A DNA stretch of 64,000 nucleotides from Clostridia bacterium (GTDB taxonomy: Bacteria; Bacillota; Clostridia; UMGS1840; HGM11507), in the NCBI GenBank assembly GCA_017554615.1, contig JAFZHY010000015.1, positions 1-64,000 on the forward strand, written 5' to 3'. The first letter of the stretch is position 1. Every line of letters starts with the position of its first letter. The position numbers and the translations under genes were made by a program. The notes under the pieces were generated by a model that was not told where the DNA came from, made no database searches, and saw nothing but the letters and a program-made list of their open reading frames with translations. This document shows, piece by piece, positions 1-64,000 of the stretch.

Positions 1-31
1 ATAATATAATAGAAATAACGAGAAAAGGTGT

Positions 32-190
32 ATGTGTATGCGAAATTGCTGGAATAGAGGAATGGGAATAATACTTATGATATTTGGGTTCGGCCTTATA
101 ATAAGTTTTATTCTGCCTATGGAATTTTTAATCGTAATACTAACCTTAATTGTTATTTACATAGGCTTTTTAATTTTTAAAAATTGTTAG
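32..190 (+). CDS. small two-helix membrane peptide, unrecognised
   Basis: This ORF of 52 codons begins after an AAAAGG ribosome-binding site at 23-28. ATG codons at 32 and 38 are both possible, and the second has better spacing from the site. The product has a short polar N-terminus (CMRNCWNRG) and two hydrophobic stretches, roughly residues 11-29 and 31-49, joined at a proline, then ends in KNC. It is probably a small integral membrane protein. It lies 25 bases upstream of the SpoVM-like gene and may be cotranscribed with it. I do not recognise a named family and its function is unknown. The promoter would lie outside the window. Confidence 0.55.
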   Translation: MCMRNCWNRGMGIILMIFGFGLIISFILPMEFLIVILTLIVIYIGFLIFKNC

Positions 191-215
191 CATGTAATCA
201 GGAGGGAAGGGTAGT

Positions 216-290
216 ATGAAAATTGTAGTATATAAACCGAAGAAATTTTTAAATAAAATATTAAGAATGGTATTTAAGATTGATTCTTAA
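216..290 (+). CDS. spoVM: probable SpoVM-like spore coat anchoring peptide (24 aa)
   Basis: A 24-codon ORF starts at ATG 216 after a strong GGAGGG site (201-206). The peptide begins MKIVVYKPKKF and continues LNKILRMVFKIDS. It matches the B. subtilis SpoVM peptide in size (26 aa) and pattern: K2, K7, a proline at position 8 (9 in B. subtilis), K10-F11-L12, I15 and R17 align, and the rest forms a basic amphipathic helix. SpoVM binds the convex forespore membrane and anchors the coat ATPase SpoIVA. A hairpin terminator follows directly. The call rests on alignment by eye of a very short peptide, but the presence of other sporulation genes in the window supports it. Confidence 0.65.
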   Translation: MKIVVYKPKKFLNKILRMVFKIDS

Positions 291-297
291 TAGTTAA

Positions 298-332
298 AAA
301 ACCGTAATACTTAATCTGTATTACGGTTTTTT
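298..332. terminator. bidirectional intrinsic terminator
   Basis: A 10-bp stem (ACCGTAATAC 301-310 with GTATTACGGT 318-327) has a 7-nt loop, an A run on the left and a T run on the right. It can end transcription of the SpoVM-like gene on the plus strand and of mnmE on the minus strand. Confidence 0.85.
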
Positions 333-337
333 ATGTT

Positions 338-1720
338 TTATTTACCTAAGCAAAATCTTTTAAATATATTACTTATTATTTCTTCGCTCACAGTAAGCCC
401 TGTAATTTCTCCAAGACTTGATATGGCATTTTCTATCTCTATTGATACAATATCAGGGAAAATTCCTGATTTTAAATCTGATATTGCTTTTTCAATAAAA
501 GTATTTGCAAATGTAAGTTTTTCAAAATGCCTTTCGTTAGTAATATAAAGATTTTCTTTTATATTTATCTCTCCGTTTAATATAGAAGATTTAATGGTAT
601 CTGTAAGTTCATTTATACCTGTAAATTCTTTGGCACTTATAAATGTATATCTGGAATTATTTAAAATATTTTCAATAACTGATATATCAATTTTACTTAA
701 TAAATCAGTTTTATTTACTATAACATAAACATTTTTATCCTTGATTTCATTGGCAATTTTAATGTCTTCCTCGGATAATTCAACACTGCTGTCTAATAAA
801 AACAATATTAAATCAGCATCATTTATTTGTTCCTGAGCCTTTTTAATGCCTATGTTTTCAACTACATCTTCACTTTCTCTTAACCCTGCAGTATCAATAA
901 TTCTTGCTTTTAAGCCGTCAATATTAATTGATTCTTCCAATATATCTCTTGTTGTACCTGCAATATCGGTAACAATAGCACGGTTTTCCTTTAAAAGTGC
1001 ATTAAGCAGGGAAGATTTTCCAACATTTGGTTTTCCGCAGATTACTATTTTTGCGCCCTCTTTTATTATTTTACCCGTGTCGTATGTTTTAATTAAATCG
1101 TCTATATCTTTTTTTGCATGTGAAAGAGAAGTGATAATCTCGGAAGTTGTAAGTTCATCAATATCTTCTTCAGGATAATCAATAACTGCTATTATATTGG
1201 CAGTAGCGTCTATAAGATTCTGGCGTATCATATTTATTTTTTCGGATAATTTACCCTTTAACTGATTTTCTCCTGAATATACATTATATTCATCATTTGC
1301 ATTTATAATATCAATAATTGCCTCTGCCTGTGATAAATCTACCTTGCCGTTTAAAAATGCTCTTTTGGTAAACTCTCCGTTTTCTGCCATTCTTGCCCCT
1401 GATTTTATAAGTTCCTTTAAAATCATTTTAGTAACAGCCATACCACCGTGACAAGAGATCTCAACAACATTTTCCCCTGTAAAAGAATTTGGAGCAATAA
1501 ATTTAGAAAGTAATACTTCGTCTATAATATGTGAATCTTTATCCAGTATAAACCCAAAAGATATTGTATGTGTATTCATATCTAAGATAGATTTACCTGA
1601 TTTTGATTTAAAATTTCTTTCGCAAATTTCAAACGCTCTGTCACCACTGACTCTTATAACAGATATTCCGCCTGTGCCCAAAGGCGTTGAAATTGCACAA
1701 ATAGTGTCATATAATTTCAT
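338..1720 (-). CDS. mnmE: tRNA uridine-5-carboxymethylaminomethyl modification GTPase MnmE
   Basis: With MnmG, MnmE installs the carboxymethylaminomethyl group on the wobble uridine of certain tRNAs. The 460-aa product has the N-terminal tetrahydrofolate-binding domain (residues ~1-118, including CHGG), a helical domain and an inserted Ras-like G domain with GKPNVGKS (~226-233), DTAGLRE and NKTD. It ends in CLGK, which carries the catalytic cysteine of the family. I chose ATG 1720 because AAAGGG lies a few bases upstream; the in-frame ATG at 1735 would overlap that site. The usual partners mnmG and rsmG are not adjacent. A good sigma-A type promoter lies at 1751-1779. Confidence 0.97.
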   Translation of the reverse strand: MKLYDTICAISTPLGTGGISVIRVSGDRAFEICERNFKSKSGKSILDMNTHTISFGFILDKDSHIIDEVLLSKFIAPNSFTGENVVEISCHGGMAVTKMILKELIKSGARMAENGEFTKRAFLNGKVDLSQAEAIIDIINANDEYNVYSGENQLKGKLSEKINMIRQNLIDATANIIAVIDYPEEDIDELTTSEIITSLSHAKKDIDDLIKTYDTGKIIKEGAKIVICGKPNVGKSSLLNALLKENRAIVTDIAGTTRDILEESINIDGLKARIIDTAGLRESEDVVENIGIKKAQEQINDADLILFLLDSSVELSEEDIKIANEIKDKNVYVIVNKTDLLSKIDISVIENILNNSRYTFISAKEFTGINELTDTIKSSILNGEINIKENLYITNERHFEKLTFANTFIEKAISDLKSGIFPDIVSIEIENAISSLGEITGLTVSEEIISNIFKRFCLGK

Positions 1721-1750
1721 AATAAACCCTTTCATACTGCATTTTAATTT

Positions 1751-1779
1751 ATTATATAACAGTTTAAGATATCATTCAA
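1751..1779 (-). promoter_or_regulatory. predicted promoter of mnmE
   Basis: On the minus strand TTGAAT (1774-1779) and TATAAT (1751-1756) are separated by exactly 17 bp. The -10 box lies about 30 bases before the mnmE start. Confidence 0.7.
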
Positions 1780-1915
1780 GCCATTTTTTAGTATAAAATT
1801 AATAAAATTATATAAAAATATTTAGTAATATTTTATATATAAACAGTTGTAAAATAGAAAAAAATAGTGTATTATATAATAAGTGTATAATAATTTTAAG
1901 AAGGTTTGTAAAAAT

Positions 1916-3091
1916 ATGAATAAATTTATATATGCTGATAACGCAGCAACAACAAAATTAAAAACTGAAGTATTGGAAGAAATGATGCCTTATTTAACCG
2001 ATAATTATGGCAATCCGTCTTCAATATACCAGTTTGCATCAAAATCGAAAACTGCCATTGAAAATGCAAGATGTAAAATTGCATCTTCTTTTAATGCAGA
2101 TCCGAAAGAAATAATTTTTACTTCAGGCGCATCGGAAGCAGATAACTGGGCAATTAAAGGCATTGCATACTCAATGAAAGACAAGGGTAACCATATTATT
2201 ACTACAAAAATTGAGCATCATGCTGTTCTTCATACTTTAGAAGCATTGGAAAAAGAAGGTTTTAGTGTAACTTATCTTGATGTTGACGAAGATGGGCTTA
2301 TTGATTTAAATAATCTTGAAAATGCCATTACAGATAAAACAATTCTTATAACAATAATTTTTGCTAATAATGAAATTGGCACCATTTCGCCAATAAAAGA
2401 AATTGGCAAAATTGCAAAAAAACACAATGTGTTCTTTCATACCGATGCTGTACAAGCAGTGGGTAATGTAAAAATAGATGTTAAAGAATTAAATATTGAT
2501 TTAATGAGTGTAACTGCTCATAAAATATACGGGCCAAAAGGCGTTGGTGCCTTGTATGTAAAAAAAGGCATTAAACTTTCTCCTTATATCCATGGCGGAG
2601 GTCAGGAAAAGGGAAAAAGAGCAGGTACTGAAAATGTTGCCGGTATTGTCGGTTTTGGAAAGGCTATTGAAATGGCTGTTTCTGATATAGATAATAAAGT
2701 TAAAAAAATATCCGGATTAAGAGATTTATATATAGATACTGTTTTAAAAGAAATTCCTTATGTAAGGCTTAATGGTCATAGAACTAAAAGGCTTTGTAAC
2801 AATGCCAATATGTCATTTAGATTCATAGAAGGGGAAGCCCTGCTTTTATCTTTAGATTTAGTCGGCATTTGTGCATCAAGCGGTTCAGCGTGTACATCAG
2901 GTTCGCTTGATCCGTCTCACGTTCTTCTTGCAATCGGGCTTCCTCACGAGATTGCCCACGGTTCTTTAAGAATAACTTTTGGAGATTTTAACACTAAAGA
3001 AGATGTTTATTATATTATAGAAAAATTAAAGGAAATTGTTGCAAGACTTAGAGCAATGTCTCCTTTATATGAAAATGTAGAAAGGAAATAA
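1916..3091 (+). CDS. cysteine desulfurase, IscS/NifS family
   Basis: This PLP enzyme removes sulfur from cysteine to supply Fe-S cluster assembly. The 391-aa product begins MNKFIYADNAATTKL, the typical family start. It has the PLP lysine in the SVTAHKIYGPKG motif (~residue 201) and the catalytic cysteine loop SSGSACTSGSLDPSH (~320), characteristic of the IscS/NifS class rather than the SufS class. ATG 1916 follows AAGAAGG (1898-1904) and fits family alignments; the in-frame GTG at 1883 has no good site. The scaffold gene follows after 4 bases, so the two probably act as a pair. No iscR-type regulator is adjacent. Confidence 0.95.
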   Translation: MNKFIYADNAATTKLKTEVLEEMMPYLTDNYGNPSSIYQFASKSKTAIENARCKIASSFNADPKEIIFTSGASEADNWAIKGIAYSMKDKGNHIITTKIEHHAVLHTLEALEKEGFSVTYLDVDEDGLIDLNNLENAITDKTILITIIFANNEIGTISPIKEIGKIAKKHNVFFHTDAVQAVGNVKIDVKELNIDLMSVTAHKIYGPKGVGALYVKKGIKLSPYIHGGGQEKGKRAGTENVAGIVGFGKAIEMAVSDIDNKVKKISGLRDLYIDTVLKEIPYVRLNGHRTKRLCNNANMSFRFIEGEALLLSLDLVGICASSGSACTSGSLDPSHVLLAIGLPHEIAHGSLRITFGDFNTKEDVYYIIEKLKEIVARLRAMSPLYENVERK

Positions 3092-3095
3092 TATT

Positions 3096-3533
3096 ATGTA
3101 CAGCGAAAAAGTAATGGACCATTTTTCAAATCCGAGAAATGTTGGAGAAATAGAAAATGCTGACGGTGTTGGCGAAGTTGGTAATGCTAAATGCGGAGAT
3201 ATAATGAAAATATATATGGATATCGAAGACGGCATTATCAAAGATGTTAAATTTAAAACTTTTGGTTGCGGAGCAGCCATTGCAACAAGCAGTATGGCTA
3301 CCGAACTTGTAAAGGGCAAAAAGGTTGAAGATGCGCTTGAAATAACCAATAAAGCAGTTATAGAAGCGTTAGACGGTCTTCCTGCTCCTAAAGTGCATTG
3401 TTCAGTTTTAGCAGAAGAAGCAATAAAAGCAGCCATTTTAGATTACTATGAAAAAAACGGGCTTGATACATCAAAAATTACCGGATGCAACGGATGCTGT
3501 TCACACTGTCATTCATGCTCCGAAGGAGAATAA
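3096..3533 (+). CDS. IscU/NifU-type Fe-S cluster assembly scaffold with Cys-rich tail
   Basis: This is a scaffold on which the neighbouring desulfurase builds Fe-S clusters. The 145-aa protein carries the three conserved cluster-binding cysteines C33 (AKCGD), C58 (FGCGA) and C102 (VHCSV), plus Asp35. This is the standard IscU/N-terminal NifU fold of about 125 residues. Unusually, residues 131-141 form a tail with five cysteines (CNGCCSHCHSC) absent from the core family. It may bind metal or influence cluster transfer; that is inference. It sits between the desulfurase (gap 4 bases) and threonine synthase (stop and start one base apart), indicating one transcript. Confidence 0.93.
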   Translation: MYSEKVMDHFSNPRNVGEIENADGVGEVGNAKCGDIMKIYMDIEDGIIKDVKFKTFGCGAAIATSSMATELVKGKKVEDALEITNKAVIEALDGLPAPKVHCSVLAEEAIKAAILDYYEKNGLDTSKITGCNGCCSHCHSCSEGE

Positions 3534-3534
3534 T

Positions 3535-5031
3535 ATGTTATATTTAAGCACAAGAAATAACAACTTAAAAATTTCATCAAGTCAGGCTATTAAACAAGGG
3601 TTATCAGAAGACGGAGGGTTATTTGTTCCTGAGTGTTTTCCAAAGGTAAGCCTTGAAGAAATCGGTAGCCTTAAAGATAAAAAATATGTAGATATTGCAA
3701 AATTTGTTTTATCGAAATATCTTACTGATTTTACAAAAGAAGAACTTGATTTTTGTATAGAAAGTGCATATACAAAGGAAAAATTTGAATCTGATAACAC
3801 TGTGCCTTTATATGAACTAAAAGACGGTGTTCATTTTCTTGAATTATGGCATGGGCCAACATGCGCATTCAAAGATGTTGCGCTTCAGATTCTTCCTTAT
3901 CTTTTAACTACTTCTGCAAAAAAAACAGGGGAAGATAAACTTATAACAATTCTTGTTGCAACCTCAGGCGATACAGGTAAAGCCGCATTAGAAGGCTTTA
4001 AAGATGTTGACGGTACAAAGATTATAGTTTTCTATCCTAAAGACGGGGTTTCTGATATTCAGAAATTACAGATGATAACTCAGGAAGGAAATAATGTTTT
4101 TGTAAACGGGGTTACAGGGAATTTTGATGACGCTCAGACAGGTGTTAAAAAAATATTTACCGATAATGAATTTAAGGAAGAACTTTTAAATAACAATATT
4201 GTTTTTTCTTCTGCAAATTCAATCAATTTCGGAAGACTTGTTCCTCAGGTTGTATATTATTTCTCATCATATATAGATTTACTTAAGAATAATAAAATTT
4301 CACTTGGCGATAAAATAAATGTTGTAGTTCCAACAGGTAATTTTGGAAACATATTGGCAGCATATTATGCAAAAATGATGGGGCTTCCTGTTGATAAACT
4401 TATATGTGCTTCCAATGAAAATAATGTTTTGACAGATTTTATAAATACCGGTGTTTATGATAAAAACAGAGCATTTAATTTAACTTGTTCGCCATCAATG
4501 GATATACTTATTTCAAGTAATCTTGAAAGGCTTTTATATCACATCAGTAATCAGGATGATAAATTGATAAAAGAATATATGGAAAGCCTTAATACAAACG
4601 GTGTATATAAAATATCCGACGATATGAAGAAAAAGGTATGCGATAATTTTTATGGTGGATACTGTGATGATGAAAAAACTTTACAAACCATTAAAAATAC
4701 TTATGATAAGTACGGATATCTTATTGATACTCACACAGCAGTTGCCAAGGCAGTTTATGACGAATATGTTGAAAAAACAGGGGATGATAAAGTTTGCGTT
4801 ATTGCATCAACTGCAAGTCCTTATAAGTTTTTAAACAGTGTTATATCGGCTATAAACCCTGAGTATGACATTTTAAAGAATGATTTTATTAAACTTGATG
4901 ATTTGTCATCTATAACAAATACTATTGTGCCGAAATCACTTAAAGAATTAAAAAATAAAGAAATCAGATTTAAAAATATATGTGAAAAAGAAAATATGAA
5001 ACAGACTGTTAAAGATGCGCTTTGTATGTAA
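3535..5031 (+). CDS. thrC: threonine synthase
   Basis: ThrC converts O-phosphohomoserine to threonine and phosphate, the last step of threonine synthesis. The 498-aa product starts MLYLSTRNN and keeps the HGPTCAFKDVALQ motif with the PLP lysine at residue 113. VPTGNFGN matches the glycine-rich phosphate-binding loop. Length fits the long ThrC class. ATG 3535 follows GGAG at 3525-3528 and comes one base after the scaffold stop, so translation is probably coupled. The open frame extends upstream to 3448 only by overlapping the scaffold gene. No hom or thrB lies nearby, so the grouping with Fe-S genes is not metabolic in an obvious way. Confidence 0.96.
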   Translation: MLYLSTRNNNLKISSSQAIKQGLSEDGGLFVPECFPKVSLEEIGSLKDKKYVDIAKFVLSKYLTDFTKEELDFCIESAYTKEKFESDNTVPLYELKDGVHFLELWHGPTCAFKDVALQILPYLLTTSAKKTGEDKLITILVATSGDTGKAALEGFKDVDGTKIIVFYPKDGVSDIQKLQMITQEGNNVFVNGVTGNFDDAQTGVKKIFTDNEFKEELLNNNIVFSSANSINFGRLVPQVVYYFSSYIDLLKNNKISLGDKINVVVPTGNFGNILAAYYAKMMGLPVDKLICASNENNVLTDFINTGVYDKNRAFNLTCSPSMDILISSNLERLLYHISNQDDKLIKEYMESLNTNGVYKISDDMKKKVCDNFYGGYCDDEKTLQTIKNTYDKYGYLIDTHTAVAKAVYDEYVEKTGDDKVCVIASTASPYKFLNSVISAINPEYDILKNDFIKLDDLSSITNTIVPKSLKELKNKEIRFKNICEKENMKQTVKDALCM

Positions 5032-5065
5032 GTCGGCATAAATGCCGACCATTTACTAATTTTTT
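5032..5065 (+). terminator. possible terminator after thrC
   Basis: A perfect 8-bp stem, GTCGGCAT (5032-5039) with ATGCCGAC (5042-5049), follows the thrC stop. The T run (5059-5065) starts about 9 bases downstream, so termination efficiency is uncertain. Confidence 0.5.
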
Positions 5066-5202
5066 GCAACGAAAGTATCGCAACAAGTTTCGCTTGAAGT
5101 ACAAGCAGAAGGGTTACCTACCATAATTTTTGATGCTTCACATTCATCTTTTGTGTTGTGGTATTTACAATGACTTGCTTTACAGTAAACTTTGTTTTCC
5201 AT
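5056..5202 (-). CDS. DUF1540 small cysteine-rich protein
   Basis: This 48-aa protein is encoded opposite its neighbours. It begins MENKVYCKASHCKYHN and has cysteines at 7, 12, 21, 34, 40 and 41, ending with the SSETCCDTF pattern of DUF1540 proteins, which are common in Firmicutes. The spacing suggests a small metal-binding protein, but its role is not established. ATG 5202 is preceded on the minus strand by AAAGGAAG at good spacing. It diverges from the metallophosphoesterase gene across about 80 bases and converges on thrC. Confidence 0.85.
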   Translation of the reverse strand: MENKVYCKASHCKYHNTKDECEASKIMVGNPSACTSSETCCDTFVAKN

Positions 5203-5281
5203 AATAAACTTCCTTTCTGATTTTTAAATTTACAGAGAAAAACTCCACATTGATATTATTATTTTACGGAGGAAAATTATA

Positions 5282-5986
5282 ATGGCATTATTTTCTATTT
5301 CAGACCTACATCTTTCTCTTAATACTAATAAATCTATGGAAGTATTCGGTGGAGCATGGAAAGATTATATAAGTAAACTTGAAACTAATTGGAACAAAGT
5401 TGTAACATCAAATGATTTGGTGGTTATTCCAGGAGATATATCCTGGGAAACATATCTTGAAGATTCGGTCTGCGATTTTAAATTTCTTGATAAATTAAAC
5501 GGTAAAAAAATTATTTCAAAAGGGAATCACGATTTCTGGTTTTTAACAGTAAATAAACTTTATAATTTTTTTGAAGAAAACAATATTTCAACAATTAAAA
5601 TGCTTCATAATAATTTTTATACATATGAAAATTATGCAATATGCGGAACAAAAGGTGTGGATATTACTAAAAAACCATCTACCGAAGAAGCGGTTAAATT
5701 AGAAAACAGAGAAGCACAAAGACTTGAAAAATCTATTTTAGATGCAAAAAAAGCAGGGTATGAAGATATTTTAGTGTTTATGCACTATCCGCCTATTATA
5801 AAAGAAGGCAAGTATAATAACAATCTTTTTTATTATATTCTTAAAGAATACAATATCAGGCAGTGTTTTTACGGGCATCTTCATTCGCGTTCTCATCATC
5901 TTGCATATTGTGAAAATATAGACGGAATTGATTTTAAACTGGTGTCAAGTGATTATCTTGACTTTACACCGATAAAAATTTTATAA
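5282..5986 (+). CDS. metallophosphoesterase
   Basis: This is a calcineurin-type phosphoesterase of 234 aa. All five signature blocks of the dimetal centre are visible: SDLH at residues 7-10, PGDIS (~50-54), GNHDFW (~80), MHYPP and GHLH near the C-terminus. There is no signal peptide, so it is likely cytoplasmic. The family includes phosphatases and nucleases with varied substrates, and the sequence gives no substrate. The start follows an ACGGAGGAAAA site. It appears to be a single-gene unit ahead of the tig promoter. Confidence 0.88.
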   Translation: MALFSISDLHLSLNTNKSMEVFGGAWKDYISKLETNWNKVVTSNDLVVIPGDISWETYLEDSVCDFKFLDKLNGKKIISKGNHDFWFLTVNKLYNFFEENNISTIKMLHNNFYTYENYAICGTKGVDITKKPSTEEAVKLENREAQRLEKSILDAKKAGYEDILVFMHYPPIIKEGKYNNNLFYYILKEYNIRQCFYGHLHSRSHHLAYCENIDGIDFKLVSSDYLDFTPIKIL

Positions 5987-5991
5987 AATAC

Positions 5992-6020
5992 TGGAAATTT
6001 TTAAATTTATATGATATAAT
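5992..6020 (+). promoter_or_regulatory. predicted promoter of the tig-clpP-clpX operon
   Basis: TGGAAA (5992-5997) and a consensus TATAAT (6015-6020) are 17 bp apart, about 36 bases upstream of tig. Confidence 0.6.
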
Positions 6021-6056
6021 TACTAATTAGTGAGTTATATTAGGGAGGAAAAACAA

Positions 6057-7415
6057 ATGAACTATTCTATTAAAGAGAATACCAAAAAGGAAGCAACATT
6101 AGAAATAGTTGTTTCAAGTGATGAATTTAAAAACGGATTAGATTTTGCTTTTAACAAAAATAAAAAGTATTTTGCTATTCCTGGATTCAGAAAAGGTAAA
6201 GCACCAAGAAAAATGGTTGAAAAGTATTATGGAGTTGAAGTGCTTTTTGAAGATGCAGTTAACGAAATTATTCCTGCAAAATACGAAGAAGCGGCTATCG
6301 ATTCTAAATTAGATATCGTATCTAAACCTGAAATTGATATTACTTCAATCAGTGTTGAAGAAGGTTTTGTTTTTACTGCAAAAGTAGCACTTAAACCTGA
6401 AGTTAAAATTGATGGATACATTGGTATAAAAGCAGAGAAGAATGAGTATACTGTAAAAGCAAGTGATGTAAATAAAGAAATCGATGCTCTAAAAGAAAAA
6501 ACAGTTAGAATCATTGAAAAAGAAGATGGCGAAGTTAACAAAGGCGATATTGTTAACATCGATTATGAAGGCTTTGTTGACGGAGTTGCATTTGAAGGCG
6601 GAAAAGCTGAAGGCTTTGATTTAACTATCGGTTCAAATCAGTTTATCCCTGGCTTTGAAGATGCTCTTATCGGTTCAAAATTAGGCGAAACTGAAATTAA
6701 AGTTAAGTTCCCTAAAGAGTACCACTCTGAAGACTTAAAAGGCAAAAATGCTACATTTAAAATTAAAATAAATAAAATCTCATATAAAGAATACGCAGAG
6801 TTAAATGATGATTTTGCAAAAGATGTAAGTGAATTTGATACACTTAAAGAATTAAAAGCAGATATCAAGAAAAAACTTACAGAAAGCGCAAAACAAAGAT
6901 CAAAACAGGAATTTGAAAATGCAGTATTGGAACAGGTTTCTGATTTAGTTAAAGTTGAAATTCCTGATTGTATGATTGAAGAAAGATGCGAATCTTTAGC
7001 AAATGACTTTGCTTACAGATTAAAAACTCAGGGTATGGAACTTAATACATATCTTCAGTATACAGGTTTAAATGAAGAATCATTTAAAAACCAGTTTAAA
7101 GACAGAGCCGAAAGTCAGGTTAAAATGTCTTTAGGTTTAGCAGAAATTGCTAAAATAGAAAAAATTGAAGTTTCAGATAAAGATGTTGAAGCCGAATTTA
7201 AGAAAATGGCTGAAGCATATAATATGGAAGTTGATAAAATCAAACAGTTTATCAACCCTGACGATATTAAGGAAGACCTAAAGATGTCAAAAACAGTTGA
7301 GTTTATAGTTAAAAATGCAGTTGTGTTAGAAAAAGAAGAAGGCGAAGGCGAAGAAAAGAAACCTGCTGCTAAAAAAACTACAACTAAGAAAACTACAAAA
7401 AAAGACGCTGAATAG
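6057..7415 (+). CDS. tig: trigger factor, ribosome-associated chaperone and prolyl isomerase
   Basis: Trigger factor binds the ribosome exit tunnel through its N-terminal domain and helps nascent chains fold. The 452-aa product has the ribosome-docking signature GFRKGKAPRK (~45-54), an FKBP-type PPIase domain (~150-240, with NIDYEGFVDG and IPGFEDALIG) and a helical C-terminal chaperone domain. The last ~26 residues are a Lys/Thr/Glu tail (KPAAKKTTTKKTTKK), a low-complexity extension seen in some Firmicutes. ATG 6057 follows GGGAGG; the upstream GTG at 6030 lies at the predicted transcription start and is rejected. clpP and clpX follow in the usual order. Confidence 0.96.
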   Translation: MNYSIKENTKKEATLEIVVSSDEFKNGLDFAFNKNKKYFAIPGFRKGKAPRKMVEKYYGVEVLFEDAVNEIIPAKYEEAAIDSKLDIVSKPEIDITSISVEEGFVFTAKVALKPEVKIDGYIGIKAEKNEYTVKASDVNKEIDALKEKTVRIIEKEDGEVNKGDIVNIDYEGFVDGVAFEGGKAEGFDLTIGSNQFIPGFEDALIGSKLGETEIKVKFPKEYHSEDLKGKNATFKIKINKISYKEYAELNDDFAKDVSEFDTLKELKADIKKKLTESAKQRSKQEFENAVLEQVSDLVKVEIPDCMIEERCESLANDFAYRLKTQGMELNTYLQYTGLNEESFKNQFKDRAESQVKMSLGLAEIAKIEKIEVSDKDVEAEFKKMAEAYNMEVDKIKQFINPDDIKEDLKMSKTVEFIVKNAVVLEKEEGEGEEKKPAAKKTTTKKTTKKDAE

Positions 7416-7426
7416 TAATTTTAATT

Positions 7427-7455
7427 GAGGTTTAAAATGTAATGTTTTAAACCTC
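7427..7455 (+). repeat. perfect inverted repeat between tig and clpP
   Basis: GAGGTTTAAAA (7427-7437) and TTTTAAACCTC (7445-7455) form a perfect 11-bp stem with a 7-nt loop. No T run follows, so this is more likely an mRNA processing or stability element, or a leaky attenuator, than a full terminator. Confidence 0.65.
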
Positions 7456-7485
7456 ATAACTATAATAAAAATGGAGGCGATTATT

Positions 7486-8067
7486 ATGGCATTAATACCA
7501 TATGTTGTTGAACAAACAAGCAGGGGAGAAAGATCATACGATATTTATTCCCGTTTGCTTAAAGACAGAATTATATTTTTATCAGAGGAAGTTAACGACG
7601 TTACTGCAAGTTTAATAGTTGCTCAATTATTGTTTTTAGAAGGGGAAGACCCTGAAAAAGATATCAGTTTTTATATTAACAGTCCTGGTGGTTCTATCAC
7701 AGCAGGAATGGCTATATATGATACTATGCAGTATATCAAACCTGATGTTTCAACTATTTGTGTAGGTATGGCTGCAAGTATGGGTGCATTTTTACTTTCA
7801 AGCGGTGCAAAGGGTAAGAGATTTGCTCTTCCAAACAGTGAAATAATGATTCATCAACCGTTAGGCGGCACTCAGGGTCAGGCAACAGATATACAGATTC
7901 ATGCAGAAAGAATTATAAAAATGAAGAAACACTTAAACGAAATTTTAAGTGCCAATACCGGCAAACCTTATGATGTTATCTGCAATGATACTGAAAGAGA
8001 TAACTTTATGTCTGCATATGAAGCCATGGAATACGGTATTGTTGATAAAGTAATAGAAAAAAGATAA
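7486..8067 (+). CDS. clpP: ATP-dependent Clp protease proteolytic subunit
   Basis: ClpP forms the barrel-shaped serine protease that degrades proteins fed to it by ClpX or other Clp ATPases. The 193-aa product has the complete triad Ser98 (GMAASMG), His123 (IMIHQP) and Asp172 (ERDN), and the N-terminal [13 protein letters not shown] segment typical of mature ClpP. ATG 7486 follows GGAGGCG at 7473-7479; the upstream ATG at 7471 overlaps that site and is rejected. clpX follows after 15 bases, giving the conserved tig-clpP-clpX order. Confidence 0.97.
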
Positions 8068-8082
8068 TTAACAGGAGTGTTT

Positions 8083-9333
8083 ATGGATAAAAATAAAGTT
8101 GAACTGAGCCGTTGTTCATTCTGCGGTAAGACATCAGATATGGTTGATAAAATTATCGCAGGGCCGAATGCAAATATTTGTAATGAATGTATTGAACTTT
8201 GTAACGAAATTGTATTCGAGGAAATGGACGAGGGCGTAAAATATACAGATGATAACGGTCCTCTTTTAAAGCCTAAAGAAATAAAAGAAATTCTTGACCA
8301 GTATGTTATCGGTCAGGAAGAAGCAAAAAAAGCATTATCAGTTGCTGTATACAATCATTATAAAAGAATTAACTCAAAAGTAAAATATGATGATGTTGAA
8401 ATTCAAAAAAGCAATATAATGATTTTAGGGCCGACAGGATGTGGTAAAACACTTCTTGCTCAGACTTTGGCAAAAATTTTAAATGTTCCTTTTGCTATTG
8501 CAGATGCTACTACATTAACAGAAGCAGGATATGTGGGAGAAGATGTTGAAAACATTCTTTTAAGACTTATTCAGGCTGCTGATTACGATGTAGAACTTGC
8601 TGAAAAAGGTATTATCTATATAGATGAAATTGATAAAATTGCAAGAAAAAGCGAAAACCCTTCTATAACACGAGATGTCAGTGGCGAGGGAGTTCAACAG
8701 GCACTTTTAAAAATCTTGGAAGGCACTGTTGCATCAGTTCCTCCTCAAGGTGGAAGAAAACATCCTCATCAGGAGTTTATTCAGATTGATACATCCAATA
8801 TTTTATTTATATGTGGTGGTGCTTTTGACGGAATTGAAAAAATTATAGAAAAAAGAACAGGTAAAAGCACATTAGGTTTTAATTCTGATATTATCATAAA
8901 AAGCGATAAAACTAATAATATACTTAAAAATATTATGCCTCAGGACTTAATCAAGTTTGGTCTTATCCCTGAATTCAGCGGAAGAGTACCTGTTATAGTT
9001 ACTCTTGATAATCTTGATGAAAAAGCCTTGATTTCAGTATTAAAAGAGCCTAAAAATTCATTGGTTAAACAGTATGAAAAACTCTTTGAATTTGACGGTG
9101 TAGAACTTGAATTCGAAGACGAAGCCCTTAAAAATATTGCAAAAGAAGCGATAAAGAGAAACACAGGGGCAAGAGGTTTAAGAGCGATTATGGAAGAAAT
9201 AATGCAGGAAACTATGTTTGAAGTGCCATCTATTAAAAATATTGAAAAAGTATTGGTAACTAAAAAAGCATCGTTAAAGAGCGAAAAACCTCAGATAATA
9301 AAGAAAGAAACAAAAAAGCAAATACCATCATAA
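8083..9333 (+). CDS. clpX: ATP-dependent Clp protease ATP-binding subunit ClpX
   Basis: ClpX is the AAA+ unfoldase that recognises substrates and threads them into ClpP. The 416-aa protein has the N-terminal C4 zinc domain (C11, C14, C33, C36), Walker A GPTGCGKT, the pore loop GYVGEDVE, Walker [11 protein letters not shown] and the second pore loop RKHPHQEF. The C-terminal small AAA domain is complete, with a short Lys-rich tail. ATG 8083 follows ACAGGAG; the GTG at 8077 overlaps it. A strong terminator follows, ending the operon. Confidence 0.97.
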
Positions 9334-9342
9334 AATTATAAG

Positions 9343-9367
9343 AGCCAACCTGAACGGTTGGCTTTTT
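9343..9367 (+). terminator. intrinsic terminator after clpX
   Basis: AGCCAACC (9343-9350) pairs with GGTTGGCT (9356-9363) around a 5-nt loop, followed by a run of T. Confidence 0.9.
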
Positions 9368-9385
9368 ATATAAAATAAATTTATA

Positions 9386-9414
9386 TTGAAATTTGTCTGT
9401 TATTTATATATAAT
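9386..9414 (+). promoter_or_regulatory. predicted promoter of the endonuclease IV-like/aroQ/M24 operon
   Basis: TTGAAA (9386-9391) and TATAAT (9409-9414) are separated by 17 bp, directly after the clpX terminator and 35 bases before the next start. Confidence 0.8.
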
Positions 9415-9448
9415 ATACTTGATATTTTTTTACTGGAGGAAAATTAAA

Positions 9449-10306
9449 ATGAATATAAAATTCGGGCCTGGAGGTAATCCTTTAGCGTTTAGTGAGGCAG
9501 GTTTTAAATCATCAGTTTCTATGCCTGAGTATTTAAAATCAATAGGGCTTAATGCGTATGAATATCAATGTAATAAAGGCGTTAAAATTTCTGAAAAAAC
9601 TGCTAAAGAATTGTGTGATAAGGCTGTTTTCAATGATATATATTTATCCGTTCACAGTCAGTATTATATAAGTTTATCCAGTGTTGAAAGTGAAAAGAGA
9701 GATAAAAGTATTGAGTATATAATGGACTGTATGAGAATATCTAAAATTCTTGGTGCAAAAAGAATTGTTGTGCATAGTGGCTCGGCTTCTAAAATGTCAA
9801 GAGAAGAAGCATTGCATCTTGCCAAAGATACTTTAAAAAGAACAATATTAAGAGCGAAAGATGAAGGGTATAATGATATCCATATCTGCCCTGAAACTAT
9901 GGGTAAAATAAATCAACTTGGAACACTTGATGAAGTTATAGAGTTATGCCTTGTTGATGATTCCTTTATCCCTACAATAGATTTCGGGCATCTAAATTCC
10001 CGTACATTCGGTGGGATTAAAACAATAAAAGACTACGAAGAAATATTAGACAAAATAGAAAATAAATTAGGGTATGACAGATTAAAAGTATTTCACTCTC
10101 ATTTTTCTAAAATAGAGTATTCAAATAAGGGCGGAGAAGTTAAACATCTAACATTTGAAGATGATGTATACGGTCCTCAGTTTGAGCCTCTTGCCGAACT
10201 TATTTATAAAAAAAATCTTACACCTGTAATCATATGTGAATCTGCAGGAACGCAGGGAATAGACGCAATTTATATGAAAAACTGTTATGAAAGGCTGGTA
10301 AAATAG
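9449..10306 (+). CDS. endonuclease IV-family TIM-barrel protein
   Basis: This 285-aa protein resembles the apurinic endonuclease IV (Nfo)/xylose isomerase-like superfamily. Putative metal ligands fall in the family order: VHSQYY, VVHSGS, CPETMG, DFGHLN, FHSHFSK and ICES. True Nfo acts on abasic sites in DNA; this subfamily, common in clostridia and often labelled deoxyribonuclease IV, might have that role or act on a sugar. ATG 9449 follows CTGGAGG and lies downstream of the promoter, whereas the open frame beginning at 9386 starts inside the -35 box. The stop at 10304-10306 abuts the aroQ ATG, so translation is probably coupled. Confidence 0.75.
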   Translation: MNIKFGPGGNPLAFSEAGFKSSVSMPEYLKSIGLNAYEYQCNKGVKISEKTAKELCDKAVFNDIYLSVHSQYYISLSSVESEKRDKSIEYIMDCMRISKILGAKRIVVHSGSASKMSREEALHLAKDTLKRTILRAKDEGYNDIHICPETMGKINQLGTLDEVIELCLVDDSFIPTIDFGHLNSRTFGGIKTIKDYEEILDKIENKLGYDRLKVFHSHFSKIEYSNKGGEVKHLTFEDDVYGPQFEPLAELIYKKNLTPVIICESAGTQGIDAIYMKNCYERLVK

Positions 10307-10738
10307 ATGAAAAAAATTTTTGTTATCAATGGGCCTAATCTTAATATGCTTGGTATAAGAGAAAAGGAAATATACGGAGAAATGTCTTTGGAAAAAATAA
10401 ATGAAATGATAAAGAAAAAAGCGGATGAATTAAACCTTGAAGTTGAATTTTTCCAGAGCAATATTGAGGGAGAAATAGTGGATGCTATTCACAGTGCATA
10501 TGGTAAGATGGACGGGATAATAATAAATCCCGGTGCTTATTCTCACTATTCACTTGCAATTTATGACGCTTTAAAAGCAGTATCAATAAATTCCATAGAA
10601 GTTCATATTTCCAATGTATTTAAAAGAGAAAATATGAGAGAAAACCTTGTTACTGCAAAAGCATCAAAAGCGCTTATATCAGGTTTTGGCGCTTATTCAT
10701 ATATATTAGCATTAGAAGGACTTTTAAATGAAGAATAA
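10307..10738 (+). CDS. aroQ: type II 3-dehydroquinate dehydratase
   Basis: AroQ dehydrates 3-dehydroquinate to 3-dehydroshikimate in the shikimate pathway. The 143-aa product has the class II signature: INGPNLNMLG at the N-terminus, the catalytic tyrosine at residue 23 (KEIYG), NPGAYSHYS, and EVHISN with the catalytic histidine. Length is normal. Its ATG immediately follows the stop of the upstream gene, and its last codons overlap the start of the M24 peptidase by 11 bases. No other shikimate gene is in the window. Confidence 0.95.
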   Translation: MKKIFVINGPNLNMLGIREKEIYGEMSLEKINEMIKKKADELNLEVEFFQSNIEGEIVDAIHSAYGKMDGIIINPGAYSHYSLAIYDALKAVSINSIEVHISNVFKRENMRENLVTAKASKALISGFGAYSYILALEGLLNEE

Positions 10739-11783
10739 ATTAGAAAAAATAAAAGAAATTTTAGTTAGTAATAATTGCGACGGGTATATTGTTGCAAATA
10801 ACAGTGATATATTATATTTATCAGGTATAAAATCTTCAAATATAATTCTTCTTATAACACTTGACAACTCATATGTTTTATCTGATGCAAGGTATAAATT
10901 TGTTATAGAAAGGCAAAATGTATATAAACCTTATTGTATAACGAAACCTATTATCGAAAGTGTTACAGAACTTATATGTGATTTAGGTCTTAAAAAAGTT
11001 ATTATTGACTCTGAACATATAAGCCACAAAAATTATATGAAGATTTTTAAGAGTGTAAATTTATATGATTTATCATCTGTTACAAAAAGTCTTAGAATAA
11101 TAAAAGATAATCAGGAAATAGACAGTATAATTAAAGCGCAAAAAATCAGCGAAAAGGCATTTTTTGCCACCTTAAAATTTATTAAAGAAGGTATGACAAC
11201 TAAGGAAATAAGTGCTTATTTAGACTATAAAATGAGTGAATATGGTAGCGAAGAAAACGCATTTTCCACCATTGTTGTAAACGAAGAGGAAAGTGCTGAT
11301 TGCCACGGTGTTCCAAGTTATAAAAAAGTTAAAAACGGAGACCTTATTTTATTTGATTTCGGTGCAACCAAAAACGGTTACAGAAATGACATAACAAGAA
11401 CTGTTGCATTAGGTTATATAAATGAAGAAAAGAAAAAAATGTATGATTTAGTGCTTGAAGCACATAAAAAGTGTGCAGAGTTTTTAAAGCCTGGTGTTAA
11501 ATGCCATGAAGTTCATAATATTGCAGTAGAAGTTTTTAAAAAATACGGTGTTTTAGATAACTTTCTTCACTCTTTAGGTCATGGCGTTGGAATTGATATT
11601 CATGAATATCCTGCCCTAAATTCAAAATGCGAAGATGTTTTAGAAGAGGGAATGGTTGTAACCATTGAACCGGGGCTTTATTTTGAAAATAAATTCGGTA
11701 TAAGAATAGAGGATACCTATATAATTACAAATAACGGCTGCAAATCTATTGCAAATATAGAAAAATCTTTAGTTATTATATAA
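10728..11783 (+). CDS. M24-family aminopeptidase (Xaa-Pro peptidase type)
   Basis: This is a metal-dependent peptidase of 351 aa, likely removing residues next to proline. It has a creatinase-type N-terminal domain (~1-125) and a pita-bread catalytic domain. The metal ligands are visible as two aspartates in LFDFGATKNGYRNDITR, a histidine in LGHGVGIDIHE, and glutamates in TIEPGLY and GIRIEDT. Its start overlaps aroQ, and the order aroQ-peptidase-efp is common in Firmicutes. Exact specificity (PepP- or PepQ-like) cannot be told by eye. Confidence 0.9.
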   Translation: MKNKLEKIKEILVSNNCDGYIVANNSDILYLSGIKSSNIILLITLDNSYVLSDARYKFVIERQNVYKPYCITKPIIESVTELICDLGLKKVIIDSEHISHKNYMKIFKSVNLYDLSSVTKSLRIIKDNQEIDSIIKAQKISEKAFFATLKFIKEGMTTKEISAYLDYKMSEYGSEENAFSTIVVNEEESADCHGVPSYKKVKNGDLILFDFGATKNGYRNDITRTVALGYINEEKKKMYDLVLEAHKKCAEFLKPGVKCHEVHNIAVEVFKKYGVLDNFLHSLGHGVGIDIHEYPALNSKCEDVLEEGMVVTIEPGLYFENKFGIRIEDTYIITNNGCKSIANIEKSLVII

Positions 11784-11808
11784 ATATTATAAAAAAGACT
11801 TGCTTTTT

Positions 11809-11841
11809 TTGACATTTTTTATTAGAATAGAAATGTATAAA
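11809..11841 (+). promoter_or_regulatory. possible promoter of efp
   Basis: A perfect TTGACA (11809-11814) is followed by TATAAA (11836-11841), but the spacing is 21 bp, longer than ideal. A better -10 was not found. Confidence 0.35.
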
Positions 11842-11872
11842 TATGTAAAGATAAAGAGAGGGGTAAATTCCA

Positions 11873-12430
11873 ATGATTACAGCAGGCGATTTTAGAAACG
11901 GCGTTACATTTGAAGAAGATGGTAACGTATGCCAGATAGTAGAATTCCAACACGTTAAACCGGGTAAAGGTGCTGCTTTTGTTAGAGCAAAAGTAAGAAA
12001 CGTTATAACAGGCGGTGTTGTTGAAAAAACATACAGACCTACAGATAAATTTGAAAAAGCTCACATTGAAAGAAAAGATATGCAATATCTTTACAACGAT
12101 GGAGAACTGTTCTATTTTATGGACGTTGAAACATATGACCAGATGCCACTTAGCGAAGCTCAGTTGGGAGATGCTTTAAAATTTGTTAAAGAAAACGAAA
12201 TGGTAAAACTACTTATTTACAAAGGTAATGTTTTCGGTGTTGAACCACCAAACTTTGTTGAGTTAGTTGTTACAGAAACTGAACCTGGCTTTAAGGGAGA
12301 TACATCTACCGGCGCTACAAAACCTGCTACATTAGAAACAGGTGCGACCATTAACGTTCCATTATTTATTGATATTGACGATGTTATTAGAGTTGATACA
12401 AGAACTGGAACATATATGGAAAGAGCATAA
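11873..12430 (+). CDS. efp: elongation factor P
   Basis: EF-P enters stalled ribosomes at the E site and speeds peptide bonds at polyproline runs. The 185-aa product has the three beta-barrel domains. The tip of domain I reads KPGKGAA with Lys32, the residue modified in EF-P; in B. subtilis this lysine carries 5-aminopentanol. The domain III signature TGTYMERA is at the end. The start follows GAGAGGGG. No EpmA/EpmB-type modification genes are nearby. The Cys/Asp-rich gene follows after 24 bases and is probably cotranscribed. Confidence 0.97.
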
Positions 12431-12454
12431 TTATTCCTAAGGAGGATATATATA

Positions 12455-12901
12455 ATGGAAAATTTATTAGAAAAGGTTTCTTATTTAAAAGGTCTGTGTG
12501 ACGGACTTGAAATTGACCATGAAACAAAAGAAGGTAAAATGATTATCGGCATTTTAGACGTTCTTGATGAAATGGCAGCTTCTATTATGGATATTGAAGA
12601 CGACCAGTTTGAAATGCAGGAACTTATTGATGAAATTGATGAAGATTTAGGCAGCCTTGAAGAAGAATTCTATGGAGACTGCGATTGCGGATGTGATTGC
12701 GATTGTGATGACGATTGTGATTGCGACTGCGACTGTGACGGCGATTGTGCATTCTTTGAATTAGAATGTCCTAATTGCAGCGAAACAATTTGTTTTGAAG
12801 ACAGCGAATTATTTAACGACTCCGTTGTATGCCCTAACTGTGGCGAAGAAATCGATTTAGATTATGATTGCGACTGTGAAGATTGCGATTGTCAGGAATA
12901 A
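12455..12901 (+). CDS. Cys/Asp-rich zinc-ribbon protein (CD1247-like N-terminus)
   Basis: This is a 148-aa acidic protein. Residues ~1-70 form a helical domain (MENLLEKVSYLKGLCDGLEI) like that of the clostridial CD1247 family found next to efp in relatives. Residues 75-98 are an Asp-Cys repeat with ten cysteines. A zinc-ribbon pair follows (C105/C108 and C126/C129, both CPNC), then a second Asp-Cys tail (138-146). In total there are about 20 cysteines. The pattern suggests metal binding; the function is not known. The DNA under the repeat is a GAYTGY hexamer microsatellite, which could expand or contract. The start follows AAGGAGG. Confidence 0.8.
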   Translation: MENLLEKVSYLKGLCDGLEIDHETKEGKMIIGILDVLDEMAASIMDIEDDQFEMQELIDEIDEDLGSLEEEFYGDCDCGCDCDCDDDCDCDCDCDGDCAFFELECPNCSETICFEDSELFNDSVVCPNCGEEIDLDYDCDCEDCDCQE

Positions 12902-12926
12902 TAAATTGTTTTTATAAAAATTACTG

Positions 12927-12963
12927 AGATTCTCCGATACTCACATTCGGAGAATCTTTTTTT
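12927..12963 (+). terminator. intrinsic terminator after the efp operon
   Basis: AGATTCTCCGA (12927-12937) and TCGGAGAATCT (12947-12957) form a perfect 11-bp stem with a 9-nt loop and a seven-T tail. The tail overlaps the ribosome-binding site (AGGAG) of the next gene. Confidence 0.88.
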
Positions 12964-12977
12964 AGGAGATTTATTTA

Positions 12978-13760
12978 ATGGAAATTATTGATTCACATTG
13001 TCATATTTATCCTCATAAAATTGCATCAAGAGCAGTAGAAGCAATAGGCAGGTTTTATGATATTGATATGCACTGTAACGGAACAAGTGAAGACCTTATT
13101 TTAAGGCTTGAAAAATATGGTGTATCAAGAGCGGTAGTTCATTCAACTGCTACAAAGCCTGAACAGGTTGTATCTATAAACGATTTTATAATAGAAACTG
13201 TAAAAACTTATCCTCAGTTTATCGGTTACGGTACAATGCATCCTGATTTTTTAAATATTGAAGAGGAAATATTACGAATAATAAATGCCGGTCTTAAGGG
13301 AATTAAAATTCACCCTGATTTTCAGATGAGAAATATTGACGATGAAAAAATGTATAAAATCTATGATGTAGTTTCTGATAAAATTCCTATTCTTTTTCAT
13401 ATCGGCGATGTTACTAAAGATTACTCAAACCCATTAAGGTTAAAAAAGGTTTTAAAAGATTTTCCTAAGTTAAAACCTATTGCAGCCCATATGGGAGGAT
13501 ATAGAGTATGGGAAGAATCTAAAGATATTTTAAAAGGCGAAAATGTGTGGGTTGATACCTCATCGTCATTTAAATTTATAAAAGATGATTTTATTTTAGA
13601 ACTTATAAATCATTATGGAGAAGACAGAGTTTTATTTGCAACTGACTATCCTATGTGGGATTTTTCGGATGAATATACAAGACTGATGTCTTTAGGGCTT
13701 AAAAACAGCGCTTTAGAGAAGATTTTTTCAAAAAACATAAAAGAACTTCTTAAAATATAA
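12978..13760 (+). CDS. amidohydrolase-family TIM-barrel hydrolase
   Basis: This 260-aa protein belongs to the amidohydrolase-2 type (PF04909-like) metal-dependent hydrolases. Metal ligand positions are visible: DSHCH at residues 5-9, LFHIGD, AAHMGG and FATDYPMWD. The substrate is unknown; relatives include decarboxylases of aromatic acids and uncharacterised hydrolases. It precedes ispD by 25 bases and may share its transcript. A second member of the same superfamily, more distant, lies at 61901-62785. Confidence 0.85.
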   Translation: MEIIDSHCHIYPHKIASRAVEAIGRFYDIDMHCNGTSEDLILRLEKYGVSRAVVHSTATKPEQVVSINDFIIETVKTYPQFIGYGTMHPDFLNIEEEILRIINAGLKGIKIHPDFQMRNIDDEKMYKIYDVVSDKIPILFHIGDVTKDYSNPLRLKKVLKDFPKLKPIAAHMGGYRVWEESKDILKGENVWVDTSSSFKFIKDDFILELINHYGEDRVLFATDYPMWDFSDEYTRLMSLGLKNSALEKIFSKNIKELLKI

Positions 13761-13785
13761 ATTTTTAATTTGAGGGTAATTTTAT

Positions 13786-14460
13786 ATGAATAAAAAAATT
13801 TGCGCAATACTTCTTGCTTCAGGTACTGGCAGCAGAATGAACAGCAAGGTTAAAAAACAATTTATGGAAATTAACTCTAAACCTTTATTTTATTATTCTT
13901 TAAAAACAATATCAGAAGTTGAGTGTATTAAAGAAATAATAGTTGTTACAGGTAAAGAAGATATAAATTATGTTAACGGTTTAATTAAAGAATTTGAATT
14001 TGACAAAGTACATAATGTTATTGCAGGAGGAGAAAGAAGACAGGACTCGGTTTATAATGCTCTTAAAATTATAGATAAAACATATGACTTTGTTTTAATT
14101 CATGATTCTGCAAGACCTTTAGTTAATGGCAAGGATATAGAAAATGTTATAGAAGACGGCATTTCTTATGGCTGTGCAACACTGGGTGTAAAAGTTAAAG
14201 ATACAATTAAGACAGTGGATGAAAACGGTTTTTCGCAAAACACTTTAAATAGAGATGAACTTATAAGTGTTCAGACTCCGCAGGTTGCAAAACTTGATAT
14301 TCTCCTTAGTGGGCATACTGAATTTAGAGATACACTTTTTACAGACGATACTATGGTTATGGAGAAAATGGGAGTAAAAACAAAAATAACAATTGGCAGT
14401 TATTCAAATATTAAAATAACAACAAGCGAAGATTTAATTTATTTAAAGGAATTGATGTAA
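13786..14460 (+). CDS. ispD: 2-C-methyl-D-erythritol 4-phosphate cytidylyltransferase
   Basis: IspD joins CTP to methylerythritol phosphate in the non-mevalonate isoprenoid pathway. The 224-aa product shows the nucleotide-binding loop LLASGTGSRMNSKVKKQF, GGERRQDSVYNAL, HDSARPL and the TPQ segment typical of the family. The stop codon is directly followed by the ispF ATG, so the two are translationally coupled and act two steps apart (IspE lies between them). Confidence 0.96.
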   Translation: MNKKICAILLASGTGSRMNSKVKKQFMEINSKPLFYYSLKTISEVECIKEIIVVTGKEDINYVNGLIKEFEFDKVHNVIAGGERRQDSVYNALKIIDKTYDFVLIHDSARPLVNGKDIENVIEDGISYGCATLGVKVKDTIKTVDENGFSQNTLNRDELISVQTPQVAKLDILLSGHTEFRDTLFTDDTMVMEKMGVKTKITIGSYSNIKITTSEDLIYLKELM

Positions 14461-14937
14461 ATGAGAATTGGTTTTGGATATGATGTTCATAAATTCTGTG
14501 ATAACAGACAACTTATTTTAGGCGGAGTGGAAATACCCTATGAAAAAGGTCTTTTAGGCCATTCTGATGCAGATGTTCTTGTCCATGCAATAATGGACGG
14601 GCTTCTTGGTGCACTTTCACTGGGAGATATTGGAAAACACTTTCCTGATACTGATGAAAAATACAAGGGGATATCAAGCATTAAACTTTTATCATATGTA
14701 TATAACCTTATTTGTGAAAAAGGCTATGAAATAGGAAATATTGATAGTGTAATTGTTTGTGAAAAACCAAAAATGCTTCCTTTTATAGATAAAATGAGAG
14801 AAAATATTGCTCTAACTTTAAATACAGATATAGACAATATATCCGTAAAGGCAACCACTGAGGAAAAATTAGGGTATACAGGAAGAATGGAGGGCGTAAA
14901 ATCATATTCTGCCTGTTTGCTTAAAAAAATAAAATGA
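14461..14937 (+). CDS. ispF: 2-C-methyl-D-erythritol 2,4-cyclodiphosphate synthase
   Basis: IspF cyclises CDP-methylerythritol phosphate and releases CMP. The 158-aa product begins [12 protein letters not shown] with the zinc ligands D8 and H10, then has [28 protein letters not shown] and [12 protein letters not shown]. Length and motifs are standard. It follows ispD with no gap; ispE and ispG/H are not in the window. Confidence 0.97.
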
Positions 14938-14947
14938 GGGCTAAAAT

Positions 14948-15943
14948 ATGCGTAAAATAAATATTCCTGTTTTTGTAAGCCATCAGGGATGTCCTAATGA
15001 CTGTATATTCTGTAATCAGAAAAAGATAACAGGTGTATATAAAAAAGAAAAATATCAGGAAATAAAAGAAAAAATCTCATCATATTTAGCCACAGCAGAT
15101 GAGACTTCCGAAATAGAAATATCTTTTTTTGGAGGCAGTTTTACAGGAATTGAAAAAGAAGAGCAGGATATGTATTTATCGGTTGCAAAAGAATTCTTTT
15201 ATGACAGGAGAGTTAAAGGCATAAGAGTTTCTACACGCCCTGATTATATAACAAAAGATATTCTTGATAACCTTTATAATAGCGGAGTAACAACTATTGA
15301 ACTTGGAGTTCAGTCTATGGATGATAATGTTCTTACTCTTAATAAAAGGGGACTTAAAAGCGACGCAACCAAAAATGCTGTAAAGTTAATAAGAGAATAT
15401 AATTTTAGTTTAGGGCTTCAGATGATGGTTGGAATGTATGGTTCGGATGAAGAACGAGATTTATATACAGCAGAAGAAATCATAAAACTTATGCCTGATT
15501 TTGTGCGTATATATCCTACTGTTGTTATAAAAGAAACAGAACTTTATAAACTGTATAAGGAGAAAAAATATATTCCGTACACTCTTGATAAAGCAGTTGA
15601 GGTTTGTTCTAAAATTCTAAAAAAGTTTAACGATGCTAAGATTGATGTAATAAGAATAGGGCTTATGTCGGGAGAAGATATAAATGAAAAAAATGTTTAT
15701 GGTCCTTATCATTCATCATTTAGAGAACTTGTTGAAAGTTATATATACTATGAAAAATTAAGATGTGATATAAAGAATATAAAAGCCAAAGATATAGTAA
15801 TATACTGCAATAAGAAAAACACATCTAAAATTATAGGTAATAAAAAATCAAATATAAATAAACTGATAGAAGAATTTAATTTAAATAGTCTTAAAGTTAA
15901 AAACGAAGAAATAAAAGACTATATTGTTAAAGAGGATATATAA
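14948..15943 (+). CDS. radical SAM protein, Elp3-like
   Basis: This 331-aa radical SAM enzyme has the cluster motif CPNDCIFC (C15, C19, C22) and the barrel segments SFFGGSF, VSTRPDY and IELGVQSMDD shared with Elp3 and coproporphyrinogen-oxidase relatives. The C-terminus (~235-331) resembles the radical-SAM C-terminal domain of the Elp3-like group but lacks a histone-acetyltransferase domain. In clostridia such genes often lie near isoprenoid or rnc-smc genes. The substrate is unknown. The stop overlaps the next start by one base. Confidence 0.87.
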   Translation: MRKINIPVFVSHQGCPNDCIFCNQKKITGVYKKEKYQEIKEKISSYLATADETSEIEISFFGGSFTGIEKEEQDMYLSVAKEFFYDRRVKGIRVSTRPDYITKDILDNLYNSGVTTIELGVQSMDDNVLTLNKRGLKSDATKNAVKLIREYNFSLGLQMMVGMYGSDEERDLYTAEEIIKLMPDFVRIYPTVVIKETELYKLYKEKKYIPYTLDKAVEVCSKILKKFNDAKIDVIRIGLMSGEDINEKNVYGPYHSSFRELVESYIYYEKLRCDIKNIKAKDIVIYCNKKNTSKIIGNKKSNINKLIEEFNLNSLKVKNEEIKDYIVKEDI

Positions 15944-16731
15944 TGGGTAAATTTGATAATGTGATTATTATAAGCGACCTTGACGGAACACTTTTAGACG
16001 ATAATGGTAATATTTCTTCATATGACCTTAAAGCAATAGAGTATTTTAAAAGTGAGGGTGGAAAATTTTCTATCGCAACGGGAAGAACAGTTAACAGAAC
16101 TTATTTTTTAAACGATTGTATTTTGCTTGACTTTCCTGGTATATTTTCCAACGGGGCAACTATTGCCAACTTATGCGATAAAAAAGTGCTGTGGGAAAAG
16201 TTTATGGATGAGAGTGCAAGAAAAGTAATAAGAGATTTTCATCATAAATTCCCTCAAAATGGCATTATAGTATATTCGGGTAATAAAGATTATTTTTTTA
16301 ATATTGATAAGTTTGAAAAAACAGGTGCAAACTTAGACGGTTTTAATATTTATAAAGAAAATATTGATAATATAAATACACCTTTAAATAAAATTGTTAT
16401 TATTTCATTTGATGATATTCTTGATTTTTTAAATGAAGAATATAAAAAATATCTTGATAAAATATATTTTTCAAAAAGTAATAAGTATCTTTATGAGATA
16501 ATTGATAAATCAATAAATAAAGGCAATGCAGTAGATTTTATAAAAAATATGTATCATTTTGAAAATTCAAAGATTATCACAATAGGCGATAATCTTAATG
16601 ATTTGGAATTTATAGAAAAAGCAGACATTGGTATTTGTGTTTTAAATGACTGTAAGGCACTTATTGATAAAGCCGATTTAACTGTTACAAAGGGAAATGT
16701 TTTACATAAAGTAATTTACGAATTGTTATAG
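15943..16731 (+). CDS. HAD-superfamily phosphatase, Cof type (IIB)
   Basis: This 262-aa hydrolase has the HAD nucleophile motif SDLDGTLLD (D12, D14) and the C-terminal GDNLNDLEFIEKADIGICV motif. A large cap lies between them, as in the Cof/YbhA subfamily that dephosphorylates sugar phosphates and cofactors such as FMN or PLP. The start shares one base with the upstream stop. The substrate is not predictable from sequence. Confidence 0.9.
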   Translation: MGKFDNVIIISDLDGTLLDDNGNISSYDLKAIEYFKSEGGKFSIATGRTVNRTYFLNDCILLDFPGIFSNGATIANLCDKKVLWEKFMDESARKVIRDFHHKFPQNGIIVYSGNKDYFFNIDKFEKTGANLDGFNIYKENIDNINTPLNKIVIISFDDILDFLNEEYKKYLDKIYFSKSNKYLYEIIDKSINKGNAVDFIKNMYHFENSKIITIGDNLNDLEFIEKADIGICVLNDCKALIDKADLTVTKGNVLHKVIYELL

Positions 16732-16739
16732 GAGATATT

Positions 16740-17993
16740 ATGGAAGAAAGAAAAGACAGAGTTGTTTTAATTGGTGCGTCATTGGGCGATAAAAGTCTTA
16801 ATGACACAGACGAAGCATCTATGAAAGAACTTAATGAACTTGTTAAAACTGCCAATGGCGAAGTAATCGGCGAGATTGTTCAAAATATTAAAACTATTGA
16901 CCCTGCCACATTTATAGGAAGCGGAAAAGTTCAGGAAATTAAAGAGTTTATAGATAATAATGATGTTAATATGGCTGTCTTTGATACTGAACTTTCAGGC
17001 TCGATAACAAAAAACCTTGAAAGTCAGCTTGGAGTTACTGTTATTGACAGAAGCAGACTTATTTTAGATATTTTTGCAATGAGAGCAAAGTCAAAAGAAG
17101 GTAAATGTCAGGTTGAACTTGCTCAGCTTAAATATATTCTTCCTCGTTTATCAGGGATAGGGCAGAGTTTATCCCGTCTTGGTGGTGGTATAGGCACAAG
17201 AGGTCCAGGGGAAACTAAATTAGAAAGCGACAGGCGTCATATAAGAAGAAAGATAGAACATCTTTCCGATGAACTTAAAGAAATTGAAAAACACAGAAGT
17301 AACTTAAGGAAAAAAAGAACAGAAGATTCAATTCCTGTTGTTGCATTAGTCGGATATACCAATGTGGGTAAGTCTTCACTGCTTAATTTACTAAGCGAAT
17401 CGGATGACGCTTATGTTGAAAATAAACTTTTTGCAACATTAGACCCTCTTATGAGAAAGATTACTCTGTCTGACAAAACAGAGTTTATAATATGCGATAC
17501 TGTTGGTTTTATAAGAAAACTTCCTCATCATTTAATAGAGGCGTTTAAATCTACCCTTGAGGAAACTAAATATGCCGACCTTATAATTCATCTTGCAGAC
17601 GCATCAAATGATGAACTTGATAAATCAATTCAAGTGGTAAATAAACTAATAAATGAACTTAACGAAGATAATAAACCGGTTATAACTGTTTTTAATAAAT
17701 GCGATATAAAAGAACCACCTTTATATTATCAGAATATGAATACTGTTAATATCTCTGTTAAGGAAAGAAAAAATATTGATATACTTTTAGAAAAAATAAA
17801 AGAAGTAATTTTCAGCACTAAAAAAAGAGTTAAAGTTATTATTCCGTTTTCTCAGGGTGGGCTTTTGGGCTTGCTTTATAAAACTTCTACAATAGTTTCA
17901 GAAGAATCAAAAGAAGACGGTTTCCATATGGAAATAGTATGTGATTTAGAAATTTACAATAAGATTAAGGAATTTGAAAATGGAGAAATATAA
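16740..17993 (+). CDS. hflX: ribosome-associated GTPase HflX
   Basis: HflX splits or rescues stalled 70S ribosomes, notably under heat or antibiotic stress. The 417-aa product has the N-terminal HflX domain with the glycine-rich segment LSRLGGGIGTRGPGETKLE, a coiled linker, and the G domain with GYTNVGKSSLLN, the ATLDP switch, DTVGFIRKLPH and NKCD. Length is typical. Its end overlaps the YigZ-family gene by 14 bases. It is part of a co-directional run that begins upstream of ispD. Confidence 0.95.
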   Translation: MEERKDRVVLIGASLGDKSLNDTDEASMKELNELVKTANGEVIGEIVQNIKTIDPATFIGSGKVQEIKEFIDNNDVNMAVFDTELSGSITKNLESQLGVTVIDRSRLILDIFAMRAKSKEGKCQVELAQLKYILPRLSGIGQSLSRLGGGIGTRGPGETKLESDRRHIRRKIEHLSDELKEIEKHRSNLRKKRTEDSIPVVALVGYTNVGKSSLLNLLSESDDAYVENKLFATLDPLMRKITLSDKTEFIICDTVGFIRKLPHHLIEAFKSTLEETKYADLIIHLADASNDELDKSIQVVNKLINELNEDNKPVITVFNKCDIKEPPLYYQNMNTVNISVKERKNIDILLEKIKEVIFSTKKRVKVIIPFSQGGLLGLLYKTSTIVSEESKEDGFHMEIVCDLEIYNKIKEFENGEI

Positions 17994-18606
17994 AACAATA
18001 TCAGGGTTTGCAACCAGTGAAATATCTGAAAAAAAATCACGCTTTATTGGATATGTAAGTCCTGCATCGAGCGAAGAAGAAGCGATGGAATTTGTAAATA
18101 CCATAAGTAAAAAACACTGGGACGCTACTCATAATGTTTATGCATATAAAATAAGAAACAATAATATTTCAAGATGTTCAGATGACGGCGAACCTGCAAA
18201 AACAGCAGGTGCTCCCATACTTGATGTTTTGGAAAAGGAAGAACTTACTGACCTTGTAGTTGTAGTAACAAGGTATTTCGGGGGAACACTTCTTGGTACA
18301 GGAGGCCTTGTTAAAGCATATTCAAAAAGCGCAAAGGAAGCCTTGGGTGCAGGAGAAATTGTTGTGATGCAAAAAGCCAAAAAGTTTATATTGTCTATTC
18401 CTTATAATCTTTTAGGTAAATATGAAAACGAATTTAAAAACTTTAATGTTATAATACTTGAAAAAGAGTTCTTAGAAAGTGTTGATATTCTCGGTATATG
18501 TAAAGCATCCTTTTTTGAGAAAATGAATAAAAGATTTTCAGAAATTTCAAACGGACAGTACATTTCAACCGAAGATGAAGAAATGTTTTTTGGTTTTAGA
18601 GAATAG
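17980..18606 (+). CDS. YigZ/IMPACT (UPF0029) family protein
   Basis: This 208-aa member of the YigZ family has the IMPACT-domain signature RCSDDGEPAKTAGAPIL followed by VVVVTRYFGGTLLGTGGLVKAYS. The C-terminal part is the DUF1949-type ferredoxin-like domain. The family is implicated in translation-related regulation, but the bacterial function is unsettled. I chose ATG 17980, preceded by AAGGA (17967-17971), over the TTG at 17974. It overlaps the hflX end and closes the transcription unit before a terminator. Confidence 0.9.
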   Translation: MEKYKTISGFATSEISEKKSRFIGYVSPASSEEEAMEFVNTISKKHWDATHNVYAYKIRNNNISRCSDDGEPAKTAGAPILDVLEKEELTDLVVVVTRYFGGTLLGTGGLVKAYSKSAKEALGAGEIVVMQKAKKFILSIPYNLLGKYENEFKNFNVIILEKEFLESVDILGICKASFFEKMNKRFSEISNGQYISTEDEEMFFGFRE

Positions 18607-18612
18607 TTTTAA

Positions 18613-18652
18613 ATGCTTTAATACATAATATTTGTATTAAAGTATTTTTTTT
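18613..18652 (+). terminator. intrinsic terminator
   Basis: A 13-bp stem (18613-18625 with 18633-18645, one G-U pair) and a seven-base loop are followed by a run of T. Confidence 0.88.
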
Positions 18653-18672
18653 ACTGTAAAAGGAAGATTTTT

Positions 18673-20073
18673 ATGATTTATAACAACCTTAATTTAAATA
18701 TTCAAAAAGCAAGAGAAATTTTCCCTGTTGAAGACAGTTATGATGTTTTGGAGAAGAAATATAAAATCGGCGGAGTTGACTCATGCTTTTATTTTATTGA
18801 CGGTTTCGTTAAAGGAAGCGTTATGCAAAGAATAATGGACTTTTTATATGGCGTAAATCCAAAAGTTATGAGCGAATGTGCCAATGCACAGGAGTTTGTT
18901 GATAAAGCCTTTCCATATGTAGAGGTTGAAACTACAAATAAATGGGATGACGTTATAAAAGAACTTTTAAGCGGTAAGTCTATTCTGTTTATTGATGGGT
19001 TTTCAGACGCAATTTTTATAGATTTAAGAAGTTATCCTGCAAGAACAACAGAAGAGCCCGATAAAGAAAAAACTTTAAGAGGCTCAAAAGACGGTTTTGT
19101 AGAAACTATTATTTCTAATACTGCTTTAGTAAGAAGAAGAATAAGAGACCCTAAACTTATATTTAAAATCAAAGAACTTGGAGAGCGAAGTAAATTAGAT
19201 GTTGCTATCGGCTATATTGACGATATAGTTGATAAAAAAATGTTAAAAAAAATTGAAGATAAAATTGATAATTTGAAAATTAAAAGCGTAACTATGGCAC
19301 AACAGGCTCTTGTTGAAGCAATAACTTCAAACGGATTTTTAAACCCCTTTCCCAAAGTAAGATATACTGAGCGTCCCGATGTTGCATCGGCATCTATTTT
19401 AGAAGGAAAAATTGTAGTATTTGTTGATAACTCTCCACTTGCAATAATTCTCCCAACTTCAATATTCGATTTTGTGCAGGAGGCAGAAGATTTCTATTTT
19501 CCTCCTGTTGTAGGAGGATATTTAAGAGTTATAAGAAATATATTTTTCGTAAGTTCATTTTTCTTTATTCCGTTATGGCTCTTTTTTATGAATAATGAAC
19601 ATCTTATTCCCGATTGGCTTAGTGTAATAAAAATAGCCGAAAAAAATTCAGTACCTTTAATTGTTCAGATTTTACTTTTGGAATTTGCTATTGATGGTTT
19701 GAAAATAGCGTCAGTAAATACACCCAGCAGTTTAGTAAGTTCTTTTAGTATAATCGGTGCATTACTGTTAGGTGAGTTTGCAGTAAAAACAGGCTGGTTT
19801 GTTCCTGATACTATACTTTATATGTCCATAGTTGCACTCGCTAATTTTGCTCAGCCGAGTGTAGAGTTAGGATATGCTTTAAAATTTATGAGAATTATAA
19901 CTATTTTACTCACTGAATTTTTCGGACTGTATGGTTTGATAGGAGGAACAATTCTTGCAGTGGTTACATTATGTACAACAAGGGCTCTTAATAATAAAGG
20001 CTATTTATACCCACTTATACCTTTTAATAAAAAAGATCTTGCGATGGTTTTATTAAGAAAACGAATTAAATAA
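18673..20073 (+). CDS. GerA/SpoVAF-family spore germination protein
   Basis: This 466-aa membrane protein belongs to the GerA A-subunit family. The N-terminal soluble half contains the signature around PARTTEEPDKEKTLRGSKDGF and NTALVRRRIRDPKL. From about residue 285 it has four or five hydrophobic segments (VIRNIFFVSSFFFIPLWLFF and others). Canonical GerA subunits work with B and C subunits as nutrient receptors in the spore inner membrane. Here neither partner is adjacent, which fits SpoVAF-like or orphan copies better than a full receptor operon. The start follows AAAAGGAAG. A spore-protein gene lies next downstream. Confidence 0.9.
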   Translation: MIYNNLNLNIQKAREIFPVEDSYDVLEKKYKIGGVDSCFYFIDGFVKGSVMQRIMDFLYGVNPKVMSECANAQEFVDKAFPYVEVETTNKWDDVIKELLSGKSILFIDGFSDAIFIDLRSYPARTTEEPDKEKTLRGSKDGFVETIISNTALVRRRIRDPKLIFKIKELGERSKLDVAIGYIDDIVDKKMLKKIEDKIDNLKIKSVTMAQQALVEAITSNGFLNPFPKVRYTERPDVASASILEGKIVVFVDNSPLAIILPTSIFDFVQEAEDFYFPPVVGGYLRVIRNIFFVSSFFFIPLWLFFMNNEHLIPDWLSVIKIAEKNSVPLIVQILLLEFAIDGLKIASVNTPSSLVSSFSIIGALLLGEFAVKTGWFVPDTILYMSIVALANFAQPSVELGYALKFMRIITILLTEFFGLYGLIGGTILAVVTLCTTRALNNKGYLYPLIPFNKKDLAMVLLRKRIK

Positions 20074-20184
20074 TACGACAAATATTTTCATAATTTTACC
20101 TCTAATATAATTTGAAAAATATATAATAATAGTAGTGTAATGAAAAACATTCATTGCTTAAAAAAAATAAAGGGGTGAAATTAA

Positions 20185-20373
20185 ATGTCTAAAAAAACTT
20201 TAGTACCACAGGCTAAAGCCGGTCTTGAAAAATTTAAAATGGAAGCAGCTTCAGAAGTTGGTGTTAACTTATCAAACGGATATAACGGTGATTTAACAGC
20301 AAGAGAAGCAGGTTCAATCGGCGGACAGATGGTTAAAAAAATGGTAGAAGCATACGAAAACAGTATGAAATAA
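20185..20373 (+). CDS. alpha/beta-type small acid-soluble spore protein
   Basis: This 62-aa protein binds and protects DNA in dormant spores and is degraded by the GPR protease at germination. It has both family blocks: the N-terminal KFKMEAASEVGVNL region with the expected GPR cleavage site after Glu20, and the C-terminal GDLTAREAGSIGGQMVKKM block. The start follows AAGGGGTGA. Expression should be forespore-specific through sigma-G, but I could not identify a convincing sigma-G promoter in the 110 bases upstream. A terminator follows. Confidence 0.96.
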   Translation: MSKKTLVPQAKAGLEKFKMEAASEVGVNLSNGYNGDLTAREAGSIGGQMVKKMVEAYENSMK

Positions 20374-20394
20374 TTTATCTGATTAATAGAAAAG

Positions 20395-20434
20395 TAGGCT
20401 GAAGAATTAAAAGTTATTCTTCAGCTTATTTTTT
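20395..20434 (+). terminator. intrinsic terminator after the spore protein gene
   Basis: TAGGCTGAAGAAT (20395-20407) pairs with ATTCTTCAGCTTA (20416-20428, one G-U pair), followed by six T. Confidence 0.9.
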
Positions 20435-20444
20435 ATATTCATTG

Positions 20445-20473
20445 TTTACATTGGGTATAAATTATGGTATAAT
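20445..20473 (+). promoter_or_regulatory. predicted promoter of the DUF1015 gene
   Basis: TTTACA (20445-20450) and TATAAT (20468-20473) are 17 bp apart, with an extended -10 TG at 20465-20466. Confidence 0.8.
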
Positions 20474-20509
20474 TATTTCAATATACATTAGTAAGAAAAG
20501 GGGATTTTT

Positions 20510-21778
20510 ATGACATTTAACAGAACTGATATTCTACTTCCTGTATTTTGCAAAGACAGTGAAAAAATGAAAAAATGGAGTGTGGTTGCTTGTGACCAGT
20601 ATACATCTGAGCCTGAATACTGGGAAGAAGTATTAAAAATTGTAGGGGAAGATTCTTCAACAATAAATCTAACTATACCTGAAATATATCTTAACGATTC
20701 TGATATTGATTTAAGAATTAAAAGAACTAATGAATATATGAATAAGTATATTAAAGAGGGTATATTTAACGAATATAAAAATACATATATCTTTGTTGAA
20801 AGAACTTTAAAAAACGGAGTGAAAAGGCTTGGAATAATCGGTGCAGTTGACCTTGAAGATTATGATTATAAAGTAGGCTCTAAGACTAAAATAAGAGCAA
20901 CTGAAGGCACAGTTGTATCAAGAATTCCTCCAAGACTTAAGGTAAGACAAGATGCTTTGATAGAACTTCCTCATATTATGATGCTTATTGATGATGAAGA
21001 CTGTAATATCATTGAATATAACGATACTATAAAAGACAGTTTCCAAAAATTATATGATTTTGAACTTGTAATGGATTCAGGTTATATTGCAGGTTATAAA
21101 ATGTCAGACGAGGCATGTGAAATTTTAGATAAAAAGTTAAATGCATTAAATTCAATAGAAGATTTTAATAAAAAATATAACACAAATGAGAAAAACCCTC
21201 TTATTTATGCAATGGGGGACGGTAATCATTCTTTGGCAACTGCGAAAGCATACTATGAAAATCTTAAAGAAAAAATCGGAGATGAAGCAAAAAAATCTAA
21301 AGCAAGATATGCTCTTTGCGAACTTGTTAATCTACATGATAAATCGCTTGAATTTGAGGCAATTCACAGAGTTGTATTTAATATGAATGCTGATAAATTT
21401 ATAGAAAAAATGTCAAAAGAATATAATTTAAGTTTTGATGAAGATGCAAATGGCCAGAGTTTTTATTTAGTATTTGGAAATGAAAAGAAAAAAGTTACTG
21501 TTTTAAACCCTAAAGAATATCTGACAGTTGCCACCGTTCAGAAAGCGCTTGATGAATTTACTAAAGATACACAAGGCGAAATTGACTATATTCACGGCGA
21601 AGATGTTGTTTTAAAACTATGTCAGGATAAATCAAACTTTGGTATAATATTTGACGCTATGGAAAAGAAAGACTTGTATAAATCAGTAATTTTAGACGGT
21701 GCATTACCAAGAAAAACATTTTCAATGGGAGAAGCACCAGATAAAAGATTCTACATAGAAGCAAGAAAAATTAAATAA
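20510..21778 (+). CDS. DUF1015 family protein
   Basis: This 422-aa protein belongs to the DUF1015 family, recognised from the N-terminal CDQYTSEPEYWEE region, the RIPPRLKVRQDALIELPH segment and the central MGDGNHSLATAKA motif. The family is widespread in anaerobic bacteria, often beside serine-biosynthesis genes; none are here. No biochemical function is established. It has its own promoter and terminator, so it is a single-gene unit. The start follows AAAAGGGG. Confidence 0.88.
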   Translation: MTFNRTDILLPVFCKDSEKMKKWSVVACDQYTSEPEYWEEVLKIVGEDSSTINLTIPEIYLNDSDIDLRIKRTNEYMNKYIKEGIFNEYKNTYIFVERTLKNGVKRLGIIGAVDLEDYDYKVGSKTKIRATEGTVVSRIPPRLKVRQDALIELPHIMMLIDDEDCNIIEYNDTIKDSFQKLYDFELVMDSGYIAGYKMSDEACEILDKKLNALNSIEDFNKKYNTNEKNPLIYAMGDGNHSLATAKAYYENLKEKIGDEAKKSKARYALCELVNLHDKSLEFEAIHRVVFNMNADKFIEKMSKEYNLSFDEDANGQSFYLVFGNEKKKVTVLNPKEYLTVATVQKALDEFTKDTQGEIDYIHGEDVVLKLCQDKSNFGIIFDAMEKKDLYKSVILDGALPRKTFSMGEAPDKRFYIEARKIK

Positions 21779-21781
21779 TTT

Positions 21782-21821
21782 TTAAGAACTTAAGGTGCAA
21801 TTCCTTAAGTTCTTAATTTTT
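21782..21821 (+). terminator. intrinsic terminator after the DUF1015 gene
   Basis: TTAAGAACTTAAGG (21782-21795) and CCTTAAGTTCTTAA (21803-21816) form a perfect 14-bp stem with a 7-nt loop and a five-T tail. Confidence 0.9.
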
Positions 21822-21841
21822 GATAAAATTTTATATTTGTA

Positions 21842-21870
21842 TTGACTTTAACGCTTTAATGTGCTAAAAT
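21842..21870 (+). promoter_or_regulatory. predicted promoter of the histidine operon
   Basis: TTGACT (21842-21847) and TAAAAT (21865-21870) are 17 bp apart and lie 31 bases before the TrpR-family gene. Confidence 0.8.
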
Positions 21871-21877
21871 GTTAAAG
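21846..21877 (+). promoter_or_regulatory. inverted repeat over the his promoter, candidate operator
   Basis: CTTTAAC (21846-21852) and GTTAAAG (21871-21877) form the arms of a 32-bp imperfect palindrome that also matches internally (TTTA 21855-21858 with TAAA 21865-21868). It covers the -35/-10 region, as expected for an operator of the TrpR-family protein encoded directly downstream. The binding itself is inference. Confidence 0.6.
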
Positions 21878-21900
21878 TAATATTTTATGAGGTGATAAAT

Positions 21901-22188
21901 ATGGATAAAAAAAGAACTGTGGCAAAAGACCAATTATTTAGTGCAATATTAAAATTATCTACAATAGAGGAGTGCTATAATTTCTTTGATGATTTATGCA
22001 CTATAAAAGAAGTGCAGGATATGGCACAAAGATTAGAAGTTGCAAAGATGCTTAATGAGAATATAAGTTATATAAAAATTTCTGAAAAAACAGGTGCAAG
22101 TACAGCAACAATAAGTCGTGTTAACAAATGCCTTGTATATGGAAGCGACGGATATAAACTTGCTTTGGAAAAGTTGGAGGAAAAGTAA
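21901..22188 (+). CDS. TrpR/YerC-family regulator, probable histidine-operon repressor
   Basis: This 95-aa protein is of the TrpR-like YerC/YecD family. The helix-turn-helix is visible as YIKISEKTGASTATISRVNKCL near the C-terminal half, after an all-helical N-terminal dimerisation region (DDLCTIKEVQDMAQRLEVAKML). I chose ATG 21901, following GAGGTGA; the GTG at 21892 overlaps that site. The gene ends exactly where hisZ begins (one-base overlap) and heads the whole histidine operon, and a palindrome covers its promoter. TrpR-family regulators of histidine genes are known in Firmicutes, so feedback control by histidine is likely but not shown. Confidence 0.85.
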   Translation: MDKKRTVAKDQLFSAILKLSTIEECYNFFDDLCTIKEVQDMAQRLEVAKMLNENISYIKISEKTGASTATISRVNKCLVYGSDGYKLALEKLEEK

Positions 22189-23099
22189 TGGACAGTCTTA
22201 TAAACATTCTTGAAAAAGATGAACTTATTATATACACATTAAGAAAACTGTATAAAGAATACGGATATAAAAAATACAGAATGAGTAAGTTTGAAGAATA
22301 TGATTTATATGTTTCAAATAAAGATTTTTTAATATCTCAGAATATTATCACATTTACAGATATAGACGGTAAACTTATGGCACTAAAGCCTGACGTAACA
22401 CTATCTATTATAAAAAACACCAAGGATAATAAAAATGAGGTTACAAAACTTTACTATAATGAAAATGTATACAGAGCATCAAATGCATCACACTCTTTTA
22501 AAGAAATAATGCAGGTTGGCGTTGAATGTATAGGGGAAATAGATTCAAACTGTATTTGTGAAAATATTTTACTTGCTGCAAAAAGTTTATCGCTTATAAA
22601 AGAAGATTATATTCTTGATATATCAAATCTTGGTATAATAGAAAAAATCATTGATTCGTTTAATGTTACCTCAAATTTAAGAAAAAGCATATTAAAGGCA
22701 ATAGGCGAAAAAAATAAAGAAGCCCTTTATGAAATAGATATAGATGATAAACTAAGAGAGTATATAAAAACAATTATATCTACATACGGGCCTTTATATG
22801 AAACAATAAATAAACTAAAAGACGAAGAATTTTATCCTTTAATAAAAGAAGAAATTGACTTAATGACAGCAATTTCAGATAATCTTATGAAAAATGGCAT
22901 GGATAAAAGAGTAAGGATAGATTTTTCTGTAATAAATAATATGAATTATTATAATGGTATAGCATTTAAAGGGTTTATAAACGGAGTGCCTGGAGGAGTT
23001 TTATCCGGGGGGCAATATGATAAACTGATGGACAAAATGGGCAAAAAATCAGGAGCTATAGGCTTTGCAGTTTATCTTGATATGTTAGACCGTATATAA
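22188..23099 (+). CDS. hisZ: ATP phosphoribosyltransferase regulatory subunit HisZ
   Basis: HisZ is a histidyl-tRNA-synthetase-like protein without aminoacylation activity that forms a hetero-octamer with the short HisG and gives it activity and histidine feedback. The 303-aa product has a class II synthetase core: FTDIDGKLMALKPDVTLSI (motif 2 region), the FKEIMQVGVECIG segment, and GGVLSGGQYDKLMDKMG near the end. It is shorter than typical HisZ and lacks an anticodon-binding domain, which separates it from HisS. It overlaps the regulator stop by one base, and hisG follows after 11 bases. Confidence 0.93.
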   Translation: MDSLINILEKDELIIYTLRKLYKEYGYKKYRMSKFEEYDLYVSNKDFLISQNIITFTDIDGKLMALKPDVTLSIIKNTKDNKNEVTKLYYNENVYRASNASHSFKEIMQVGVECIGEIDSNCICENILLAAKSLSLIKEDYILDISNLGIIEKIIDSFNVTSNLRKSILKAIGEKNKEALYEIDIDDKLREYIKTIISTYGPLYETINKLKDEEFYPLIKEEIDLMTAISDNLMKNGMDKRVRIDFSVINNMNYYNGIAFKGFINGVPGGVLSGGQYDKLMDKMGKKSGAIGFAVYLDMLDRI

Positions 23100-23110
23100 G
23101 GAGAAGAGTA

Positions 23111-23749
23111 ATGGACATGTTAAATATCGCTCTTCCAAAAGGAAGATTGGGCGAAAAAGTATATTCAATGTTTGAAAAAGCAGGGTTTGAGTGTCCTGCT
23201 ATAAAAGAGAATAATAGAAAACTGATATTTGAAAATTCTAAGTTAAAAGTCAGATATTTCTGGGTTAAACCGTCTGATGTTGCAATTTATGTTGAACATG
23301 GTGCAGCAGATATAGGGGTTGCAGGGAAGGATATACTTCTTGAATATGAGCCGGATATATATGAACTTCTTGATTTAAAGTTAGGAAAATGCAAAATGGC
23401 AGTGGCAGGGAAAAAAGATTTTTTATATGAAGATAAAAAGTCAATACGCGTTGCCACAAAATTTCAGAATATTGCTAAAAACTATTATGCAAAAATAGGA
23501 AAAGAAATAGATATTATAAAACTTAACGGTTCAATAGAAATTGCACCTATTCTTGGTTTATCTGATGTTATAGTTGATATTGTGGAAACAGGAACAACTC
23601 TTAAAGAAAACGACTTATGTGTTTTAGAGGATATTATTCCAATTAGTGCAAGGCTTATAGCCAACAAGGCAAATTTTAAGTTTAAGAGCGAAAAAATTGA
23701 GAAGATAGTTAAATCTTTAAAACTTCAAACGGAGGAAAATAATGATTAA
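23111..23749 (+). CDS. hisG: ATP phosphoribosyltransferase, short form
   Basis: HisG condenses ATP with PRPP, the first committed step of histidine synthesis. The 212-aa protein begins MDMLNIALPKGRLGE and has the PRPP-binding loop DIVETGTTLKEN. It lacks the C-terminal regulatory domain of long HisG, which agrees with the presence of HisZ upstream. The start follows AAGGAG. The last 8 bases overlap hisD. Confidence 0.96.
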   Translation: MDMLNIALPKGRLGEKVYSMFEKAGFECPAIKENNRKLIFENSKLKVRYFWVKPSDVAIYVEHGAADIGVAGKDILLEYEPDIYELLDLKLGKCKMAVAGKKDFLYEDKKSIRVATKFQNIAKNYYAKIGKEIDIIKLNGSIEIAPILGLSDVIVDIVETGTTLKENDLCVLEDIIPISARLIANKANFKFKSEKIEKIVKSLKLQTEENND

Positions 23750-25022
23750 AATTTTAGAGTTTCAAAAGGTTACAAAAGAAGAAATATTTTCCCGTGTTGT
23801 AAATGAAGTAGATGTTTCTTGTATTGTATCGGAAATTATAGAAAATGTTAAAGAAAAGAAAGATAAAGCGCTTTATTACTACTGTGAAAAATTTGATAAA
23901 GCAAAACTATCTTCACTTGAGGTAACAAAAGAAGAAATTGATGAAGCATACAACAAGGTTGATAAAGAATTTTTAAGAATTTTAAATAAAGCGGCAGAAA
24001 ATATAAAGAAATTTCATTTAAAACAGGTAAGAGACGGTTTTTCTATAAAGGATGAAGACGGAATTATTATAGGGCAAAAGATAACACCTGTTGACAGCGC
24101 AGGACTATATGTTCCCGGTGGCACAGCAGCATATCCGTCTACTGTTTTAATGGACTCTATTCCTGCAAAAATTGCAGGATGTAAAGAAGTAGTTATAGTT
24201 ACTCCTCCTGATTCTTTGGGTAATATAAACCCTGTTATTCTTGCTGCTGCAAAGATTGCAGGGGTTGACAGAATTTTTAAAGTTGGCGGAGCACAGGCTA
24301 TTGCGGCTCTTGCCTATGGCACAGAAACTATTCCAAAGGTTGATAAAATTGTCGGCCCGGGAAACAGTTTTGTAGCAGAGGCTAAAAAACAGGTATTTGG
24401 CGAAGTTTCTATTGATATGATTGCAGGTCCGAGTGAAATTCTTGTTATAGCAGATGATAAAAGTAACCCTAAATTTGTTGCAGCTGATATGCTTTCTCAG
24501 GCAGAACACGATAAACTTGCGAATGCAGTTTTAATTACTGATAGTTTAGAATTTGCAAAAGAAGTTCAAAGAGAACTTGAAATTCAGATTCCTAAACTTG
24601 AAAGAAAAGAAATCGCAAGATGTTCTATTGATAATAACGGTAAGATTATTGTTTGCGATAATTTAAGTCAGGCTATCGATATTTCAAACGAAATTGCCCC
24701 TGAACATTTGGAATTATGTGTAGATAACCCTTTTGATTACCTTGATAAAATTCGCCACGCAGGTTCAATTTTTATGGGAAGATATTGCCCTGAAGCATTG
24801 GGGGATTATTATTCTGGCACAAATCATACTCTTCCTACAAGCGGAACTGCAAGATTTTCAAGTCCGCTTTCGGTTGATGATTTTGTTAAGAAAACTCAAT
24901 ATACATATTATACTAAAGAAGCATTTAAAAAAGTTTATAAAGATATTTCAGTCTTTGCAGATAATGAAGGTCTTACAGGACATGGAAAAAGTGCATTGAT
25001 AAGATTTGAGGAACAAATATGA
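23742..25022 (+). CDS. hisD: histidinol dehydrogenase
   Basis: HisD carries out the last two oxidations, from histidinol to histidine, with NAD and zinc. The 426-aa product shows [42 protein letters not shown], the zinc-ligand region LSQAEHD and APEHLEL. Length is standard. The start lies within the end of hisG and the stop overlaps the hisC ATG by 4 bases, so translation is coupled throughout. Confidence 0.97.
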
Positions 25023-26080
25023 GCAGATTTTTTATTAAAAAGTTTGATAAACTTACACCTTATACACCGGGGGAACAACCTAAGGTTAACAATTTAATAA
25101 AATTAAATACAAACGAATCTCCTTTTAGTCCATCAAAAAAGGGAATTAAAGAAGCAAAAAAGGAATTAAAACGACTTAACCTTTATTCTGACCCGGACTG
25201 CACAAATCTTGTGAATAAACTGGCAAAAACTTATGGTGTAACTAATAAAGAGGTTATAGTAACCAATGGGTCTGACGAAGTTTTAAACTTTGCATTTATG
25301 GCTTATTGTGATGATAAAACCCCTGCTGCGTTTGCCGATATTACATATGGATTTTATAAAGTTTTTGCGAAACTTCATAATATTGATTATAAGTTGATAC
25401 CTTTAAAAGAAGATTTTTCTATTGATATAAATGACTATAAGAATATTAATTCAACTATTTTTATAGCAAACCCAAATGCGCCGACAGGTTTATATCTCGA
25501 ACTTTCAAAAATAGAAGAAATACTTAAAAATAATCCTGATAATATTGTCGTTATAGATGAAGCATATGTTGATTTTGGTAACGAAAGTGCTGTCAACTTA
25601 ATAAAAAAATATGATAATTTGCTAGTTACAGGCACATTTTCTAAATCAAGGTCTATGGCAGGTGCAAGATTAGGGTTTGGTATAGCGAACGAAAATATTA
25701 TAAAAGATTTAAACACTTTAAGATTTTCGACTAATCCCTATAATGTTAATCGAATGACTCTTGCGGCAGGTTTTGGTGTGCTTTGCGACGAAGAATATAC
25801 TAAAGAAAATATTGAAAAAATCTGCGAAAACAGGGAATTTTTAAAAGAAGAACTTAAAAATTTAGGTTTTAAAATGACCGATTCTACTGCTAATTTTATT
25901 TTTGTAAAACACGATAAAATAAATGGGGAAGATTTATATAATCTTTTAAGAGAAAGAAATATTTTAGTTCGTCATTTTAACATTGACAGAATAAAAGATT
26001 ATCTTCGCATCACAATCGGTACAAAAAACGAAATGAAAATTCTTATAAAAAATCTTAAAGAAATTCTGGAGGATATATAA
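25019..26080 (+). CDS. hisC: histidinol-phosphate aminotransferase
   Basis: HisC is a PLP enzyme that transaminates imidazole-acetol phosphate with glutamate. The 353-aa product has the N-terminal LNTNESPF motif, TNGSDEVLNF, the NPNAPTG loop, VVIDEAYVDFG, and the PLP lysine in TGTFSKSRSMAGARLGFG. It belongs to class II aminotransferases of the HisC type. The start overlaps hisD by 4 bases and the stop shares a base with hisB. Confidence 0.95.
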   Translation: MSRFFIKKFDKLTPYTPGEQPKVNNLIKLNTNESPFSPSKKGIKEAKKELKRLNLYSDPDCTNLVNKLAKTYGVTNKEVIVTNGSDEVLNFAFMAYCDDKTPAAFADITYGFYKVFAKLHNIDYKLIPLKEDFSIDINDYKNINSTIFIANPNAPTGLYLELSKIEEILKNNPDNIVVIDEAYVDFGNESAVNLIKKYDNLLVTGTFSKSRSMAGARLGFGIANENIIKDLNTLRFSTNPYNVNRMTLAAGFGVLCDEEYTKENIEKICENREFLKEELKNLGFKMTDSTANFIFVKHDKINGEDLYNLLRERNILVRHFNIDRIKDYLRITIGTKNEMKILIKNLKEILEDI

Positions 26081-26667
26081 TGAGAATAAGCGAAATTGTA
26101 AGAAATACAAATGAAACTAAAATTTACATAAAACTTAATCTTGACGGTAACGGCGAGAGTAATATCGATACAGGCTGTGGTTTTTTAGACCATATGTTAA
26201 CCTTGTTTGCAAGTCATGGTAAATTTGATTTAGATGTAAAATGTGATGGCGATGTTAATGTTGATTATCATCATACAGTAGAAGATATAGGCATATGTCT
26301 TGGCGAAGCATTTAATAATGCTTTGGGAGATAAAAAAGGAATTTTAAGATATGGCTATATGATACTGCCTATGGACGAAACGCTTATTTTATCAGCAGTT
26401 GATATTTCAGGAAGAGCATATCTTGCATACGGACTTTGCATTCCGTCTTTAAGGGTAGGAACATTTGATACTGAACTTATAGAAGAATTTTTCTTAGGAT
26501 TTACAAGATGTGCAAAAATAACACTCCATATATCTCAACTTGACGGAAAAAACACTCATCATATTATTGAGGGTACATTTAAGTCAGTTGCAAGAAGCCT
26601 TAGAAAAGCAGTTTGTCTAAGTAAAAAATATAAAGATGAAATTCCTTCAACGAAAGGAGTTTTATAG
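26080..26667 (+). CDS. hisB: imidazoleglycerol-phosphate dehydratase
   Basis: This monofunctional HisB of 195 aa dehydrates imidazoleglycerol phosphate. It has the duplicated metal-binding motifs: GCGFLDHML, DYHHTVEDIG, DISGRAYL and NTHHIIEGTFKSVAR. There is no fused phosphatase domain; that step is supplied by the PHP-type gene at the end of the operon. The neighbouring starts and stops overlap. Confidence 0.97.
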   Translation: MRISEIVRNTNETKIYIKLNLDGNGESNIDTGCGFLDHMLTLFASHGKFDLDVKCDGDVNVDYHHTVEDIGICLGEAFNNALGDKKGILRYGYMILPMDETLILSAVDISGRAYLAYGLCIPSLRVGTFDTELIEEFFLGFTRCAKITLHISQLDGKNTHHIIEGTFKSVARSLRKAVCLSKKYKDEIPSTKGVL

Positions 26668-27281
26668 TGATTGTTATAATAGACTATGGTGTTGGAAATT
26701 TATTTTCTCTTAAAAGTTCTTTTGATAGGATAGGAGTTGAAACTATCGTATCAGGGGATATAGATACAATTAAAAAAGCGTCAAAAATTGTTCTTCCAGG
26801 CGTTGGGGCATTTTGCGATGCTGTAAACAAACTAAAAGAAACAGGTTTGTTTGAAGTAATTATAAAAGAAGCAAAAAACAATAAGCCAATTTTAGGTATA
26901 TGCCTTGGTATGCAGATGCTTTTTGACAAGAGTTTTGAAAACGGAGAATACGAGGGTCTTGGACTTATTGAAGGGGAAATAAGATATATAGGAGAAATTA
27001 TAGATAACACCCTTAAAATTCCCCATATAGGATGGAATTATCTTAAGTTTAATAAAGAAGAACATCCTTTGTTTAAGTATATAAATGAGGGAGATTATGT
27101 GTATTTTGTTCATTCTTATTACGGAGCAAAATGCGACCATGTAATCGCTCAGACAGAGTATTCTTCAATGCTTACTGCCGCAGTTGCAAAAGGCAATGTT
27201 ATGGGATGCCAGTTTCATCCTGAAAAAAGCGGAGATGTTGGGCTTAATATATTAAAAGCATTCTGTGAATGGGAGGGATAA
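26667..27281 (+). CDS. hisH: imidazole glycerol phosphate synthase, glutaminase subunit
   Basis: HisH releases ammonia from glutamine and channels it to HisF. The 204-aa class I amidotransferase has the nucleophile cysteine in GICLGMQML, and the His-Glu pair in CQFHPEKSGDVG. It uses a GTG start at 26667, supported by an AAAGGAG site and by the family N-terminus (IVIIDYGVGNL). It overlaps the hisB stop by one base and is separated from hisA by 4 bases. Confidence 0.96.
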   Translation: MIVIIDYGVGNLFSLKSSFDRIGVETIVSGDIDTIKKASKIVLPGVGAFCDAVNKLKETGLFEVIIKEAKNNKPILGICLGMQMLFDKSFENGEYEGLGLIEGEIRYIGEIIDNTLKIPHIGWNYLKFNKEEHPLFKYINEGDYVYFVHSYYGAKCDHVIAQTEYSSMLTAAVAKGNVMGCQFHPEKSGDVGLNILKAFCEWEG

Positions 27282-27285
27282 AAAT

Positions 27286-27999
27286 ATGAAGATATTTCCT
27301 GCTATTGACTTGTACAAAGGAAAAGCAGTTCGTCTTTATAAAGGCGATTATGATAATATGACTATTTATAATGATAACCCTTTAAGTGTTGCATATGATT
27401 TTTACAATGAGGGAGCAGAATATATCCACATTGTAGATTTGGAAGGTGCAAAAACAGGGGATACTCCTAATCTTGATATTATTTCAGAAATTGTTAAAAA
27501 TACCGACCTTTTTGTTGAAGTGGGTGGGGGAATAAGAAATATATCGGTAGTAAAAAAATACATAGATTGCGGAGTGGACAGAGTTATTCTCGGAACAAGT
27601 GCTGTAATGGATGAGCAGTTTTTAATAGACGCTGTATCACAGTATAAAGAAAAAATTGCAGTCGGCGTTGATATTAAAGACGGATATGTTGCAATTAAAG
27701 GGTGGACAGAAAAATCTGAATATAAATTTGAAGAATTTATAGAAAAGATGATAGGTTTAGGAATTTTCACATTTATTTGCACAGATATATCAAAAGACGG
27801 TGCAATGGAAGGCGCAAATCATAAGTTGTATAAAGATTTATCGGAAAAATTTAATGCAAACTTTATTGCATCAGGTGGAGTTTCATCTATTGATGATGTT
27901 AACAAGTTAAGAAAAATTGATATGTATGGCGCAATTATAGGTAAGGCTTATTATTTAAAGGCAATATCCTTAAAAGAAGCAATCGAGGTGGCAAAATGA
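27286..27999 (+). CDS. hisA: phosphoribosylformimino-AICAR phosphate isomerase
   Basis: HisA is the TIM-barrel isomerase acting before the HisFH step. The 237-aa product begins MKIFPAIDLYKGKAVRLYKGD with the catalytic Asp8 region, and has VEVGGGIRN, the phosphate loops and the second catalytic aspartate in CTDISKDGAMEG. ATG 27286 follows GGGAGGG at 27271-27277; the frame also opens at GTG 27265, which precedes that site. It overlaps hisF by 4 bases. Confidence 0.96.
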   Translation: MKIFPAIDLYKGKAVRLYKGDYDNMTIYNDNPLSVAYDFYNEGAEYIHIVDLEGAKTGDTPNLDIISEIVKNTDLFVEVGGGIRNISVVKKYIDCGVDRVILGTSAVMDEQFLIDAVSQYKEKIAVGVDIKDGYVAIKGWTEKSEYKFEEFIEKMIGLGIFTFICTDISKDGAMEGANHKLYKDLSEKFNANFIASGGVSSIDDVNKLRKIDMYGAIIGKAYYLKAISLKEAIEVAK

Positions 28000-28754
28000 T
28001 TACAAAAAGAATAATTCCTTGCCTTGATGTAAGAGACGGAAGAGTTGTAAAAGGGGTTAATTTTGAAGGTATATCCGATGTATCATCTCCTGTTGAACTT
28101 GCAGAATTTTACAGTAAGTCAGGGGCAGATGAACTTGTTTTTTATGATATAACTGCATCCTTTGAAGGCAGAAAACTGTTTACTGATATTTTAAAAGAAG
28201 TTGCAAAAAAGATATTTATACCACTGACTGTTGGAGGTGGAATAAATACTTTGGACGATTTTGACAGAGTTTTAAAATGTGGGGCTGATAAGGTCAGCGT
28301 AAATTCAGGAGCAATAAAGAACCCTGATTTGATATATCAGGGAGCCAAAAAATACGGAAGTCAATGTGTTGTTATATCTGCTGATATAAAAAGAGTTGAT
28401 AATAAGTTTATGGTATTTGCAAAAGGTGGAAGAGAAAATACCGGTATGGATGCAATAGACTGGATAAAAAGATGTGTATCACTTGGTGCAGGAGAAGTTG
28501 TTGTTAACTCTATTGATACAGACGGTGTCAAAGGCGGATTTGATATAGAGTTACTTGATAAAGTGTGCAATGCTGTTTCGGTGCCTGTTATAGCATCAGG
28601 TGGCGCAGGGAATATAGAACACTTTGTTGAACTTTTCAAAAAAGTTCCCCTTGTGGATGCAGGTCTTGCAGCATCTATTTTCCATTTTAACGAAGTTAAG
28701 ATAAAAGATTTGAAAAACCATTTAAGATTAAATAATATAGATGTAAGATTATAG
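27996..28754 (+). CDS. hisF: imidazole glycerol phosphate synthase, cyclase subunit
   Basis: HisF uses ammonia from HisH to make imidazoleglycerol phosphate and AICAR. The 252-aa barrel has the N-terminal PCLDVRDGRVVKGVNF with the catalytic aspartate, VGGGINTLDD, the second catalytic aspartate in ISADIK, and ASGGAGNIEHF. It is homologous to HisA upstream by ancient duplication. Overlapping starts and stops tie it to hisA. Confidence 0.97.
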   Translation: MITKRIIPCLDVRDGRVVKGVNFEGISDVSSPVELAEFYSKSGADELVFYDITASFEGRKLFTDILKEVAKKIFIPLTVGGGINTLDDFDRVLKCGADKVSVNSGAIKNPDLIYQGAKKYGSQCVVISADIKRVDNKFMVFAKGGRENTGMDAIDWIKRCVSLGAGEVVVNSIDTDGVKGGFDIELLDKVCNAVSVPVIASGGAGNIEHFVELFKKVPLVDAGLAASIFHFNEVKIKDLKNHLRLNNIDVRL

Positions 28755-28764
28755 GAGGCTTATT

Positions 28765-29415
28765 ATGATAGATACAAACAAGTTAAAGTTTGATGAAAAA
28801 GGTCTTATACCGGCTATTGTAGTTGATGAAATAACAAAAAAGGTTCTGACTTTGGCATATATGAATAAAGAAAGTTTGGAAATTTCCATCGAAAAAGGGT
28901 TAACCTGCTTTTTCTCCCGTTCAAGAAATGAACTGTGGTTAAAGGGCGAAACCAGTGGAAACTATCAACATATAGTATCTATAACCTCTGACTGTGATAA
29001 TGATGCATTGGTGGTTACAGTAAGAAAAGACGGCCCTGCATGTCATTTAGGATGTGACAGTTGCTTTGAAAACAAATTATATATAAATGATAATTATAAA
29101 GAGTTTTCCTTAGAAAGCCTTTTAGAACTTTTAAAATCAAGAAAAAAAGAGAAAAAAGAAGGTTCTTACACTACATATCTTTTTGAAAAAGGTATAGATA
29201 AAATACTTAAAAAAATAGGCGAAGAATCAACAGAAGTTATTGTTGCAGGTAAAGGTAACGATAAAAAAGAAACTATATATGAAATTGCTGACCTTGCATA
29301 TCATATTATGGTGCTTATGGTTGAAATGGGTATATCATATGAGGATATTCATGATGAACTTGCATCCCGTCATATTATTGACCATAAAGTAAAACAGGAG
29401 AAAATGACAAAATGA
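28765..29415 (+). CDS. hisIE: bifunctional PR-AMP cyclohydrolase / PR-ATP pyrophosphatase
   Basis: The 216-aa fusion performs steps two and three of the pathway. The HisI part (~1-110) contains LAYMNKESLEIS, FFSRSRNELWLKGE and the metal-binding CDNDALVV...GPACHLGCDSCF region. The HisE part (~118-216) contains YLFEKGIDKILKKIGEESTEV and YEIADLAYHIMVLM. The start follows GGAGG, and the stop overlaps the phosphatase gene by 4 bases. Confidence 0.96.
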   Translation: MIDTNKLKFDEKGLIPAIVVDEITKKVLTLAYMNKESLEISIEKGLTCFFSRSRNELWLKGETSGNYQHIVSITSDCDNDALVVTVRKDGPACHLGCDSCFENKLYINDNYKEFSLESLLELLKSRKKEKKEGSYTTYLFEKGIDKILKKIGEESTEVIVAGKGNDKKETIYEIADLAYHIMVLMVEMGISYEDIHDELASRHIIDHKVKQEKMTK

Positions 29416-30209
29416 TTTTAGAAGATTTCCATGTTCATACTTCATATACAGACGGTAATGATTCTTTGGAAGATATGGTTCTTGCTGCCATTGATTTAAA
29501 AATGAAAAGGCTTGGGTTTTCCGAGCATATATATACTTCATTCGATAATTCTTACTGTCTTACAAAAGAAAAAACATTAGAGTATATCGATGAAGTAAAA
29601 AGGCTTAAAAGTAAATATAAAGGAAAAATAAGCCTTTGTCTGGGTATAGAGAAAGACTATTTTTCCGATTATCCCACAGATGAGTTTGATTATGTTATAG
29701 GCTCAGTTCACTATATATATAAAAATAATGTTTATTATTCAATAGACACTTCAAAAGAAGATTTAATTAACATTGTTAAGGATAATTATAACGATAATTA
29801 TAATCTTTTTGCAAAGGACTATTATAATCTTATATCCAATGTTGTTAATAAAACAAATGCTGATATTATAGGCCATTTCGACTTGGTTACAAAGTATAAC
29901 GAAAATAATGCTTTGTTTGATATGAATAATAAGGAATATCTAAATATTGCAAAAAATGCGATAGATATGCTTATTCCTTTTAATAAACCGTTTGAAATTA
30001 ACACAGGAGCAATATCCAGAGGATACAGAACTAAAGCATATCCTGATATAGAACTTTTAGAGTATATATATAAAAGGGGAGGTAAGGTTATCCTCTCAAG
30101 CGACAGCCACAGTAAAAATACTCTTTTAAATAAGTTTAATGAGTATGAAGATTTAGTTAAAAACATTGGCTTTAAAGAACTTGTAAACTGGGATAATTTG
30201 AAAAAATAA
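29412..30209 (+). CDS. PHP-family histidinol-phosphate phosphatase
   Basis: This 265-aa PHP-domain enzyme most likely removes phosphate from histidinol phosphate, completing the pathway. Metal ligands are visible in DFHVHTSYTDG, GFSEH, IEKDYFSDY, IGSVHYI, GHFDLVTKY and SSDSHS, in the order of the HisK/HisJ type of Gram-positive bacteria. Position as the last operon gene, overlapping hisIE by 4 bases, and the lack of a phosphatase domain in HisB strongly support the role. Confidence 0.9.
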   Translation: MILEDFHVHTSYTDGNDSLEDMVLAAIDLKMKRLGFSEHIYTSFDNSYCLTKEKTLEYIDEVKRLKSKYKGKISLCLGIEKDYFSDYPTDEFDYVIGSVHYIYKNNVYYSIDTSKEDLINIVKDNYNDNYNLFAKDYYNLISNVVNKTNADIIGHFDLVTKYNENNALFDMNNKEYLNIAKNAIDMLIPFNKPFEINTGAISRGYRTKAYPDIELLEYIYKRGGKVILSSDSHSKNTLLNKFNEYEDLVKNIGFKELVNWDNLKK

Positions 30210-30224
30210 AATGCAAAAGATATT

Positions 30225-30260
30225 ACTCCCTGTTTGTTAAAAAAATAACAAATAGGGAGT
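30225..30260 (+). terminator. long hairpin after the histidine operon, possible terminator
   Basis: Two 15-base arms (30225-30239 and 30246-30260) pair completely with one G-U pair around a six-A loop. There is no clear T run after it, so it may be a weak terminator or a 3'-end stabiliser. Confidence 0.55.
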
Positions 30261-30839
30261 AAGTTATAATTTAGAAAAATAGAGTAGAGTTAATTTAAGT
30301 ATAAATGATAATAGGAAAAACAGGTGCTATATTGATAAAAAACAATTTTTTTATAATATAGATGAATATAGATTAAAAATGGTTTGATTAAATAAATAAC
30401 ATATTAATTGATTAAATTAAGATAAAATAACATTATTTAAATAAAAAAGCAAATCAAAAAATCGATTTAAATTATTTAAAGAATACCAAGTATCATAAGG
30501 AAATTTTTTATCGCCAAAAATTAAGTGTAAAAAATAAAAGAAAGATATAAGATAATAATTTTATTAAAAAATATTCTAAAAAATTATAAAAAGAAAAATT
30601 ATAAAATATTTTTATATTTAATTATAATTATTATAAAATAAATATCAGTATATGATAAAATGTAATAAAAGACTTATCAAACCCCCTGGGAATACTGTAA
30701 TCTTCCAAATACTGTTTATTTTTTAAAGCATTATATTTTTTAGTTACCATTTTATACAAAATTCTTATTTTGTATAAAAACCTATATTATAAAAAAGAGT
30801 GTAAGTTATATATAATGGTGTTATTCCCTTTAAAAATAA
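30261..30839. other. AT-rich gene-free region
   Basis: About 580 bases contain no supportable ORF with a ribosome-binding site on either strand. Composition is far more AT-rich than the neighbouring genes, apart from a short GC island near 30680-30690. A perfect hairpin lies at 30751-30778. It separates the convergent ends of the histidine operon and rpsB-tsf. No known RNA family was recognised. Confidence 0.6.
30751..30778. repeat. perfect 12-bp inverted repeat
   Basis: TTTATACAAAAT (30751-30762) and ATTTTGTATAAA (30767-30778) pair perfectly around a 4-nt loop. It lacks the strong tail of a terminator on either strand. Confidence 0.6.
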
Positions 30840-30841
30840 TT

Positions 30842-30867
30842 AAAAAAAAGGAGTGATTTCTCACTCC
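30842..30867 (-). terminator. intrinsic terminator of rpsB-tsf
   Basis: GGAGTGA (30850-30856) pairs with TCACTCC (30861-30867). On the minus strand the stem is followed by eight T (A run 30842-30849). Confidence 0.88.
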
Positions 30868-30886
30868 CTTTATTTTTAGTATTTAA

Positions 30887-31783
30887 TTATTTAATCATAT
30901 TTGCAACTTCGTCAGCAAAGTTATCTTCTTTCTTTTCTAAGCCTTCGCCTTTTTCAAGTCTTGCAAATGCTTTGATTTCAATTTTACCGCCAAATTCTTT
31001 TGCTTTAGCTTCAACATATTTTTTAACTGATAAGTCTGGGTCTTTAACGTATTCCTGGTCAACTAAACATACTTCTTTGTAGTATTTAGCAATTCTTCCC
31101 ATAACCATTTTTTCAGCAATATTTGCAGGTTTTCCTTCGTTTAATGCCTGAGCCATAAGAATTTCTTTTTCTTTTTCTACAGTTTCAGCAGGTACTTCTG
31201 ACTGACAAACATATAAAGGTTTAACAGCAGCAATCTGCATAGCGATATCTTTACCGAAATCAACGAAACCAGGGTTAGATGCAACGTCTGTGTCAAATAA
31301 AACAGCAACACCTATTCTTCCCCCACCGTGAATATAAGTAGCAACAGAACCTTCGTATCTAACAAATCTTCTGATGTTCATATTTTCGCCGATAACTAAA
31401 ATCTTTTCTCTTAATGCATCTGCAACAGTGTTGTCTGCATCAAATTTTAATTCACTTAAAGCTTCAACATCTTTAGGATTTTCTTTAGCAACTATTTCAG
31501 CTAATTTAGAAACGAATTCAACAAAACTTTCGTTTTTAGCAACGAAGTCTGTTTCAGAGTTAACTTCTATTAAAGCAGCAACGTTATCGTCTCTGTAGTC
31601 AGCAACTATACCTTCAGCAGCAATTCTACCTGCTTTTTTCTGAGCTGCAGCTAAGCCTTTTTCTCTAAGGATTTCTGTAGCTTTTTCCATATCACCGTTT
31701 GCTTCTGTTAATGCTTTTTTACAATCCATCATACCACAACCGGTAGATTCTCTTAATTCTTTAACCATAGCTGGTGTAATCAT
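30887..31783 (-). CDS. tsf: elongation factor Ts
   Basis: EF-Ts exchanges GDP for GTP on EF-Tu. The 298-aa product has the N-terminal UBA-like domain with [12 protein letters not shown] and the signature [10 protein letters not shown], followed by the two core subdomains. The start follows TTGGAGGAT. It lies 25 bases after rpsB and ends in a strong terminator. The frequently linked pyrH and frr do not follow here. Confidence 0.97.
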
Positions 31784-31808
31784 AACACTAATCCTCCAAT
31801 ATATTTAA

Positions 31809-32540
31809 TTATTCTTCTGTAGTTTCTTCCTCTTCTTTAACTTCGATAGAAGAATCAACGCCCTGTCTGCCTTCGATAATAGCATTAGACATTGTTTCTG
31901 CAATAAGTTTAACAGCACGGATAGCATCGTCGTTACCAGGGATAACGTAATCAACTTCGTCAGGATCACAGTTTGTATCAACGATAGCAACTACAGGAAT
32001 ACCTAATTTTTTAGCTTCTAAGATAGCATTTTTTTCTTTTCTTAGGTCAACAACAAATAATGCTGCTGGTAATTTTTTCATATTTTTAATACCGCCTAAG
32101 AATTTTTCTAATTTTTCTCTTTCCCCTTTTAGTTTGATAACTTCTTTTTTAGGTAAAAGATCAAATGTTCCGTCTTCTTCCATTTTTTCTAACTGGAATA
32201 ATCTGTCAATTCTTTTTCTGATAGTTTTGAAGTTTGTAAGCATACCACCTAACCATCTTGCGTTAACGTAGTACATACCTACTCTTTCAGCTTCTTCTTT
32301 GATAGCATCAGTAGCCTGTTTTTTTGTACCAACAAAAAGCACTTCTCCGCCTTCTGCTGCGATATCTCTAACAAAATCGTATGCTTCTACAATTTTCTTA
32401 ACTGTTTTCTGAAGATCGATAATGTAGATACCGTTTCTTTCTGTGAAGATGTATTCAGCCATTTTAGGGTTCCATCTTCTTGTCTGATGTCCGAAATGAA
32501 CACCTGCTTCTAAAAGTTGTTTCATTGAGATTACGCTCAT
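31809..32540 (-). CDS. rpsB: 30S ribosomal protein S2
   Basis: S2 is a structural protein of the small subunit. The 243-aa product begins [27 protein letters not shown], and has the [15 protein letters not shown]-like region and the [12 protein letters not shown] segment. The C-terminal tail is acidic. I chose ATG 32540 because GGAGG lies 8-9 bases before it; the upstream in-frame ATG 32555 sits inside the site. A promoter at 32652-32680 leaves a leader of about 105 bases that could hold autoregulatory structure. Confidence 0.97.
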
Positions 32541-32646
32541 GTTTTTTTCCTCCATTTTTTGGTTTTTATTTTTCCTCCGGCTTAATCATCTAATGTAAGA
32601 ACCATTTAGGCACCACTTAAATTATCATAAACCGTGCGCATTAGCC
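32541..32646 (-). promoter_or_regulatory. rpsB leader, possible autoregulatory RNA
   Basis: From the predicted start near 32645 the leader runs about 105 bases to rpsB. GGCTAAT (minus strand, 32640-32646) can pair with ATTAAGCC (32579-32586), closing a region just upstream of a first GGAGG at 32574-32578; the true site lies 3' of it. Ribosomal-protein leaders of this kind exist, but this one matches no family I know. Confidence 0.3.
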
Positions 32647-32651
32647 ATAAT

Positions 32652-32680
32652 ATTATAACAAATATTTTTTTAAATTGCAA
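32652..32680 (-). promoter_or_regulatory. predicted promoter of rpsB-tsf
   Basis: On the minus strand TTGCAA (32675-32680) and TATAAT (32652-32657) are 17 bp apart, with an extended -10 (TGTTATAAT). Confidence 0.85.
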
Positions 32681-32718
32681 TAGTTTTTTTGCATTTTTTT
32701 GTAAAATTTTTATATATA

Positions 32719-32746
32719 AAAACCATCGCCTGATAGCAATGGTTTT
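32719..32746 (-). terminator. terminator of the alaS-HIT unit
   Basis: AAAACCAT (32719-32726) pairs with ATGGTTTT (32739-32746), with further G-C pairs inside the loop. On the minus strand it is followed by TTTTTATATATAAAAA. Confidence 0.7.
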
Positions 32747-32758
32747 ATAGTTTTTAAA

Positions 32759-33100
32759 TTATCCTGCAGGCCATCCTAATTCTCTTCCTGCAATTAAATG
32801 AAAATGAATGTGGAATACTGTCTGCCCTGCGTTTTTATTGCAGTTTGATATAATTCTGTATCCGTCTTCGGCTATATTTAACTGTTTTGCTATTTTCTTG
32901 ACTGCTATAAATATTTTACCGATAAGTTCTATGTCAGTTTCTTCAATATCATTTATTGTGCTTATATGTTTTTTAGGGATAATAAGCACATGGACAGGTG
33001 CTGTCGGGCTTATATCATTAAAAGCATATACATATTCATCTTCATAAACTTTTTGTGATGGTATTTCGCCATTTATAATTTTGCAAAATAGACAGTCCAT
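32759..33100 (-). CDS. HIT-family nucleotide hydrolase, HinT type
   Basis: This 113-aa protein has the HIT triad HIHFHLIAG near the C-terminus and the zinc-binding N-terminal CLFCKIINGEIPS of the Hint subgroup, ending in ELGWPAG. Hint proteins hydrolyse AMP-lysine and other adenosine phosphoramidates, including aminoacyl-AMP made by aminoacyl-tRNA synthetases. Its position 5 bases after alaS on the same strand fits that link, though the connection is inference. Confidence 0.93.
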   Translation of the reverse strand: MDCLFCKIINGEIPSQKVYEDEYVYAFNDISPTAPVHVLIIPKKHISTINDIEETDIELIGKIFIAVKKIAKQLNIAEDGYRIISNCNKNAGQTVFHIHFHLIAGRELGWPAG

Positions 33101-33105
33101 ATTTA

Positions 33106-35757
33106 TTATCCTTTCACTTGTTCAGATATAATATCATAGGAAGAATTAAGAGCAGATTCTATTTTATCTTTGTCTTTTCCTCCGCCCTGAGCCATATCAG
33201 GTTTTCCTCCTCCTGAACCTCCGGCAATACTTGTAACATCCTTTATGATTTTACCACAGTGAACGCCTTTCTCAAGAGCAGATTTTGTAGCACTTGCAAG
33301 GAACATAATCTTTTCGTCTTCTATTCCGCAAAGTACAGCAACTGCTGCTTCATTTGAAAGTTTTTCTTTTATAGCATCGCTTAATGAACGAAGACCGCTC
33401 ACGCTTAAATTATCCTGTGAGGAAATTATAACTTTAACACCGTTAATTTCTTTATAATCATCAATTAAATCATTTACAGCGTTTTTAGAAAGTTTCTGGC
33501 GTAAAGATTCAATAGTCTGTTTATTTTCCTTGTTTTCAGATAATAATGCGTTTATTTTATCAGGTAAATCAAAAGTATTATTTATTTTGATTATTCTTGC
33601 AGTTTCATTTAAAACTTTTAGGTTATCATTAAAGAAGTTTAAGAAGTTTATACCTGTTGCCGCTTCAATTCTTCTTACACCTGCTGCAACTCCGCTTTCA
33701 GATAAAATCTTAAAGAAGCCAATCTGAGAAGTATTTGTAAGATGAGTTCCACCACAGAATTCTTTAGAAAAATCTCCCATAGATACAACTCTTACAGTTT
33801 CACCGTATTTTTCTCCAAAAAGAGCCATAGCGCCTGATTTTTTTGCTTCCTCAATATTCATTACTTTGCAGTTTATATCAAGACATTCTAAAATCTTAAG
33901 GTTAACAATTTTTTCAACCTTTTTAATTTCGTCATCTCTCATAGCCTCAAAGTGAGAAAAGTCAAATCTTAATCTGTCGGCTGATACAAAGGAACCTGCC
34001 TGATTAACATGGTCGCCTAAGACTGATTTTAGCGCTTTCTGAAGCAAATGAGTAGCAGAGTGGTTTCTTGCTGTTGACATTCTTAAATCTTTGTTAACCT
34101 CTAATTTAACTGTGTCGCCAACGCATATCATTCCTTTTGTAAGTTTTACGATATGCCCTATTTTTCCTTCAGAATATTTTATTGTATCAGTAACATAAGC
34201 TTCGCCTTTTTCATATGAAATTAAGCCTGTATCCCCTGCCTGACCTCCGCTTTCGCCATAGAAAACAGTTTTGTCAGTAATTATAATGGCTTCTTCATCT
34301 GAAATTAATTCGTCTAATTTTTCGCCTTCTTTAAGAATCGCAATAATTTTTGCATCACAAACTAAATTGTCGTATCCTATAAATTCACAGTTGTTTAGTT
34401 CTTTTAGCATTTTTGCAATATCACTTTCCCAGCCAAGAGTAGATGTATCCCCTCTTGCGTTCTGAGATTGTTCTCTTTGCTTTTTCATTTCTTTTTTATA
34501 TGTTTCTTCATCAACTTCAAAAGAATTTTCATTCATTATTTCTTTTGTTAAATCAAGTGGGAAACCATATGTATCGTGAAGTTTAAAAGCAGTTTCTCCG
34601 TCAAGAACTGTTTTGTTGTTCTTCTTCATATCTTCTATAATATCTGCAAGTAATAGCATACCTGAGTCAATAGTCTTATAGAATTTCTTTTCTTCAACAC
34701 TTATAATTTTTTTGATATATTCCTGATTGTCATAAAGTTCGCTGTATGCATCTTTTGACTGAGAGATAACAACATCTGCAAGGTCGGTTAAGAACATATC
34801 TTTTATGCCTAAAAGTTTACCGTGTCTTGCTGCTCTTCTAAGTAGTCTTCTTAATACATATCCTCTGCCTTCATTAGACGGTATAACACCGTCGCTTATC
34901 ATAAAGGTTGTACTTCTTATATGGTCGGTAATAACACGGATGGAAATATCATCTTTTGCATTTTCACCGTATGTTTTACCACTGATTTTACATACAGTAT
35001 CAAGAATACTTCTTATTGTGTCAACTTCAAATAGATTGTTTACGCCCTGCATAATAACAGCAAGTCTTTCAAGACCCATACCTGTATCGATATTAGGTTT
35101 TGCAAGTCTGTTATAATTTCCGTTTTCATCTTTATCAAACTGAGTAAATACAAGATTCCAGAATTCAACAAATCTGTCGCAGTCGCATCCTATTTTACAG
35201 TCAGGCTTGCCACAACCACATTCAACGCCACGGTCAAAATATATTTCAGAACATGGTCCGCAAGGGCCCTGGCCTATTTCCCAGAAGTTATCTTCTTTTC
35301 CCATTCTTACAATTCTTTCAGGGGCAACTCCAACTTTCTTTGACCATATATCAAATGCTTCATCATCATCAAGATATATTGTTACCCATAGTTTATCAAC
35401 CGGCATTTTCATAACTTTTGTTATAAATTCCCATGCCCACTGGGTAGCCTCTTCTTTAAAGTAATCTCCAAAAGAGAAGTTACCAAGCATTTCAAAAAAT
35501 GTACCGTGTCTTGCAGTTTTACCAACATTTTCGATATCCGGTGTTCTTATACATTTCTGACAAGTTGTAACTCTTGTTTTAGGAGGAACTTCTTCCCCTG
35601 TAAAATATTTCTTTAAAGGCGCCATACCTGCATTGATTAAAAGTAATGACGGATCGTTATTTGGCACCAGTGAAAAACTTTTCATCTTAAGATGACCTTT
35701 GCTTTCGAAAAACTTAAGATATTCTTCTCTGATTTGATTAAGTCCTAATTTTTCCAT
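33106..35757 (-). CDS. alaS: alanyl-tRNA synthetase
   Basis: AlaRS charges tRNA-Ala and edits mischarged Ser and Gly. The 883-aa product has the class II catalytic core (SLLLINAGMAPLKKYFTG, ENVGKTARHGTFFEMLGNFSFGDYFK), the editing-domain zinc motif HSATHLLQKAL with CGGTHL, and the C-Ala domain ending with GSGGGKPDMAQGGGKD. ATG 35757 follows AAAGGAG; the upstream ATG at 35790 has no site. No T-box leader is visible in the 66 bases upstream. It is probably part of the minus-strand run from uvrB. Confidence 0.97.
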   Translation of the reverse strand: MEKLGLNQIREEYLKFFESKGHLKMKSFSLVPNNDPSLLLINAGMAPLKKYFTGEEVPPKTRVTTCQKCIRTPDIENVGKTARHGTFFEMLGNFSFGDYFKEEATQWAWEFITKVMKMPVDKLWVTIYLDDDEAFDIWSKKVGVAPERIVRMGKEDNFWEIGQGPCGPCSEIYFDRGVECGCGKPDCKIGCDCDRFVEFWNLVFTQFDKDENGNYNRLAKPNIDTGMGLERLAVIMQGVNNLFEVDTIRSILDTVCKISGKTYGENAKDDISIRVITDHIRSTTFMISDGVIPSNEGRGYVLRRLLRRAARHGKLLGIKDMFLTDLADVVISQSKDAYSELYDNQEYIKKIISVEEKKFYKTIDSGMLLLADIIEDMKKNNKTVLDGETAFKLHDTYGFPLDLTKEIMNENSFEVDEETYKKEMKKQREQSQNARGDTSTLGWESDIAKMLKELNNCEFIGYDNLVCDAKIIAILKEGEKLDELISDEEAIIITDKTVFYGESGGQAGDTGLISYEKGEAYVTDTIKYSEGKIGHIVKLTKGMICVGDTVKLEVNKDLRMSTARNHSATHLLQKALKSVLGDHVNQAGSFVSADRLRFDFSHFEAMRDDEIKKVEKIVNLKILECLDINCKVMNIEEAKKSGAMALFGEKYGETVRVVSMGDFSKEFCGGTHLTNTSQIGFFKILSESGVAAGVRRIEAATGINFLNFFNDNLKVLNETARIIKINNTFDLPDKINALLSENKENKQTIESLRQKLSKNAVNDLIDDYKEINGVKVIISSQDNLSVSGLRSLSDAIKEKLSNEAAVAVLCGIEDEKIMFLASATKSALEKGVHCGKIIKDVTSIAGGSGGGKPDMAQGGGKDKDKIESALNSSYDIISEQVKG

Positions 35758-35823
35758 ATGTAAAACTCCTTTTATACTATAAACTGCCATATTTAAACAT
35801 TCTATCTTATTATAATACTATAA

Positions 35824-36261
35824 TTAAATATATTTTTCAATAAGATTTTCAAGATTTTTAATAAATTCATCATCGCATTTTTTGTTTCTCTTGGACGGGC
35901 CTTTAAGCCTCACACCGCTCATTCTTAATTTTTTTGCAGTATGCCTTTGATTAAGAAGGGATAATATATTTGTATCGTCAAATATTATTCCGTTCTGATT
36001 TATCGGTAATGCACCTTTTGCAAGACACATCGCTGCAAGACCATAGTCCTGAGTAACAACAATATCTTCTTTTGAAATTTTATTTACAAGGTAAAAATCT
36101 ACACTGTCATTACCTTTAGAAACTGTTATTGTTTCAATATCCTTAATATTAAAACTATGTGATGTATCGCATATTATAATACATTCTAAATTATATTTCT
36201 TTGCAATTTTACAAGTAATATTTACAACGGGACAACCGTCTGCATCAATAAATAATTTCAT
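35824..36261 (-). CDS. YaiI/YqxD (DUF188) family protein
   Basis: This 145-aa protein carries the family signature FIDADGCPVV at the N-terminus, VTQDYGLAAMCLAKGA and the Lys/Arg-rich GPSKRNKK segment. The fold resembles PIN-like nucleases, but its function is unproven. The start is ATG 36261 (a TTG lies at 36267), inside the end of the upstream gene, so the two are coupled. Confidence 0.9.
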   Translation of the reverse strand: MKLFIDADGCPVVNITCKIAKKYNLECIIICDTSHSFNIKDIETITVSKGNDSVDFYLVNKISKEDIVVTQDYGLAAMCLAKGALPINQNGIIFDDTNILSLLNQRHTAKKLRMSGVRLKGPSKRNKKCDDEFIKNLENLIEKYI

Positions 36262-36901
36262 ATTCAATCTTCTTAGTCAGTTTATTTAATTTGTTTATAT
36301 CGTTATCCATAATTTCACACAGTATAAACGCTTTTACTCTTGCTAAAAATTCCCTTTTATTCTGTTGTTTTAAATTTTCGCCTGAATAATTATCGCATGA
36401 AACTCCATATGCGTTTATCCCTAATTTTTCTGCATAATACAATGCTCTTTTAAGATGTTGCTCATGAGTAACAAATATAGCATTATTAAGGTTAACATTT
36501 TCCTTAAGACCTTCCACAGAATTAAAAGTGTCTATTCCTAAATGGTCCATAATAATTTTATTTTCGTCTATACCTGAATTAACAAGATAATCTTTCATTG
36601 CTTTTACTTCATTGTAATCATTTGTTGAGTGGTCGCCCGATACAATTATTTTTTCGCATTTTTTATTATTATAAAGTTCAATAGCCTTATTTAACCTTTG
36701 GGAAAGAGTGAAAGACACTTCATTTCCCTGAACTGACGCTCCAAAGACGAGCAGATATTCACTCTCTGGAACATCATAAGAATTTTTTATATATTTTTCG
36801 CCGGTTTTTAACACATGAACATTAGCATAAATCAGAAAAAGGAAAAACACAGTAATTAAAGAAAGGATAGTTATTACAGTTGTTTTTAATAGTTTTTTCA
36901 T
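36245..36901 (-). CDS. SanA/YdcF-type DUF218 membrane-anchored protein
   Basis: This 218-aa protein has an N-terminal transmembrane segment (~5-27, LKTTVITILSLITVFFLFLIYA) and a DUF218 domain: LLVFGASVQGNEVSFTLSQRLNKAIELY, KIIVSGDHSTNDYNEVKAMKDYL and FVTHEQHLKRALYYAEKLG. SanA and its relatives affect envelope permeability and vancomycin sensitivity in enteric bacteria; the clostridial role is unknown. ATG 36901 follows AGGTG, with a GTG alternative at 36910. It lies between uvrA and the YaiI gene with tight spacing. Confidence 0.85.
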   Translation of the reverse strand: MKKLLKTTVITILSLITVFFLFLIYANVHVLKTGEKYIKNSYDVPESEYLLVFGASVQGNEVSFTLSQRLNKAIELYNNKKCEKIIVSGDHSTNDYNEVKAMKDYLVNSGIDENKIIMDHLGIDTFNSVEGLKENVNLNNAIFVTHEQHLKRALYYAEKLGINAYGVSCDNYSGENLKQQNKREFLARVKAFILCEIMDNDINKLNKLTKKIEYEIIY

Positions 36902-36910
36902 TATACGCAC

Positions 36911-39727
36911 CTATTTTAAATATTTTAAAAGATATTTTCCTGTATAAGATTTTTTATTTTTTGCAACTTCTTCAGGAGTTCCCTGCGCTACAATCTTACC
37001 GCCTTTATTTCCTCCCTCAGGACCTAAATCAACTATATAATCGGCAGTTTTGATAACATCTAAATTATGTTCAATAACTATAATTGTATTTCCGTTTTCT
37101 GTTAATTTCTGCAAAACATCAATCAGTTTTTTTACATCGTCTGTATGAAGACCTGTGGTAGGTTCATCAAGTACATAGATTGTTTTACCTGTTGATTTTT
37201 TTGAAAGTTCTGTTGCAAGTTTAATTCTCTGGGCTTCTCCTCCTGATAAAGTTGTGGAAGGTTGCCCGAGTTTAATATACGAAAGCCCTACATCTTTTAA
37301 CACTTCAAGTTTTCTTTTTATTTTAGGGATATTTTCAAAGAATGATATTCCCTCTTCTACTGTCATATCGAGAACTTCGTATATATTTTTATCTTTATAT
37401 TTTATATCAAGAGTTTCTCTGTTATATCTTTTTCCTTTACATACATCACAAGGAATAGTTACATCTGCAAGAAAATGCATTTCAATACTTACTACACCGT
37501 CTCCCTGACAAGCCTCACATCTTCCGCCTTTTACATTAAAACTGAATCTTCCTGCATCGTATCCTTTAAGCCTTGCTTCCAAAGTTGATGCAAACACTTC
37601 TCTTATATCAGAAAATACTCCCGTATAAGTTGCAGGGTTTGAACGTGGAGTTCTGCCTATCGGAGATTGGTCGATATTAATAATTTTATCTAAATTTTCA
37701 ATACCTTTTATATCTTCAAAATCTCCGCCCCTTATTCTTGCACCGTTTAAAATATGCGCAAGTTCTCTGTAAAGAATCTGATTTATTAGTGAACTTTTAC
37801 CAGAGCCTGATACTCCTGTAACAGCGCATAAACAGCCTAAAGGAAATTTTACATTGATATTTTTTAAATTATTTTCTTTAGCGCCTGTTATTTCAAGGAA
37901 ATTTCCGTTTCCTTTTCTTCTTTTTTCAGGGACATCTATTTTTAACTTGCCTGTTAAATATTTTGCAGTTACAGATTTTTTGCTTTTCTTGATTTCTTCA
38001 ATAGTTCCCTGTGCTACTATTTCTCCCCCATGGATACCTGCTCCCGGACCGATATCAACAATATAGTCAGCATTTTTTATAGTATCTTCATCATGCTCAA
38101 CAACAATTAAGGTATTGCCTAAATCTCTTAATTTTTTTAAAGTGGCAAGAAGCCTGTCGTTATCTCTTTGATGAAGACCGATACTTGGTTCGTCCAATAT
38201 ATAAAGTACCCCCATAAGCGATGAGCCAATCTGGGTTGCAAGACGAATTCTTTGCGCTTCTCCGCCTGATAAAGTACCTGCACTTCTTGATAATGTAAGA
38301 TATTCTAAACCGACATCCTTTAAAAAGTAAAGTCTTTCTTTAATTTCTTTTATCAGTAAATGTGCAATTTTTTCTTCTCTTTCATTTAATTTTAAGTTAT
38401 CAAAAAAATCAAGTAACTCGCCTATTGTATATTTTGTTATCTGTGCTATGTTTTTGTCTGACACAGTAACTGATAAGGCTTCGGGTTTTAATCTTGTTCC
38501 GTCGCAAAAATGGCAGTCTGCCTTAGTCATCAATGATTCAATATCATTTCTTATCCAGTTTGATTTTGTTTCCTTATATCTTCTTTCAAGGTTATTTATG
38601 ACCCCTTCAAAATCTCCCATGAATTTTCCGCCACCATATTTTTTCTTATAGGTCATTTCGTATTTAACGCCTTTTGTACCGTATAAAATAACATCAATGG
38701 CTTCTTTGGATAAATTTTTAATAGGTTCATCAAGAGAAAAGTTATATTTCTTTGAAAGCCCTAAATAATACATATCTGCCATGGTATCTTCGCCTTTAAA
38801 ATTCCAGCCGTTTGCGTTTATACCGCCCTCACGGATAGAAAGTTCTTTATTTAAGATATAATTTTTATCTATCTTCATTAAATGGCCAAGACCACCGCAT
38901 TCAGGACATGCTCCCATAGGGTTGTTAAACGAAAACATTCTCGGAGATAACTCTTCAATGCTTATATTACAATCAGGACATGCGTAATTTAAAGAATAAC
39001 TGTAATCTTTATCATCTATTTTATGAATTATAACTATACCGTCTGAAAGAGAGGTTGCAGTTTCAATAGAATCAGTAAGTCTTGCTTTGATTTCTTCTTT
39101 TACTATAAGACGGTCTATAACTATTTCAATATTATGTTTTTTATTTCTGTCAAGTTTAATTTCTTCGGATAATTCGTATATATCACCGTTGACTCTTACA
39201 CGCACATATCCGCTTTTTTTTGCATTTTCAAATACTTTTTGATGTTCGCCTTTTCTGCCTCTTACAATTGGCGCTAAGACTAAAATTTTGCTTCCCACAC
39301 CATAATTTATAACTGCATCTGTAATCTGATCAATAGTTTGTTGCTTGATTTCTTTTTTACAGTTAGGACAATGTGGAACTCCTATTCTTGCATATAGAAC
39401 TCTTAAATAGTCGTATATTTCTGTAACTGTACCCACTGTTGAACGAGGGTTTCTGCCTGTGGTTTTCTGGTCAATGGAAATTGCAGGAGATAAACCTTCT
39501 ATTTTTTCTACATCGGGTTTTTCCATCTGCCCTAAAAACATTCGTGCATAAGAAGACAAGGACTCAACATATCGTCTTTGCCCCTCTGCATAAATTGTAT
39601 CAAACGCAAGTGAACTTTTGCCTGAGCCTGAAAGTCCGGTAAAAACAACAAGTTTATCTCTCGGAATTTCCAATGATACATTTTTAAGGTTATGTTCTTT
39701 TGCTCCTTTAATAATAATTTTTTCCAT
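36911..39727 (-). CDS. uvrA: excinuclease ABC subunit A
   Basis: UvrA is the damage-recognition ATPase of nucleotide excision repair. The 938-aa protein contains two ABC modules, with Walker A sequences [13 protein letters not shown] (N-terminal) and [10 protein letters not shown] (middle), two LSGGEAQRI signatures and [24 protein letters not shown]. Zinc-binding CxxC pairs are present ([32 protein letters not shown]). It follows uvrB by 9 bases. uvrC is not in the window. Confidence 0.98.
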
Positions 39728-39736
39728 TGTTTCTCC

Positions 39737-41677
39737 TTATTTTTTAAGTTCTTCTATTTTATCTCTTAATTTGGCAGCAGTTTCAAAATCTAAATTTTTT
39801 GCAGCATCCATCATCATTTCAGTTAATTCCTGAATGGTTAAGGTAATATCTTTTTTAGACTTTTTATTGATATTTTCTTTAATTGGTTTAGTTATTTCGA
39901 TTATTTCTTTAATAGATTTTGATACTGATTTCGGAGTAATATTATTTGATTTGTTATATTTATCCTGAATTTTTCTTCTTCTGTTGGTTTCGTTAATAGC
40001 ATTACTCATAGAGTCGGTAATTCTGTCGGCATACATAATTACCTTGCCTGATACATTCCTTGCTGCACGGCCTATTGTCTGGATAAGGGATGTTTCTGAA
40101 CGCAAAAATCCCTCTTTATCTGCATCAAGGATAGCAATAAGCGATACTTCAGGAATATCAAGACCTTCTCTTAATAAATTTATGCCGATTAAAACATCAA
40201 ATTCGCCCAGTCTTAAATCTCTTATAATTTCCATTCTTTCTATTGTATCAATATCCGAATGAAGATACCTTACCTTTATTCCTGACTTTAAGTAAAAGTC
40301 GGTTAAATCTTCTGCCATTCTTTTGGTAAGTGTAGTTATAAGCACACGGTTTCCTGAATCAATAGTCTTTCGTATTTCAGACTGCAAATGATCAATCTGC
40401 CCTTTTGTCGGTACAACTTCTATTACAGGGTCTAACAGCCCTGTCGGTCTTATAACCTGTTCGGCAGTTACACTTGATAATTCATATTCAAGTTTTCCGG
40501 GTGTTGCAGATACAAAAACTGCCTGATTTATCTTACTCATAAATTCGTCAAAGTTAAGAGGACGGTTATCATATGCAGAAGGTAATCTAAAGCCATACTG
40601 TACAAGAGAGTCTTTCCTTGCCCTGTCTCCTGCATACATTCCTCTTACCTGAGGCAATGTAACATGAGATTCGTCTACAAAAAGTAAAAAATCATCAGGA
40701 AAATAGTCCATAAGAGTATAAGGGCAACTTCCTGCTTCTCTTCCGCTTATATGTCTTGAATAGTTTTCAATGCCCTGGCAAAATCCTATCTGCCCGAGCA
40801 TTTCAAGGTCATAGTTTGTTCTTTGTGCTATTCTTTGTGCTTCTAAAAGCATTCCTTCTTTTTCAAAGTATCTTATTCTATCTTCAAGTTCCTGCTCTAT
40901 GGTTTTTATTGCCCTTTTCATTTTTTCACTCGATGTAACATAATGAGATGCAGGGAAAATTGCAGCATGAGTTAATTCGCCTAAAATTTCGCCTGTAAGA
41001 GGGTCAACAGATAATATTTTTTCTATTTCATCTCCAAAGAACTCTATTCTCATTATATTTTCATTTGTATTGGCAGGAAATACATCTAAAGTATCCCCTT
41101 TTACTCTGAACTTCCCTCTTGAAAAATCATAATCGTTTCTTTCATATTGAATTTCTACTAATTTTTTTAATATTTCATCCCTGTCTTTAACCATACCAGG
41201 TCTTAATGATACTACAAGATCTGTATAATCTTCAGGATCTCCTAACCCATAAATGCAAGAAACAGATGCAACTATTATAACATCCTTTCTTTCAAAAAGC
41301 GAAATTGTTGCAGAGTGTCTTAATTTATCAATTTCATCATTTATAGATGAGTCTTTTTCAATATAAGTGTCAGTATTTGCTATATATGCTTCGGGCTGAT
41401 AATAATCATAATAAGATACAAAATATTCAACAGCATTTTCAGGGAAAAAAGACTTAAATTCACTGCATAACTGCGCAGCAAGTGTTTTATTATGCGCTAA
41501 AACCAATGTAGGTTTATTTACCTTTTCAATTATTTTAGCCATTGTATAAGTTTTTCCTGAACCTGTTACACCTAAAAGTGTCTGAAATTTATTATTATTT
41601 TTTATGCTGTTAACAAGCGTTTCTATCGCTTGTGGTTGGTCTCCGCAGGGAGAATAATCTGATTTTAATTTAAACAT
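39737..41677 (-). CDS. uvrB: excinuclease ABC subunit B
   Basis: UvrB loads onto damaged DNA with UvrA and recruits the UvrC nuclease. The 646-aa product has the DEAD-like helicase motif [10 protein letters not shown] near residue 40, [10 protein letters not shown], the beta-hairpin region [11 protein letters not shown], and the C-terminal UVR domain ([27 protein letters not shown]). The start follows AAGGAA. No LexA box was found upstream, unlike many relatives where uvrBA belongs to the SOS regulon. Confidence 0.98.
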
Positions 41678-41790
41678 TTTTTAAAATTCCTTGTTTTAAA
41701 TAATATTAGTATTATTTTGAGATTCTTATTATGATATATTCAGTAAATATAAAAAGTAGTGTTTAAAAAATATATGTTCTTCCTTTTTAA

Positions 41791-41814
41791 AGGCATCCCC
41801 TCAAGGAGATGCCT
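41791..41814. repeat. dispersed hairpin element, copy 1
   Basis: A 24-base imperfect palindrome: AGGCATC (41791-41797), then a C-A mismatch, then CCT against AGG, and GATGCCT (41808-41814). The same architecture, including the internal C-A mismatch, recurs at 48241-48268. Confidence 0.6.
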
Positions 41815-41966
41815 CTTTGAAATCCCGTTATCTTCAACTTCTTTCATAATAAATATTTATATCTATTATGAAATATCAAGTATTCAGGTTATCTTTATGT
41901 ATTTATTATATAATACAGATACAATATTTTCAAGTATTTTAATATATTGTTACAAATAAATTCGTA

Positions 41967-41995
41967 TTGACAAAATATACTGAGGGTTATACAAT
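41967..41995 (+). promoter_or_regulatory. predicted promoter of copA
   Basis: A perfect TTGACA (41967-41972) and TACAAT (41990-41995) are 17 bp apart. No CopY or CsoR operator was recognised with confidence. Confidence 0.8.
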
Positions 41996-42031
41996 TTATT
42001 TAGTTGTACTTAAAAATTAAAGGTGATTTAT

Positions 42032-44461
42032 ATGAAAGAATATATTGTTACAGGAATGAGTTGCGCTGCTTGTTCTGTAAGAGTTGAAAAGGAAGTTAAA
42101 AAGTTAGAAAATGTTAAAGAATGTTCGGTAAATCTTCTTACAAATACTATGAAAGTTTCAGGAAGTTTTAGCGACGAAGAAATACTATATGCTGTTGAAA
42201 AAGCAGGTTATGGCATAAAATTTAAAGATACCCTAAAAAAAGAAGAAAACATCGAATCAAAGAACAATATAATACCGTCTATTTTAATACTTCTTGTTCT
42301 TATGTATATTTCAATGGGGTACACAATGTTCTCCTTTCCTCTTCCACGATATTTAGATAAAAACCCTTTATCCGTTGCAATAATACAAATGCTTTTATCA
42401 TTGATTATAATGATTATAAATAAAAAGTTTTTTATAAACGGATATAAAGGAATAGTGAATAAATCACCAAATATGGACTCTCTTGTCTCACTTGGTTCAT
42501 TTGCATCATTTATATACAGTGTAGCAGTTGTATTTTATATGACTGATTTATACGTTGAAGGTAATATAAATTTGGCATCTCATCAACTTCACGAATTATA
42601 TTTTGAATCGGCTGCTATGATTTTAGTTCTTATAACTTTCGGAAAAATGCTTGAATCAAAGTCTAAAAAGAAAACAACAGATGCAATAAATTCTCTTATA
42701 AAACTTGCCCCAAAAACTGCTATTGTTATAAGAGACGGTAAGGAAACTAAAATAGATGCAAAAGACATTGTAGTAGGAGATATTTTTATTGTTAAACCAG
42801 GAGGAATAATTCCTGCTGACGGAATTGTAATAGAAGGAAGTGCATCAGTTAACGAATCAATGTTAACAGGCGAAAGTATACCGGTTGATAAAGAAAAAGG
42901 AGATAGTGTTTCACAGTCTACTTATAATGAATCGGGATATTTAAAATGTGAGGCGAAAAAAACAGGAGAAGACACATTATTTTTTAAGATTATAAAAAGA
43001 GTAACCGAGGCTTCAAATTCAAAACCTCCTATTGCCAAGGTGGCAGATAAGGTATCAGGAATTTTTGTTCCTATAGTTATTTTAATTTCTGTTATTACTT
43101 TTACCATATGGTATATATTAAATAAAGATATTGGTTTTTCACTTGCCAGAGCAATTTCAGTGCTTGTTATAAGTTGTCCGTGTGCTTTGGGTCTTGCAAC
43201 ACCTGTTGCAGTTATGGTTGGAAACGGAGTGGGTGCAAAGCATGGAATACTGTTTAAAAACGCTCAGGCACTCGAATATACAGGAAAGATAAAAACTGTT
43301 GCGCTTGATAAAACAGGAACAATTACCAAAGGAAAACCTGAAGTTACAGATATTATTCCATTTAATATAACCGATAACGAACTTTTAAGTTATGCATATT
43401 CACTTGAAATAAAGAGCGAACATCCTCTTGCAAAGGCAATAATAAAAAAGGGGCAAGATTATGGCATTACTCCCCTTTTAACTTCTGATTTTAAAATACA
43501 TCCTGGAAACGGACTTAAAGCAGTTATAAACAGTAGTATTATCCGTGGAGGAAACGCAAAGTATATTTCTCAGTTTACAAGTTTAAATAATGAAATTTTA
43601 GAAATAACAGATAAACTGTCTATAAGTGGAAAAACACCATTATTCTTTACTAAAGATAACGAATTTTTAGGTGTTATCGCTGTTATGGACACAGTAAAAG
43701 ATGAAAGCATAAGTGCAATAGAAGAATTAAGGAATATGGGAATTAAGACAATAATTCTTACAGGAGATAATTTAAAAACTGCACAAGCGATTAAAAATAT
43801 AGTTAATGCCGATGATGTTATATCCGATGTTTTACCTGATGAAAAAGCACAGATTATAAAGAAATTGATGAGTAAGTCTAAAACTGCTATGGTGGGCGAT
43901 GGAATTAACGATGCCCCTGCCCTTGCAACTGCCGATGTCGGAATTGCAGTTGGACAAGGTACAGATGTTGCTATAAATACTTCGGATGTTGTGCTTATTG
44001 ATTCAAGCCTTAAAAATATACCTAAACTTATAAAATTAAGCAGAAAAACATTAAAAACCATATATGAAAATTTATTCTGGGCATTTATCTATAACATTAT
44101 AGGAATTCCCCTTGCAGCAGGTGTATTTATACCGTTATATGGCTTAAAATTAACGCCTATGTTCGGTGCTTTCGCCATGAGTATATCAAGTTTATTTGTG
44201 GTTACAAATGCTCTTAGAATAAATAATATTAAGTTTAATAATAAGGAGAAAAAAATTATGGAAGTTACAATGAAAATTGAAGGTATGATGTGTAAGCATT
44301 GTGAAGCAAGAGTTAAAAAAGTATTAGAAGAACTAAGTGCAGTTTCAGAAGCGATAGTAAGCCACGAAAATTCATCTGCAATAGTTAAAATGACAGAAGA
44401 AATACCTTTTAACAAATTAAAAGAGACAGTTGAAGCACAAGGATATAAAGTTATAGATTAA
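42032..44461 (+). CDS. copA: copper-exporting P1B ATPase with C-terminal CopZ-like domain
   Basis: The 809-aa protein pumps copper(I) from the cytoplasm. It has an N-terminal heavy-metal domain with MSCAACS (C11/C14), eight predicted membrane helices, the TGES actuator motif, the metal-binding CPC at 382-384, the phosphorylation site DKTGT (Asp426) and GDGINDAPAL. The ATPase proper appears to end near NALRINNIKFNN. It is then fused to a second metal domain (MKIEGMMCKHCEARVKK) from about residue 743. AAGGAG plus ATG at the junction suggests this domain is also made alone. ATG 42032 is preferred to GTG 42023, which overlaps the ribosome-binding site. Confidence 0.94.
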   Translation: MKEYIVTGMSCAACSVRVEKEVKKLENVKECSVNLLTNTMKVSGSFSDEEILYAVEKAGYGIKFKDTLKKEENIESKNNIIPSILILLVLMYISMGYTMFSFPLPRYLDKNPLSVAIIQMLLSLIIMIINKKFFINGYKGIVNKSPNMDSLVSLGSFASFIYSVAVVFYMTDLYVEGNINLASHQLHELYFESAAMILVLITFGKMLESKSKKKTTDAINSLIKLAPKTAIVIRDGKETKIDAKDIVVGDIFIVKPGGIIPADGIVIEGSASVNESMLTGESIPVDKEKGDSVSQSTYNESGYLKCEAKKTGEDTLFFKIIKRVTEASNSKPPIAKVADKVSGIFVPIVILISVITFTIWYILNKDIGFSLARAISVLVISCPCALGLATPVAVMVGNGVGAKHGILFKNAQALEYTGKIKTVALDKTGTITKGKPEVTDIIPFNITDNELLSYAYSLEIKSEHPLAKAIIKKGQDYGITPLLTSDFKIHPGNGLKAVINSSIIRGGNAKYISQFTSLNNEILEITDKLSISGKTPLFFTKDNEFLGVIAVMDTVKDESISAIEELRNMGIKTIILTGDNLKTAQAIKNIVNADDVISDVLPDEKAQIIKKLMSKSKTAMVGDGINDAPALATADVGIAVGQGTDVAINTSDVVLIDSSLKNIPKLIKLSRKTLKTIYENLFWAFIYNIIGIPLAAGVFIPLYGLKLTPMFGAFAMSISSLFVVTNALRINNIKFNNKEKKIMEVTMKIEGMMCKHCEARVKKVLEELSAVSEAIVSHENSSAIVKMTEEIPFNKLKETVEAQGYKVID
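44258..44461 (+). CDS. possible separately translated CopZ-like copper chaperone
   Basis: Within copA, AAGGAG (44243-44248) lies 9 bases before an in-frame ATG at 44258. Translation from there gives 67 aa, MEVTMKIEGMMCKHCEARV onward, with the CxxC metal motif and a length typical of free CopZ chaperones, which hand copper(I) to CopA. The alternate frame just upstream contains three consecutive TAA codons (44234-44242). This looks like an ancestral copA stop followed by copZ, joined by a frame change. Whether the free form is made needs protein evidence. Confidence 0.5.
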   Translation: MEVTMKIEGMMCKHCEARVKKVLEELSAVSEAIVSHENSSAIVKMTEEIPFNKLKETVEAQGYKVID

Positions 44462-44465
44462 ATAT

Positions 44466-44502
44466 AAAAAAGGTTTTGCGTTCATTACGCAAAACCTTTT
44501 TT
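44466..44502. terminator. bidirectional intrinsic terminator
   Basis: A 16-base arm (44466-44481) pairs perfectly with 44487-44502, with A and T runs on the outer ends. It ends copA on the plus strand and the nagA-ROK unit on the minus strand. Confidence 0.92.
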
Positions 44503-44512
44503 TATGTATAAA

Positions 44513-45889
44513 TTATTTAATTTCTGGAAGACTTGCTGCAGCAACAGACTGACCAACTCTTCTTGAACTTTCATCAGGAATGTGAAGCTGAACCTTTTTA
44601 GCAAGTTCTGGGAATTCTTTATCTAAAACTTCCTGTGCTCTTTCTAAAAGAATTGTTCCGCCTTCGCCTGATGTAACTCTACCCATGATAAGAACATGTT
44701 TAATATCATAGAATTCAGAGTAGAAAGCAATAGCATATCCGAAGTATGCACCGATTGTATCATAAATAGCAGCTGCTCTTTCGTCTCCGTCTTTCATAAG
44801 ACCCTGAACAACTTTTAATTTTTCTGCAGGTGAAAGATTTTCATCAAGTTCAATTCCTGCATATGGTGCAAGTTTAATAACACCGTCCTGAGAGAAATAT
44901 TTAACGCCACAACCATAATCGCCTGACCATTCGTCAACCATAGCATTTTTGCAAGCATCAACAGGTACGAAAGCAAGTTCGTTTAACCAGCCTGTGATAT
45001 TTCCCTGAGGGTCAACATAACCACCTGCTTCAGATGTTCCCATAGCAACACCTAAAACTGCGTTATCATTTAAGTCCATAGCACCTGCAAGAGCAGTAAC
45101 GTCCCCGTCATTTGCTACTTCTATCGGAATATTTTCGCCAATTTCTTTAGCAACGTCTATATACATATTTTTAACTTTTTTATCAAAGTCTTCATCGCTT
45201 ACTTTTAGGAATAATGATGCAACCATGATTCTGTTATCAACATAAACACCAGCACTTGAAACACCGATAGCATCAACTCTTGGCATATGAGATGCTGCAG
45301 TTTTCATAGCGTCTAAAATTCCTTGGTAGTGATAATCAGGGTCAGAAGTGATTTTAGGGAACCAAACAACTTCTTCTGAATATACGCTTTCGCCATCGAT
45401 AACAGCACTAACTTTTCTGTCACTTCCACCTGCATCAAAACCGATTCTGCAGCCTTCTAAATGTCTTCCGATAGGTGCTGCTGCTGATTTTTCTTCAGGA
45501 GCATTTTCTAATGAACATACAATAACTTCAAAAGGATTTTCATATATTCTTTCCATAAAGTGAACATCGAAATCTCTAAGCCCACCGTCTGTATATGCTT
45601 CTTTAATTTTGTTACCGATAAGTTCACTGCCTGCGATATAAATTTTATAACCACCGGCAACCCATAAAAGAGATTTAACCATTCTTTCAACAAAATCAAA
45701 GTTTTCGTCGTCATGACCTGTACCATCTTTAAACACTCTGGTTTTATAGGTAACAGTATATCCTTTGTTTCTTTCAATGGCAATTATAATGTCCTGTCCG
45801 TTTTCTTTTGTTGCTTCACGCATTTCTTTAATTACTAAAGATAATGGTGTAAACTGAGGGTCTAATTTCGCATTAACTTTAAGATTCAT
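44513..45889 (-). CDS. ROK-family protein with long N-terminal extension
   Basis: This 458-aa protein contains a ROK-type sugar-kinase core from about residue 145: FDAGGSDRKVSAVIDG (phosphate-1-like), PIEVANDGDVTALAGA, LGVAMGTSEAGG and a partial zinc-like CGVKYFSQDG. The first ~140 residues (MNLKVNAKLDPQFTPLSLVIKEMRE) are additional and contain no helix-turn-helix, so it does not look like a NagC/XylR-type repressor. Coupling to nagA (11-base overlap) suggests a kinase for N-acetylglucosamine or a related amino sugar. The substrate is inferred only from context. Confidence 0.75.
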   Translation of the reverse strand: MNLKVNAKLDPQFTPLSLVIKEMREATKENGQDIIIAIERNKGYTVTYKTRVFKDGTGHDDENFDFVERMVKSLLWVAGGYKIYIAGSELIGNKIKEAYTDGGLRDFDVHFMERIYENPFEVIVCSLENAPEEKSAAAPIGRHLEGCRIGFDAGGSDRKVSAVIDGESVYSEEVVWFPKITSDPDYHYQGILDAMKTAASHMPRVDAIGVSSAGVYVDNRIMVASLFLKVSDEDFDKKVKNMYIDVAKEIGENIPIEVANDGDVTALAGAMDLNDNAVLGVAMGTSEAGGYVDPQGNITGWLNELAFVPVDACKNAMVDEWSGDYGCGVKYFSQDGVIKLAPYAGIELDENLSPAEKLKVVQGLMKDGDERAAAIYDTIGAYFGYAIAFYSEFYDIKHVLIMGRVTSGEGGTILLERAQEVLDKEFPELAKKVQLHIPDESSRRVGQSVAAASLPEIK

Positions 45890-47021
45890 ATTTTATATCT
45901 CCTTTTTTAATAGTTTTTATTACATCAAATTCGTTTGTTAAAATAACTATATCAGCATCTTTTCCAACTTCTAAAGAGCCTTTTTTATCCCCTACTCCGA
46001 TTGCATTGGCAGGGTTTAATGATGCACAGTTTACACATTCCCATAGAGGAATTGTAGAATTTGTGTAAACATTCCATACACCTTTGTTAAGTTTAAGAAC
46101 ACTTCCTGCAACTGTTCCGTCTTCAAGGCGGCAAACAATATCACGATAAATTATTTTATTTCCGCCAAGAGTATATTCTCCGTATGGAAGACCACCTGCA
46201 GGTAAACAGTCAGTTATAAAACAAAGTTTTCTGCCTTTAAGTTTATATAACATATCATATAAAGCAGGAGATACATGGAATGTGTCAACTATAAGTTCGC
46301 AAGAAACATCACTGTTAAGCGCTGCTGTAACAACTCCAGGAGCACGATGAGCAAGAGGAGTCATAGCGTTAAATAAGTGTGTAACATGTTTAACACCACA
46401 GGAAACACTTGCCATTGCAGTATCATAATCTGCAGAAGTATGCCCCATTGACATAACAACATCAGTTTCTTTATTTATTCTTCTTATTGCTTCAAAATCA
46501 TTAGAATCTTCTTCTGGAGCAAATGAAAGAATTTTAATAATGTCAGAATATTCTTTAACAAAATCTGCGTCAGGCTTTAATATATATTTAGGGTCCTGAG
46601 CGCCTTTTTTAGATTCGCTGATAAAAGGCCCTTCGGCATGGCAACCTAAAATTTCACTGCCTTCCCAGGTTTTACTCTCTTCTTTAAGGTCTCTTAATAC
46701 CTGAAGAGATTTTTTTATAACCTTCATATCAACTGTCATTGTGGTTGGAAGATATCCTGTAACACCGTTGGCAATAATACCATTTGAAATAGTACGGATA
46801 CTTTCTTCTTCGCCGTCGCATACGTCTTTGCCAAGATAACCGTGAATATGTATATCTATAAATCCCGGAGAAACATAACCGCCATTTGCATCAATTATAT
46901 CTACTCCGCAAGGAATATTGTCAACCGGAATTATTCCTTCGATAACATCGGAATAAAGCAATGCATGGTTTTCTAAAACCCTGTCTTTTAAAATGATTTT
47001 TCCGTTAATAATAGCTTTCAT
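45879..47021 (-). CDS. nagA: N-acetylglucosamine-6-phosphate deacetylase
   Basis: NagA converts GlcNAc-6-phosphate to glucosamine-6-phosphate and acetate in amino-sugar and cell-wall recycling. The 380-aa amidohydrolase has DIHIHGYLGKDVCDG, GCHAEGPFIS, MGHTSADYDTA, THLFNAMTPLAHRAPG, the substrate-binding DTFHVSP and the catalytic ITDCLPAGG. The start follows AGGGGGAG. nagB is not adjacent; the ROK gene completes the two-gene unit. Its promoter carries a palindrome that may be an operator. Confidence 0.95.
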   Translation of the reverse strand: MKAIINGKIILKDRVLENHALLYSDVIEGIIPVDNIPCGVDIIDANGGYVSPGFIDIHIHGYLGKDVCDGEEESIRTISNGIIANGVTGYLPTTMTVDMKVIKKSLQVLRDLKEESKTWEGSEILGCHAEGPFISESKKGAQDPKYILKPDADFVKEYSDIIKILSFAPEEDSNDFEAIRRINKETDVVMSMGHTSADYDTAMASVSCGVKHVTHLFNAMTPLAHRAPGVVTAALNSDVSCELIVDTFHVSPALYDMLYKLKGRKLCFITDCLPAGGLPYGEYTLGGNKIIYRDIVCRLEDGTVAGSVLKLNKGVWNVYTNSTIPLWECVNCASLNPANAIGVGDKKGSLEVGKDADIVILTNEFDVIKTIKKGDIKYES

Positions 47022-47075
47022 TTTAAACTCCCCCTTCTATTTTTTGACTCTGCTAAAATTATCAGCCCAGTCCTT

Positions 47076-47099
47076 TACAGTATTATAGCATATACTGTA
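47076..47099 (-). promoter_or_regulatory. palindrome over the nagA -10 box, candidate operator
   Basis: TACAGTA (47076-47082) and TACTGTA (47093-47099) are perfect inverted arms separated by 10 bp and flank the -10 box. It does not match the common NagR/GntR site I know. Confidence 0.5.
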
Positions 47100-47110
47100 T
47101 CTATATTCAA
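47082..47110 (-). promoter_or_regulatory. predicted promoter of nagA
   Basis: On the minus strand TTGAAT (47105-47110) and TATAAT (47082-47087) are 17 bp apart. Confidence 0.8.
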
Positions 47111-47150
47111 TAATAAAATGTAAAAAATACCAAATATATTAAATAACTTA

Positions 47151-47780
47151 TTACATCATTCTGTATAAGCCTACAACTTTACCTAAAACCCTTAATTCAT
47201 CAACTATAATCGGAGACATAGAATCATTTTCAGGCTGAAGTCTGAAATAACCGTTTTCTTTATAAAATGTTTTAACCGTTGCACTGTCATCAACAAGTGC
47301 AACAATAATATCTCCGTTTGAAGCAGTATCTTCTCTTCTTACTATAACATAATCTCCGTCAAAGATTCCTTTATTTATCATACTGTCCCCTTTTACTCTT
47401 AGCATAAATACATCTTTGTTTTTTGCAAAGTCCATAGGTAAAGGAAATGTTCTTTCAATGTTTTCTACTGCAAGAATAGGCTGTCCTGCTGCAACCTGAC
47501 CGATAACAGGAACTTCAAGGTAGTCAACTCCGTTTTCACTTCCTGAGTAAGATTCTTCATCTTTATATTCTTCTGATATAGTCAATGCTCTTTTCTTAAG
47601 AGTGTCTTTTTTAAGATATCCCATTTCCACAAGCGAATTGATATGTGCGTGAACAGATGATGGAGAACTTAAATTAACCCCTGTGCAAATATCTCTTACT
47701 GACGGTGGATAACCATTATTATCAATATAATTTTTTATATATTCAAATACTTCTTTTTGTTTTCTTGTTAAATTTTCCAT
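47151..47780 (-). CDS. lexA: SOS repressor LexA
   Basis: LexA represses DNA-damage genes and cleaves itself when RecA is activated. The 209-aa protein has the N-terminal winged helix-turn-helix (GYPPSVRDICTGVNLSSPSSVHAHINSL), the cleavage site Ala98-Gly99 (GQVAAGQP), and the Ser133/Lys170 protease dyad (GDSMINKG and TVKTFYKE). It is transcribed away from the YneA-like gene. A LexA box overlaps its own -35, indicating autorepression. The start follows GAGGTG. Confidence 0.97.
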   Translation of the reverse strand: MENLTRKQKEVFEYIKNYIDNNGYPPSVRDICTGVNLSSPSSVHAHINSLVEMGYLKKDTLKKRALTISEEYKDEESYSGSENGVDYLEVPVIGQVAAGQPILAVENIERTFPLPMDFAKNKDVFMLRVKGDSMINKGIFDGDYVIVRREDTASNGDIIVALVDDSATVKTFYKENGYFRLQPENDSMSPIIVDELRVLGKVVGLYRMM

Positions 47781-47813
47781 AAATAAACACCTCGCAAATG
47801 TTGATTTACCTGT

Positions 47814-47842
47814 ATTTTAACACAAAAAAATAAAAAAGTCAA
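47814..47842 (-). promoter_or_regulatory. predicted promoter of lexA
   Basis: On the minus strand TTGACT (47837-47842) and TAAAAT (47814-47819) are 17 bp apart, with an extended -10 TG. LexA box 1 covers part of the -35. Confidence 0.8.
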
Positions 47843-47853
47843 ACAAATGTTCG
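47840..47853. promoter_or_regulatory. LexA box 1
   Basis: CAAACAAATGTTCG matches the Firmicutes box CGAACN4GTTCG except at one position. It overlaps the lexA -35 element. Confidence 0.85.
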
Positions 47854-47862
47854 AAAAAAGTG

Positions 47863-47891
47863 TTGACAAAAACATTTGTTCGATTTATAAT
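47863..47891 (+). promoter_or_regulatory. predicted promoter of the yneA-like gene
   Basis: Consensus TTGACA (47863-47868) and TATAAT (47886-47891) are 17 bp apart. LexA box 2 occupies the spacer. Confidence 0.92.
47869..47882. promoter_or_regulatory. LexA box 2
   Basis: AAAACATTTGTTCG matches the box at 12 of 14 positions and lies between -35 and -10 of the yneA-like promoter. Confidence 0.8.
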
Positions 47892-47903
47892 ACAAATAAC
47901 AGT

Positions 47904-47917
47904 CGAACAAATGTTCA
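47904..47917. promoter_or_regulatory. LexA box 3
   Basis: CGAACAAATGTTCA matches 13 of 14 positions and lies just downstream of the predicted transcription start of the yneA-like gene. Confidence 0.88.
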
Positions 47918-47935
47918 TAAGAAAGGATGATATAA

Positions 47936-48226
47936 ATGAAAAAAATAGTAATAAAAAACAAATTCAGATTTATAGTATTTTTGCTTGTAATGTTCACATT
48001 GGTATCTTTATTATGTGTATCAGTATTTAATTTAGGAAAAGTTTATTCCAAAACAACTAACGAATATATTACCTATTATGTGGCAAGCGGAGATACTCTA
48101 TGGGAAATTGCTCAGGAATATAATGTAAAAAATGTTGATACAAGAAAATTTATAAATGAAATTAAAACTGTAAATAATATCGGCTCTAATTTATATATAG
48201 GGCAAGAAATCATAATTCCACAATAA
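47936..48226 (+). CDS. YneA-like SOS cell-division inhibitor (membrane anchor plus LysM)
   Basis: This 96-aa protein has one transmembrane segment (~12-33) and a LysM domain (YYVASGDTLWEIAQEYNV through LYIGQEIIIP). Size, topology and its place divergent from lexA match YneA of B. subtilis, which delays division during DNA damage. Two LexA boxes lie in or next to its promoter, so strong SOS control is expected. The start follows AGAAAGGA. The yneB and ynzC genes that often follow yneA are absent; a hairpin array comes next instead. Confidence 0.88.
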   Translation: MKKIVIKNKFRFIVFLLVMFTLVSLLCVSVFNLGKVYSKTTNEYITYYVASGDTLWEIAQEYNVKNVDTRKFINEIKTVNNIGSNLYIGQEIIIPQ

Positions 48227-48240
48227 AAAAACCTTGCATA

Positions 48241-48268
48241 GAGGCACCCTCCTTAAGGAAGGTGCCTC
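48241..48268. repeat. dispersed hairpin element, copy 2
   Basis: A 28-base palindrome: GAGGCACC (48241-48248) pairs with GGTGCCTC (48261-48268), with a central TCCTT/AAGGA stem and one internal C-A mismatch. It shares its layout with 41791-41814. No T run follows, so it is not a standard terminator for the yneA-like gene. Confidence 0.65.
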
Positions 48269-48269
48269 A

Positions 48270-48442
48270 GTTATATTCGCCAAAGGCGAGTTATATTACT
48301 TTGTAGTGATATGATGCTACGCATCGTGATATTGTCCTTCGGACAGTTTTGGAGGCGAATATAATATCACTGAAACTGCAAGTTTCAATATCACTTTGCC
48401 CACAGGCAAAATATCACTGTGAGACCTGTCTCACAATATCAC
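48270..48442. repeat. array of seven short hairpins with conserved 7-bp spacers
   Basis: Modules with unrelated stems alternate with a fixed spacer. Left half: spacers GTTATAT (48270, 48290) and GTGATAT (48306, 48326) with hairpins TCGCC-aaa-GGCGA (48277-48289), TAC-ttt-GTA (48297-48305), GATGC-tac-GCATC (48313-48325) and TGTCC-ttc-GGACA (48333-48345). Right half: spacer ATATCAC, the reverse complement of GTGATAT, at 48364, 48388, 48411 and 48436, with hairpins TGAAACT-gca-AGTTTCA (48371-48387), TTTGCC-caca-GGCAAA (48395-48410) and TGTGAGAC-ct-GTCTCACA (48418-48435). TTATATTCGCC (48271-48281) is also repeated inverted at 48354-48364. No coding sequence is visible. Function unknown. Confidence 0.9.
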
Positions 48443-48516
48443 TTATTATTCATATCTTTGAGATTGGTTAATTTTAAAGTGTGTAACCCATAGTTTGTTA
48501 GAATTTCGTGAGGTTA

Positions 48517-49947
48517 TTATCTTTTATATAATTCATTTAATCTTTTGAATTTACTGATATCTATGGAATTAAGTTGTTCTTTTGTTATTCTGAATCTCCA
48601 GTTACCATCTGCACGGCCCGGAACATTCATTCTGGTATCTCCCCCGTAGCCTAATAAGTCTTGAATAGGTAAAATTACTATACCTGCATTACTTGCAAAA
48701 ATGCTTCTTAAAATACTGTCATACCCGCCTTCCCAGTCGGATGATATGTAATTACAATATTCAAGCATTCTTTTTTTATTATCCATAGGAAGTTCCCACA
48801 TATATCCAAGCAGTGTATTATTATCATGAGTACCTGTATATACTACTGAGTTGTTTATATAGTTATGAGGCATATGAGGATTGTCGTCATCTCCAAGAAA
48901 ACCAAACTGGAATACTCTGATACCGGGATAACCACTGTCTTCAACTAATTTAATAACTTCGGGAGTAATTTCTCCAAGGTCTTCTGCAATGATGAGTTTA
49001 TCAGAAAATTTTTCGTTAAGTTTATTTATTAAATCCATTCCAGGCCCTTTTTTCCATTCCCCGTTCTTTGCTGTTTTACTTCCATAAGGAACAGCCCAGA
49101 AAGATTCTAAGCCTCTAAAATGGTCAATACGCACACCATCAAAAAGTTCTGCCATAAAAGACATACGGTCTATCCACCATTTATAACCGTTTTTCTTCAT
49201 TTTATCCCAGTTATATAGGGGGTTACCCCAAAGTTGCCCGTCCTGTGAGAAATAATCAGGCGGAACACCTGCAACACATACAGGCAAATTATCTTCATCA
49301 AGAAGAAACTCGTCTTTATTAGCCCATACATCAGAACTGTCATACGATACATAAATAGGAATATCTCCAATTATTTTTATTCCGTTATCATTTGCATATT
49401 TTTTAATTTCTTTCCACTGACTTATAAATTCATACTGGATAAATTTCCACATAAAGAGCGTTTCTTCGCTATATAAATCATTTTCCCATTCGTGCCATGA
49501 TTTATTATCGTTGGCTTCTTTTTTTGCCATAAAGATACAAAAATTTTCTATATGCTCTCTTGAACTTATAAAATCATTAATTTTTGTTTTATCAATAACT
49601 CTTTTTGATGCTTTACTTAGCAAATCAAATCTTTTTTCCCAAAGTATTTCATACTCTGTACTGTATGGTTGAGTTTGTTTATTAGATAATAGTTCATCCT
49701 TTGTTATAAGCCCTTTTTCAAAAAGAATATCAAGGTCAATAAAATACGGATTTGAAGAAAATGCCGAATATGACTGATATGGCGAATTAAATCCGTCTGC
49801 CATAAGGAACGGAAGAACCTGCCAGTACGAGAATTTACACTTTTTTAAAAAATCAATAAATTCTTTTGCACATTTACCAAAACTTCCTGATGAATAATCG
49901 CCAAAAAGAGATGTAATATGCATTAAAACCCCACTTTTTCTTTCCAT
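48517..49947 (-). CDS. malQ: 4-alpha-glucanotransferase (amylomaltase)
   Basis: This 476-aa GH77 enzyme transfers glucan chains among maltodextrins, releasing glucose and longer chains that GlgP can use. The catalytic residues are visible: nucleophile Asp in GVRIDHFRGLESFW, acid/base Glu in LIIAEDLGEI and the third Asp in YTGTHDNNTLLGY. The N-terminus (SGVLMHITSLFGDYSSGSFGKCA) is the standard family start. It ends the glycogen cluster and is separated from glgP by 92 bases holding a nested hairpin. Confidence 0.95.
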   Translation of the reverse strand: MERKSGVLMHITSLFGDYSSGSFGKCAKEFIDFLKKCKFSYWQVLPFLMADGFNSPYQSYSAFSSNPYFIDLDILFEKGLITKDELLSNKQTQPYSTEYEILWEKRFDLLSKASKRVIDKTKINDFISSREHIENFCIFMAKKEANDNKSWHEWENDLYSEETLFMWKFIQYEFISQWKEIKKYANDNGIKIIGDIPIYVSYDSSDVWANKDEFLLDEDNLPVCVAGVPPDYFSQDGQLWGNPLYNWDKMKKNGYKWWIDRMSFMAELFDGVRIDHFRGLESFWAVPYGSKTAKNGEWKKGPGMDLINKLNEKFSDKLIIAEDLGEITPEVIKLVEDSGYPGIRVFQFGFLGDDDNPHMPHNYINNSVVYTGTHDNNTLLGYMWELPMDNKKRMLEYCNYISSDWEGGYDSILRSIFASNAGIVILPIQDLLGYGGDTRMNVPGRADGNWRFRITKEQLNSIDISKFKRLNELYKR

Positions 49948-49967
49948 AACTTCTCCTAAATATGCTT

Positions 49968-50008
49968 GTATACCAACACTAACAGTTTCTCTGTATGTGT
50001 TGGTATAC
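49968..50008. repeat. nested inverted repeat between glgP and malQ
   Basis: GTATACCAACAC (49968-49979) and GTGTTGGTATAC (49997-50008) pair perfectly, and the interior ACAG/CTGT (49982-49985, 49991-49994) extends the stem. No T run follows on the minus strand. An mRNA stability or processing element is plausible. Confidence 0.65.
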
Positions 50009-50039
50009 TGAAATTTTTATTAAATTTTATATAAATAAA

Positions 50040-52442
50040 TTATACAACAGGTTTAATGTTCCAGATATCTTTTGCATATTCGGATACACTTCTGTCTGCG
50101 GCAAAAAGACCTGCGTTTGCAATATTTTTCAAAGACATTTTAGCAAATTTATATTTATCTGCATATGCTTTGTCAACTTCATTATGAATATCGCAGTATG
50201 CTTTGAAGTCTGCAAGGCACATAAACGGATCTGAGTTGATAAGATTATTATAAATATTGTCAAAATTCTTACCATTTACTCCGTTTTTGATAAATTCTAA
50301 TACATCACGGATATCTTTGTCATTATCATAATAATATCTTGGGTTATAACCGTTTCTGTATAGATTTTCAACTTCATCTGCTCTTAAACCGAAGATAAAG
50401 ATATTATCTTCTCCGACAGATTCGTAAATTTCAACATTTGCACCGTCCATTGTACCTAATGTAACTGCACCGTTAATCATAAGTTTCATATTACCTGTAC
50501 CAGATGCTTCTTTTCCTGCCTGAGAAATCTGTTCGCTTATATCTGCAGCAGGAATAATAATTTCAGCAAGTGAAACTCTGTAATCTGCTATAAATACAAC
50601 CTTCATATAATCTCTAACTTCAGGGTCTTTTTCTATCATATCAGATAAAGCACATATTAAACGGATAATATCTTTTGCCATATAATACCCTTTTGATGCT
50701 TTGGCAGCAAAGATATATGTTTTAGGCTGAGGTCTTAAACCTTCAAACTTAATCTTGCGATACATATATATAATATGAAGCACATTAAGAAGCTGACGTT
50801 TATACTCATGAAGTCTTTTAACCTGAATATCAAATATTGAATCACAGTTAACAGTAATTCCGTTTGTTTTTAAAATATAATCTGCAAGTCTTTGTTTGTT
50901 TTTATATTTAATATCACAAAGTTTATCCAAAACTTCTTTATCATCAATAAATTTATTAAAGTCTGCAATTTTAGATAAATCTTTCTTATAAACATCGCCA
51001 ATCTTTTCTTCTAACAGTTCAGTTAAAAGAGGGTTTGCCTGACATAGCCATCTTCTGTGGGCAATACCATTTGTAACATTGGTAAGTTTATCAGGGAAAA
51101 TTTTATGAAACGATGAGAATGTATCCTGTTTTAATATTTCTGAGTGTAATTTTGATACACCGTTAACATTAAAGCAACATGCCATACAAAGATTTGCCAT
51201 TTTGACAACTCCGTCAGCGATAATAGACATATTGTTGATTTCCCCTGCAAATTCTGAGTGATTTTCATAAATCATATTGCAGAATCTTCTGTTAATTTCT
51301 TCAACAATAGAATAAATTCTTGGCAGGTGAGATTTTATTAAATCTATTGGCCATTTTTCTAAAGCTTCGCTCATAACAGTATGGTTTGTATATGCTAATG
51401 TTTTACAGGTTATATCCCATGCTTTATCCCAAAGGTAACCATAATCATCCATAAGAATTCTCATAAGTTCAGGAACACATAAAGACGGATGAGTATCGTT
51501 AATATGGATTATAACTTTTTCATGAAGATTATCAAGTGTATTATATTTTTCAAAATGCTTTCTTGTAATCTGTTGCATAGAAGCACTTACAAAGAAATAC
51601 TGTTGCTTAACTCTTAGTGATTTACCATTATAATGGTCATCAGCAGGATATAATACTTTTGAAATTGAACTTGCAATATCTTCTTTTTCACTTGCTTTAT
51701 GATGTTCGCCCTGTGCGAATAAGTCCATATCAAATCCCTGTTTAGAGTTTGCGCCCCATAATCTTAGTGTATTAACTGCCTCTGTATCGTATCCTGAGAT
51801 AAATAAATCATATGGAGTTGCAGTTATAGGCACATAGTTTACATGCTCTGTTTTTAAACCATTTTCTGTCCAGATTTCGTTGATATCTCCAAAGAATTTA
51901 ACTTCAACAGATTCATCTTTTCTTGGAACTAACCAGTGACCGCCAAGATCCAGCCAATCATCAGGGAATTCTGTCTGCCATCCGTCAACAATAACCTGTT
52001 TAAAAATACCAAAATCATATTTAATTGAAAAACCTGTCGCTTTATAACCTAAACTTGTAAGAGAATCCATATAACAGGATGCAAGACGACCAAGACCACC
52101 GTTACCAAGACCTGCATCAGGTTCCATTTCGTAAAGTTCTTCTATATCAAAATTTTCCTTTTTAAGCATTTTTCTGATTTCTTCTTCAATGCCTAAATTC
52201 CAAAGGTTATTTCTAAGAGATGTACCAACTAAAAACTCCATAGACATATAATATACTTGTTTTGCTTCCTGTTCTCTTGCTTTTTTAGTAAAATTATATC
52301 TCTTTTCTGCAAGTATTTCATTGGTAACCCCAAGAACAGCCTGATACACCTGTCTTTTACCTGCTCCTGATAAGTCGCAACCAAAATTAATTTTTATATA
52401 TTTTTCAATTCTTTCTTTAAAATCTTTTGCTGTAATGTTCAT
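50040..52442 (-). CDS. glgP: glycogen/maltodextrin phosphorylase
   Basis: GlgP releases glucose-1-phosphate from the ends of glycogen. The 800-aa GT35 protein has the PLP lysine in EASGTGNMKLMINGAVTLGTMDGANVEI and the conserved EPDAGLGNGGLGRLASCYMDS region. It is 12 bases after glgA, in the same unit as the synthesis genes. Confidence 0.97.
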   Translation of the reverse strand: MNITAKDFKERIEKYIKINFGCDLSGAGKRQVYQAVLGVTNEILAEKRYNFTKKAREQEAKQVYYMSMEFLVGTSLRNNLWNLGIEEEIRKMLKKENFDIEELYEMEPDAGLGNGGLGRLASCYMDSLTSLGYKATGFSIKYDFGIFKQVIVDGWQTEFPDDWLDLGGHWLVPRKDESVEVKFFGDINEIWTENGLKTEHVNYVPITATPYDLFISGYDTEAVNTLRLWGANSKQGFDMDLFAQGEHHKASEKEDIASSISKVLYPADDHYNGKSLRVKQQYFFVSASMQQITRKHFEKYNTLDNLHEKVIIHINDTHPSLCVPELMRILMDDYGYLWDKAWDITCKTLAYTNHTVMSEALEKWPIDLIKSHLPRIYSIVEEINRRFCNMIYENHSEFAGEINNMSIIADGVVKMANLCMACCFNVNGVSKLHSEILKQDTFSSFHKIFPDKLTNVTNGIAHRRWLCQANPLLTELLEEKIGDVYKKDLSKIADFNKFIDDKEVLDKLCDIKYKNKQRLADYILKTNGITVNCDSIFDIQVKRLHEYKRQLLNVLHIIYMYRKIKFEGLRPQPKTYIFAAKASKGYYMAKDIIRLICALSDMIEKDPEVRDYMKVVFIADYRVSLAEIIIPAADISEQISQAGKEASGTGNMKLMINGAVTLGTMDGANVEIYESVGEDNIFIFGLRADEVENLYRNGYNPRYYYDNDKDIRDVLEFIKNGVNGKNFDNIYNNLINSDPFMCLADFKAYCDIHNEVDKAYADKYKFAKMSLKNIANAGLFAADRSVSEYAKDIWNIKPVV

Positions 52443-52454
52443 TTTTAACTCCTA

Positions 52455-53876
52455 TTATACTAATTCTTTATACATTTTTATATATTGTTCAGCAGGATAA
52501 TTCCAGCTGACATCTTTTGCCATAGCATTTTTTCTAACTGTTTTAAAGTTTTCTTTATCGTAATAAAGTTCAATACCTCTTTTGATAGCGTCAAGCATAT
52601 CGTAACTGTTGTAACTTTGGAATGTTATACCGCATCCTTCCTTTGTTACAGGGTTATAAGGCTCAACAGTATCTTTAAGCCCGCCAACTGTATGAACGAT
52701 AGGAATTGTACCATATCTCATTGCTATTAACTGAGATAATCCACATGGTTCAGATTTTGAAGGCATTAAGAACAAGTCTGCTCCGGCATAAAGTTTTGAT
52801 GCCATAGACGCTGAGAATTTAATTATACTTCTAATCTTATCATGTCTTCTGTGTTCCCAACCTCTTAGCATATTTTCATATTCTTCTGCACCTGTGCCCA
52901 AAATTAAAAGCTGCATAGGCAGGTTGGCAATTTCGTCCATAACAGGATAGAATAAGTCAAGCCCTTTTTGCTTGGTAAGTCTTGTAACCATAGCAATAAC
53001 AGGAACATCCTCATCTGTTGATAGAGCCATACTCTTTTGAAGATCTAACTTGTTATATCTTTTATTCCTGATTTTAGAATAATTATATTTTGTTTTTATA
53101 AATTCATCATTATCTGGATTAAATACATTAGTATCAATACCGTTTATAATTCCTCTTAGTTTATCTCTTCTTGCATTTAATATATGATGAAGACCAAATG
53201 AGTGTTCTTCTCTTAAAATTTCTTCCGCATAATTATTACTTACGGTAGAAACAAGGTCGGCAGATTCAATACCTGCTTTTAATATATTTATATCACCGTC
53301 ATACATAAGAACAGATTTATGGCATAAATCTAAACCAAATAACTGACCTAATATATAAGGGTCAAACTTACCCTGGAATTCAATATTATGAATTGACAGA
53401 ACAGTTTTTATATTCTTATATTCGTCTCTTAATCTGTAATAAGCGTTAAGATAAACAGGAATCATTGCAGTATGCCAGTCATTCGCGTTAATAATATCCG
53501 GAATAAAATCGATAATCGGAAGAACTTCTAAAACTGCACGTGAAAAGAATGCAAAAATTTCTCCGTCATCATATGCTCCGTAAACTTTTTCACGATGGAA
53601 ATACTGCTCATTATCTATAAAATAATAAATAACTCCATCAACTTCACATTTAAATATTCCGCAATAATTGTTTCTCCAACTGTTGCTTACATTAATATTT
53701 GTAATGTACTCTAATTTGTTTCTCATTTCAGGCTTGATGGCAGAATATAAAGGTAATATAACTCTTGCATCAATACCCTTTTGGTTTAGTTCTTTGGGTA
53801 AACCACCCATAACATCTCCAAGCCCTCCGACTTTTACAAAAGGAGCGGCCTCAGACGCTGCGAAAAGAATTTTCAT
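52455..53876 (-). CDS. glgA: glycogen synthase (ADP-glucose)
   Basis: GlgA extends glycogen from ADP-glucose. The 473-aa GT5 enzyme has the N-terminal KVGGLGDVMGGLPKEL glucan/ADP-glucose motif, VTRLTKQKGLDLF, and the C-terminal MPSKSEPCGLSQLIAMRYGTIPIVHTVGGLKDTV. The start follows AAGGATAAA. A separate promoter and hairpin may lie in the 113-base gap from glgD, so expression could be partly independent. Confidence 0.97.
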   Translation of the reverse strand: MKILFAASEAAPFVKVGGLGDVMGGLPKELNQKGIDARVILPLYSAIKPEMRNKLEYITNINVSNSWRNNYCGIFKCEVDGVIYYFIDNEQYFHREKVYGAYDDGEIFAFFSRAVLEVLPIIDFIPDIINANDWHTAMIPVYLNAYYRLRDEYKNIKTVLSIHNIEFQGKFDPYILGQLFGLDLCHKSVLMYDGDINILKAGIESADLVSTVSNNYAEEILREEHSFGLHHILNARRDKLRGIINGIDTNVFNPDNDEFIKTKYNYSKIRNKRYNKLDLQKSMALSTDEDVPVIAMVTRLTKQKGLDLFYPVMDEIANLPMQLLILGTGAEEYENMLRGWEHRRHDKIRSIIKFSASMASKLYAGADLFLMPSKSEPCGLSQLIAMRYGTIPIVHTVGGLKDTVEPYNPVTKEGCGITFQSYNSYDMLDAIKRGIELYYDKENFKTVRKNAMAKDVSWNYPAEQYIKMYKELV

Positions 53877-53898
53877 ATTTTATCCTTCCATTCTTACA

Positions 53899-53927
53899 TA
53901 TAGCCTTTGCATATTGCAAAGGCTATA
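53899..53927. repeat. hairpin in the glgA leader
   Basis: TATAGCCTTTGC (53899-53910) pairs perfectly with GCAAAGGCTATA (53916-53927). No T run follows on the minus strand; it lies between a possible promoter and glgA. Confidence 0.6.
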
Positions 53928-53938
53928 CATTTTTTTAT

Positions 53939-53967
53939 ATTATAACATAAATTTAATAGATTGCATA
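53939..53967 (-). promoter_or_regulatory. possible internal promoter before glgA
   Basis: On the minus strand TATAAT (53939-53944) has an extended TG. The -35 (near 53961-53967) is weak. Confidence 0.4.
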
Positions 53968-53989
53968 TGTGAATATTGAACAATTTTTA

Positions 53990-55108
53990 CTATACAGTTT
54001 TACCTTTATTTATCATAAATGGCATTTTTTCTGTTCCTGAAAGAAGTTTTCCTTCGGTAACTTTAACACCAACATCTGTTATAACACAGTTAAGATTTGC
54101 ATCTTTTTCAATAATTGTTCCCTGCATTATAATAGAATTTTTAACAACTGCGCCTTCTTTAACTATTACATCACGGAACACTATACAATTTTCAATTGTT
54201 CCTTCAATTTTTGCTCCGTCTGCAACAAGTGAATTAACAACTTTTGCTTTATCGCCATACATTGTAGGAACAGAATCTTTAATTCTTGTAAGAATATGAT
54301 TTTTTCCGTGGAAAAGTTCCATTCTTACATCTTTATTAAGTAAGTCCATATTGGTTTTATAGAAATCTTCTAATGAGTTAATGGAAGAAACATATCCGTC
54401 AACTTTATAACCGTAAATGTTATATTCATTAAAACTGTGAGCAATAACATTTTTCTTTAATGAATACCAGCCGTAAGTGATACCTTTTTCAATTAAAGAA
54501 ATAAGCAAATCTTTCTTGATTATTACAATATTTAACTGAATATTAACATTTTCAGGAACATTTTTACTGTGATACATAGTATCAATAAGTTTTGAGTTTT
54601 CATCAAGTGAAACTTCAAGTTCGTTTTCCTGCCCTGCCCCACTCTTGTAATATGCAAAAGTTATATCAGATTTTTTATCCTCATGGAATTTCATAAAATC
54701 TTTAAGGTCAATATTCATAATAATATTTGAGTCACTAAGGATACAATATTCAGGAAGTGCACTCTCAATATAGTGCATAACGCTGTTTAACGCTTCAATT
54801 TTATTTGTAACAACACCTGTACTGCTGTTTTCTGAAAACGGAGTAAGGAATTTTAGTCCGCCGTTTTTTCTGTTAAGATCCCAGTCTTTACCTCCGCCTA
54901 CGTGGTCCATAAGAGAAGCGTATTTATTTTTTGTAACAAGCCCTATATTATGCACACCTGCACCAACCAATGCAGATAAAACGAAATCTATTACTCTGTA
55001 TCTTCCGCCAAACGGAATAGATGCAATAGCACGGTTACTCGCAAGTTCATTTACTCTTTCAGTTTCGTATCCGTAATTGTCTGAAAATAATATACTAAAA
55101 GCATTCAT
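53990..55108 (-). CDS. glgD: GlgD subunit of ADP-glucose pyrophosphorylase
   Basis: In Firmicutes, GlgD pairs with GlgC and raises its activity. The 372-aa product is homologous to GlgC (ASNRAIASIPFGGRYRVIDFVLS, GGGKDWDLNRKNGG) but lacks the GGxGxRL nucleotide loop and the catalytic aspartate context, reading FSDNYGYETERV instead. A left-handed beta-helix follows. It is separated from glgC by 12 bases. Confidence 0.93.
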   Translation of the reverse strand: MNAFSILFSDNYGYETERVNELASNRAIASIPFGGRYRVIDFVLSALVGAGVHNIGLVTKNKYASLMDHVGGGKDWDLNRKNGGLKFLTPFSENSSTGVVTNKIEALNSVMHYIESALPEYCILSDSNIIMNIDLKDFMKFHEDKKSDITFAYYKSGAGQENELEVSLDENSKLIDTMYHSKNVPENVNIQLNIVIIKKDLLISLIEKGITYGWYSLKKNVIAHSFNEYNIYGYKVDGYVSSINSLEDFYKTNMDLLNKDVRMELFHGKNHILTRIKDSVPTMYGDKAKVVNSLVADGAKIEGTIENCIVFRDVIVKEGAVVKNSIIMQGTIIEKDANLNCVITDVGVKVTEGKLLSGTEKMPFMINKGKTV

Positions 55109-55120
55109 ATTACTTTCCTC

Positions 55121-56332
55121 CTATTCTCTTCCCTGATTTGGTGCAATCATTTCGCCAGGTAAAACAACCTGACCTGATTTAACAACTGCACCCTGACCTA
55201 TAACTGCTACTCCCCATTTTTCAGGATTTTTAAACTCTTCAGGGGCTGCTCCGATAACTGCGCCATCTTCTATAACAACATCATCTGCAATAATAGCATA
55301 TTTAACAACTGCATCTTTGCCTATTTTTGTATTACGCATTACAACAGAGTATTCAACATCGGCATCCTTTTCAACGGTTACATCTGAGAATAGTATAGAA
55401 TAATTAAGTTTACCGTTAACATAACACCCTTCTGTTACCATAGAATTTACGATATTTGCATTATCATCGATATAATGAGGTGTTGTAACATCATGTCTGC
55501 AATAAATTCTCCAAAGTGGATCCCATATATTTATAGCAATACTTGGGTTAAGTAAGTCCATATTGGCTTCCCAAAGATTATCTATTGTACCAACATCTTT
55601 CCAGTAACCTTCAAACGGATATGCAAACATCTTCTGGTTATCATTAAGCATTGCAGGAATTATATCCTTACCAAAGTCATTAGATGTATTTTCGCCTTTT
55701 TCTTCATCACGGATAAGGTATTCTCTTAATTTTTCCCACTTGAATATGTAGATACCCATTGATGCTTTATTAGATTTAGGCACTTTTGGTTTTTCTTCAA
55801 ATTCTCTTATGGAAAGGTCATCATTAGTATTCATAATACCGAAACTTGAAGCCTGTTCAATAGGCACATCCATAACTGCAATTGTTGCGTCAGCACCCTT
55901 TTCTTTATGATAACTAAGCATTTTTGAATAGTCCATTTTATATACATGGTCGCCTGAAAGTATAAGAACATATTCAGGATCATACTGCTCTATAAAATTA
56001 ATATTTTGATAGATTGCATTCGCTGTACCTTTATACCAGGAAGCAGAACTTCCTGTGTAAGGAGGTAAGATATAAACACCACCGTTCATTCTGTCAAGAT
56101 CCCATGGCTGACCGTTCCCGATATACGAGTTAAGTTCCAAAGGACGATATTGGGTAAGTACCCCGACGGTATCTATACCTGAATTTGTGCAATTTGAAAG
56201 TGTAAAATCAACAATTCTGTACTTACCACCAAACGGAACTGCGGGTTTTGCACGTTGGTTAGTTAAAACATACAGTCTGTTTCCCTGACCGCCTGCTAAA
56301 AGCATGGCAATCATTTCTTTCTTTTTAGCCAT
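55121..56332 (-). CDS. glgC: glucose-1-phosphate adenylyltransferase
   Basis: GlgC makes ADP-glucose from glucose-1-phosphate and ATP, the controlling step of glycogen synthesis. The 403-aa product has [14 protein letters not shown], the [17 protein letters not shown] lysine/arginine region, [22 protein letters not shown] and [11 protein letters not shown], and a C-terminal beta-helix. It lies between glgB (16-base gap) and its partner glgD. Confidence 0.97.
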
Positions 56333-56348
56333 ATTAAATTACCTCCGG

Positions 56349-58238
56349 TCATTTATTTTTCTTATAATTTTTTTTATAAAAATATGTTGTTGAAAAAGCA
56401 GGGATGCTAATGGAAATATAGTAGTCTCTGCCATGCATTTTTCCTTTTTTAGCATTTACTTTACCATTTGAGATACCTTTGCCCCCGTAAAGAGAACTGT
56501 CAGAAGAAAATATCTCATCATATACTCCGCTTTTTGGAACTCCGATTTTATAATCTTTATGAGTAACACCTGAGAAATTACATACACAAAGCACTGCATT
56601 TCCCTCTTTATCATAACGGAAGAAGGATATTATATTATTATTGTCATCATCAAGTGCTGCCCAGTCAAATCCGTCCCATGTATTATCAAGTTCCCAGAAC
56701 GGTGTTTTATTTATATAAACATTATTTAAATCTTTAACAAAGGTATTTAATTCTTTGTGTTTATCAAAGCCCAAAAGCGTCCAGTCAAGTTCTTTCTCTT
56801 CGTTCCACTCTATAAACTGACCGAATTCACTGCCCATAAACAGAAGTTTTTTACCAGGGTGTGCATACATATAACCGTAATATGCTCTTAAGTTAGCGAA
56901 CTTATCTTCATAGTCGCCAGGCATTTTGGAAATGAGCGATTGCTTTCCGTGAACAACTTCGTCGTGTGAAAGAGGTAAAACAAAGTTTTCAGAAAAAGCG
57001 TAGGTTAATGAAAAGGTTAAGTTGTTATGTACACCTTTTCTCATAAACGGATCCTGTTTAATGTATAGCAGTGAATCATTCATCCAGCCCATATTCCATT
57101 TATAGTTAAATCCAAGCCCACCGTCAGACACAGGGTAAGTAACCATAGGCCACGCTGTAGATTCTTCTGCTATCATCATAACGCCTTTGAATTCTTCAAA
57201 TACTCGTGTATTTAATTTCTGTAAGAACTCTTTGGCTTCCATATTACCGTTGCCACCGTATTTATTAGGTCTCCACATTCCGTGTTTTCTTCCATAGTCT
57301 AAATAAAGCATGGATGCAACAGCGTCAACTCTTAAACCGTCAATATGGTATTTATCAAACCAGAAACATGCATTGGAAATTAAAAAGCAGTTAACTTCAT
57401 TTTTTCCATAGTCAAAAATTCTTGTTCCCCAGTCCGGATGTTCTCTTTTAAATTCATCGGCATATTCATAAAGATAACTTCCGTCAAACTCATAAAGACC
57501 ATGAGCATCTTTTGGGAAATGAGCAGGTACCCAGTCTAAAATAACACCAATGTTGTTTTTATGGCAAAGATTAACAAATTCCATAAATTCTTTTGGAGTT
57601 CCATAACGCGATGTTGGTGCATAGTATCCTGTAACCTGATATCCCCATGATTTATCGTAAGGATATTCTGATAGAGGCATAAGTTCTACATGTGTATAGC
57701 CCATTTCTTTAACATACGGAATAAGTTCTTCTGCAATTTTTAAGTAACTGTAAGGATTTCCATCTTTATATTTCTTCCATGAACCGATATGCACTTCATA
57801 GATATTAACAGGCTTGTTATAAGGGGCAACCCTGTTTTCCATCCAGGTATTATCACTCCATTTAAAATTGTCTGTATCATACACTTTAGATGCAGTGCCA
57901 GGTCTTGTTTCACAGTGGAAACCGTATGGGTCAGCCTTATAAAACTCCCCTTTATCTTCTGTAACTATAAGATATTTATAACTGTCAAACTCTTTAACAC
58001 CTTTTATAACACATTCAAAAATTCCGCCCTGTGTTATTCGGTATGCTCTGTACTGGTATTTATCCCAGTTATTAAATGAGCCTGAAACATAAACTTCTTT
58101 TGCATTAGGAGCCCACACTCTGAAAATGCATAAGTCGTCTTTCATATGAGCGCCTAAGTATTCGTATGATTTATAATTAGTTCCTTCATGGAAAAGATAC
58201 TCGGCTAATTTATTCTTTTCATTTGCAAATTCATTCAT
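56349..58238 (-). CDS. glgB: 1,4-alpha-glucan branching enzyme
   Basis: GlgB introduces alpha-1,6 branches. The 629-aa protein has a CBM48 domain (CIFRVWAPNAKEVYVSGSFNNWD), the GH13 barrel with DWVPAHFPKDAHGLYEFDG, nucleophile Asp in GLRVDAVASMLYLDYGR, Glu in IAEESTAWP and HDEVVHGK, then a C-terminal all-beta domain. I chose ATG 58238 (MNEFANEKNKL). The frame also opens at 58304, which lies in the -10 box, and at 58292, with no ribosome-binding site. It heads the glycogen cluster. Confidence 0.95.
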   Translation of the reverse strand: MNEFANEKNKLAEYLFHEGTNYKSYEYLGAHMKDDLCIFRVWAPNAKEVYVSGSFNNWDKYQYRAYRITQGGIFECVIKGVKEFDSYKYLIVTEDKGEFYKADPYGFHCETRPGTASKVYDTDNFKWSDNTWMENRVAPYNKPVNIYEVHIGSWKKYKDGNPYSYLKIAEELIPYVKEMGYTHVELMPLSEYPYDKSWGYQVTGYYAPTSRYGTPKEFMEFVNLCHKNNIGVILDWVPAHFPKDAHGLYEFDGSYLYEYADEFKREHPDWGTRIFDYGKNEVNCFLISNACFWFDKYHIDGLRVDAVASMLYLDYGRKHGMWRPNKYGGNGNMEAKEFLQKLNTRVFEEFKGVMMIAEESTAWPMVTYPVSDGGLGFNYKWNMGWMNDSLLYIKQDPFMRKGVHNNLTFSLTYAFSENFVLPLSHDEVVHGKQSLISKMPGDYEDKFANLRAYYGYMYAHPGKKLLFMGSEFGQFIEWNEEKELDWTLLGFDKHKELNTFVKDLNNVYINKTPFWELDNTWDGFDWAALDDDNNNIISFFRYDKEGNAVLCVCNFSGVTHKDYKIGVPKSGVYDEIFSSDSSLYGGKGISNGKVNAKKGKMHGRDYYISISIPAFSTTYFYKKNYKKNK

Positions 58239-58302
58239 TTGAAAACCAACTTTCTTATACAAAATGTCCAAAAAATATATCAAGTTATGCATTTTTTTTA
58301 TC

Positions 58303-58331
58303 ATTATATCACAGTTTTTTATATTTGTACA
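58303..58331 (-). promoter_or_regulatory. predicted promoter of the glycogen cluster
   Basis: On the minus strand TATAAT (58303-58308) has an extended TGA and TGTACA (58326-58331) 17 bp upstream. It leaves a leader of about 58 bases to glgB. Confidence 0.6.
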
Positions 58332-58364
58332 CTATTTTTTAATAAAAATATAAATTTAATTTTC

Positions 58365-58393
58365 TTGACAAGATTTTTTAAACATAGTATTCT
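58365..58393 (+). promoter_or_regulatory. predicted promoter of the GH13 gene
   Basis: TTGACA (58365-58370) and TATTCT (58388-58393) are 17 bp apart, 22 bases before the start codon. Confidence 0.7.
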
Positions 58394-58414
58394 TAACATA
58401 TTTGGAGGTAATAT

Positions 58415-60244
58415 ATGCAAGAAGTAATTTATAATTCACGAAATAAGATATATAAACACCCTTTTGGTGGTGTTAAAACAGATGAATATGTTGAATTTAA
58501 TATAGATATATTAAACACTGTACCTTCTTCGGAAGTCTATCTTGTATACCATGAAGACAACAGTAATGAGTCTATATATATTTATATGGACAAAATCTTA
58601 AGTTATGACAATTACAACAGATTTTACTGCAAAGCAAAGTTTGATATTTCCAACCTTTATTTTTATCATTTTGAAATAAGAGATAATGGCTTGGTAAAAT
58701 TTGTAGGAATAAAAGATAACATTTCAACAATCGGTGAATGGCTTCCTGAATGGCAACTTACAGTTTTTGATAAAGACTTTGATACACCTTCCTGGGTTAA
58801 GGGTGCAACAATGTATCAGATTTTTCCTGACAGGTTTGCAAAAAGCGAAAAATTTAGGCCTAAAAAGTCCAAAAACGAAAGAAAAATGCATAAAGAGTGG
58901 GATGAAATTCCTGAATTTATTTATGACACACCAGACTATAAGGCAAATGATTACTTTGGCGGAAATATACTGGGTATAATAGAAAAACTTGATTATATTA
59001 AAGAACTTGGTATAGATATCATTTATCTTAACCCTGTATTTGAAAGTCCTGAATATCACAGATACAGTACAGGCAATTATTTTAACATTGACCCGTATTT
59101 CGGGACAAATGAAGACTTTTCCCTTTTGTGTAAGGAATGTGCAAAAAGAGATATAAAAGTTATTTTAGACGGAGTTTTCAGCCATACAGGCGCTGACAGT
59201 ATTTACTTTAATAAATATGGAAACTACGACTCGTTAGGGGCATATAATTCCCCTGATTCTCCTTATTATGACTGGTATAGTTTTATAGAATATCCTGATG
59301 TTTATGAAAGTTGGTGGGGGTTTTCAAACCTACCTAATGTTAATGAAAACAACCCTAAATATACAGAATATATTACAGGTAAAGATGGAGTTATAGAACA
59401 CTGGCAGAACATGGGATGTTCAGGCTGGAGACTGGATGTTGCAGATGAGTTACCTGATGAATTTATTGACAATTTGTATAAAACTTCAAAAAATAACAAT
59501 AAAAATTCCTTTATTATAGGCGAAGTGTGGGAGGATGCAACAAACAAATTCGCTTACGGTAAAAGAAGAAGATATCTTTTAGGCGGTCAGATGGACAGTG
59601 TTATGAATTACCCTTGGAGAACTGCCATTTTAGAATTTGTAAAATTTAAAGATGAAAACCTTTTTAACGAAAGAATTTATTCAATAATTGAAAATTATCC
59701 ACCATGTGTTGTTAACTCTCTTATGAACAGTTTATCCACTCACGATACATTTAGAGCGATAAACTATCTTGGAGTTAACGAAGAAGTTAAAAAGGAAGAT
59801 TACAGTAAATACATTTTATCCGAAGAAGAATATACAAACGGTAAAAACAAACTAATTTTTGCAACATTTTTACAGTTTACTCTTCCTGGAATTCCATCGG
59901 TATACTATGGAGATGAAGTAGGGCTTGACGGATTTTCCGACCCATACTGCAGAAAGACATATCCATATGGTAAAGAAGATTTTGAACTTCTCTCCTATTT
60001 TAAAGAGTTATCTAATGTAAGAAAGAAGAATAAAAAAGATTTAACTTCTGATTTTAGTTTGTTTTATAAAGAGAAAGGTTTTTATTCTTTTAAAAGAGGT
60101 AATCTTTTATGCGGTATTAACTTAAGCGATAATACAGTTACTATAAATTGTGAAAAAGAAAATATAGAATTTTCCTTAGGAAAAATCGAAAAAAATGAAA
60201 ACGGATATAATATATATCCAAATTCTTTATTTATTTTATCTTAG
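58415..60244 (+). CDS. GH13 alpha-glycosidase, neopullulanase/cyclomaltodextrinase type
   Basis: This 609-aa cytoplasmic enzyme has no signal peptide. An N-terminal beta domain (~1-125) precedes the GH13 barrel, with catalytic Asp in GWRLDVADELPD, Glu in IIGEVWEDA and Asp in LSTHDTFRA, and a C-terminal beta domain. The MYQIFPDRFAKS motif marks the neopullulanase/maltogenic amylase group, which hydrolyses cyclodextrins, pullulan or maltodextrins. It diverges from glgB and probably acts with GlgP and MalQ. Confidence 0.9.
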   Translation: MQEVIYNSRNKIYKHPFGGVKTDEYVEFNIDILNTVPSSEVYLVYHEDNSNESIYIYMDKILSYDNYNRFYCKAKFDISNLYFYHFEIRDNGLVKFVGIKDNISTIGEWLPEWQLTVFDKDFDTPSWVKGATMYQIFPDRFAKSEKFRPKKSKNERKMHKEWDEIPEFIYDTPDYKANDYFGGNILGIIEKLDYIKELGIDIIYLNPVFESPEYHRYSTGNYFNIDPYFGTNEDFSLLCKECAKRDIKVILDGVFSHTGADSIYFNKYGNYDSLGAYNSPDSPYYDWYSFIEYPDVYESWWGFSNLPNVNENNPKYTEYITGKDGVIEHWQNMGCSGWRLDVADELPDEFIDNLYKTSKNNNKNSFIIGEVWEDATNKFAYGKRRRYLLGGQMDSVMNYPWRTAILEFVKFKDENLFNERIYSIIENYPPCVVNSLMNSLSTHDTFRAINYLGVNEEVKKEDYSKYILSEEEYTNGKNKLIFATFLQFTLPGIPSVYYGDEVGLDGFSDPYCRKTYPYGKEDFELLSYFKELSNVRKKNKKDLTSDFSLFYKEKGFYSFKRGNLLCGINLSDNTVTINCEKENIEFSLGKIEKNENGYNIYPNSLFILS

Positions 60245-60250
60245 ATTTAA

Positions 60251-60284
60251 AAAACCCGAAATGTTTACCATTTCGGGTTTTTTT
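60251..60284. terminator. bidirectional intrinsic terminator
   Basis: AAAACCCGAAATG (60251-60263) pairs with CATTTCGGGTTTT (60269-60281), with A and T runs on both sides, between convergent genes. Confidence 0.92.
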
Positions 60285-60294
60285 ACAACAAATT

Positions 60295-61884
60295 TTATAA
60301 TAAGGCTTTTATAGGAATAGTTGTTTCGATAAATATTTCCATACCTTCTTTAAGGTTACCGTCTATATCTGTTACAAGCATATCGCCGAACATTTCTTTA
60401 ATATTTATATTATCGTTTGGAACGCTTAATATCTTACATTTTAGTCTTACAGAGAAACCTTTGCTTGAATTCCAAATAAGATTTGGATAAACAAGAAGTT
60501 CACTGTCTACATTATACTGGCTTTTTATTGTATCAGCTAAACCTGTAAGCACATAAATAAATTTAGATGAAAAATCACGTGCAAAAGAGAATACATAATT
60601 AACAGTTGATTTATATTCAAAAGGTTTTTCATAAATTTTATTATCTATTCCCTCTATAATACAAGCAAAATCAGATTTATTAGATGGATATGTTGCTGTA
60701 TTTTTATTAAGTTTTGCAGTATAAATAACATTGCTTCCGTCTGCATTTTTTAAAGTTGAGTACACTCTTTGTGTTCCTAAAAGCGAATCAAACTGAAGTA
60801 AAACAAATGCTAAATCTTTATATGTTACTTCTTTTTTTGCATCAAGTGTACCGTTTGAATTTACCTGTATTCCGTTTAAAAATGCATAAGTAAGATATTT
60901 GTTTTTATTTTCAGATATATCCTTTTCAACATCAGAATAATAATTATCTTTTGATAAATTGCTAACATCTACTAAATTAAGATGTAAAACTGCATAAGTA
61001 AGCATTGCAACCATATCTTCCATAACTGCGTTTTTATCTGCAAATTCTTCTGTTGCATATTTATCCCCTAAAACTTTGGATGCAATAATTGACACATCTT
61101 TGGAATAAGCGTGGCTAAATGATAAATCAGTTTCAAAATTAGTATAAGTTATATTATTTTCATATGATGCAATTCTTAATGCTGCTTTCGAAAGTTCGCC
61201 GTTTGTTATTTTTTGATTAGCGCTATATTCTGTTTCAAGATTAAAAAGTACAAAACTATCAAAAATTGCCTTTAATAAATCATCTGATACATTATCTATA
61301 TATGAAATATTGGATAAAGAATAATCAGTTTCTCTTGTTCTTACAATGAGTGCTGCTGCTTCAACTCTTGAGATATTATCAGAAAGTCTTAAATTAACTC
61401 CGTCATCCCCCATCATAATTTTATAATTATACGCCCATTTAACTGCGTCAGGGTTTTTAGGGTACTGAGAATAAATTGCATATGGTGCAGTCATATCTTT
61501 TTTAGAGCCTTGTCTTTTCCATAAAAGTTCAATCGCTTCGCCACGGGTAATAGGTTTACTTGGATAGAAGTTTACATCATCAGTTTCAAAACCGGATGTC
61601 ATAATATAATCATAACCCCAATGAGTGTTTGGAACATCTGAATACTCTTTAGAAGTTACTTCGGGTCCTATTCCCATCATTTTTACAAATTCGGCGCGTG
61701 TAACAAGATTTGAAGGTTTAAAACTTCCGTCTTCATAACCTTTAACAGTTCCGTCGTTTACCAATTTATTTACTACCATATATCCCCAATGAGTACTGTC
61801 TAAATCAGAAAAAGTAACATTTGCCATAACAGGAACACATATAATTGATAATACAAGCAGTAATGATATAACTCTTTTAATCAT
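60295..61884 (-). CDS. secreted SLH-domain surface protein
   Basis: This 529-aa protein has a signal peptide (MIKRVISLLLVLSIICVPVMA, likely cut after residue 21) and three S-layer homology repeats across ~22-190: FSDLDSTHWGYMVVNKLVNDGTVKGYEDGSFKP, then TRAEFVK and TRGEAIELLW, and VSRVEAAAL-like segments. SLH domains bind pyruvylated secondary cell-wall polymer. The remaining ~330 residues contain no domain I recognise, apart from possible degenerate SLH-like segments (~300-370). It lies 16 bases after the amidohydrolase gene. Confidence 0.88.
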   Translation of the reverse strand: MIKRVISLLLVLSIICVPVMANVTFSDLDSTHWGYMVVNKLVNDGTVKGYEDGSFKPSNLVTRAEFVKMMGIGPEVTSKEYSDVPNTHWGYDYIMTSGFETDDVNFYPSKPITRGEAIELLWKRQGSKKDMTAPYAIYSQYPKNPDAVKWAYNYKIMMGDDGVNLRLSDNISRVEAAALIVRTRETDYSLSNISYIDNVSDDLLKAIFDSFVLFNLETEYSANQKITNGELSKAALRIASYENNITYTNFETDLSFSHAYSKDVSIIASKVLGDKYATEEFADKNAVMEDMVAMLTYAVLHLNLVDVSNLSKDNYYSDVEKDISENKNKYLTYAFLNGIQVNSNGTLDAKKEVTYKDLAFVLLQFDSLLGTQRVYSTLKNADGSNVIYTAKLNKNTATYPSNKSDFACIIEGIDNKIYEKPFEYKSTVNYVFSFARDFSSKFIYVLTGLADTIKSQYNVDSELLVYPNLIWNSSKGFSVRLKCKILSVPNDNINIKEMFGDMLVTDIDGNLKEGMEIFIETTIPIKALL

Positions 61885-61900
61885 ATTTTTTCCTTCTTTC

Positions 61901-62785
61901 TTATTTTAGATTTAAATTAAAAATTCTTATTGCATTTTCTCTGCAGATTTTCTTATAATTTTCTTCACTGATATATCCGTCATTAAATGAATCATCCAAC
62001 CATTTTGATAAAGGCAACTGCTGATTTGCAAATACTATATCTGTTCCAAACATTAAACGGTCAGAAAATTCTTCAATAAATTTATAGGTATAATCAAGGT
62101 CTCTGGTTAATGCATTAAAGCCACTGCCTGCAGATAAATCACAATAAAGATTAGGACATTCTCTTAAAAGTTTTGCAACTCTGCCCTCAATAATTTTACC
62201 TGTAACATAACCGTCTCTGTTTTCGTTATTAACATTAGTGCCTATTTCACTCCAGAAACATTGAGAATGGCCCACAATTTTAAGTTTAGGATATTTTTTA
62301 AGCATTTTTTCTATACGGTAAAGGCCAAGGTCGTCAACTATTCCGTAATTACCTCCTGTTTTTGGTGCTATATGTATAATAACAGGCATATCACATTCGC
62401 CGCAGTGGTATAAAAGGTTTTCCATCATAGGGTCATCTATATACATATTAGCAACAAGTTCGCCTAAGCCGACAGCGCCCTTTTGTTTGTAATAGTTAAG
62501 ATAATATGAAAAATCAGTTTTTTCATTGTTATCGCCCATTCTCGGGTCAATATTACATAACCAGAAAAAAGACTCAGGATTCGTTTTAGAGATATATTCC
62601 ATCTCTTCATTAGTCTGGATATTAAACCTGCATTCGGGACTTAAAAGAGGCATAATAAAGCCCTTATCAACACCGATTTTTTCATAACTTTCTTTAAGTT
62701 CAGGTGCTGTAATAAAATTGACACCCTTTTTCATCGGTGCTCCCTGCCACATTGAAACATGAGCATGAATATCTATTTTTTTCAT
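61901..62785 (-). CDS. amidohydrolase-family hydrolase
   Basis: This 294-aa TIM-barrel amidohydrolase (amidohydrolase-2 type) has the metal ligands in DIHAHVSMW (residues 5-11), VIIHIAPK, IVGHSQCFW and FGTDIVFAN. It resembles decarboxylase-type members, but the substrate is unknown. The start follows GGGAGAAAA. It may be cotranscribed with the SLH gene downstream, and lies after a terminator that ends the coiled-coil gene. Confidence 0.85.
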   Translation of the reverse strand: MKKIDIHAHVSMWQGAPMKKGVNFITAPELKESYEKIGVDKGFIMPLLSPECRFNIQTNEEMEYISKTNPESFFWLCNIDPRMGDNNEKTDFSYYLNYYKQKGAVGLGELVANMYIDDPMMENLLYHCGECDMPVIIHIAPKTGGNYGIVDDLGLYRIEKMLKKYPKLKIVGHSQCFWSEIGTNVNNENRDGYVTGKIIEGRVAKLLRECPNLYCDLSAGSGFNALTRDLDYTYKFIEEFSDRLMFGTDIVFANQQLPLSKWLDDSFNDGYISEENYKKICRENAIRIFNLNLK

Positions 62786-62814
62786 TAATTTTCTCCCTTT
62801 ATAAAAACTTTTAG

Positions 62815-62851
62815 TTAAAAAAGGATTTTACATTCCTTTGCAAAATCCTTT
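62815..62851 (-). terminator. intrinsic terminator after the DivIVA-like gene
   Basis: AAGGATTTTACA (62821-62832) pairs with TGCAAAATCCTT (62839-62850) apart from one mismatch; on the minus strand it runs into T. Confidence 0.8.
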
Positions 62852-62874
62852 AATCATTTTTATAATATTTCTTA

Positions 62875-63369
62875 CTACTTGGAAGAATTTGCAAGAATTT
62901 CATCAAACTTATTTAAAGTTACTCTAATTTTTTCTCTTAAGAATGTTATTTCATTTTTATAACTGTTTAGTTCATTCTTTTTGGCAGTTATTTTTTCGTT
63001 AAATTCACTGGTTAACTGTTTTTGTTCTTCTTCCATTTTAACAAAAGATTCTTTAACCTTATTTTCTGCATCAGATAAAATTTCTTCGGCATTCTTAGTT
63101 GCCTTATCAATCATTTCACGCGCAGTTTCTTCGGCTTTTAAGAAAACATCAGAAATCTTCTTTTTTTCTTCGCCAAAGTCATCTATTTCTTTTTGCAGTG
63201 CTGCTTTTTCCATTTTAAGAATTTCAATATCTTTTTTAAGAGTTGCAAGTTCTGCGTCTTTTTTAAAAAGTTTATCATCGATATTCTGAGAAATAGATTC
63301 TATGTATTCTACAACCTGCTTTTTCTTTATACCAAAAAGACTTCTTTTAAACTTTAATTGACTGGACAT
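62875..63369 (-). CDS. DivIVA-like coiled-coil protein
   Basis: This 164-aa protein has an N-terminal segment (LKFKRSLFGIKKKQVVEYIE) like the membrane-binding start of DivIVA/GpsB proteins, then an almost continuous charged coiled coil (~25-160). Such proteins gather at curved membranes and septa and organise division or sporulation proteins. Similarity is short, so the exact subfamily is unclear. It follows the aminotransferase gene by 21 bases, with GGAGG before its start. Confidence 0.75.
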   Translation of the reverse strand: MSSQLKFKRSLFGIKKKQVVEYIESISQNIDDKLFKKDAELATLKKDIEILKMEKAALQKEIDDFGEEKKKISDVFLKAEETAREMIDKATKNAEEILSDAENKVKESFVKMEEEQKQLTSEFNEKITAKKNELNSYKNEITFLREKIRVTLNKFDEILANSSK

Positions 63370-63390
63370 ATTTCCCCATCCTCCAATTTA

Positions 63391-64000
63391 TTATTTTACA
63401 AAAGTTATCCAACCGAACTTATCTTCAACTGTACCGTTCTGGATACCTGTAACAGTGTCATAAATTTTCTGGCTGACAGGACCGATTTCTCCGCCATTAA
63501 TTGTCATAATATCATCGCAATATCTTAATTTTCCAACAGGAGAAATAACTGCAGCAGTACCTGTGCCGAAAACTTCTTCCAATGCACCAGATTTTTGTGC
63601 TTCAAGCAGTTCATCAACAGATACTTGTCTTTCTTCTACTTCATATCCCCATTCTTTACATAGGTGAATAACAGAATTTCTTGTTATACCAGGAAGAATA
63701 CTTCCGTTAAGCATAGGAGTTACTATCTTACCATTAATTTTAAAGAAGATGTTCATTGCTCCAACTTCTTCAACATATTTTCTATGAACACCGTCTAACC
63801 ATAATACCTGAGAATAACCGTCATCATGAGCCTTAACCTGACCAATTAGCGATGCAGCATAGTTACCACCTGTTTTTGCAAAGCCCATACCGCCTTTTAC
63901 TGCTCTTACATATTCATCTTCAATCCATATTCCCACAGGAGCAAGGCCACTTGCATAGTAAGCACCGCTTGGAGAAAGGATTATTATAAATTTATATGTT
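63391..64000 (-). CDS. ilvE: branched-chain amino acid aminotransferase, C-terminal part
   Basis: The gene runs off the window; 203 codons are present and the N-terminus is missing. The frame continues upstream of the GTG at 63936 as [18 protein letters not shown], so that GTG is not the start. Family motifs are clear: [19 protein letters not shown] with the PLP lysine, QVLWLDG, and [12 protein letters not shown], ending GWITFVK. The enzyme makes or breaks down valine, leucine and isoleucine by transamination with glutamate. Confidence 0.95.

Follow-up and report, generated by a model that had tools for sequence, protein, structure and literature searches.

Genomic setting and layout of the array

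The window is a stretch of 64,000 nucleotides of a Clostridia bacterium genome (contig JAFZHY010000015.1), in which an array of short hairpins is flanked by a small LysM-domain gene and malQ (Pfam), the two genes converging upon it. The LysM gene and lexA diverge from each other, in agreement with the initial annotation, which had placed the array between convergent genes after an SOS-type gene. Within the lexA/LysM intergenic region (47840–47920) visual reading showed repeated GAACAnnTGTTC-like sites, such as LexA boxes would give; the small LysM gene beside lexA looks YneA-like.

Seven short hairpins can be read from the sequence, four in a left half and three in a right half, the halves being inverted about a centre (Table 1). 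Left spacers have the consensus GTKATAT and right spacers read ATATCAC. TTATATTCGCC, at 48271–48281, recurs inverted at 48354–48364. This layout of seven hairpins with constant spacers, inverted about its centre, had been proposed beforehand and was confirmed; folding of the block gave z = −7.0 against shuffles as RNA of the + strand and z = −8.5 as DNA of the − strand. What the earlier description had overlooked was an outer hairpin, a split terminator and a shared loop apex, C-GN(N)A-G. The real extent is thus greater than 48270–48442, adding the outer left-end hairpin, a degraded right tail reaching approximately 48507 and flanking half-terminators. Alignment with other copies of the element described below showed a homologue of this left-end hairpin in 16 of them and indicated that the window copy, which is of the GAGGC type, has lost its right-end hairpin.

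Table 1. Features of the hairpin array and its flanks, in positions of the window
Feature	Position	Strand	Basis
Putative left half of split terminator: A-run and stem arm (AATAAAAAAACCTTGCAT), arm 48230–48237	48222–48239	+	predicted fold
Outer left-end hairpin GAGGCACCCTCCTTAAGGAAGGTGCCTC	48241–48268	+	arms 93% complementary
Rfam RF01706 Gut-1 match	48268–48337	+	56.2 bits, gathering 50, E 2.3e-10
Left spacers GTTATAT	48270, 48290	+	sequence
Left module 1, TCGCC-aaa-GGCGA	48277–48289	+	sequence
Left module 2, TAC-ttt-GTA	48297–48305	+	sequence
Left spacers GTGATAT	48306, 48326	+	sequence
Left module 3, GATGC-tac-GCATC	48313–48325	+	sequence; near-identical module at C5, same genome
Left module 4, TGTCC-ttc-GGACA	48333–48345	+	sequence
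Centre: GGCGAATATAA (inverse of 48271–48281) and first ATATCAC spacer	48346–48370	+	conserved in aligned copies
Right spacers ATATCAC	48364, 48388, 48411, 48436	+	sequence
Right module 1, TGAAACT-gca-AGTTTCA	48371–48387	+	sequence
Right half, weak inverted Gut-1 match	48383–48460	−	30.4 bits, below gathering, E 0.0008
Right module 2, TTTGCC-caca-GGCAAA	48395–48410	+	sequence; similar stem in C25 copy, same genome
Right module 3, TGTGAGA-cctg-TCTCACA	48418–48435	+	sequence; similar stem in C25 copy, same genome
Degraded right tail; GTGTGTAACCCATAG aligns with TATGTAACCCACTATG of complete copies	48443–48507	+	alignment
Putative right half of split terminator (GTGAGGTT), then T-rich stretch into malQ 3' end	48508–48515	+	fold

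Relationship to the Gut-1 family

The initial annotation knew of no named element with this layout and had set a match to a named family as the finding that would tell against it. Such a match exists: the left half scores above the gathering threshold of Rfam family RF01706 (Gut-1), the sole Rfam match at that threshold across the whole window, and the right half matches the same model on the − strand with a score below it. The element to which the array belongs is called the Gut-1 element here; its spacer occurs in the variants GTGATAT, GTGAAAT, GATGAAAT and GCGATAT.

Gut-1 was described in 2010 by Weinberg et al. from human-gut metagenomes only, and that paper rates it as a certain RNA that is not cis-regulatory and is most likely an expressed non-coding RNA (PMC2864571). 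A literature search of partial coverage returned no other paper that mentions RF01706, and none on the Gut-1 element or on elements in terminator loops. Were Gut-1 a genuine small-RNA gene, the array would be its transcript; this is how Rfam types the family, the left half passes the gathering score, and the published rating points the same way. Mismatches in sense-strand stems (14 G.U against 7 A.C) lean in this direction in numbers too few to decide, and selection on the RNA strand through G.U pairs was set aside as an explanation on that account. Against a small-RNA gene stand the many copies per genome with changing stems, the inverted second half absent from the Rfam model, the patchy presence across the class and the scarcity of promoter-like sites, with one in the window region and more in shuffles. 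A small-RNA gene is accordingly considered quite unlikely; Gut-1 is probably not an RNA gene but the already catalogued half of a DNA insert.

Copies, distribution and anatomy

The genome of the window holds 33 Gut-1 matches (E up to 1) at approximately 23 loci, including pairs in opposite orientation. Beyond it, at least 115 stretches in genome contigs match a single module pattern, nearly all of them in metagenome-assembled genomes (MAGs) of gut Clostridia; this wider sample was gathered with one module and its genomes are mostly MAGs. One match lies in Ruminococcus bromii 5AMG, where Gut-1 scores 59.1 bits and adjoins a tRNA-Arg gene, so that Gut-1 is now tied to genomes that include a named strain. 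A sample of the class yielded Gut-1 in 29 of 391 genomes and 21 of 222 genera at E 1e-10, and in a phylum-wide sample (n = 398, E 1e-12) only the window's own genome was positive. Viral contigs gave 0 matches to one module pattern, and a phage origin was rejected on that result. The prediction of a distinct multi-copy family with constant spacers and varying stems was thus borne out in this genome and in many other gut Clostridia, and among the roles first proposed a growing repeat family fits best.

A complete copy of the mRNA type measures approximately 300–350 bp. Alignment resolves it into a left-end hairpin, a left arm of mini-hairpins spaced by GTGATAT, the centre GGCGAATAnAATATCAC, a right arm in inverted orientation and a right end that is also structured. 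Measured from the left end of complete copies, the centre is at approximately 115–117 bp and the right-end motif at approximately 310–345 bp. Copies are up to 95% identical over approximately 370 bp despite unrelated flanks, and the sequence outside the ends of aligned copies is unrelated between them; dispersal in many copies whose ends are fixed and whose flanks are unrelated is also a feature of miniature inverted-repeat transposable elements (MITEs). In the loci examined, left and right ends occurred only at fixed spacing, and an autonomous version was rejected for these loci.

Several variants were seen in passing. Right ends of the GGCGTG-type element (L067, L078, L079, L081) carry extra small hairpins (GCATTTGTTTnACAAATGC, GGGCTATGCCC) with constant linkers of their own. 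One module in the left arm of L148 is far longer than usual (TCTTTTGGAATACCTCGTCGAAGACGAGATATTTCCAAAAGA) and is possibly an expanded hairpin. A recurring sequence, roughly GTTCGATAAATnnGAATTTG, downstream of several arrays (L073, L096, L200) may be another repeat family.

Proposed insertion in terminator loops

Two kinds of site are occupied: the loop of a gene's Rho-independent terminator, or the position directly after tRNA and tmRNA genes. Copies of the mRNA type are flanked on the left by an A-run and a stem arm, and on the right by the complementary arm and a T-run. The arms vary from locus to locus yet match in cis, which places the element in the loop of a gene-specific terminator. For 14 copies, chosen by end motifs only, the mean duplex energy of the flanks was −21.1 kcal/mol in cis against −8.5 kcal/mol in trans; the cis partner ranked first for 11 and second for the remaining 3, and 0 of 20,000 permutations were as good. 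With the right flank taken more broadly and all 57 copies of the mRNA type included, incomplete copies diluted the signal and the cis partner came first in 20. Terminator arms split by the insert yet still able to pair are what would be predicted if terminators serve as landing sites.

Folding predicts that the stem of the terminator can form again across the element in nearly all of 29 copies. It does so for the window copy too, where 48230–48237 pairs with 48508–48515 over 8 bp by MFE as well as by centroid prediction. By duplex energy the window flanks are undistinctive relative to other loci (rank 40 of 57) and the terminator halves are degenerate, so that a split terminator at the window copy is weakly indicated by this copy alone and strongly by the family. 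Shuffling the interior made no difference to predicted stem formation (native against shuffled, p = 0.27). A need for the array in keeping the stem forming was rejected on that result, and equilibrium folding gives no support to the idea that termination depends on the array.

Relatives carry plain terminators at orthologous sites, as expected of the empty sites of a MITE. At one locus the element is present in G025, and in its place G021, G024, G026 and G027 have plain terminators whose stems are related. Four sites that hold the element in the window's genome (G000) are plain terminators in G001, of the same genus, namely C5, C22:15.7k, C13:24.9k and C13:70.1k (loci L233, L245, L239 and L242). 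Insertion events can be placed only approximately, since the own-genus comparisons are at 76–87% identity and the comparison with several congeners is confined to one locus; orthologues found at the protein level are too distant to show empty sites base by base. The g203 locus (L205/L208), with a left arm conserved in G027 but in an ambiguous context, was left out of the filled/empty count, and C26, with a plain terminator in G003 but an ambiguous state in G001, was left out of the four sites. That every relative has lost the element is conceivable but less economical than gain, which is argued from few sites.

At the orthologue of the window site in G001 (L246), an IS3-type end stands in the element's place. 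The IS3-type left end (TGAAGTGAACCCCAAAGTTTAGAC) follows shortly after A-rich gene 3' ends there (the malQ orthologue) and at L247 of the same genome, each case lying where a contig stops. The sites taken by the Gut-1 element may therefore also be open to insertion sequences.

The 3'-end location also suits a host function. Extended terminators or insulators domesticated by the host, with the array kept for better 3'-end formation or RNA stability, especially between convergent genes, would fit this location; in G000, convergent ORFs flank 8 of the 14 non-tRNA copies inspected. The inverted halves make the array alike in both directions, and flanking stems still pair at many loci. Congeners, however, manage with plain terminators at the same sites, and the distribution is patchy; we regard domestication as unlikely. 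The transcript 3'-end role suggested in the initial annotation is right as to where copies sit, but the 3' ends are read here as the target of the element.

Copies at tRNA and tmRNA genes

Many copies lie directly downstream of tRNA or tmRNA genes. Their left end is a terminator of their own (A-run, hairpin, T-run), followed by the array. Different tRNA genes are accompanied by identical terminator sequences, for example GCATCGACTTTGTCGGTGC in L049, L053 and L061, from which the terminator appears to be part of the tRNA-type unit. A second terminator is often present on the right (L042, L060 and L062, by eye). As these copies begin directly after the terminator T-run, there is no room for a promoter outside the hairpin, a further argument against a small-RNA gene. 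Tandem pairs of tRNA-type units, with one terminator each, were noted at L045, L047 and L058.

Module stems and the loop apex

A total of 199 distinct modules was collected across the gathered loci after removal of the search-biased TGCn3-4GCA. An end-to-end stem of at least 4 bp is present in 83% of them compared with 3.7% after shuffling; these counts are descriptive, since related copies are not independent. The initial annotation had called the stems unrelated, and they do vary; the modules are nevertheless not wholly unrelated, as most of the family shares the apex C-GN(N)A-G when read on the ATATCAC strand. Approximately nine of ten modules are closed by a C-G pair, and most loops read G..A on that strand and T..C on the opposite one. 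Of the array hairpins 53% carry the motif or its complement, compared with 5% of background hairpins of the same contigs; among parsed modules, the motif is found in 57% of those in right arms and its complement in 62% of those in left arms. Within the window only the modules at 48313–48325 and 48333–48345 fit fully, as the complement, and the GCA loop at 48371–48387 is closed by T-A.

When a G-C pair closes a GNA or GNNA loop, the DNA mini-hairpin is known to be extra stable (PMC4686876). That the loop type follows the orientation of the spacer suggests an oriented DNA unit more readily than a transcript. Pairing without conserved sequence, combined with a constant DNA mini-hairpin apex, raises the question of whether structure is selected or palindromes repair themselves from their own template. 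Under the second alternative, quasipalindrome-templated repair or template switching at single-stranded hairpins would rewrite imperfect stems as perfect ones while their sequence drifts, and pairing would be kept by mutation. The very large number of distinct, near-perfectly paired stems is consistent with this, and hairpins with the extra-stable apex should form readily in single-stranded DNA (PMC4686876); the dispersal and the terminator location are left unexplained by it. Templated repair is a possibility we hold tentatively, and it can act alongside the explanation preferred below.

Probable mobility of the Gut-1 element

Copies are dispersed and structured, terminators are split in cis, relatives have plain terminators at the orthologous sites, many copies adjoin tRNA genes, and the apex motif is shared. 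The best explanation of these observations is a non-autonomous interspersed element that inserts at intrinsic transcription terminators, of which the window array is an eroded copy; we place the probability of this reading at roughly 0.72. Copies would arise by transposition of the whole unit. The mRNA type would land in the loop of a terminator, whose flanking stem halves could still pair, and the tRNA type would bring its own terminator beside tRNA or tmRNA genes. In both cases the host gene would keep a potential terminator, allowing spread with little harm, and tolerance would be due to surviving termination. The folded single-stranded form of the DNA probably matters. More speculatively, the target may be chosen by structure: a folded terminator hairpin would be recognised, probably as single-stranded DNA, and its loop entered by an element itself composed of extra-stable DNA mini-hairpins, the host terminator staying usable and the element nearly harmless. 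On the preferred reading, intrinsic terminators would offer small mobile DNA a safe place to land in gut Clostridia. No autonomous copy or linked transposase was present in the loci examined, and no clear target-site duplication was visible by eye in the junctions inspected.

Mobilisation as a REP/BIME-like system by a REP-associated Y1 (HUH) transposase would account for small hairpins, a conserved foot sequence, inverted pairs and intergenic mosaics, all as in REPINs and BIMEs. Y1_Tnp (PF01797) was not found in G000 (98.7% complete) or in the carriers G008, G021, G025 and G026, and is present in several genomes without Gut-1 matches; stems, moreover, differ both within the window array and between copies of the window's genome. 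Mobilisation of this kind was rejected on the absence of Y1_Tnp from several carriers and is regarded as highly improbable.

Comparison with known systems

The Gut-1 half is already named in Rfam, and there are precedents both for palindromic elements that are small and non-autonomous and for insertion sequences that target palindromes (PMC1525189). Group IIC introns prefer intrinsic terminators as insertion sites, as is proposed for the Gut-1 element. They insert after the stem, however, and are ribozymes with a reverse transcriptase, for which the Gut-1 element is too short and non-coding.

REPs, BIMEs and REPINs (PMC2817692, PMC3116915) are likewise intergenic, palindromic, mosaic and multi-copy, with inverted units. 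In REPs the stem sequence is the signature of the family, whereas in the Gut-1 element the spacer and loop apex are conserved and the stems vary. Insertion sequences that target REP palindromes provide a precedent for DNA palindromes as targets of mobile DNA (PMC1525189); those are autonomous elements entering REPs, whereas here a non-coding element is found in intrinsic-terminator loops of many unrelated genes. BOX, RUP and other bacterial repeats of the MITE type (PMC3049150, PMC2229807) are similarly short, non-coding, structured and dispersed. The Gut-1 element differs from them in being a serial hairpin array associated with terminators, and neither a parent transposon nor a duplication was found in the loci inspected.

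With RF01706 itself, the three hairpins of the model and their GUGAAAU spacers correspond to the left arm of the element. An orphan non-coding RNA family of 2010 thereby receives a different reading: what Rfam lists as a 77-nt sRNA gene is here half of an inverted, dispersed DNA element, to which are added a right arm, end hairpins and terminator-associated sites.
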